DNA of 33,906 nucleotides from a bacterium (GTDB lineage: Bacteria > Patescibacteriota > Minisyncoccia > Phycocordibacterales > Phycocordibacteraceae), in NCBI GenBank assembly GCA_021789225.1, contig JAJYJQ010000001.1:23564-57469 (forward strand). Reading direction: 5' to 3'. Positions 1 to 33,906 of the stretch are shown one piece after another. Each line of letters opens with the position of its first letter. Position 1 is the first letter of the stretch. A model generated the notes under the pieces. The model ran no database searches. It was not told where the DNA came from and saw only the letters and a program-made list of their open reading frames with translations. Both the position numbers and the translations under genes were made by a program.

Positions 1-1838
1 ATACCGCTCTCAATCGGCTCATCTTCCGGAATCTTTAACGTGCTCATTACCCGCTTGATAGCGTCCGACGCGAACACGCGCATAAGTCTATCTTCAAGCG
101 ATACATAGAATCTCGTCTCGCCGGGGTCACCTTGGCGACCCGAGCGACCGCGCAGCTGGTTATCAATACGTCGCGCTTCATGGCGCTCCGTGCCTATGAC
201 GGCCAAACCGCCGAGCGCAAGCACCTCGTCTCGTTCGGCCGCGTCTGCCGGCGAGCCGCCGAGCTTGATGTCGACACCGCGCCCTGCCATGTTGGTGGCT
301 ACCGTCACCCTGCCCTTCCGACCTGCCTGCGCGATGATCTCACCTTCGCGCTCGTGATTCTTCGCATTCAAGACCTCGTGCGGCACGCCCGCTTCCGTGA
401 GATAGCGACTCACGATCTCGTTGTCTTCGATAGAAACCGTACCGACCAGGACCGGCTGCCCTTTCGCGTGGTACTCGGCAACTTGCTTTGCCACAGCGCG
501 ATACTTTCCTGCCGCGGTCTGGAAGATCTGGTCATTGTGGTCCTTACGTGCAATGGAACGATTGGTCGGGACGACCACCACATCGAGCTTGTATACCGTA
601 TAAAACTCCTCCTCGGAGGAAAGCGCGGTGCCGGTCATGCCGCCGAGCTTTTCGTACAGGCGGAAATAGTTTTGGAAGGTGACGCTCGCGTAGGTGCGCG
701 TCTCCCTCTGCACCTCGACCCGCTCCTTTGCCTCGATAGCCTGGTGGAGACCTTCCGACCAGCGGCGGCCCGGCTGGAGGCGGCCCGTGAACTCGTCCAC
801 GATGACAATCTCGCCATCGCGCACGACGTACTCCTTGTCTTTGTGGAAGAGCGCCTTCGCGCGCACCGCTGTCTCCAGGTGGTGTGCGTACTTGATGCCG
901 CCTTCGGTGTAGAGGTTTTCCATCCCGAGTGCCTTCTCGGCCTTGGTGATGCCTGCGTCGGTGATCTGGATCGCTTTGCGCTTCTCGTCCACCGTGTAGT
1001 CTTCTTCCGGTACGAAGGACTGCGCAAGCTCGGCAAAACGCTCGTAGAGACCGCCCGCGTCCTCGGCAGGACCAGAAATGATGAGCGGCGTGCGCGCCTC
1101 GTCGATGAGGATGGAGTCAATCTCGTCTACCAGAGCGAAATGATGCCCGCGCTGCACGACCTGCGCGCGATCGTACGCCGTGTTGTCGCGCAGGTAGTCG
1201 AAGCCGAGCTCGTTGTTGGTCGCGTAGGTGATGTCGGCGGCGTACGCTTCCTGCTTGGTCACCGGGCGGAGGAAATCGTAAAAGACGCGGAAGGAGCCGG
1301 TCTCATCGCGTGCCTCGTCTTCCTCTTTGGATACGTGCGCCGGATCGTAAAGGTAGGAGCCCGAGGACGTGACGACGCCGAGCGTGAGGCCGAGATACTG
1401 GTACACCTGCCCCATCCATGCGCCGTCGCGACGTGCGAGGTAGTCGTTTACCGTGACGACGTGTACGCCCTTGCCCGCGAGCGCGTGGAGCACGGTCGGC
1501 AACGTCGCGACGAGCGTCTTCCCTTCACCGGTACGCATCTCGGCGATGCGACCCTTGGCAAGCGCGAGACCGCCGATGAGCTGCACGTCGTAGTGGCGCT
1601 CGCCGAGTGTACGTTTCGCTGCCTCGCGCACGATCGCGAAAACCTCCGCGATATCTTCGTCTGCGGTGATTTCGCCGCCCGCCCGCTCCCGGAGTGCCGC
1701 AAGCCGCGCGGAAAGCTCCTCCTGCGAAAGCCCCGAAAGTGACTCCTCGAGAGCTGCTGCGCGCGCCACGATTGGCTTTGCAGTGCGCAGGAACGCTGCG
1801 GATTGGTTGCGAGAAAAGAGTTTGTCGAGAACACTCAT
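1..1838 (-). CDS. secA: Preprotein translocase ATPase subunit SecA (N-terminal part, truncated by window edge)
   Basis: Minus-strand reading from ATG at 1838 gives MSVLDKLFSRNQ...ALAKGRIAEMRTGEGKTLVATLPTVLHALAGKGVHVVTVNDYLARRDGAWMGQVY..., ...LVDEIDSILIDEARTPLIISGPA..., ...TNMAGRGVDIKLGG...: SecA DEAD motor motifs. Absent from the ORF track because it runs off the left edge. Confidence 0.97.
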   Translation of the reverse strand, partial: MSVLDKLFSRNQSAAFLRTAKPIVARAAALEESLSGLSQEELSARLAALRERAGGEITADEDIAEVFAIVREAAKRTLGERHYDVQLIGGLALAKGRIAEMRTGEGKTLVATLPTVLHALAGKGVHVVTVNDYLARRDGAWMGQVYQYLGLTLGVVTSSGSYLYDPAHVSKEEDEARDETGSFRVFYDFLRPVTKQEAYAADITYATNNELGFDYLRDNTAYDRAQVVQRGHHFALVDEIDSILIDEARTPLIISGPAEDAGGLYERFAELAQSFVPEEDYTVDEKRKAIQITDAGITKAEKALGMENLYTEGGIKYAHHLETAVRAKALFHKDKEYVVRDGEIVIVDEFTGRLQPGRRWSEGLHQAIEAKERVEVQRETRTYASVTFQNYFRLYEKLGGMTGTALSSEEEFYTVYKLDVVVVPTNRSIARKDHNDQIFQTAAGKYRAVAKQVAEYHAKGQPVLVGTVSIEDNEIVSRYLTEAGVPHEVLNAKNHEREGEIIAQAGRKGRVTVATNMAGRGVDIKLGGSPADAAERDEVLALGGLAVIGTERHEARRIDNQLRGRSGRQGDPGETRFYVSLEDRLMRVFASDAIKRVMSTLKIPEDEPIESG

Positions 1839-1857
1839 AAGGCTCCCATTATAACGC

Positions 1858-1883
1858 AAAAACCTCCCGAGGGGGAGGTTTTT
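1858..1883 (-). terminator. Rho-independent terminator downstream of histone-like gene
   Basis: Perfect 11-bp inverted repeat AAAAACCTCCC-GAGG-GGGAGGTTTTT; ends in T5 on the minus strand; lies between the stop of the 51-aa gene (1900) and the secA start (1838). Confidence 0.85.
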
Positions 1884-1899
1884 GACTTTGCCGTGCGCG

Positions 1900-2055
1900 T
1901 TATGCGCGCTTGGCGGTGCGGCGAGTCGCCTTCTTTGCGGTCTTGCGAGCGACCTTCTTGGTCGTCTTCTTTACTGCCTTGCGTGCGACCTTCTTGGTCG
2001 TCTTGCGTACGGCCTTCTTCGCAACCTTCTTCGCAGTGCGCTTCTTCGGTGCCAT
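1900..2055 (-). CDS. 51-aa lysine/arginine-rich histone H1-like (AKK-repeat) DNA-binding protein
   Basis: MAPKKRTAKKVAKKAVRKTTKKVARKAVKKTTKKVARKTAKKATRRTAKRA; internal ATG of the 99-aa track ORF, 51 codons + stop fit exactly; 12-aa internal repeat KTTKKVARKAVK/KTTKKVARKTAK. Confidence 0.85.
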   Translation of the reverse strand: MAPKKRTAKKVAKKAVRKTTKKVARKAVKKTTKKVARKTAKKATRRTAKRA

Positions 2056-2183
2056 AGTCGTGTGAAAAAGAAGATGATTAATATTGTCGACCCACTCGCG
2101 CGCGAAAAATTTTTTCATGCACGAATGTCCTGTGTGTATTATTACGCGCAAAAAAATTTTTTGTGTGCATGCATGCACGTATG

Positions 2184-2192
2184 TGTGGATAA
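2184..2192 (-). promoter_or_regulatory. Perfect DnaA-box 9-mer TTATCCACA
   Basis: Plus strand tgtggataa = minus TTATCCACA (E. coli consensus). A second site matching TTWTNCACA (TTTTTCACA) lies at 2061-2069 and a one-mismatch site (TAATACACA) at 2133-2141, all on the minus strand. Confidence 0.5.
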
Positions 2193-2199
2193 CTTGCAT

Positions 2200-2245
2200 G
2201 CATCACGCGCAAAAATTTTTCGTGAAAAATTTTTGCGCGTGATGC
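2200..2245. repeat. 21-bp perfect inverted repeat (hairpin/cruciform) with A5T5 core
   Basis: gCATCACGCGCAAAAATTTTT-CGTG-AAAAATTTTTGCGCGTGATGc; both arms exactly complementary; immediately downstream of the murB stop and upstream of the histone-like gene. Confidence 0.9.
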
Positions 2246-2259
2246 GCAGCACTCATTCA

Positions 2260-3273
2260 CTATCGCGCGATGAGCGTTTCGACTTCGCGTTCGATCTCGA
2301 TGTTCGTCGCTTCGTACACACGCGCACGCACTTCATGCACGCACGCTTCGATGTCTGCTTCTGTCGCGCCGGGAAGCGTCGTGAGTATGAGCGGCTGCTT
2401 CTCATGCAAACGCACCGGCCCGCACGTGAACCCGCGCATGCCGAGCGCATGGTCGAGTATCCATGCGAGCGGCACCTTCACTCCCTCAGAAGATTCAAAG
2501 CCGACCAGCCCAGGAAAACGCACGCGCAGCGCCGCATATGCTTCAGACGTGATGACGGGATTCTTAAAAAAAGAGCCTGCGCTGCCGATGCCTTTCGCGG
2601 GCATCTTTTCGGCACGAATCGTGCGTACCGCCTCCGCGATTTCTCGTGGCGTGGTGAGCGAGACGCCCCGCTCCCGTGCGAGCGCGAGGTCTTTGTAGGC
2701 GATGTTGGGCGTACCGGTGTGCGAGAGCTTGAGCGCGACACGCGTGACCACCCACGCATCCTCGCGTTTGAACACACTCTCGCGGTAGCCGAACGCCGCG
2801 TCGCGCGCGCTGATGCGTACCACCTCCCCGCTCGCTCGCTCAACTGCTTCTGCCCACGCGAACACACTCGCGAACTCGACGCCGTATGCACCGATATTCT
2901 GTACGGGCGCAGCGCCCGCCGTGCCGGGGATGCTCGCAAGGTTTTCGATGCCCCAGAGCTGTCGCGCTGACGCTTCGAGGACAACTGCATCCCACGCCAC
3001 GCCCGCGCCGACTACGAGGAGCGCATCGTCTCTTTCTTCGACATGCTCGATACCCGGAATCGCGATACGCAGCACGAACCCATCCACGCCCGCGTCCGGC
3101 ACGAGCGTGTTTGAGCCGCCACCGAGCACAGCGACGCCAAGACCGCGGCGCTTGGCTTCGCCAAGCGCCGCGATGACTTCATCTACCGACTTCGCTTCCG
3201 AGAAGAATCGCGCCGCACCGCCGACACCCAGTGTCGTGAGCGGGGCGAGCAAAACGTTCTCTTGCACACTCAT
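2260..3273 (-). CDS. murB: UDP-N-acetylenolpyruvoylglucosamine reductase (MurB)
   Basis: 337 aa; FAD-binding region LTTLGVGGAARFF..., GGGSNTLV, GTAGAAPVQNIGAYGVE, GSAGSFFKNPV. Confidence 0.96.
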   Translation of the reverse strand: MSVQENVLLAPLTTLGVGGAARFFSEAKSVDEVIAALGEAKRRGLGVAVLGGGSNTLVPDAGVDGFVLRIAIPGIEHVEERDDALLVVGAGVAWDAVVLEASARQLWGIENLASIPGTAGAAPVQNIGAYGVEFASVFAWAEAVERASGEVVRISARDAAFGYRESVFKREDAWVVTRVALKLSHTGTPNIAYKDLALARERGVSLTTPREIAEAVRTIRAEKMPAKGIGSAGSFFKNPVITSEAYAALRVRFPGLVGFESSEGVKVPLAWILDHALGMRGFTCGPVRLHEKQPLILTTLPGATEADIEACVHEVRARVYEATNIEIEREVETLIAR

Positions 3274-5489
3274 CGGATCTTCCCCTGCTGGATCTGCTGG
3301 ATGAGCGCCTCGCCTGCCTGCGTCGCTTCAGGGTGCGCTGCCATGACCGCACGCACCTGCGCGATCGCTTCCTGTGTCTGCCCCGCTGCCGCTTCTGCTA
3401 TCGCGAGCCGGAATGCGTCATCAATCGAGCTGCCCGGCTTCGCGGCGCGCATCCTATATATAGGAATGAGCGGCAGATAATTCTTCGTCAGCGCATACGC
3501 TTCGATGAGCACTGGGCTATCGACGGTCGTCGTGCCGAAGGAGCGCGCGAGCGTCGCTTGCGCCGCACCAGCGTTGCCGGAGAGAATATCGCCCGCTGCC
3601 CCATAGGGCACAAGCGACTGGAATTGCGGTGCGAGCGCATACGCTTCTTTGAAATCCTGCGCGGCGCCGGCGAGGTCGTTCGCCTGGAGGCGGATGACCC
3701 CTTCTTCGAGAATGATCGTCACCTTTTTCGGCGAGAGTGAGCGCGCTATCGTCATCTGTGCGAGCGCATCCTTATAATCTCCGAACGATGCATATCCTAC
3801 AGCCAATTCGAAACGGACGCGCGCGTCCTGCGGCAACGCCTCTGCTTCTTTTTGCATCTCGGAAAGCGCGAGCGTAACGAGCGTCTGCTTGTCCGCATCC
3901 GACACTTGCGACATGCCTGCGACTTGCGTCGCGAACGTGAGCAACTGCTCGCGTATTTCCTGCGCTGCAAACGCCGGATGCGCAAGCTCCTGCTTCCACG
4001 CGTTCAGCGTATCGGCAAAGGTCGGCTGCGGCGAAAGCGCCGTGATAAGCCCGGACGCCGCGTTCATTCCCGGCACATCCAAGAGCCCGATGAGCAGCGC
4101 CAACAGCACGGCCGCCACCGGCAGCGCCCCGACCGGCACCAGCTCAGGCGAGAGTTCCGGCTTCTCTTCGAACGCCCGCACCGGCCGGCTCGCCGCGCTG
4201 TCTATGAGCGCAAGCACCGCGATGAAGCCGATATACGAGACCGTGTTGTCGAACACGAAAAGATTATGGAACGCGTATCCGGCCAGAAGCGCCGTGAACG
4301 CGATCTGCTCCGCGCGCGAGAACGGCCTGCGCCAGAGCTCCCACACTGCCGCGCCAAAGAGCGCGATGTAGAGCAGGAAGGCCGGCAACCCGCCCGCCAC
4401 GAGCCAATCGATAAACGCGTTGTGCGCACGGTCGAACCACTGCTCCTGCTGGTAGAGCGACGGCTCATAATATTTATTGAAGACGTAGTTGAAGCCCTCC
4501 TGCCCCCAGCCGACGAGCACCGTCTTCGGACTCTCCGCAAACCCCTCGAAGGCCATGTGCCAGATCGTAAAGCGCGTCTGTCCCTCTGCAAGCGAGATGG
4601 AAGCGATGCGGCCGAGCACCGGATGCTGCCGGATTGCCGGCGTATCTCGGACGAGCAAGAACCCGCCCGCCAAAACGAGTAGGAGCACCAGCGCGCCTGC
4701 GGCTACGCCGCGGGCGCGCTTCCCCATCGTGAAGAGCATGAGGAGCACCGCGAGAAGAAGCCCGCCGGCAAGGCCGAGAATCGTGCCGCGTGTCGCTGTC
4801 GCAAAGAGCACGAATGCCGCGAGTATCGCGAAGCCGAGCAGCACGTAGCGCAGCCATTTCTTGTCTGTCGTAAACGCGAGCCAAAGCGCCACGAAGACGT
4901 GGAAGAGCATGTACACCGCCAGATAGGCCGCGTTGCCGAGTGTCGCGTCTACGCGCGTGCTCCCCTGGTGGATAGCCAGTCCGCCCGCGATCTGCAGGAA
5001 GCTATACAGCATAACGACCGCAGCAACCCCGAGAGACACGAGCCACCACGCGCGCCATTTCTTCTCCACGCGCAGCACCGCGCCCGATACCACAAAGAAT
5101 GCGAGCAAGTGGATGAGCGTGATCCACCCCTCCATGCGCTCGAAGTTGCTCCAAAACGCTTTCTCCGGATTCACCGCGAAAAGGTCCGCGATGAACATCC
5201 ATGCCACGAAAGCCGTGAGCGCGACCGAGATCCAGCTCCATCGCGGCCGATAGCGCCTATCCGCGAGCGCAAGCACCACCCATCCTGCAAACGCCACCTC
5301 CACCACGATGCGGAAGAAAAACGCCTTTCCCGTGATGAACGGGAAGAAATAATTATCCGAAACGATGAGCGGCGTGAAGGGCACCAAGAAAAGCCCTGCG
5401 AGCGCCACCCACCGCGCGATCGTCATCGCCACTCCCTCTTCACCCTTCTTTACTGATAATGCCGAAGCTCCCGAAGCAGTCTTAGTCAT
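3270..5489 (-). CDS. O-antigen ligase (Wzy_C-like)/TPR-repeat polytopic membrane protein
   Basis: 739 aa; ~12 hydrophobic segments, TLGNAAYLAVYMLF..., GWGQEGFNYVFNKYYEP...EQWFDRAHNAFIDWLVAGGLPAFLLY typical of O-antigen ligase/polymerase; soluble helical-repeat C-terminus; ATGA overlap with murB. Confidence 0.88.
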   Translation of the reverse strand: MTKTASGASALSVKKGEEGVAMTIARWVALAGLFLVPFTPLIVSDNYFFPFITGKAFFFRIVVEVAFAGWVVLALADRRYRPRWSWISVALTAFVAWMFIADLFAVNPEKAFWSNFERMEGWITLIHLLAFFVVSGAVLRVEKKWRAWWLVSLGVAAVVMLYSFLQIAGGLAIHQGSTRVDATLGNAAYLAVYMLFHVFVALWLAFTTDKKWLRYVLLGFAILAAFVLFATATRGTILGLAGGLLLAVLLMLFTMGKRARGVAAGALVLLLVLAGGFLLVRDTPAIRQHPVLGRIASISLAEGQTRFTIWHMAFEGFAESPKTVLVGWGQEGFNYVFNKYYEPSLYQQEQWFDRAHNAFIDWLVAGGLPAFLLYIALFGAAVWELWRRPFSRAEQIAFTALLAGYAFHNLFVFDNTVSYIGFIAVLALIDSAASRPVRAFEEKPELSPELVPVGALPVAAVLLALLIGLLDVPGMNAASGLITALSPQPTFADTLNAWKQELAHPAFAAQEIREQLLTFATQVAGMSQVSDADKQTLVTLALSEMQKEAEALPQDARVRFELAVGYASFGDYKDALAQMTIARSLSPKKVTIILEEGVIRLQANDLAGAAQDFKEAYALAPQFQSLVPYGAAGDILSGNAGAAQATLARSFGTTTVDSPVLIEAYALTKNYLPLIPIYRMRAAKPGSSIDDAFRLAIAEAAAGQTQEAIAQVRAVMAAHPEATQAGEALIQQIQQGKIR

Positions 5490-5498
5490 AGTATCGGC

Positions 5499-5507
5499 AT
5501 CATACCA
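5499..5507 (-). promoter_or_regulatory. Extended -10 promoter (TGGTATGAT) for the O-antigen ligase-murB unit
   Basis: Minus strand TGG-TATGAT 9 nt upstream of the ATG at 5489; no good -35. Confidence 0.45.
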
Positions 5508-5548
5508 CGCTGGCGCCAGTCAATTATGAAGCCGCGCCGGCCTGCGCG

Positions 5549-5827
5549 CTAATCGTCACTCTTTAGGATATCCTCGTGCATTTCTTTAAATGAGGTGTAC
5601 CGCTTCCCGTACTTGAGCGCATGCTCCGCCTCCTTGAGAAGCCGCAACTTCTTTTCGCGCGGCCAGTAGTCGGCGCTCAGCACCGGAAACGGGATACGCT
5701 TCTCGGCCGCCACTTGCGTGAGGTAAAGCTTTACCCCCGACGACATATCGAGTCCCATCGAGCGAAAGGCCTTCTGCGCAGCGTCTTTCGTCTTTTTATC
5801 TATGCGAATCTGCAGCGTCGTATTCAT
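5549..5827 (-). CDS. RelB/DinJ-family type II antitoxin (orphan)
   Basis: MNTTLQIRIDKKTKDAAQKAFRSMGLDMSSGVKLYLTQVAAEKRIPF...: ribbon-helix-helix RelB/DinJ pattern. Start moved from the 146-aa track ORF to the ATG at 5827, supported by the promoter position. Confidence 0.88.
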   Translation of the reverse strand: MNTTLQIRIDKKTKDAAQKAFRSMGLDMSSGVKLYLTQVAAEKRIPFPVLSADYWPREKKLRLLKEAEHALKYGKRYTSFKEMHEDILKSDD

Positions 5828-5834
5828 ACGCACC

Positions 5835-5863
5835 ATGCTACACCCGCGCCGCCAGCCTGTCAA
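5835..5863 (-). promoter_or_regulatory. Sigma70-type promoter TTGACA-N17-TAGCAT of relB/dinJ
   Basis: -35 at 5858-5863, -10 at 5835-5840, 17-nt spacer; ATG begins 7 nt after the -10. 12-bp palindrome TTGTCATGACAA (5868-5879) just upstream of the -35. Confidence 0.65.
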
Positions 5864-5887
5864 TACATTGTCATGACAAACTAAAAC

Positions 5888-5912
5888 CCGCGCCGGCCTG
5901 CGGCCGGCGCGG
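5888..5912. repeat. GC-rich 11-bp inverted repeat in relB/flippase divergent intergenic region
   Basis: CCGCGCCGGCC-TGC-GGCCGGCGCGG; shares CCGCGCCGGCCTGCG with 5532-5546 on the other side of relB. Confidence 0.7.
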
Positions 5913-5983
5913 CTTTGCATCCACTCTCCCTCTCTCGCGGTTATAAATGGTACGATAGCGACAATAAGCCGCCTACCGCCACT

Positions 5984-7252
5984 ATGCAATCTCTCAAATC
6001 CCGCCTCTACCGCCTCCTGCGCTGGAGCGAAAAGTACACCAAGACCGACATGGTGTATCTCGCATCGGGAGGATTCTGGTCAACCGCCGCGCAGGTCGTC
6101 TCATCACTCACCGTCTTCGGATTTGCCATCCTCGTCGCGCACGTCCTCCCCAAAGCCGTGTACGGCGACTACAAATACATCCTCGCGACCGTCGCACTCC
6201 TCTCCTCCTTCTCGCTCACCGGCATCGGCACCGCTGTCTTCCAGTCGGTCGCAAGCGGCTTCGACGGCGCGCTCCGCGAAGGCTTCTGGCAAAACCTCCG
6301 CTGGAGCGTGCTCATATTTATCGGCGCGTTCGTGCTCGCCGCGTACTATTTCGCCCAGGGCAACACGTCATTCGCCTTCGGCATACTCATTGGAGGATCA
6401 CTCTCGCCACTCCTCACGAGTGCAAACATCATCAGCGCATTCCTGAATGCAAAAAAGGACTTCCGCCGCTCCGCGCTGTACATCGGCATTATCGAGACTC
6501 TGCTCTCCGTCGGCGCGCTCGCCATCGCCGTCCTGTTCACGCATAATCCATTCATCCTCGCGGCGGTGTACTTCCTCGGCAACACGCTCGCGACGCTCTG
6601 GATCTATCGCCGCATCCTGCGCTTCTACAAGCCCGATCCTGCCAGGACCGACCCCGGCATGATGACCTACGCGAAGCACCTCTCGCTCATGGGCGTCCTC
6701 TCCACCATCGCCGGTAACATCGACCAAGTGCTTCTCTTCCATTTCGTCGGCCCCGCCGAGCTTGCCATCTACAACTTCGCCGTCGCGATTCCCGACCAGA
6801 CCAAAGGGCCGCTCAAGACGCTGAACACGATGATGCAGGCGAAATTCGCAGCACGCCCCGACGAAGAGATCCGTGCAGGCATGCGCAGCAAGATGTTCTG
6901 GCTCTTCATCTCGAGCATCATTTTCATAATCCTGTATGTGCTCCTTGCACCGTTTATCTACGGGTTCTTCTTCCCCAACTACGCGGATGCCGTACTCTAT
7001 TCCCAGATTTATGCGATTTCCATGCTCAGTATCGCGTTCGCACCAGCGGGATCCTATCTTGCCGCAAAGAAGAAGGTGCGCGAACAATACATCGTCAACA
7101 TCGGCGCTTCCGTAATCCAGATCGCGATGATGGCAATCGGTGTGATTTTCTGGGGGCTCCTCGGCCTTGTCGTTGCACGTGTCATCATTAAGATAGCTGG
7201 CAACTATCTCGTGCACTTCATCTACTCGATGTCCGTGCCCGCAAAGGCATAA
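5984..7252 (+). CDS. Oligosaccharide flippase family protein (Wzx-like, MOP superfamily)
   Basis: MQSLKSRLYRLLRWSEKYTKTDMVYLASGGFWSTAAQVVSSLTVFGFAILVAHVLPKAVYGDYKYILA...; polytopic, MOP-type N-terminus; extended -10-like TGGTACGAT at 5948-5956. Confidence 0.9.
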   Translation: MQSLKSRLYRLLRWSEKYTKTDMVYLASGGFWSTAAQVVSSLTVFGFAILVAHVLPKAVYGDYKYILATVALLSSFSLTGIGTAVFQSVASGFDGALREGFWQNLRWSVLIFIGAFVLAAYYFAQGNTSFAFGILIGGSLSPLLTSANIISAFLNAKKDFRRSALYIGIIETLLSVGALAIAVLFTHNPFILAAVYFLGNTLATLWIYRRILRFYKPDPARTDPGMMTYAKHLSLMGVLSTIAGNIDQVLLFHFVGPAELAIYNFAVAIPDQTKGPLKTLNTMMQAKFAARPDEEIRAGMRSKMFWLFISSIIFIILYVLLAPFIYGFFFPNYADAVLYSQIYAISMLSIAFAPAGSYLAAKKKVREQYIVNIGASVIQIAMMAIGVIFWGLLGLVVARVIIKIAGNYLVHFIYSMSVPAKA

Positions 7253-8484
7253 GCGCGTTCATGCTGCGCTATGGATGCGGCCAGCGCGAAGCGGTCACCG
7301 GCTCGCTCACGCGCAGCCTCGCCGAAAGCAGCCCTCTCTTGCTCGTCCGCTAGCAGTCCAGCTACCGCACGCACGAGAAGATCAGGGTCATACGGATTGA
7401 CCGTACGCCCGGTCTCCCCATCCGCAACCATCTCAGGGATACCACCTAAGCAGCTCCCGACCACCGGCTTCCCCGCCGCCATCGCTTCGAGCACGACCGT
7501 CGGCAATGGATCGAGATACATCGAGGGCACGACGACGACGTCCGCTGCCTGGTATGCTGCGTGCAACTCGTCACCCGAGAGCCAGCCTGTCGATACTACG
7601 TGATTCTCGATACCCCACTCCTTGGCACAACGCATGAGCGCATCGAGGTACGCATCACGCGTACCGAGCAGGAGCAGGATCGCATCCAGCTCTGTCTGCA
7701 CGACCTCACGCAAGGCTTCCAGCATCACATCGCCGCCTTTGAGCGCGCTGATGCGTCCGCCGAAGAGTATCGTCTTCTTGCCGGCGAGACCGTGCTTCGC
7801 TACGAACGTATCGGCAGCATCCTGCGGCGCGCTCCCCCACGCAGCGACGTCGATGCCGTTGTACATCACCTCGACATTCTTGATGCCGTTCTGCTCTAGC
7901 GCGCTCTTGAGTGCGGTGCTCACTGCGAAGATCCGGTCAACGTTCTTAAGGAGATGCCTGATGACGACGTTCCGGAACGGGTTGTACCAGAAGCGGTATC
8001 TCTTCAGCTGCTGCCAGGCGCTCACACGATAATTCCAATCTTTCCTGCATTCGGGATGCGATGGATCGATGAACTCGACGAGCTTGCCGTAGTGGAAGAG
8101 CATCACATCGTGCGCGGTGAGGAACACTTTCGCGCCGCTTCGCTTCGCGAGGCGGAGCGTCCAGTACGACAGGTGGTAATGCACGTTATGCGCATGCACG
8201 ACCTCCGGCTGCACTTCCGCGAGGATACGCTTCACTGTCCCGGCAGTTGCCGGATTATAGAGTGAACACCACGCGCGCCAGCGCGGCGCGTAGTCGGAAT
8301 AGATACGCTCGATGCGCACGCCGTCCTCCCGGAAGGATCCCGCCTGCGTCCGATCTTGTACCGCAGTGACGACCGTCACCTCATGCCCCAGCTTTGCGAG
8401 CTCCCGCGCGAGCGACGCCGCGACGATGCCTGCCCCACCCTTCGCGAAGGGCGGGAAGTCATCCTGCAGGAAGAGCGCTTTCAT
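7222..8484 (-). CDS. Glycosyltransferase family 4 (GT-B)
   Basis: 420 aa; FPPFAKGGAGIVAASLARELAKLGHEVTVVT, VVVPSMYLDPLPTVVLEAMAAGKPVVGSCLGGIPEMV. Confidence 0.93.
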   Translation of the reverse strand: MKALFLQDDFPPFAKGGAGIVAASLARELAKLGHEVTVVTAVQDRTQAGSFREDGVRIERIYSDYAPRWRAWCSLYNPATAGTVKRILAEVQPEVVHAHNVHYHLSYWTLRLAKRSGAKVFLTAHDVMLFHYGKLVEFIDPSHPECRKDWNYRVSAWQQLKRYRFWYNPFRNVVIRHLLKNVDRIFAVSTALKSALEQNGIKNVEVMYNGIDVAAWGSAPQDAADTFVAKHGLAGKKTILFGGRISALKGGDVMLEALREVVQTELDAILLLLGTRDAYLDALMRCAKEWGIENHVVSTGWLSGDELHAAYQAADVVVVPSMYLDPLPTVVLEAMAAGKPVVGSCLGGIPEMVADGETGRTVNPYDPDLLVRAVAGLLADEQERAAFGEAARERAGDRFALAASIAQHERAYAFAGTDIE

Positions 8485-8487
8485 ACG

Positions 8488-9105
8488 CTACTTGTGCGCC
8501 ACGATGTACACGTTCGGATAGAAGATGGACGTCTCTGAAACCTGATCTTTCGAACCGGATTCGAGGAACTGGAAGAACTTAGAGAGAAGGTGCCCTCCTT
8601 TCCTTACGAACATGTTGCGCTTCGGCTTGTACGGGTTGCGCGTGCCCATACGCACGAATTCGGAGAGCACGGTCCAGAGATTGCCATACCCCTTGCATTC
8701 CACGACCGAGAAGCCCTGTCTCGTAAACGCCTGTGCGAGCCCGTCGCGCGTATAGCGCCGAAAATCCGTCGGATCTTTGTGCTCGGGGAACAGGAACGGC
8801 ACGGTCGCTATCGCGTAGCCGCCCTTCTTCAATACCCGATACATCTCCCTGATCGTCTGGTCGGGTTCCGTCACGTGCTCGAGCGCCTGATTGCAAAGGA
8901 CCGTATCGAACGACTCGTCCGCGTGCGTGAGGTGCGCGGAATCTTCGATGAAGTCAGCGCGCGTATCGAAACCGTCAGACGAGAAGTACTTCTCGACATG
9001 GGGCGCGATCATCTCGCGATACCGCCCATAGCCGGCACCGACGTCGAGCAAAACGCCTTTGCCGTACTTCTGCACCAGATCGTTGGTGAGCATTCGCGTG
9101 TTCAT
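8488..9105 (-). CDS. Class I SAM-dependent methyltransferase
   Basis: VLLDVGAGYGRYREMI, FDTVLCNQALEHVTEPDQTIREMYRVLKKGGYAIATVPFLFPEH; ATG at 9105 leaves a 16-nt gap to the upstream stop (the track ORF starts at 9147). Confidence 0.9.
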   Translation of the reverse strand: MNTRMLTNDLVQKYGKGVLLDVGAGYGRYREMIAPHVEKYFSSDGFDTRADFIEDSAHLTHADESFDTVLCNQALEHVTEPDQTIREMYRVLKKGGYAIATVPFLFPEHKDPTDFRRYTRDGLAQAFTRQGFSVVECKGYGNLWTVLSEFVRMGTRNPYKPKRNMFVRKGGHLLSKFFQFLESGSKDQVSETSIFYPNVYIVAHK

Positions 9106-9121
9106 ATGTACAAAGTATCCC

Positions 9122-10018
9122 TCATTTCTGTGCCACGACCCAGACATACTGAAGCCTGCCCGTCATGATCACGATACGGCTCAGTATGAACCGTATCGCC
9201 CTGCGGACCAAGCCGTCGCGAACCGCAGACGGAATCGCCTTCGGTCCTCCTGGCATGCCCTCTCCGGCCGAACCGTCTTCTGTCTGCTTGGCGGACAACA
9301 AGCCAAGCCGGAACAGCGATTCTCGGATAGGAAGATGGTACTGATCGAAATCCCTTACGCCTGACGCGACGACACGAAAACCGGTTCGCTCGAGCAAGAC
9401 GCGAAGCGTCTTGTCGGAGAAATACCAGAGATGTTCCGGATAGATGAGCGGATCTTTGTATTTCCGAAGCTTGAAGACCGGCGAGTCTATGTCCGGGGTC
9501 TCAATGACGAGGAACCCTCCGGGCGGGAGAACGTCGTATATACGCCTGATCTCCACATCCGGATCCTTGAGGTGCTCGATGACATGAAACAGCGAGACGA
9601 CTCGTGTTGCCGGCGCTTCCTGGACGACCCGTCCGAGGTCCGCGATAGTGTCCCCGACGATCCTGACCCCGTGCGTAGCCGCCTTCTCACGGCTTCCCTC
9701 GCTCGGCTCTATGCCGACGCCCTGCCCCCTTGCGGCAGCGAGCGCCTCGAGAAAGATGCCTTCCCCCGTCCCTACGTCGCACCACCCGGCGCGCGGCACG
9801 AACCGCGTGAAGAGCCGTATGCGGTCACGCGAGTTCCGGAAACGCGCTTCGCGCTTCTCCGGCGTATCGCCCGCATCGAGCTCTTCGTAGTACGACTTGC
9901 CCAGCGAAGGCTCGGCCTGCCACAAGAGCCCGCAACCGCTGCAGCGCAACAACGGCAGGCCGTTGAGGACCACCTCTTGCAAATCAGACGATCCACACAC
10001 GACGCAAGAATCATTCAT
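9122..10018 (-). CDS. SAM-dependent methyltransferase with N-terminal zinc ribbon
   Basis: CVVCGSSDLQEVVLNGLPLLRCSGCGLLW zinc knuckle followed by WCDVGTGEGIFLEAL and VVSLFHVIEHLKDPDVEIRRIYDVLPPGGFLVIETPD. Confidence 0.9.
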   Translation of the reverse strand: MNDSCVVCGSSDLQEVVLNGLPLLRCSGCGLLWQAEPSLGKSYYEELDAGDTPEKREARFRNSRDRIRLFTRFVPRAGWCDVGTGEGIFLEALAAARGQGVGIEPSEGSREKAATHGVRIVGDTIADLGRVVQEAPATRVVSLFHVIEHLKDPDVEIRRIYDVLPPGGFLVIETPDIDSPVFKLRKYKDPLIYPEHLWYFSDKTLRVLLERTGFRVVASGVRDFDQYHLPIRESLFRLGLLSAKQTEDGSAGEGMPGGPKAIPSAVRDGLVRRAIRFILSRIVIMTGRLQYVWVVAQK

Positions 10019-11147
10019 GTGATAGGAGGAGATCTATTTTTGTAATGACCGCTTCTACGGTAATGCTTCGGGTCTGCCGAAGCGCCTCGCGAGCATTATA
10101 CACGCGCGCATTCATGACATACAGTTCCGGCTTCTCCCGATCGGGCGGCGTCACGATCAGATGCTTCGGGCCGATGGGCGGCTGCTCGCGCTCATCGATT
10201 GGGCCGGTGATGTCGACGGTCGAAACCCCGAATGCCTCAGCGATATAGATCGGGCCGGTGTCTACGGCCACGAACAGGCCGGCGCGTGCGATGAATGCCT
10301 TGAGCTCGTCGATCGAGAACACGCCGAGGGCGTTTATGATGCCTTCCGGCTTCTCGAGCGCCGCCACCATCGCGTTCACCTCTTCCTTGTCGCGCGGGCC
10401 GCCGATGACGACCACCGGCACGCCCCGCGCGACGAGATGCTCCGCGACGCGCGCGAAGCGGTCGGCCGGCCAGTTCTTTATCTTGTTCCCTGCCGAAGGA
10501 GAGATGATGGCGAACTTCTTTTCCGCAAGATCGTGCGCGCGCAAGAACGCATCCGCGCTCTTGCGCGCCTCGTCCGAGAAGCCGAGACGCTTCGTCGTAT
10601 CTCCGACGCGCACGCCAAGCGGCGCGAGCATCTTCAGGTACTCGCCCGGCGCATAGTGCCCCATGCGGTGCGGGACGGTTTCTACCAGTCGCAGGAGCGA
10701 CCGATAGGTCTTCGTCATCCACGGACAGTAACCGCCCATCACCTCCGGCGCGACGACGAGCGGGATGCCTGCAAGATACGAAAGCGCGACCGCACGGCCG
10801 TCCGGATTGAGGACGACACTCGCGTCGAAATGTGCGGCTCGGATCGCACTGAGGAGCGAGAAGAACCCGCCGCTCGCGACGAGATATCCGTCAAGGTCCG
10901 GATTGTCGGCAAGCACCGACCTGTTCAGAGCATCGCCCATGACGGTTACGCGCGCCTGCGGATGCTGCGCCCGCAGCGCTCGGAAGACCGGCGTCGTGCA
11001 GACCATGTCGCCCAACTTCGCCGTCTGCACCACCAGGATCGAGCGATACCTGTCTCGCTTTCCGGCGACGAGACCGCGGAAGGGCGCGTAGCAGTACGCG
11101 GCTGCGATCAAGAGTGCATTCCGGAGGACATAGAGAGTTCGAGACAT
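10011..11147 (-). CDS. Glycosyltransferase family 9 (heptosyltransferase-like)
   Basis: ILVVQTAKLGDMVCTTPVFRALRAQHPQARVTVMG..., ...SPSAGNKIKNWPADRFARVAEHLVARGVPVVVIGGPRDKE...VAVDTGPIYIAEAFGVSTVDITGP. Start at MSRTLY. Confidence 0.9.
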   Translation of the reverse strand: MSRTLYVLRNALLIAAAYCYAPFRGLVAGKRDRYRSILVVQTAKLGDMVCTTPVFRALRAQHPQARVTVMGDALNRSVLADNPDLDGYLVASGGFFSLLSAIRAAHFDASVVLNPDGRAVALSYLAGIPLVVAPEVMGGYCPWMTKTYRSLLRLVETVPHRMGHYAPGEYLKMLAPLGVRVGDTTKRLGFSDEARKSADAFLRAHDLAEKKFAIISPSAGNKIKNWPADRFARVAEHLVARGVPVVVIGGPRDKEEVNAMVAALEKPEGIINALGVFSIDELKAFIARAGLFVAVDTGPIYIAEAFGVSTVDITGPIDEREQPPIGPKHLIVTPPDREKPELYVMNARVYNAREALRQTRSITVEAVITKIDLLLSHE

Positions 11148-11149
11148 GG

Positions 11150-12967
11150 TCAGGAGTGGACGCTGAAGATGACAAGGCCGTTCGCCGCATAGACTTCCGT
11201 GAAGGACGGGAAGTCCTGCGGATTCCACGCCGGGAAACCTGCCTTGTCCCACACGACATAGTCAAGTTTGTACTTCTCCAGCTCTGCCTTGAAATCTCCT
11301 TTCAAGAAAGCGAGATAATCTGTCTCGAGACGCGCCGCGGCGGCGTCTTCCCAGGCAGCGAGCGCGCCTTTGACCTGTATGGCTTGCAGCCATGGGTCTC
11401 CCGACGCGTGCCAGAGCTCCAGCCAATTGGTGAACATGGTCGACCGCACTTCCGGCCGGTGACTCTCCAGGTACGCATGGACATCCGCTACTGTGATGCC
11501 CCGCACCCGAAGCCACAGGAGATACCCGGACTCGATCCGATCTTGCGGTACGCCGTAATAATTCTGTACCGAATAGTAGTCATCGCAGTGGGTGTACGCC
11601 GGTATCTTGCCGGAAAGGTAATTCTCTTTCTCGCTCACCAGGACAACGCAATCGCCGTTCGCCGTATGCGAGTTGAGCCACGCATATACCGGGACGTAGC
11701 GCTGATCACTCGCATACGCGGCCATGTCCGTACGGTAGGAGCTGACGACCAGGGCGCCGTACGCGAGAGAGGCGATGAGGATGACATAGGTGAGGCCGGC
11801 CCAGAGCGATCTCGACCACGGACGGACGCACCGATACAGGACCACCATCCCGACCACGTAGACGACAGGAATCGAATATTGGACGAGGTGCTGTGGCCAG
11901 ACGGTCACCCCCGTCACTACCTGCTGGATGAACGTAAGGAACGTGCCCACGAGGAACGCAAAGGAGAACCACCACCACGCCGAGTCCTTGAGGAGATTCG
12001 ATCTCTTGAGGAAAAGCCAGGCGGAGACGAGCGCGAAAGCGACCAGCGCCAGGAGCAAGAACCTGTTCACGAGCGGCACGTGTGTGTGCAGGAGGCCGGC
12101 CTTTGCGAGCGTGCTGCCGCCGGCTGAAGCCGCCTGGCTGAATAATACGAAGAGGCCGCTTGCCGTCGCCGGCAAGACGCCGAGGCCAATCACTTTCACG
12201 AACGACCACGCTTCCCTCGGCTTCTTTTGCGCGAACGCGATGACGCAGAGCAGTGCGGTTACCGAGAGCCCCACCCCGAAGCTGAAGACATAGCCGGTCA
12301 TCACAGCAAGCAGGACGCCGGCCGCATACGGCAGGAGCCGGGTCTTCCCGTTGAACAGCTTCCAGAGCAGCATCAGGAACAAGAATAGGAACAACCCTCC
12401 GCTGATTGGGTTCACGAGCCGGGCCCAGATTGTCGAGTAGCCGATACCGGCTGCGCCCGTGATGACGGCGTGCACGTGTGCCGGATCGACGAAGTCGTAC
12501 CCGAGGAGTACGAGCAGCCCACCCGCGACAGCTCCCAGCTTCGCGTCCTCTTCATCACCGTCACGCTGAGTCAGAGAAAATACTAGTGCGTACACGAGCA
12601 GGAACAGGAGCGCGGGAAATGCGAATTTGCTCAATTCCACGACGAGCAGTATCGGGATGTGGAGCAGGACGCTCGGGAGGACATACAGGTATTCCCCGAA
12701 CGGAAGGATGACGGCCGGGGAGTCTTTGTATCCGAAGTATATCGGCGAGCTCGCCGTCACGTGCCCGTCCAGGATATCCTCGATGTTCGCCAGGTAATTC
12801 TCATCATCGCTCTGGTAGAGGAAGGGCGCTCCTTGATACGCGCCGCCCAACTCGATGCGAGCGAGCACCTGCGGGAGCGTGAACAGCATCCCGACGACAA
12901 GCGCGTAGAAGATTGCCCTCTTGTGGCTGGAGAGTATTGTCTTCGCGCGCGCCAGGACAGAACTCAT
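11150..12967 (-). CDS. Large polytopic membrane protein, probable GT-C-fold glycosyltransferase
   Basis: 605 aa, >10 predicted TM segments, acidic motif QSDDENYLANIEDIL in the first extracytoplasmic loop, soluble C-terminal domain. Confidence 0.65.
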   Translation of the reverse strand: MSSVLARAKTILSSHKRAIFYALVVGMLFTLPQVLARIELGGAYQGAPFLYQSDDENYLANIEDILDGHVTASSPIYFGYKDSPAVILPFGEYLYVLPSVLLHIPILLVVELSKFAFPALLFLLVYALVFSLTQRDGDEEDAKLGAVAGGLLVLLGYDFVDPAHVHAVITGAAGIGYSTIWARLVNPISGGLFLFLFLMLLWKLFNGKTRLLPYAAGVLLAVMTGYVFSFGVGLSVTALLCVIAFAQKKPREAWSFVKVIGLGVLPATASGLFVLFSQAASAGGSTLAKAGLLHTHVPLVNRFLLLALVAFALVSAWLFLKRSNLLKDSAWWWFSFAFLVGTFLTFIQQVVTGVTVWPQHLVQYSIPVVYVVGMVVLYRCVRPWSRSLWAGLTYVILIASLAYGALVVSSYRTDMAAYASDQRYVPVYAWLNSHTANGDCVVLVSEKENYLSGKIPAYTHCDDYYSVQNYYGVPQDRIESGYLLWLRVRGITVADVHAYLESHRPEVRSTMFTNWLELWHASGDPWLQAIQVKGALAAWEDAAAARLETDYLAFLKGDFKAELEKYKLDYVVWDKAGFPAWNPQDFPSFTEVYAANGLVIFSVHS

Positions 12968-12977
12968 ACGATCCTTG

Positions 12978-13700
12978 TTATCTCTTCTTCACCACCAGAT
13001 ACAGCACCGCTGCCATGTTCGCCGCGTGCGGCAAGCGGTTCACGAAGACATCGAGGAACTTTATCGGGAAGAACAGGAACATCGACGCGTCGAGGAGGAA
13101 CCAGTAGAGGAAGTCATTCCCGAACGAGAAGACTGTCGCGAACAGGTATGAGAGCGTCACGGTGAGCGACGAGAACGGGCCGGACCGGACGCCGACCTCC
13201 ATCACTTCGAATTCCTCGAAGAGCTGCAGCAACCCTTCCTTTGTCCAGCGCGTGAAGTCGCTCGGAGAGGGATGGAACGGGTAGTAGAACGGGGTGCTGA
13301 TGTAGAGGAACCCGCCCGGCTTCAGTATCCGCTTGAGCTCGCTAACCGCCTTGTACGGATGCGGTAGGTGCTCGAGCACATTGTCGCAGACAATCCTTGC
13401 GACCGACGCATCGCCGAAGGGCTGCATGTCCTCTATGTCAGAGAGAATGTCGACCCCTTCGTACTGGAACTTGTCGACATTCTTCACTTCCGGGCCCAGC
13501 CGGCGCGGCCCAGAACCGACGTTTATGACCTCCCCTTCTGCCGCATACTTACGCAGGAAATCCTTCGGGTTCATGCCGAGAAGGAGCGTATGCCCGAAGA
13601 CGATCTCTACGAGATAGTAGAACGTGGGCCAACGCTTAAAGAAATCTCTGATTGATGGGCCTTTGCTTTCCGTTTGTGCAGTCATATTCTCGAGAGTCAT
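12978..13700 (-). CDS. SAM-dependent methyltransferase
   Basis: EVINVGSGPRRLGPEVKNVDKFQYEGVDILSDIEDMQPF...VCDNVLEHLPHPYKAVSELKRILKPGGFLYISTPFYYPFHPSPSDFTRWTKEGL. Confidence 0.88.
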   Translation of the reverse strand: MTLENMTAQTESKGPSIRDFFKRWPTFYYLVEIVFGHTLLLGMNPKDFLRKYAAEGEVINVGSGPRRLGPEVKNVDKFQYEGVDILSDIEDMQPFGDASVARIVCDNVLEHLPHPYKAVSELKRILKPGGFLYISTPFYYPFHPSPSDFTRWTKEGLLQLFEEFEVMEVGVRSGPFSSLTVTLSYLFATVFSFGNDFLYWFLLDASMFLFFPIKFLDVFVNRLPHAANMAAVLYLVVKKR

Positions 13701-13709
13701 CTCTCATTG

Positions 13710-15677
13710 CTAATCCTGAAGTTTATAAATATACCGGTAATCCGAACCCGACACGTCGCTGAAGACGGCTATGGCGTCCAGTCCTGAACATTTTTGCACA
13801 TAATCTGCCTGCGAGAAATTGCTCGGCGACACGACGATGTAGTCGATGCCGAAAGCGTGCAGCGCACTCGCGCTGCAACCGTTCACGATCTCATCGTAGA
13901 GCGGAATCTTATCTGCCGGGAAGAGAGCCGGGTAATTCCCGGGAGACATCCTCCCCGTCTCGATCATGAGCATCGGATCGTACGGGAAGAATCGCGCAGC
14001 AGGGGCGGTGTTGGCAGGCACCCAATCATACGCTTCCGCATCCAGCCGCGACGGCGCCGGCAGTGACGCTACGAACGGGACATGGATCTTGCCGAAATCA
14101 TTGAATGGCGTGACCAGGCTGACGAGCTGAAAAGCAAGCCCGCCGTATACGACGATGAGCGACGTGAGCACGAGCATCATATTTGCCTTCGGTCTCTCCT
14201 TGTGTTCCTCGAACAGGCGGGCTACGAGGAGGGCGGATACGAACGCGAAGATAGGCGTCGAGACGGAGAACAGTCGTAGCATCGCGTTCGGCGTCAGATT
14301 GAATACGACGAAGATTGGAAGGAAAAAGGCGACGACGCCGACGCCCGACAGGAACAAAATCCTCTTATCCCGTCTGAAGACGTAGAGCGCGACGGGGAAC
14401 AAGAAGAGCGGGAGGCCGAACTCCTTCAGGAACGTCCAGCTCAGGATGGGTATGCGCGAGATGGGCTCCCCCGCTTGCAGCAGGCTCGAGACGGGGATTC
14501 CCAGCATATCGCTATTGATCGAGAAGCTCGGCCCACTGTCGATGATCGACCCGCTGAACACGTAATTCGTGATGATGCCTCCCTGCAAGACCGCCACGAT
14601 CGAGCCGACGAGCAGTACCACAAACGTCAGCTTCATGCGATCGGCATGTTTCTGCTTCAGGCTCGGGTCACTGCCCCGAACGAACGAGTACGCTTCCCAG
14701 ACGAACGCGAGGGCGAGGGCGAGGGCAAGCACGACAAAGCTGGTCTCGAGACTGAGCGCGATCGCCCCCAAGAACAGCCCGATGATAAGCGCGCTCCTGA
14801 TCTTCGCCTTCCTCTCGCTCAACTGCTTGAGATACAAGTAGACGACCGCCAGGATCATGGGCATGCCCATGGCCGTGGTGTGACTGCGCATGCCGTACGT
14901 GAAGAACTGATTCAGCTTCGGCCACAGCATATCCGCCACGAACTTCCACTGGCCGACAACCGGCTCGCCGAGCACATACCTGTGGTAGAGGGGCGAGAAT
15001 CCATGTACGACGTTCAAGAACAGCAAGCCGCCCGCGTAGAAGAAGAAGAGCGCAGCGAGTATAGACGCGAGGAAATCCTCGGTAAGGAAGAACGCGAGCA
15101 CGAACGCGAGGAGGAACGTCGCGCCCGTGAAGAAGAATATCTGGGTATCGTAGTCTTGCAGCAACGGGACGTCCGTCACGTGGTACATCGCAGCCGCCAG
15201 GAGATCCGGCCCATAATGGTAGGAGAAGCGCGTGTCAGGATCCATCGGATTCATGACCGGGAAATTCCCTGCGCTTATCGTCGCGGCAGCTATCAGGTGA
15301 CTGTAATCGTCATGCTCGAGCGCCCGCAACTGCACGACGCCCGAGATGACTGACGCGAGCAGTGCCAGGCCGAACAGGATGCGGAGCTGCTTCTTCGAGA
15401 GGTCGAGTTCTGGCCGGTACCACTCCGCTCCCCTCCTGAGGAGGAGGTAGACGGAGAAGATGATGAACGCGAACAGGACGATCCAGACGGTCGCCCGAAT
15501 CGGAATCAGGTATGACAGCACGTTCACGAAGAACATGTACCCGCCAAGGCCGAGCAGCACGGAAAACGGCACAAGCAGCGATACCTTCCGTTCACCCAAG
15601 AAAAGCCGCGTGGCCGCATACCCAAAAGCAATGGCCACCGCGAGAAACAGCAGCAGCTCTACGGTAGCAAGAATCAT
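13710..15677 (-). CDS. Large polytopic membrane protein, probable GT-C-fold glycosyltransferase
   Basis: 655 aa, many TM segments; LEHDDYSHLIAAATI and FSYHYGPDLLAAAMY in the first extracytoplasmic loop; soluble C-terminal tail. Confidence 0.62.
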   Translation of the reverse strand: MILATVELLLFLAVAIAFGYAATRLFLGERKVSLLVPFSVLLGLGGYMFFVNVLSYLIPIRATVWIVLFAFIIFSVYLLLRRGAEWYRPELDLSKKQLRILFGLALLASVISGVVQLRALEHDDYSHLIAAATISAGNFPVMNPMDPDTRFSYHYGPDLLAAAMYHVTDVPLLQDYDTQIFFFTGATFLLAFVLAFFLTEDFLASILAALFFFYAGGLLFLNVVHGFSPLYHRYVLGEPVVGQWKFVADMLWPKLNQFFTYGMRSHTTAMGMPMILAVVYLYLKQLSERKAKIRSALIIGLFLGAIALSLETSFVVLALALALAFVWEAYSFVRGSDPSLKQKHADRMKLTFVVLLVGSIVAVLQGGIITNYVFSGSIIDSGPSFSINSDMLGIPVSSLLQAGEPISRIPILSWTFLKEFGLPLFLFPVALYVFRRDKRILFLSGVGVVAFFLPIFVVFNLTPNAMLRLFSVSTPIFAFVSALLVARLFEEHKERPKANMMLVLTSLIVVYGGLAFQLVSLVTPFNDFGKIHVPFVASLPAPSRLDAEAYDWVPANTAPAARFFPYDPMLMIETGRMSPGNYPALFPADKIPLYDEIVNGCSASALHAFGIDYIVVSPSNFSQADYVQKCSGLDAIAVFSDVSGSDYRYIYKLQD

Positions 15678-15683
15678 GAGGTC

Positions 15684-16259
15684 TTATTTCGAAAATTCGA
15701 ACTCAATCTCCTCGAACCCGCCGACCCAGAAGCACCAGATACGGCTCGCGAAGGCCGGGGAAAGCTTCGCGAGGAAGTTTATGATTGCGTTCAGGAACGA
15801 GAGGGTGGCGATGGTCACCTTCCCGTACCCCAAGGACGGCAGGAGGTGCGCGAACGCCATCCAGTGGAGTTCCATCTTCTCAAGCTTGAAGTCCGTGCCG
15901 AAATACCCCCACCGCACGCACGACGGATCGAAATACTTCGGGAACGTCACGTCGAAGCCGTGGCTGTGCTCCGGATGGGTCATACCCCGGCTGAAGTGCG
16001 GGACCTTCACATGCAACGTGCCACCCGGCTTCAGGATGCGGTGCAGTTCCGTCATGACCGCGAACGGACGGTCGAGGTGCTCAAGGACGTGGGACGCCTC
16101 GATGGCATCTATGCTGTTGTCCTCGAACGGGTACGGCATCGCGTTGAGGTCGCAGATGACATCCGGCTCGGTGAGGGGCGTCCAATCGACATTCACATAC
16201 CCCTCCTTCCTGTCGATACCTGAACCGAGATTGAGCTTCTTTTGCTGCATGGGACTCAT
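15684..16259 (-). CDS. SAM-dependent methyltransferase
   Basis: KLNLGSGIDRKEGYVNVDWTPLTEPDVICDLNAMPYPFEDNSIDAIEASHVLEHLDRPFAVMTELHRILKPGGTLHVKVPHFS. Confidence 0.9.
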   Translation of the reverse strand: MSPMQQKKLNLGSGIDRKEGYVNVDWTPLTEPDVICDLNAMPYPFEDNSIDAIEASHVLEHLDRPFAVMTELHRILKPGGTLHVKVPHFSRGMTHPEHSHGFDVTFPKYFDPSCVRWGYFGTDFKLEKMELHWMAFAHLLPSLGYGKVTIATLSFLNAIINFLAKLSPAFASRIWCFWVGGFEEIEFEFSK

Positions 16260-16260
16260 A

Positions 16261-18120
16261 TTACTGCATCCAGCGCCGATACCATAACTGGAAGGTCATG
16301 AGGTTCCAGAGCTCCTTGCGGTTGTCACGGCGGCCGCTCATGTGCTCGTCGATGAGCCGCCCTACCGCCGCCTCGTCGAACAGGCCATGCGCGCGGAGCG
16401 ACTCCGGCGAGAGGAGGTCCTCGACGAGCTCGCGCAAGGGGCCTGCGAGCCAGCGCGCGAGTGGGATGCCGAACCCTTTCTTTTTGCGGTGGATGATGTG
16501 CGAAGGGATCTTCCCTTCCATGAGGTGCTTAAGGAGATACTTGGTCGTTCCGCGCCGGTACTTGAATGCATACGGGAGTGAGAACGCGAGATCGACGACC
16601 GCATGATCGAGGAGCGGCGCACGCGTCTCAAGCGCGTAGTGCATGCTCGCGCGATCGACCTTCACAAGCACCTGATCCATGAGATAGCTACGGGCATACG
16701 CGAAGAGGAGCCGATTCTGCAGATCGCCTTGTGTGAAGTCCTTGAGCGATCCTTCGACGCTCGCGAAAACATCGTCGTCCTGCACAGCGTCCCGGAACGC
16801 CGGACGCTCAAGCGCACGCCGTGCGGCAGTATCGAACGATCCGAGCCATTCGAGATGGCGGCGAACCATATCGTCCGTATCGCTCGAGAGCAGCTTTTTC
16901 AGATTGTACGAGAACGAGAAATTCTCGTGTGATGCGGGGAGCCGATCGGCTGCACCACGAAGCGCTCTGCGAAGCGACGACGGAAGCGCTCCGTAGAGCG
17001 ACTCTCCCTGAAATGTCGGATAGCCTGCAAAAAGCTCATCTCCTCCATCGCCGCCGAGCGCGACTGTGACCGACCGGCGCGCGAAATGAGAGAGGAGAAG
17101 TGTAGGGATAATGGACGCATCGGCGACCGGCTCAGAGAGGACATCGCCGAGCGTTGGTACGAGATCAAGCGCGTCCTGCGCACGGATAGTTTCCTCGTGA
17201 TGATTCGTGCCGAGAGAAATGGCGACGTCACGCGCAAATGCCGATTCATCAAATGAGGGGTCCTCGAAGCCAATTGAGAATGTCTCGATTGGTCGCGTGC
17301 TTGCCGCCTGAGCGTAATAGGCAATAGTGCTGCTATCGATGCCCCCAGAGAGAAAGACACCGAGCGGCACGTCGGAGACGAGTTCGCGCGACACCACACT
17401 CTGGAGTGTCTTGTCGAGCCGCTCTAAAGCTTGCGCTTCCGAAAACAGCAGGAGCTCAGCAGGCGGCATCCAAAACTTCTTTTTCGAGACAGCTCCGCCT
17501 TTGAAGACGAGGGTGGTCGCCGGCTCCAGCTTGTGGACACCACGAATGATGCTCTTCGGCGTCGGCACGTAATCGAATTGAAGATACTGATTGAGCGCAT
17601 GTAGGTCGATTTCTTTCTTGATGAGGCCGGATGCCATGAGCCCGCCGAGCTCTGACGCGAACGCGAAGACGCCATCCTGATACGACCAATACAGCGGCTT
17701 CTCCCCCATCCGATCGCGCGCGAGCACGAGCGTCTCCTCGGAAAAATCGTAAATCGCGATTGCAAACATGCCATGCAGCTTCGAAAAGGCAGATACGTGC
17801 TCGCGCTCGAAGAGCGCGAGCACGACCTCGGTATCCGAGGTCGTGCGGAACGCGTAACCGCTCGTCGCAAGCTCGTCGCGCAGCTCGGCAAAATTGTATA
17901 TCTCGCCATTGAAGACGAGCGCGAAACGTTCATCCGGCGAAAGCATCGGCTGGTGCGCGCCGGAACTCGTGTCGACAATCGAGAGCCGTGCGTGGCCGAG
18001 TCCGACCGCACCGCGCGTGTAGACGCCCGTATGATCAGGGCCGCGGTGTTTGATTGCCGCCACCATGTCGCGGAGCGGCCGTTCTTCCTTCAATCCGACG
18101 ACACCCGCAATGCCGCACAT
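16261..18120 (-). CDS. asnB: Asparagine synthase (glutamine-hydrolysing)-family amidotransferase
   Basis: MCGIAGVVG N-terminal nucleophile Gln amidotransferase; HRGPDHTG, FNGEIYNF, SGGIDSSTIAYYAQ ATP-PPase P-loop, ALGGDGGDELFAGY. Confidence 0.95.
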   Translation of the reverse strand: MCGIAGVVGLKEERPLRDMVAAIKHRGPDHTGVYTRGAVGLGHARLSIVDTSSGAHQPMLSPDERFALVFNGEIYNFAELRDELATSGYAFRTTSDTEVVLALFEREHVSAFSKLHGMFAIAIYDFSEETLVLARDRMGEKPLYWSYQDGVFAFASELGGLMASGLIKKEIDLHALNQYLQFDYVPTPKSIIRGVHKLEPATTLVFKGGAVSKKKFWMPPAELLLFSEAQALERLDKTLQSVVSRELVSDVPLGVFLSGGIDSSTIAYYAQAASTRPIETFSIGFEDPSFDESAFARDVAISLGTNHHEETIRAQDALDLVPTLGDVLSEPVADASIIPTLLLSHFARRSVTVALGGDGGDELFAGYPTFQGESLYGALPSSLRRALRGAADRLPASHENFSFSYNLKKLLSSDTDDMVRRHLEWLGSFDTAARRALERPAFRDAVQDDDVFASVEGSLKDFTQGDLQNRLLFAYARSYLMDQVLVKVDRASMHYALETRAPLLDHAVVDLAFSLPYAFKYRRGTTKYLLKHLMEGKIPSHIIHRKKKGFGIPLARWLAGPLRELVEDLLSPESLRAHGLFDEAAVGRLIDEHMSGRRDNRKELWNLMTFQLWYRRWMQ

Positions 18121-18122
18121 AC

Positions 18123-19064
18123 CTATCGCGACTCCTCGCTAATCACGTACGGCCGCCTCCCTTGGGATTCGTAGTATGTTCGCATGATCATTTCCGCGAT
18201 GATGCCGAAAAAGATGAGCTGTACACCGACGATGATGAAGAGCGCAGAAAATATCGGGAGCGGCGTCTCAACAAAGTGTTTGATATTCAACAGACGGAGA
18301 AGGATTGCCGCTACACCAGCAAGGATTCCGAGCGAAAAGCTGAGCAGCCCCCACGAACCGAAAAAGTGCATCGGTCGGTTCATGTAGCGGTGCAGGAACA
18401 CGAGGACAACGAGATCGAGCAGAACACGCGGCACGCGACCAAAACCATACTTACTCGTGCCATAGACGCGGGGCGTGTGATTAACGGGAAGCTCGGTGAC
18501 AGCCCCGCCCTGCCACGCAGCATAGGCGGGGATGAAGCGATGCATCTCACCATAGAGGCGCACGCCTTTCACGACGTCGGCGCGGTAGGCCTTGAGCGTG
18601 CAGCCGTAATCATGCAAATGCACACCCGAGAGTTTCGAGATGATCCAGTTCGCCGTCATGGACGGGAGCTTGCGCGTCATCCATGCACCTTGCCATCGGT
18701 CCTTTCGCCATCCAGAGACAACATCGTACCCCTCGTCGAGCTTCACGAGAAGACGCGGAATATCTGCAGGGTCATTCTCCAGGTCACTGTCGATGGTGAC
18801 GATAGTCTCGCCGCGGGCGCGTTCGATTCCCGCTGAAAGCGCGGCGGTCTGGCCCGCGTTTACCTTAAAACGCACGATTTTGAGCGCTGGCTCTATTGAG
18901 CTCCAATTAACCAACTGCTCGTATGAGTCATCAGTCGATCCGTCATCGACAGCAATGATCTCATATCCGACTTCCATGCCGCCAAGCACCTGAGACAAGC
19001 GTTCGATGAGCGGCCTGATATTTCCCGATTCGTTGTAGACCGGGAGGATGATGGACAATTTCAT
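18123..19064 (-). CDS. Glycosyltransferase family 2 (GtrB/DPM1-like) with C-terminal TM pair
   Basis: MKLSIILPVYNESGNIRPLIERL...IIAVDDGSTDDSYEQL...TIDSDLENDPADIPRLL...; C-terminal hydrophobic hairpins. Confidence 0.93.
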   Translation of the reverse strand: MKLSIILPVYNESGNIRPLIERLSQVLGGMEVGYEIIAVDDGSTDDSYEQLVNWSSIEPALKIVRFKVNAGQTAALSAGIERARGETIVTIDSDLENDPADIPRLLVKLDEGYDVVSGWRKDRWQGAWMTRKLPSMTANWIISKLSGVHLHDYGCTLKAYRADVVKGVRLYGEMHRFIPAYAAWQGGAVTELPVNHTPRVYGTSKYGFGRVPRVLLDLVVLVFLHRYMNRPMHFFGSWGLLSFSLGILAGVAAILLRLLNIKHFVETPLPIFSALFIIVGVQLIFFGIIAEMIMRTYYESQGRRPYVISEESR

Positions 19065-19118
19065 GGCCTAGATTTTAGCAGAATACAGAAAATACGGTAC
19101 TTGCGGCTGAACCCGCCG

Positions 19119-19553
19119 TCACATCCGAGCATCTGTCTCTGCGCTAAATACGAAGCGCTGGTAAAGGGTAAAATTCAGGATAGCCAACATTGCCATCGTT
19201 ATGATTTGCGCCACGAGATACCAGACATGCAAGACGGCAAACAGCACGAACATACTGACATTGTTCATCGCCATGTTTCCTATCGAAACCAGGAGGAACT
19301 TTATGAATTGAGTATGCGCTATACGCAAGTCCATACTCCTGAACGTCCAGAATTTCTGAAGCGAAAAGTTCGTGAGGATGGCACCCACGAATGCGGTATT
19401 GATTGCAACCCAATACGATAGGCTGAGCATCTCGCGAAATGCGAACAGAAGTGAGAGATCGACGATTGCTGTCAGGACGCCCGAAGCCACGCTCTTCCAG
19501 AAACGTCTGCTTCTAAGTATGGACAACACTTTTTCTCTTGCGCTCATTATCAT
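19119..19553 (-). CDS. GtrA family membrane protein
   Basis: RFWKSVASGVLTAIVDLSLLFAFREML...INTAFVGAILTNFSLQKFWTFRS...QFIKFLLVSIGNMAMNN: GtrA pattern; directly upstream of the GtrB-like GT2. Confidence 0.93.
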   Translation of the reverse strand: MIMSAREKVLSILRSRRFWKSVASGVLTAIVDLSLLFAFREMLSLSYWVAINTAFVGAILTNFSLQKFWTFRSMDLRIAHTQFIKFLLVSIGNMAMNNVSMFVLFAVLHVWYLVAQIITMAMLAILNFTLYQRFVFSAETDARM

Positions 19554-20230
19554 GATTCCGCCTCCTGATGTTTCTCAGCATACCCCTCCAGCTCTTTCTG
19601 TCGCTTCTTAGAATATTCGAACGCGAGGTCCGGGTGCGCGATGACGTAGAAGTGCGGATAGATGAAGTCGAAGAGGTGGTCGATAAACGGCGAGGCGAAG
19701 TGGAAGCCACGCACGTCCTCGACGATCCAGCCGGCGCGCTCAACTGTGAGCCGAAGCGTCTCGCGCGTGAAGAAGTTTATGTGCTGGCTCGCGAGACTCC
19801 CACGAAACTTCGCGAAGCGCATGAGAAACGCAAATTTGGGAACACAAGGCACGCCGAGGATGAGCCTTCCTTCCTCGTCGAGGAGCTCCTTACTACGGAT
19901 AAGGAACGCGTGCGGCGAATAGAGATGCTCGAAGAGGTTGTTCGCGAAGATGATGTCGAACTTCTTTCCGAGAGACGCAGCAAACGTGTCATCTTCGACG
20001 TTCCCAAGCACAACCGCGAGACCGCGTTCTTTCGCGTAGGAGGCCTCTTCGGGCGACACAGTCACTCCAACGCTCTCCGGTCCGAAATGCGCGAGAAACT
20101 CGCCATACGAGCAGCCAAGGTCGAGTACTGCCACGCGTTCGAGACCGAAGCGCATGCGGATATTGCGGAACGTGCGCGACGCCGAAACCGCTTCGAACCG
20201 CTTCCCTATCTTCTGTTCATTCTCGCCCAT
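19550..20230 (-). CDS. SAM-dependent methyltransferase
   Basis: VAVLDLGCSYGEFLAHFG...FDIIFANNLFEHLYSPHAFLIRSKELLDEEGRLILGVPCV. Confidence 0.9.
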   Translation of the reverse strand: MGENEQKIGKRFEAVSASRTFRNIRMRFGLERVAVLDLGCSYGEFLAHFGPESVGVTVSPEEASYAKERGLAVVLGNVEDDTFAASLGKKFDIIFANNLFEHLYSPHAFLIRSKELLDEEGRLILGVPCVPKFAFLMRFAKFRGSLASQHINFFTRETLRLTVERAGWIVEDVRGFHFASPFIDHLFDFIYPHFYVIAHPDLAFEYSKKRQKELEGYAEKHQEAES

Positions 20231-21335
20231 GATGCATCAGTGATTTTACGATACGCTCGGCGCGCTTGGCCCAAGTATACGCCATTGCCTTCTGGTGCGC
20301 CGCTGCAGCGCGCGTGATAGCCGCAGCTCTATTGGCAAAGACCTGTTTGACACCCTCGGCGAGCGCTTGTGCATCATCGGGTGCCGCAAAGAGCGCTTCG
20401 TCGCTCGTGAGCACCTCGCGCAGCGCCGGCACATCGGATGCGACGATCGGGGTGCCGCTCGCCATGTATTCGAAGAGCTTCATAGGCGAGGTGAAACGAT
20501 TTGCGTCCTCGTCTTTGCCAGAATTCGGAATGACGAGCACGTCGGCGGCACGCAAGTAGTGTGGCACGTCGGCAGGCGGAACATATCCGACGATCGTGAT
20601 GTTCGGCGCATTCCCCCACCGGGCGCGGAAGTGGGCGAGATCTTCCGTCGTACCACCCACGAAGACAACGCGCGCGTTTGGCACCTGTGCGGCTGCCTCG
20701 GCAAGCGTGTCAGCACCCTTACGCGCGTAGAGATGGCCAACGTAGACGACAAGATTCTCGTCTGGAGCAAAGCCGAGCACCTCGCGCGCTCCCGCTCTCG
20801 AGCCGACAGCATCGAACCGATGCTCGTCGACCGCGTCGGGCGCAACGACAATCCGTCCGCTTGGGATGCCCGCCGCAACGTACGCTTCCTTAAGACCGTT
20901 CGATATGACGACCGTCCGATACGCATGCTTCGCGACAAAACGTGAGCTGGCCGACGGCTTCGCGTGCGCTTCGAAGACAAGCCGGCGACCAAGCAACGAA
21001 TACTGTGCGAGCACGAACGCGTCGCGCGAATAGATGACATCGGCACGCCAAAACGCGCGCCGCAGCCGTGCGCGCTCCGAAAACCAGAGCGCCGAAAAGA
21101 GGAAACCGAGCGGGCCGAAGCGCACCAGATCTGGCGCATGCAGCGTCGTAAGCGTGAAGTTTCGCTCCACACCGTAGTACGAGAACGGATCGTCAGCTAT
21201 AAAGTTCTTGCGCGTCGGCACAACGAGCTCGACTTCATGCCCCAAACGCGCGAACGCTTCGCACGTCTTCATAATCTGGATGCCGTGTGCCTTCTCGGTC
21301 GGCAGACGAATGTTGGCAAGATAGAGGATGCGCAT
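20217..21335 (-). CDS. Glycosyltransferase family 4 (GT-B)
   Basis: MRILYLANIRLPTEKAHGIQIMKTCEAFARLGHEVELVVP...VLVIPNSGKDEDANRFTSPMKLFEYMASGTPIVASDVPALREVL. Confidence 0.93.
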   Translation of the reverse strand: MRILYLANIRLPTEKAHGIQIMKTCEAFARLGHEVELVVPTRKNFIADDPFSYYGVERNFTLTTLHAPDLVRFGPLGFLFSALWFSERARLRRAFWRADVIYSRDAFVLAQYSLLGRRLVFEAHAKPSASSRFVAKHAYRTVVISNGLKEAYVAAGIPSGRIVVAPDAVDEHRFDAVGSRAGAREVLGFAPDENLVVYVGHLYARKGADTLAEAAAQVPNARVVFVGGTTEDLAHFRARWGNAPNITIVGYVPPADVPHYLRAADVLVIPNSGKDEDANRFTSPMKLFEYMASGTPIVASDVPALREVLTSDEALFAAPDDAQALAEGVKQVFANRAAAITRAAAAHQKAMAYTWAKRAERIVKSLMHHGRE

Positions 21336-21337
21336 AC

Positions 21338-21991
21338 TTAACTGTTCGACCGTGCCGTACCGGAGAAAATAAACCCTAGCGGATACCGCTCTGCACTTCG
21401 CGGGCGCATCGCAAGAAAGAGCCGGTCCAGGCCCACATATGGCAGATATGCAATCGGCCTGATGAAGCGCGGCATGGAGAGCACAATGGTGTTGTAGTTT
21501 GCCACGAAGGGTCCTCCGCCGACTGCGTGCACACGAATATCGACGAACCCTGCATCCGCAAGCAGCTGCTCGATCGCTTCGCGAGTGTAACGGAAGTAAT
21601 CATGTGGGTCGGGATGATAGCCGACCCAGAACGGCACGAAGCCAATGATATGCCCTTTCGGCGCGAGGATGCGCGCTACCTCGCTCAATAGAAATTGATG
21701 ATGATACACATGTTCGAGAACATTGCAGATAATCACCGTATCAATGGCGTCCTCCGCATACGGGAGCGCATCTTTTTCAAAATCAATACCTGAGATGGAG
21801 CCGTCGATCGCCTCGATTGAGGTCACCTGTTCCTGCTGAAAGAAATCAAAATAATCCGGGCGCCTACCACCACCAACATCCACCACCTTACCGCGGAGCG
21901 TCTCTCGCGACAAAGCTTCGTTCATGCGAATGCGCGCAATGGTTTGTCCAGCGAGCAATCTTTTGAGAGTGAAAAGGGTTCCGGTACGCAT
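21338..21991 (-). CDS. SAM-dependent methyltransferase
   Basis: KVVDVGGGRRPDYFDFF...IDTVIICNVLEHVYHHQFLLSEVARILAPKGHIIGFVPFWVGYHPDPHDYFRYTREAIEQLL. Confidence 0.9.
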   Translation of the reverse strand: MRTGTLFTLKRLLAGQTIARIRMNEALSRETLRGKVVDVGGGRRPDYFDFFQQEQVTSIEAIDGSISGIDFEKDALPYAEDAIDTVIICNVLEHVYHHQFLLSEVARILAPKGHIIGFVPFWVGYHPDPHDYFRYTREAIEQLLADAGFVDIRVHAVGGGPFVANYNTIVLSMPRFIRPIAYLPYVGLDRLFLAMRPRSAERYPLGFIFSGTARSNS

Positions 21992-21996
21992 ACACT

Positions 21997-22617
21997 TTAT
22001 AGTGGTCGCTTCTCAAGTACGAAGAAATGATGATACTGGTTTTCGAACGGCACGAACTCTTTCTCTATCCTGAAATACTTCTGGAGCGAGGTACGGATCC
22101 GCGAGAGCGGGTACCCACGCTTCCCTACCTCCCAGTAGTGTTGGCCATTGAATACGTGCTTTCGCGGATACGGAATCTTCCACGCGATACGCAGCTCAGG
22201 CAAGAATGGAATCTTCAGGGAGAATCTGAGCGGTGGCCCGAAGTGCGGGAGGCTGATGATGACGGTGCCGCAAGAGACGCGCGCGAGCTCGGCGAGCGCG
22301 CGGTCGAATTCTGTAAATGGCAGATGCTCGAGCACTTCAAACGCACAAGCAAGATCGTACGAAGCCTCAGGCACAGGTATTGCGGTCACTGAGGCAATGA
22401 TGTCAGGCTTGACGTCTTCTGCAATGTCGACGCTCGTGTATGCAATGTTCGAACGGCGCACGTATTCGCCGACAACTCCATCCCCGACGCCGACCTCAAG
22501 GACTGATGCTGGCTGGCGTGCAAGGATTTCGGAGAGCTGATAGTAGTAGCTTGCCCACCGATCTATCTGCACATAGCGTTTGAATCCGTATGCCTGCGCC
22601 TCTACTTGCTTCTGCAT
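21997..22617 (-). CDS. SAM-dependent methyltransferase
   Basis: SVLEVGVGDGVVGEYVRRSNIAYTSVDIAEDVKPDIIASVTAIPVPEASYDLACAFEVLEHLPFTEFDRALAELARVS; start at MQKQVEAQ (22617) rather than the track start at 22794. Confidence 0.9.
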   Translation of the reverse strand: MQKQVEAQAYGFKRYVQIDRWASYYYQLSEILARQPASVLEVGVGDGVVGEYVRRSNIAYTSVDIAEDVKPDIIASVTAIPVPEASYDLACAFEVLEHLPFTEFDRALAELARVSCGTVIISLPHFGPPLRFSLKIPFLPELRIAWKIPYPRKHVFNGQHYWEVGKRGYPLSRIRTSLQKYFRIEKEFVPFENQYHHFFVLEKRPL

Positions 22618-22648
22618 GGTCTTAGTATAGGGGAAAGAGCGGCGCCTT

Positions 22649-23649
22649 TCACTGCCTCGCGAGAATAGTGGTGATCGTCTCGATGGTGTGCGGCAGCGCG
22701 TAGCGCTGCCGCGCGTCCTGGGTGAGCGGCGCGATATCCATGCGCGCCGCGGCTTCGAGCGCATCGGCGATCGCTTCCGGCGTGTCGTGCTCAACGAATA
22801 AGCCGGAGGGTGCGAGGAGCTCGCAAAACGCCTCGTTGGTCGTCACGGCTGGCACACCGGCGATGAGCGCTTCGAGCACGGTCTTGTCCACGCTGCCGGT
22901 CGTGCTGAGATTTAGGAACACGTCGGCGTCGGCGAGAAGCGCCGGCACATCGCGATGCGGCACAGCGCCAAGGAACCGCACATGGCTTGCGTACGATTTC
23001 GCAGAAACGGTCGCGCGCACGTCTTGCGCGTAGCGTTCATCCGCTTCCGTCGCGGGCGCACCGGCAACCGTGAAGCTGAATGCCGCGCCGCGCGCGGAGA
23101 GTACGTCGAGCGCTGCAAACATCTCGTGCACGCGCTTCGTCGGCGAGAAGCGTCCAATGGTGAGGATGCGGAGCTGAACTGTTCGACATCTATGCCATGC
23201 CCAACGATGTGCACCTTCTTGCTCGGGAGCCGGAAGCTCTCGGGCGAAGCTGTGCCAATAGCGTTCGCGAAAGTGGTCGCGATGCGCAGCTTCATATCGA
23301 CACTCTTATGCGTGTACCAAAGCACAGAACGCTTGCCGAGGAGTCGCCAGAGCCACCCAGCAAGCACGAGGTATTCCGGATTCATGTGCACGAAGACGGT
23401 GTCGTACTCGCGGCGGAGGCGCCAGGCGAGCGAGAGGAAGCGCCAGGCATACGCGGCGCGGCTTGCTGCGCCGCGCTCTTTTCCAAGAGAATGCACGCGC
23501 ACGTTCGCGGGAAGTTCGTGCTTCCCTTCCTTGAGACAAATAACCTCTACACGCTCGACGTGCTTCGCAAATTCCTCCACCCACCGCACAAAAAACCCGA
23601 GCACCGGATCATTCGCATCGACAGCCTGAGTTACGATGAGGAGTCTCAT
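22649..23649 (-). pseudogene. Glycosyltransferase family 4, split by an apparent frameshift near 23171-23181
   Basis: ORF 22912-23649 gives a GT4 N-domain (MRLLIVTQAVDANDPVLGFFVRWVEEFAKHVE...VHIVGHGIDVEQF); ORF 22649-23131, read upstream in its frame, gives the matching C-domain (LRILTIGRFSPTKRVHEMFAAL...DADVFLNLSTTGSVDKTVLEALIAGVPAVTT). Confidence 0.85.
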
Positions 23650-23769
23650 AGCATCTGTCTCTTGCTCCTAGTTTCTACTAATGGGTCCATACGATACCTG
23701 CTTAAGTTGGTTCTTATTTCTAGCCGTGCTTTGCACTTTCTCCTAATATCTCCTAAAAGCAGCATGTCA

Positions 23770-24906
23770 TCATCCATGTTCCATAGAGCCCGCAGACAGG
23801 AAAGACTTCGGTGTGACTACGCGCGCGACCGCTGTTGGATAATGTTTGAGAAACGTCTTGAACGAAACGTCGGTCGCGGATAGTTTTGCTTCGAACGCTT
23901 CAACTGTCTTGCCCTGCACACGGACGAAGTCAATCTCTTTTTTGTCTCGCGTACGCCAAAAGTGCGTGCGTGGCGGAAACGGAACCAGCGTATCCTGCTT
24001 AAGGAACTCAGAGAATACGAAGGACTCGAACCGTACGCCCGCCAGTACCGGATCATTGGTAGCGAATCCTTCTCCAGAGAACGTGTTGCGCACGCCGGCA
24101 TCGACAAAATACACCTTATACGCCTTTTTGAGCTCATTCGCGTGATTGCGTGAGAATGCATACACGCGTTTTATGACGAACGCCTGCTCCAAGAGGCGGA
24201 GATAATGCTCGACAGTTTTCGGTGCGACGCCGACTTCCCTAGAAAGATCATGCGCGGAAACGATACCGCTGACGCGCGTTGCCAGGTGTACGACCAAATC
24301 TTCAAATGCTTTCGGGTTGCGAAGCGCCTCGAAGGTGAAGACGTCCTTGTAGAGATAATTTGTCGCGATGCGTTTTATCGCGGCCTCCTTCCCTTCCACG
24401 CTTTCGGCCGAAACCACAGCGGGATACGAGCCGTAGCGCATCAAGTCGTCGAGCCGTTCACGCGTGATTGGAAGTGCCGATGCGACTTCGCGCAGAGAAA
24501 GCGGATAGAGCATGAACTCGTCAGCGCGGCCGGTCAACGGCTCACGTATCTTGTTTGCCAGGTCGAACGCGCTTGAGCCAGTGGCGAGTATTTTTATCTC
24601 GGGGTATGTGTCATGAAATACCTTGAGGATTTTCCCGATATTCGCGATGGTCTGCGCTTCATCAAATACAACCGTTTTCCGGTTGCCGATAAGCGATCGC
24701 AGCGGCTCCGGGTCACCAAGCACAAACTGTCGGCGGACTTCGGCGAGCTCGCAGTTGAAATAGCTGTCTTCGGCGTCGAGGCGCTCAAGGATACGCTTCG
24801 CGAGAGTTGTCTTACCCGCCTGCCTCGGTCCGAGAATGACGAGGATCCCCTTTTTTTCGATATATTTGAGAATCTCGCTCTCTATTTCGCGTTGAAACAT
24901 CTTCAT
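23770..24906 (-). CDS. AAA family ATPase with DUF4143 C-terminal domain
   Basis: GILVILGPRQAGKTTLAKRIL Walker A, KTVVFDEAQTI Walker B, LATGSSAF, LTGRADEFMLYPLSLRE; C-terminal FWRTRDKKEIDFV typical of DUF4143 proteins. Confidence 0.93.
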   Translation of the reverse strand: MKMFQREIESEILKYIEKKGILVILGPRQAGKTTLAKRILERLDAEDSYFNCELAEVRRQFVLGDPEPLRSLIGNRKTVVFDEAQTIANIGKILKVFHDTYPEIKILATGSSAFDLANKIREPLTGRADEFMLYPLSLREVASALPITRERLDDLMRYGSYPAVVSAESVEGKEAAIKRIATNYLYKDVFTFEALRNPKAFEDLVVHLATRVSGIVSAHDLSREVGVAPKTVEHYLRLLEQAFVIKRVYAFSRNHANELKKAYKVYFVDAGVRNTFSGEGFATNDPVLAGVRFESFVFSEFLKQDTLVPFPPRTHFWRTRDKKEIDFVRVQGKTVEAFEAKLSATDVSFKTFLKHYPTAVARVVTPKSFLSAGSMEHG

Positions 24907-24915
24907 ATATCAGCA

Positions 24916-24944
24916 ATATTAACAAATTAGTACTAAAGTATCAA
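24916..24944 (-). promoter_or_regulatory. Sigma70-type promoter TTGATA-N17-TAATAT of the DUF4143 ATPase
   Basis: -35 at 24939-24944, -10 at 24916-24921, 17-nt spacer; ATG at 24906 is 9 nt after the -10; overlaps the 3' end of the upstream GT4. Confidence 0.6.
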
Positions 24945-26063
24945 CTTGTTTATAGTCCGAGAAAGGTCGGCAGCGAGGCGTGTGGGGATGTCGCCGAGCG
25001 TGGCAAGGTGCGCGCGTGCGGCCTGTCGTGCGTTTTCACCCAAGCGGTGCCGGAGATCATTTTCCTCGATAAGCTTCGTGATTTCGCACGTGAGACACAT
25101 GATGTCGCCGACCGGGCACACGAGCGCAGATTCATTATCCTTGAACACTTCGCCGATGATGCCGGCATCGGTCACGACCATAGGCACGCCAGCGAGCGCC
25201 GCCTCGATGTATGTGCGGCCGTAGCCTTCATAGGTACTTGTTTGGATGAACGCCTGAGCGTGCGAGAGCAGTGCAGCGGTATCGGAACGCCAGCCGAGGA
25301 ACACGACATGCTTGGCGATGCCGAGCTTCTGCGCGAGCGCGGTAAGCGACGCTCTCTCGCTTCCCTCACCCACGAGCGCGAGCGTTATGGGATAACCTTG
25401 CTTCACAAGCGCTGCCGCGGCCCGAACCGCATCTGCAAACCGTTTTTCCTTCTCGAGCCGGCCAATAGCCATGAGCACGAATGGGAACGGCGGCGTGCAG
25501 GGTATATCTGAACTCGCATCAGGCGCGCTTGGCACTATCGCGATAGGAATGACTGTGGGCTCGGGAATGCGCTCGCCGTAGCGCGCAAGAAGACCCTGCT
25601 TCACGCGCTCGGATACTGCACGTATGCCTGCAGCACGAGGCAACACGGCATCCGCAAGGCGCACACGCACACGATTCTTCAATGATTCGGCTGCAAAAAA
25701 TGGAGAACAAAAATCCGTGTGCACTTGCACGTGCAGCTTTGCCGCGGTTCCCTGTACCGCACGAAACGCGATGTAGCCGTATTCAAATGGATCCTGCGCG
25801 GAGACGACCTCGATGGTATGCATCCGCACCAGCACCCGCGCTCGCTTTGCGAGCGCGGGCAACGCAAGCACACGCCCGACGAAACCCGATGGCATCTTCA
25901 CGCTGTGCAGAGAGAGCGCACCGTCCTGTTCGTCTGCTGTTTTTGCACCGCGCGAAAGGATGTGCAGCTCGCCTACCAGAGCGGCATATGCGCGCATGCG
26001 CTCCCGAGCCGGGCTTTCTGGCTCAAAGATCGTCGGATCGTTCGAAATAAACAATGCTTTCAT
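24933..26063 (-). CDS. Glycosyltransferase family 4 (GT-B)
   Basis: MKALFISNDPTIFEPESPARERMRAYAALVGELHIL...AQAFIQTSTYEGYGRTYIEAALAGVPMVVTDAGIIGEVF. Confidence 0.92.
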   Translation of the reverse strand: MKALFISNDPTIFEPESPARERMRAYAALVGELHILSRGAKTADEQDGALSLHSVKMPSGFVGRVLALPALAKRARVLVRMHTIEVVSAQDPFEYGYIAFRAVQGTAAKLHVQVHTDFCSPFFAAESLKNRVRVRLADAVLPRAAGIRAVSERVKQGLLARYGERIPEPTVIPIAIVPSAPDASSDIPCTPPFPFVLMAIGRLEKEKRFADAVRAAAALVKQGYPITLALVGEGSERASLTALAQKLGIAKHVVFLGWRSDTAALLSHAQAFIQTSTYEGYGRTYIEAALAGVPMVVTDAGIIGEVFKDNESALVCPVGDIMCLTCEITKLIEENDLRHRLGENARQAARAHLATLGDIPTRLAADLSRTINKLIL

Positions 26064-26066
26064 ATC

Positions 26067-27191
26067 TTAGCTACCCATGTGGGACATACTATGTCCCACA
26101 TGGGTGAGGAGTGCGACGGTTGCGGTAAGCATAGCATCGAGGGAGAAACGCTCGGCGGATGCTTTCGCGCGCGCCGAAAGGCGCGTGCGGAGAGGCTCGT
26201 TGGCAAGCACGCGCGCAAGCGCAGCCGTGAGTGCAGCGGTATCCCCCGCCGGAATGAGCAGGCCGTCCTCACCGTCGGTGAGCACCTCCGGATTCCCGCC
26301 GACACGCGTCGCGATGGTCGGTGCGCCAAGTGCAAGCGCCTCGATGAGCAGGTGCGAAAGGCCTTCGTATGAGGAATTGAGCACGAAGGCGTCTGTTGCC
26401 GCGAGCACTGCGAGGGTGTCCGCGTGCGGAAGCGTTCCTGTGAAGACGTAGGCGCTGCCGAGCGCGTCAGACGCGCGCGCCGTAAGGCGCGCGCGCTCGG
26501 GTCCCTCCCCCACCACTGCAAGCGATGCGTTCACGCCCTGTGCGCGCAGTGCCGCGACCGCATCGATCACGCCATCCATATGTTTCCACGGTACGAGGCG
26601 CCCTGCCGTCACCACGAGCGGGCGCGGCAGCTTCGCGACCGCCTCCGGCACGTCGCCAGCACGTTCGAGTGGCACCGCGTTATAAATGACCGATAGCTTC
26701 TCACGCGGAATTCCCCACGCTGCGACAATGTCCTTCAAATACTCGCTCGGCACGATCACGCGCGCCGCTCGTGATGCCACATGCGTTTGCACACCACGCA
26801 GAAATGACACTGCGCGCGGCACACGCTTCATCTTCACAAACTCATCGAGTGTCGCCGTCACACCGAAGCGCTGCCGCCCTTGCTCCCACGCATAGTCCCC
26901 AACGACCTTCACGACCAGCGGCTTGCGGCACACGCGCGCTGCAACACACGCAGGCAGCCCGACCGAAACAGGGTCGAGCGCGAGCACCGCATCCGCCCTC
27001 CGGAGCGCGCGGCGCACACGCATAAAATACGCGATGTGTCGTACGAGCTTTGGCAGATGCCGCACCTCACTAAATTTCACCAGCTCTACCTCGATCCCCT
27101 TTCCTGGCAGCCCTTCTTCAAGCGCCCTGGCATACGTTGCTGGCCCGCCGATTTCCGGCGGGTAGAGCGGTGTGGCGATGACGAGCTTCAT
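26067..27191 (-). CDS. Glycosyltransferase family 4 (GT-B)
   Basis: MKLVIATPLYPPEIGGPATYARALEEGLPGKGIEVELV...ATDAFVLNSSYEGLSHLLIEALALGAPTIATRVGGNPEVL; an alternative start lies two codons upstream (27197). Confidence 0.93.
   Translation of the reverse strand: MKLVIATPLYPPEIGGPATYARALEEGLPGKGIEVELVKFSEVRHLPKLVRHIAYFMRVRRALRRADAVLALDPVSVGLPACVAARVCRKPLVVKVVGDYAWEQGRQRFGVTATLDEFVKMKRVPRAVSFLRGVQTHVASRAARVIVPSEYLKDIVAAWGIPREKLSVIYNAVPLERAGDVPEAVAKLPRPLVVTAGRLVPWKHMDGVIDAVAALRAQGVNASLAVVGEGPERARLTARASDALGSAYVFTGTLPHADTLAVLAATDAFVLNSSYEGLSHLLIEALALGAPTIATRVGGNPEVLTDGEDGLLIPAGDTAALTAALARVLANEPLRTRLSARAKASAERFSLDAMLTATVALLTHVGHSMSHMGS
26073..26105. repeat. Perfect 15-bp inverted repeat with 3-nt loop at the GT4/GT4 junction
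   Basis: ACCCATGTGGGACAT-ACT-ATGTCCCACATGGGT; encodes the last residues (THVGHSMSHMG) of the upstream GT4 and sits 10 nt before the next gene's ATG. Confidence 0.95.
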
Positions 27192-27201
27192 AAGCATGTG
27201 G

Positions 27202-27435
27202 TTAGTATGTCGTATTCGAGCGGCGCTCAATGCGCAATATACGAATTGTATCTTGCATACGCACAAATAGTATACGCACAGACCCGGTGCGAACTCGATA
27301 TATCCCCTCCATCCCTTTCAGTTTTTTCAGGTCAAGATCTGAGAAATCATTCGCAAGTATCTTACGAATCGCGCGCTCGACCCTGCGCCGATCAGCCGGA
27401 CTAAGCGCGGCGAGAAACTTTGCGATGCGATCCAT
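27202..27435 (-). CDS. RelE/ParE-superfamily toxin
   Basis: MDRIAKFLAALSPADRRRVERAIRKILANDFSDLDLKKLKGMEGIYRVRTGSVRILFVRMQDTIRILRIERRSNTTY; RelE-like fold signature; overlaps the antitoxin gene by 35 bp. Confidence 0.85.
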   Translation of the reverse strand: MDRIAKFLAALSPADRRRVERAIRKILANDFSDLDLKKLKGMEGIYRVRTGSVRILFVRMQDTIRILRIERRSNTTY

Positions 27436-27673
27436 CGAGTTTACGAAGCCCAGCAAGCACGTCTTCCGCCGACACGCCGCCCATATCGGTGAAATCCGCG
27501 ACGGTCTCCCACTGGGTCTTATTCGCACGAGACACTGTCAGCGTACCCAAATCTTCGTCCACTTCAAGCGCAAGCGCCGTCCCCGGTTTTACGCCGAGAG
27601 CCTTGAGCGACCGCTTCGGAATGACCACGGCGACCGACGAGCCGACCTTGATTGCTTTTTGGAGCGTTGCCAT
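27401..27673 (-). CDS. SpoVT/AbrB-domain antitoxin
   Basis: MATLQKAIKVGSSVAVVIPKRSLKALGVKPGTALALEVDEDLGTLTVSR: AbrB/MazE swapped-hairpin pattern. Confidence 0.87.
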   Translation of the reverse strand: MATLQKAIKVGSSVAVVIPKRSLKALGVKPGTALALEVDEDLGTLTVSRANKTQWETVADFTDMGGVSAEDVLAGLRKLDGSHRKVSRRA

Positions 27674-27690
27674 AGGCGTTCTGTGGTTAT

Positions 27691-27731
27691 GATTATAATC
27701 CCATTATAATCGCCACCTACCCACGCGTCAA
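27691..27731 (-). promoter_or_regulatory. Near-consensus promoter TTGACG-N17-TATAAT with tandem palindromic operator-like boxes
   Basis: -35 at 27726-27731, -10 at 27703-27708, 17-nt spacer; boxes GATTATAATC (27691-27700) and cATTATAATc (27702-27711), 11 bp apart, upstream of the antitoxin ATG (27673). Confidence 0.75.
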
Positions 27732-28150
27732 GACGCTCGGTCGCGAATGACGAGCACGAGCGTCGCGAGGGCATAGATGAAACCGAGGAGCCAGATGGTG
27801 GCGGTGTAGTTTGGTGAGCGACCCAGGAAGATGCCCAGCGGCGACGAGACGGGCAAAAGGATAGTGATGAGCGCAGCAATCGGCAGGAACCAGCGACTCA
27901 TATGCCACCAAGCGCGCACCCCTTTCTCATTTGCGAAGAGAAGGATGACGCCTGCGATGGCGAGCACTTCTCCGGCAGCGATGAGAATCATTCCTGTATC
28001 AAGATAAGGTGAGTTGCAGTAAATCTTTCCATTCTCTGCATACGGTAAGCAGAAGCGCGCCCAAGTCCACGTTCCGCTTAGATACTGCCCAAGTAAATAG
28101 ACGATTCCTGCGCTTGCGAGAAAAAAGGTTTTCGGTTTCCAAGTCTTCAT
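27728..28150 (-). CDS. Hypothetical four-TM membrane protein
   Basis: MKTWKPKTFFLASAGIVYLLGQYLSG...; ~4 hydrophobic segments; ATGA overlap with the upstream ORF. Confidence 0.75.
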   Translation of the reverse strand: MKTWKPKTFFLASAGIVYLLGQYLSGTWTWARFCLPYAENGKIYCNSPYLDTGMILIAAGEVLAIAGVILLFANEKGVRAWWHMSRWFLPIAALITILLPVSSPLGIFLGRSPNYTATIWLLGFIYALATLVLVIRDRAS

Positions 28151-28716
28151 AAGATATTAGTTACTATGCGAATGAATGTACTCCACGCGGTTTGCAACCA
28201 ATGATACATCCCGCCCGTGTTTTTTGCGGAGGGCGTTTCTGATAACGCTTCCGCTCGATAAGCGGAGGCGACTTCTATGGACGGCGCTGCTTTCCTCGCG
28301 GGCGGAGCCAGCCGCTTCGCATGAGCGGGAGCCGACTGCATCGGCGCTTTAGCACTCGCAACTCTTGATATCTCCTCAGACACTCCCAGCGTGCTGGTCG
28401 CCGTCTGCTGCTCCACGGTCGTGGTGGCAGAGGTCGTGGCGACGCTCGTCGTCGCGACCGGATGAGGCAATGGATTTTGCGCAAGCGGCGCTCCGCCCGC
28501 CCACGCCGGAAGACTGCCGGTCGGCGCCGGTGTGTCGTGTAAATGATTCTGGACCGACGCCGGAGCAGGCGGCGCGTACGCAACCAGCTCGCCCACCTTG
28601 GGCGCAATCGTAATGTCGGCCGAACCGTCGCTGTCGGTATCGACCGAGTGGGTGCGATGCCACTGACGCTCAAGTCTGACTCGTGTACGCTTGCAAGACG
28701 GTGCGGTTTCCAACAT
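28147..28716 (-). CDS. Lipase-like protein C-terminal remnant (paralogue of the tail of the 29477-33283 product)
   Basis: VDTDSDGSADITIAPKVGELVAYAPPAP...GSLPAWAGGAPLAQNPLPHP...TTSATTT aligns with VDEEGDGKNIITIMPKTGETVPYAPPAP...GSLPVSVGGAPLTPNPLPQP...STATTT; the hydrolase and beta-helix parts are missing. Confidence 0.75.
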   Translation of the reverse strand: MLETAPSCKRTRVRLERQWHRTHSVDTDSDGSADITIAPKVGELVAYAPPAPASVQNHLHDTPAPTGSLPAWAGGAPLAQNPLPHPVATTSVATTSATTTVEQQTATSTLGVSEEISRVASAKAPMQSAPAHAKRLAPPARKAAPSIEVASAYRAEALSETPSAKNTGGMYHWLQTAWSTFIRIVTNIL

Positions 28717-29471
28717 CACGTGATTGGAATGTTGAAAATGGCTATTATGAACAGAATGAGGTCAAGGCCGAGCAGTACCCAGCTTGCGAGAAGCTTGCTG
28801 CCGAGCGCCTTTCGCGCACGCCAGTGCTTGTATGAGTAGTAGAGTGTCGCAGTGAGGGCGTAACCGGTGGTTGCTACAAGCCCGACAGCAGTCAGAAGTA
28901 TCGCATCAATGCTTGATGCGATACCTGCCGCTTCGAATATATTTACAGTAAGGAACATGAGCACAGCCATTAAACTTCCGAATAAGGCAGAAATGTCTCG
29001 CACATGCTCTTTTGCATATGCTTCACCATGGTGCTTTATATCAATGGCGTACCAACGACCACGCAAAAAGTAGAACACCACGAGAAGAACCGTTGCTATT
29101 GAGAGGAGCGCTCCATAAAAATACGCGTACTCATTGCGACCCCATGAGTTGTACATCGCCACTAGCATTGTGTCACCTTGAGGATACACCGGTGTCATCG
29201 CGATGAAGAAAAACGCAAGTGGTAGCGCCCACGCAGCAAAGCTTAGCCAAGACTTGAAGATAGCGCGGGGAACGAAAATGAGAAGTATGGCCGCGAGAAA
29301 GAAATATCGAGCGAAGCTGTCGAGAGGATTTATTACACTAAGAAATGATTGATCCAGCCATGTTCTGTAGCAAACATGACCTGCGCTGGTACACCAAAGA
29401 CCAAAGTATCGAAACCCAATACTAAACAACGCAAGAATAGCAGGTATAAATTGGATGATGCGAGTCCTCAT
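28716..29471 (-). CDS. Hypothetical polytopic membrane protein
   Basis: ~7 hydrophobic segments; MRTRIIQFIPAILALFSIGFRYFGLWC...; TGATG overlap with the downstream ORF. Confidence 0.75.
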   Translation of the reverse strand: MRTRIIQFIPAILALFSIGFRYFGLWCTSAGHVCYRTWLDQSFLSVINPLDSFARYFFLAAILLIFVPRAIFKSWLSFAAWALPLAFFFIAMTPVYPQGDTMLVAMYNSWGRNEYAYFYGALLSIATVLLVVFYFLRGRWYAIDIKHHGEAYAKEHVRDISALFGSLMAVLMFLTVNIFEAAGIASSIDAILLTAVGLVATTGYALTATLYYSYKHWRARKALGSKLLASWVLLGLDLILFIIAIFNIPIT

Positions 29472-29476
29472 TGCAT

Positions 29477-32400
29477 TCAAAATAAATTCAGTAAGGTGGT
29501 CCAGAGTTTATGCAATCCATTATAGACGGTTTCTCCAGCCCGCTTGAAGAAAGATTGCTTAGAAACTACTGACGCCACCGATGCGGGCTCGAAGGTTGAT
29601 GGAGCATATGCTTCGTCGCGTACTGTCTGCGCTTGGGCATGCATGGAGAGAGTGGGTTTGTATGGTTTCTGTGTCGGCGTTTTCACCGCGAGCTTCTTCT
29701 TTGGCTGGTTTGCGCGCGTTAGGGTCGCTGCATCCTTGCGCGCAGTCGAGGTCGTCGCGACAGATTCTGGCAGCGTTGTTGTGGCGGTCGAGCTTGCGAC
29801 CTGCCGTGCCTCAATGGGCTGCGGTAATGGGTTAGGCGTGAGAGGAGCTCCGCCCACTGACACGGGAAGGCTTCCAGACACCGGCGCCGCTTGTGCTTCT
29901 GGCTTGGTTTCTTCCGGAGCGGGTGGCGCATACGGCACGGTCTCCCCTGTTTTGGGCATGATGGTGATGATGTTTTTCCCGTCGCCCTCTTCGTCGACTG
30001 TGAGCGCGGAGGCGGTATCGACGCCGTCAGTGATGGTGAGTTGTGCGAGCGTGGTGTCGGTCGTCGGCACGTCTGCAATAGAAGTCTCTGACGTGACGGT
30101 ATCGCCTGAGCGCTCCTGCATGCTTAGCGTGAAGCTCCCGTCCGTCTGCCCGTGCATGGTAAGTGTATAGGCGCTCCCTTGCGGGACGGTGACGTACTTC
30201 ACTTCCCCGAATTGGCCATAGGACGAGTCGGGGATGTTCTCTGTCATAGAGCCATCGGTGGCGAGGCCGGTCGTGTTGCCGGATGCGTCGGTGAGTTGGA
30301 GGGTGAGAGGCGAATGGAGGAAGAAGGTGAGTTTCTTACTTTCGACAAGCGCTGCAGGTTGCGAGGCATAGATGTGATTTGGAACAGCTGCTCCTGTTTT
30401 GTTCCGAAGGAGGTTACTTATAAAATCTCTGAGCTGCGGAATTTCAAACAAATCGGCATGCCGCGTCGCTGCGTGTGATTCTTTGTTATAGGAATGTAAA
30501 TCCACCCAATACCGCCTCACATTCGTGCTGCTCGCTATCTGCAGCGCGCTCGGGACGGCGACGGTGCCGTCGCCGTCTTCCACTATGATCGGCTCGTACG
30601 TTCCTGAAGACCGGAACGCAGAGAGTACATCAGTCGGCGCTTGTGTATAGAATCTGATACCGGCCACCGTGTCTATCCCCCACCCAGCGATTTCGCTCAC
30701 CTGTATACCGGCGGGTGGCGTCCAGAAATCAAGCGAGCCATGTGTGCGGTTTGCATAGTCGATAAGGTCCGGGTTCGCGATATCAGCCGTGCTAAGGTCG
30801 TCGTCATCCGGGTCCTCACGACCACCATCATTGGCAAGGAGGAAATCGTCGAGCGCAGTACGATTTGCAATGGTGCTCCCGTACGCGGCTTCTTCTTTCT
30901 TGTATGCTTTCCCTTCAAACTGTACGAGCGGGTGCGCAGCGTCCGCCATCGTGCTTTCGATGTAGTATTCGGACGGCAGCAGATGATAGGTCATCGGCGA
31001 GTTGTGCGCGAAGGTACGTGCCGCTGCGTTCGAGATAATCGGGATGCCTGCTTTGTAAATACCTGCGTCAAAGCCCACCAGGAGCGAGGCGAGCGCGGAC
31101 GGCGTTCCGCTTTGCGGTGAGGCGACAAGTATCACTTTGTCCACGAGTTTTGCAGCGTCAGCGTCGCCCAACTTGTCCAAAAGCGCTTTGGTCACGAGGC
31201 CGCCGTTTGAGTGCGCAATGATGGTCACCTTCCCTGTTTGCGAGGTGGCGGCAAGCTGGCGGAGCGTCTGCTCGATGTAGGGTGTGCTGGTGGATTCTTC
31301 GTAGTAGATGCGGTCGCCATGCTGTGTACCGTTTGCGAGCAGGTCGTCGAGCGAGAGTCGCCAGTCGTACGCGACGGGTTTCCAGTCGTTGATCGTGCCA
31401 TCGTGTTTGAGGCCATCGAGCTCGTCGAGAAGTGATTTGTAGAGATTGCTTCCGCCGACGGTGTCGATGACAGCGCTCTCTTTTGTGTAGATATCTGAGC
31501 ATGCGCTGTTGCCGGACGCGTCGAGCGCGAGTTCTGACATATTGTCGTCACCTTCTCCGGTCAAGATGCTCCACAGGCCAGACAGTCCGGAGTCGATCGG
31601 ATCCCACAGCTTCTCTTCCTCCTTTTTCCCGCAGCCGGTGCCTTCGTACAGGCGGCTGCCCTCAATCCCCGGCAGGAAGAGGACGTTGTCGTATTTTGGC
31701 GCGGGCGGCGGGGCGAAGGGGTCGTTCGTGAGCCAGGGAGAGAAGAGGACGTGCGCAGAGATTTCAGGGCCGGTGCCCTCAGGGTTCGTGTCGGCATTGT
31801 GCGGGCCGGATGCACTGCCCCACCAGTTGCTGGTCGCATCTGCGTCAGTGGTGCCGTCGTTTTGCACGCCTGTCTCGGCACGGGCGATGCTGTTTCCGTG
31901 TGCGGTGAGCGAGCCGCCGGTGAGATACGCGAAGCGCGTGCTGGTGGCGAATCGCGAACCGGTGATCGTCGTGGTGCCGGCGGTCTGCATGAGGTCGTTG
32001 TACGTGGCGTGTTCAAACGTACTGTCGGCGACCGACACGGTGCCGCCTTGGTTGAGAATCGCACCAGCGCAGGCGTCTTGCGGCGCGTCGTAGCTGGCGG
32101 CGCACGGATTGAGTAGGTAGCCGCCGTATGGGTCGCCGGCGTAGCGCAGGAGCGTGTGCGTGACAGAGACCGTGCTGCCCGGCTCGGCGACGATGCCGAC
32201 AAAGACCTCAAGCGGCTGTGCCGGATCATACTGAGAGACGCCGGCCTTTGCTTCCTCGGCATGGTTCGTGTCGCCCGCAACGGTATCGTCTGCGGCAGAA
32301 GTGAGCGTCGTGGTCGCACCGCCCACCGCGCCGACGACGAGCGTGCCGAACACGTGTATAGGCGCGTATGCTTTGACGATGGCGCCTGGCGCGATGGTGA

Positions 32401-33283
32401 GTGTCGCGCCGGCGTTCACGTCTACGTCAGAATCTGGCACGTTCACGAACGGTGGCGCGAGGAAGGTCGTGTCACTCGCCAGGCTTTCCCAATCGAGAAG
32501 AGTTGGCTCCGTATTGTCGCCGCCGTCGTGCACGTCCGAGTTCCATAACACGACAGGGTCCGTGATTGTCATACCGGAGAGCGTCACAGATGCGTTCATT
32601 GCAAAAATCGTCTCACGTACGCCGAAGCTGCTGTGCGCTATGGTCGCCGCGCCTCCTTTTAGCATGAGCGCGGTCTTGGTGTGGAGATCGTGCGCGCTGG
32701 AGCGAGAAAACGTGAGCGTGCCGTCGGAGGCGAGGCCGCCGCTAAAGGAGGTGTGCTCGATGGTCGAATCGGTGAGAGAAAGCGTGCCGTGGTTTTCGAT
32801 AAGGCCGTCGAGTGGCATGACGAGGTCCCCGCCGCCTCCGCTCTGAGGTGCACCGCCATAGCGCAGGTCAGCATGCGAAAGTGTCGCTATGGCGCCTGCG
32901 GCGATGATGAGTTGGTTCCAGGAAGCGTTGTCGGCACTGTCGCTGATGTTTGTGAAGGTGACCGGTGCGGCGCCGGTACCTTGCGCGACGAGCGTGCCTG
33001 CGATGGTGATGCTCGTGCTCGGCGCGACTTCCACGACCACGCCCGGCTCGATGGTGAGCGTCGCGCCCTCGGCGATAGTTGTATCTGCCGATACGACATA
33101 CGGGCTCTCGCTCGTCGCCCAGGTCGTGTCGCTGTCGATGTTTGCTGGCACGTCCGTCGCGGCGTGCGTTGCCACGGGCAGCGCGAACAAAAATACAGAA
33201 ATGAGAAAAGCCGACGCTGGGCCTCGAGGGCAAACTCTGTATACGCGCTTTCCCGGAGAACGTATGGCGAGCCCGTCTGTCAC
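29477..33283 (-). CDS. Secreted multidomain protein: right-handed beta-helix region + alpha/beta-hydrolase (lipase/LCAT-like) domain + Pro/Ala/Thr-rich tail
   Basis: Signal-peptide-like ASAFLISVFLFALPVATHAA; repeated GTLVAQGTGAAPVTFTN / NWWGSASGPHNADTNPEGTG beta-helix motifs; NVLFLPGIEGSRLYE and VTIIAHSNGGLVTKALLD nucleophile elbow. GTG at 33283 is preferred; the track start (TTG, 33388) overlaps the upstream GT4. Confidence 0.85.
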   Translation of the reverse strand: MTDGLAIRSPGKRVYRVCPRGPASAFLISVFLFALPVATHAATDVPANIDSDTTWATSESPYVVSADTTIAEGATLTIEPGVVVEVAPSTSITIAGTLVAQGTGAAPVTFTNISDSADNASWNQLIIAAGAIATLSHADLRYGGAPQSGGGGDLVMPLDGLIENHGTLSLTDSTIEHTSFSGGLASDGTLTFSRSSAHDLHTKTALMLKGGAATIAHSSFGVRETIFAMNASVTLSGMTITDPVVLWNSDVHDGGDNTEPTLLDWESLASDTTFLAPPFVNVPDSDVDVNAGATLTIAPGAIVKAYAPIHVFGTLVVGAVGGATTTLTSAADDTVAGDTNHAEEAKAGVSQYDPAQPLEVFVGIVAEPGSTVSVTHTLLRYAGDPYGGYLLNPCAASYDAPQDACAGAILNQGGTVSVADSTFEHATYNDLMQTAGTTTITGSRFATSTRFAYLTGGSLTAHGNSIARAETGVQNDGTTDADATSNWWGSASGPHNADTNPEGTGPEISAHVLFSPWLTNDPFAPPPAPKYDNVLFLPGIEGSRLYEGTGCGKKEEEKLWDPIDSGLSGLWSILTGEGDDNMSELALDASGNSACSDIYTKESAVIDTVGGSNLYKSLLDELDGLKHDGTINDWKPVAYDWRLSLDDLLANGTQHGDRIYYEESTSTPYIEQTLRQLAATSQTGKVTIIAHSNGGLVTKALLDKLGDADAAKLVDKVILVASPQSGTPSALASLLVGFDAGIYKAGIPIISNAAARTFAHNSPMTYHLLPSEYYIESTMADAAHPLVQFEGKAYKKEEAAYGSTIANRTALDDFLLANDGGREDPDDDDLSTADIANPDLIDYANRTHGSLDFWTPPAGIQVSEIAGWGIDTVAGIRFYTQAPTDVLSAFRSSGTYEPIIVEDGDGTVAVPSALQIASSTNVRRYWVDLHSYNKESHAATRHADLFEIPQLRDFISNLLRNKTGAAVPNHIYASQPAALVESKKLTFFLHSPLTLQLTDASGNTTGLATDGSMTENIPDSSYGQFGEVKYVTVPQGSAYTLTMHGQTDGSFTLSMQERSGDTVTSETSIADVPTTDTTLAQLTITDGVDTASALTVDEEGDGKNIITIMPKTGETVPYAPPAPEETKPEAQAAPVSGSLPVSVGGAPLTPNPLPQPIEARQVASSTATTTLPESVATTSTARKDAATLTRANQPKKKLAVKTPTQKPYKPTLSMHAQAQTVRDEAYAPSTFEPASVASVVSKQSFFKRAGETVYNGLHKLWTTLLNLF

Positions 33284-33333
33284 GTGCGTAGATAGGATAG
33301 CACATAACGCGCGACGACGCTGTGCGTCGCGTC

Positions 33334-33906
33334 TCAGCCAAGCAGCCGGTCGAAGAGCGCCTTCATGCTCGCGGCGATGAGATCCCAATCATACTGCTCA
33401 GATACAAGCTTCTTTGCGGTCGCGACGACACGCGCTACCTGCTCGGGATGCGCGATGATGTCCTCTACGGCCGCGGCGATCTGCTCCGGAGAGTCCTTGT
33501 CCACCGCCCAGCCAGTCGGCTCTTTGTCTGGGTTCCTCTTCGCATCAAAAAGGAAATCAGCGATGCCGCCCTCCTGCGTCGCGATGACCGGCAGCCCAGC
33601 CGCCATCGCCTCAATAAACGAATTCCCCATCCCTTCCGAACGCGACGGGCGAATGAAGATGTCGCAACTCTTGAGCGCGCTCGGCATCTCGTCATGCCCG
33701 ATCTGCCCCATGAAATGAACACGCGCACTCACACTTTGCTCCTCTGCGAGCCGCCGGAGCGAGGCTTCATCAGGACCGATGCCGTAGACGACAAAATGTA
33801 CACGCTCGGGCAGACGTGCAAGTGCGCGGATTACATCGTCCACCGCGTTCTTGTGCACGAGGCGCGACGTAGTGACAAGCGCCACGTCGTCCGAAGCAAG
33901 CCCGAG
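33334..33906 (-). CDS. Glycosyltransferase family 4, C-terminal domain (truncated by window edge)
   Basis: ALVTTSRLVHKNAVDDVIRALARLPERVHFVVYGIGPDE...CDIFIRPSRSEGMGNSFIEAMAAGLPVIATQEGGIADFL. Confidence 0.92.
   Translation of the reverse strand, partial: LGLASDDVALVTTSRLVHKNAVDDVIRALARLPERVHFVVYGIGPDEASLRRLAEEQSVSARVHFMGQIGHDEMPSALKSCDIFIRPSRSEGMGNSFIEAMAAGLPVIATQEGGIADFLFDAKRNPDKEPTGWAVDKDSPEQIAAAVEDIIAHPEQVARVVATAKKLVSEQYDWDLIAASMKALFDRLLG

Follow-up and report, generated by a model that had tools for sequence, protein, structure and literature searches.

In E. coli, DnaA acts as a transcription factor, and autoregulatory mRNA leaders of the ribosomal-protein type are also known. In Borrelia burgdorferi, DnaA activates dnaX-ebfC, and EbfC binds that 5' UTR both as DNA and as RNA (PMC9879097), and DnaA is also known as a transcription factor in B. 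subtilis (PMC4447404). The Borrelia system is the closest precedent for the one proposed here: DnaA acts close to the 5' end of the gene for a nucleoid protein, which also binds the long 5' UTR as RNA. However, in Borrelia DnaA binds within the 5' UTR, partly at sites that do not resemble known DnaA boxes; EbfC is the nucleoid protein there, and its transcript also includes dnaX. At the present locus the box is canonical and lies at about -57, the protein is tiny and H1-like, the leader has a covarying hairpin, and dnaX is absent. The DnaA targets of B. subtilis and E. coli share promoter-linked DnaA boxes with this locus, but most of them serve replication or metabolism and carry several boxes. 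To our knowledge, no order-wide DnaA box at a fixed spacing has been reported on a histone-like gene. As with leaders of the ribosomal-protein type, the gene product is a short basic protein and its own 5' leader forms a conserved hairpin, present once per genome; unlike those leaders, this one is matched by no Rfam family, and it is a candidate binding site for the protein. The Lys/Arg/Ala/Thr-rich, H1-tail-like composition of the protein is common to Chlamydia Hc1/Hc2 (NCBIfam NF038052), although the histone-like protein is much shorter. The Hc1/Hc2 profile gave a non-significant E-value of 0.72 for one relative and no match for the window protein, a test limited by low complexity.

The window, that is, the whole 33,906-nt stretch of DNA that was analysed, corresponds to C48:23564-57469 of an assembly that comprises 51 contigs and 779 kb. 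The histone-like Lys/Arg-rich gene occupies positions 1900-2055 on the minus strand and was recognised by its open reading frame and its composition. It encodes 51 aa beginning MAPKKRTAKKVAKKAVRKTTKK and has orthologues of roughly 16-90 aa. No Pfam or NCBIfam model matched the 51-aa protein, whose low complexity limits the profile test. Upstream lies murB (2260-3273, minus strand), identified by the Pfam domains FAD_binding_4 and MurB_C. On the 3' side of the histone-like gene is a classical bidirectional terminator, AAAAACCTCCCGAGGGGGAGGTTTTT (1859-1884), unlike the palindrome that follows murB. Elsewhere in the window, positions 5549-5989 encode a protein with a RelB-type antitoxin domain in otherwise glycan-synthesis surroundings, and the product of positions 29477-33388 is 1303 aa long and has an LCAT / alpha-beta hydrolase domain.

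The region between the two genes contains a perfect DnaA box, TTATCCACA, at 2184-2192 on the minus strand. This box, which the original prediction overlooked, agrees with the consensus TTATNCACA, lies near a promoter, and is the sole match in the window with up to one mismatch. It is located 40 nt upstream of a -10 hexamer, AATAAT (2138-2143, minus strand), which reads GATAAT or AATAAT in relatives and whose ATAAT core is near-invariant (alignments A1 and A2). A probable weak -35, ACACAA (2161-2166, minus strand), precedes the -10 by about 17 nt, as judged from alignment A2 and the loci of the order; its form is CACA-A in the genus and ATTGTN in other families, and a promoter scan found no canonical sigma-70 match in the region. 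Judging from spacing only (about 7 nt after the -10), transcription would start at approximately position 2131 on the minus strand, which would place the centre of the box at about -57. The strongest observation is the spacing: in 50 of 51 loci the end of the box lies 38-41 nt from the start of the -10, and 49 of the 51 have a perfect box. Of 93 genus genomes, 72 contain the combination TTATCCACA-N39-42-ATAAT, which the reversed control matched once. The DnaA of this genome (contig C5) keeps the canonical box-reading motif GGRDHTTV, and the dnaA-dnaN region contains the same perfect box together with several near-boxes. In addition, the single-contig genome of one genus-mate (G031) has a second, divergent DnaA-like match (C1:946647-948005, 28% identity) besides its main dnaA at 565-567 kb.

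Other perfect TTATCCACA sites of this genome (L010 1272; L013 1501; L012 1501; L004 1501) lie, by eye, near rpoB-, rpsJ-, surface-protein- and yebC-like genes. A second perfect DnaA box on the window's own contig (L015, C48, 18968-19050) has an A5T5 palindrome with GCATGC arms at a distance of 20 bp, so that both non-coding A5T5 sites of the genome adjoin a DnaA box. This second site is upstream of a 1546-aa gene whose product has a helix-turn-helix-like start and TNAT-type repeats, and it had no match in 58 relatives.

Of 59 relatives searched by BLAST with the intergenic region, 15 gave a match, and all of these belong to the same genus. Comparison with relatives supported the proposal that a regulatory site accompanies the Lys-rich protein gene: region and gene are conserved together across the genus and the order, even where the neighbouring gene is not murB. 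The conserved unit, however, is the promoter and leader of the histone gene and not an array of AnTn tracts. Read in the histone sense, its elements occur in a fixed order: first a palindrome that may be absent, then (A)GTTATCCACA, followed by a T-rich stretch, CACA with an A/T junction, GCGCG and (G/A)ATAAT; after the -10 follow a TAGAAC-like sequence, the hairpin, GGGTCGAC, about 30 nt, and the ATG of a Lys/Arg-rich protein of 16-90 aa. In one relative (L027, in G027:C1) the gene upstream of the unit is not murB, and in another (L028, in G025) murB is about 4 kb away, which indicates that the unit is tied to the histone gene. The same arrangement is present downstream of murB in Parcubacteria group bacterium RYN_378 (JAQBQR010000023.1, L071), whose stretch is base for base like that of the genus-mate G021. 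This match places the window in the Patescibacteria/CPR, near the RYN_378 contig.

A promoter-only pattern, GTTATCCACA-N39-42-ATAAT-N25-55-GGTCG, was run without reference to any gene and matched 28 of the 197 genomes of the order, compared to none for the control. Twenty-six of the 30 places matched were just before a tiny Lys/Arg-rich open reading frame, spread over 17 families, while the remaining four preceded two pilin-like and two channel-like genes (by eye). Since no match was found in 363 genomes outside the order (a phylum-wide sample), the combination of box and promoter is specific both to histone-like genes and to the order. The 169 order genomes without an exact match should be read in the light of the strictness of the pattern, as close variants, among them TTCTCCACA and TTTTCCACA, occur in some of them. 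Some histone-like reading frames behind the conserved promoter comprise only 16-20 aa, nearly all Lys, Arg or Ala (L265, L267, L275, L276).

The transcribed part of the unit contains a 5'-leader RNA hairpin at 2093-2127 (minus strand; arms 2127-2119 and 2101-2093), recognised by covariation, and directly 3' of it the leader motif GGGTCGAC (2086-2093, minus strand; alignment A1). Alignment A1 comprises 26 genus leaders, over which an 11-pair stem was scored. Within it, GGGTCGA was invariant (26 of 26), and the pattern search shows GGTCG to be kept across the order. In the stem, 92.5% of cells were paired and nine of the 11 pairs had changed on both sides, so that base pairs that covary, as in a structured cis-regulatory mRNA leader, are present. 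The covariation score was 0.526, compared to 0.373 in shuffles, none of 500 of which reached the observed value, and sliding the stem by one column reduced pairing to about 20%. Stem cells contained 57 G-U but only 8 A-C combinations in the histone sense, a bias indicating that the fold forms on the histone-sense strand and that the hairpin acts as RNA. The fold in this species had a z-score of -2.87, and of the 93 genus genomes 72 were matched by a covariance model of the hairpin, almost all of them at a single place. In other families the hairpin occurs unevenly (z < -2 in 8 of 24 cases), while GGTCG persists. No Rfam model reached its gathering score, the only matches being sub-threshold ones of AT hairpins in microRNA models. 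Pairing of GGGUCGA with bases before the AUG occurs in a few species including this one and is not above shuffles overall (mean z -0.29). The leader represents a previously unlisted RNA leader family.

The original prediction centred on four AnTn tracts between the histone-like gene and murB, and all four are present: A5T6 at 2105-2115, A7T6 at 2150-2162, and A5T5 at 2211-2220 and 2225-2234. The window has four copies of AAAAATTTTT where 0.02 were expected from shuffles, and the whole 779-kb assembly has only six, five of them on the window's contig and the sixth (C36:18039) within a coding frame. The 14-bp palindrome GTGCATGCATGCAC was also located as claimed (2165-2178); relatives do not share it in the interval from the box to the -35 (alignment A2). 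A perfect inverted repeat had been described with arms of 21 bp; it is real and 100% complementary, although its arms measure 22 bp (2200-2221 and 2224-2245, separated by 2 nt). The resulting 46-bp palindrome (2200-2245, no strand assigned) contains tracts 3 and 4, is located 7 bp upstream of the DnaA box and is lineage-specific, a comparably strong fold upstream of the box being found in 14 of 51 relatives, or about a quarter. As expected from the original prediction, the hairpin does not recur in this genome as a generic REP element or terminator; GCGCAAAAATTTTT has elsewhere a single match, with one mismatch. At L032, L033, L040, L070, L228, L230, L243 and L244, upstream palindromes of differing sequence contain one half of the DnaA box (ATAACTT/AAGTTAT), as if an inverted half-site had repeatedly been created upstream of the histone promoter. 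The 46-bp palindrome is a lineage-specific addition, possibly a hairpin at the 3' end of murB or part of a DnaA complex.

There are several potential explanations for this arrangement other than a DnaA-responsive promoter. The idea of a single architectural array, in which the AnTn tracts would form a DNA site, architectural or autoregulatory, for the histone-like protein itself, draws on their strong over-representation here and on the recurrence of an A-run followed by a T-run in the promoter spacer of 18 of 26 relatives, where tract 2 (2150-2162, no strand assigned) is located. However, the exact sequence of the tracts is not kept in relatives, and outside the spacer neither is their position; tract 1 is the tip of the leader hairpin, and thus part of an RNA structure, while tracts 3 and 4 belong to a palindrome missing from most relatives. 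Because the tracts fall into hairpin tip, spacer and upstream palindrome, the supposed array is three different things rather than one. We know of no sequence-specific binding by H1-like tails, and we consider this explanation quite unlikely. The notion that the 46-bp palindrome is nothing but a terminator or 3'-protective hairpin of murB, unrelated to the histone gene, deserves more weight, though we would place it a little below even odds: the palindrome comes directly after the murB stop codon, and several relatives show a hairpin or T-run there, but in several relatives a palindrome arm takes in the ATAACTT half of the DnaA box, and the classical terminator of the locus stands after the histone gene. 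The suggested role in murB 3'-end formation is therefore retained as a candidate, with the qualification that the hairpin is not universal and lacks a U-run after its stem; an intrinsic terminator would have a GC-rich stem followed by a T-run, but when 2200-2245 is read in the murB sense no T-run comes after the complete 22-bp stem, and the terminator scan reported a short inner stem of 5 bp only.

Two further explanations concern the box itself. The box might mark all or part of the chromosomal replication origin, or a DnaA-titration locus, given that it adjoins AT-rich palindromes and that the second site with a box and an AnTn tract is 6.8 kb away on the same contig. Nevertheless, the site has one box (at most one mismatch) and not the cluster typical of an oriC, the box cluster of this genome is in the dnaA-dnaN region on another contig, and the fixed spacing of 38-41 nt to the -10 hexamer fits a promoter. 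In G031 the site, at 386 kb, is far from dnaA (566 kb) and from the cumulative GC-skew minimum (about 560-697 kb), an approximate value since 20% of that record is masked. An oriC is ruled out by the number of boxes, the skew and the dnaA-dnaN box cluster, and the explanation as a whole is very improbable. It is also conceivable, if unlikely, that TTATCCACA is read here by a transcription factor other than DnaA, as it occurs 13 times in the genome (two for the reversed control), in some cases near rpoB-like and ribosomal-protein-like genes (by eye). Against this, the sequence is exactly the classical DnaA box, with flanks common to the dnaA-dnaN region, and the host DnaA keeps the canonical reading motif.

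We therefore favour, with a probability of roughly 60%, the view that a tiny histone-like gene has its promoter and 5' leader in this region, the promoter responding to DnaA and, with a regulatory leader, coupling histone synthesis to replication. A box centred near -57 is in the position of a class I activator, and a T-rich stretch beside it could act as an UP element. Together with the preserved GGRDHTTV motif, this position suggests that DnaA regulates the histone-like gene directly and probably activates it. DnaA would bind the box just upstream of the T-rich stretch and the AT-rich promoter spacer and adjust transcription from there, most likely as a class I activator, so that histone supply would track replication and growth. 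The transcript would start a few bases before the conserved hairpin, followed by GGGUCGA, and a 5' hairpin so close to the transcript end fits either protection of the mRNA or feedback by the basic product; the leader may thus stabilise the mRNA, or may let the Lys/Arg-rich protein or another factor limit its own synthesis. The comparisons show the conserved order and spacing of the elements, the sequence of the DnaA box, the covariation of the RNA and the association with the histone gene; that DnaA binds here, whether it activates or represses, where transcription starts and what the leader does are inferred from sequence features. It is also important to note four contrary points: there is a single strong box, while many DnaA-regulated promoters have several; the -35 is weak, with no canonical promoter in the scan; the leader hairpin is uneven beyond the genus; and 169 of the 197 order genomes lack the exact pattern. 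More speculatively, and on balance doubtful, DnaA may directly control the histone-like protein of one order of ultra-small (Patescibacteria-like) bacteria through a box at a single fixed position while the protein binds its own leader hairpin, giving a two-level circuit that would set chromatin dose to chromosome number.

A search of open-licence papers found none relevant on DnaA boxes, histones, nucleoid proteins or lysine-rich proteins in Patescibacteria or Parcubacteria, and hardly anything is known about regulation and nucleoid organisation in these uncultured, genome-reduced bacteria. A unit kept over many families would provide a concrete, testable link between replication initiation and DNA packaging in this group, and it serves as a marker for tiny histone-like genes that are missed by sequence profiles.
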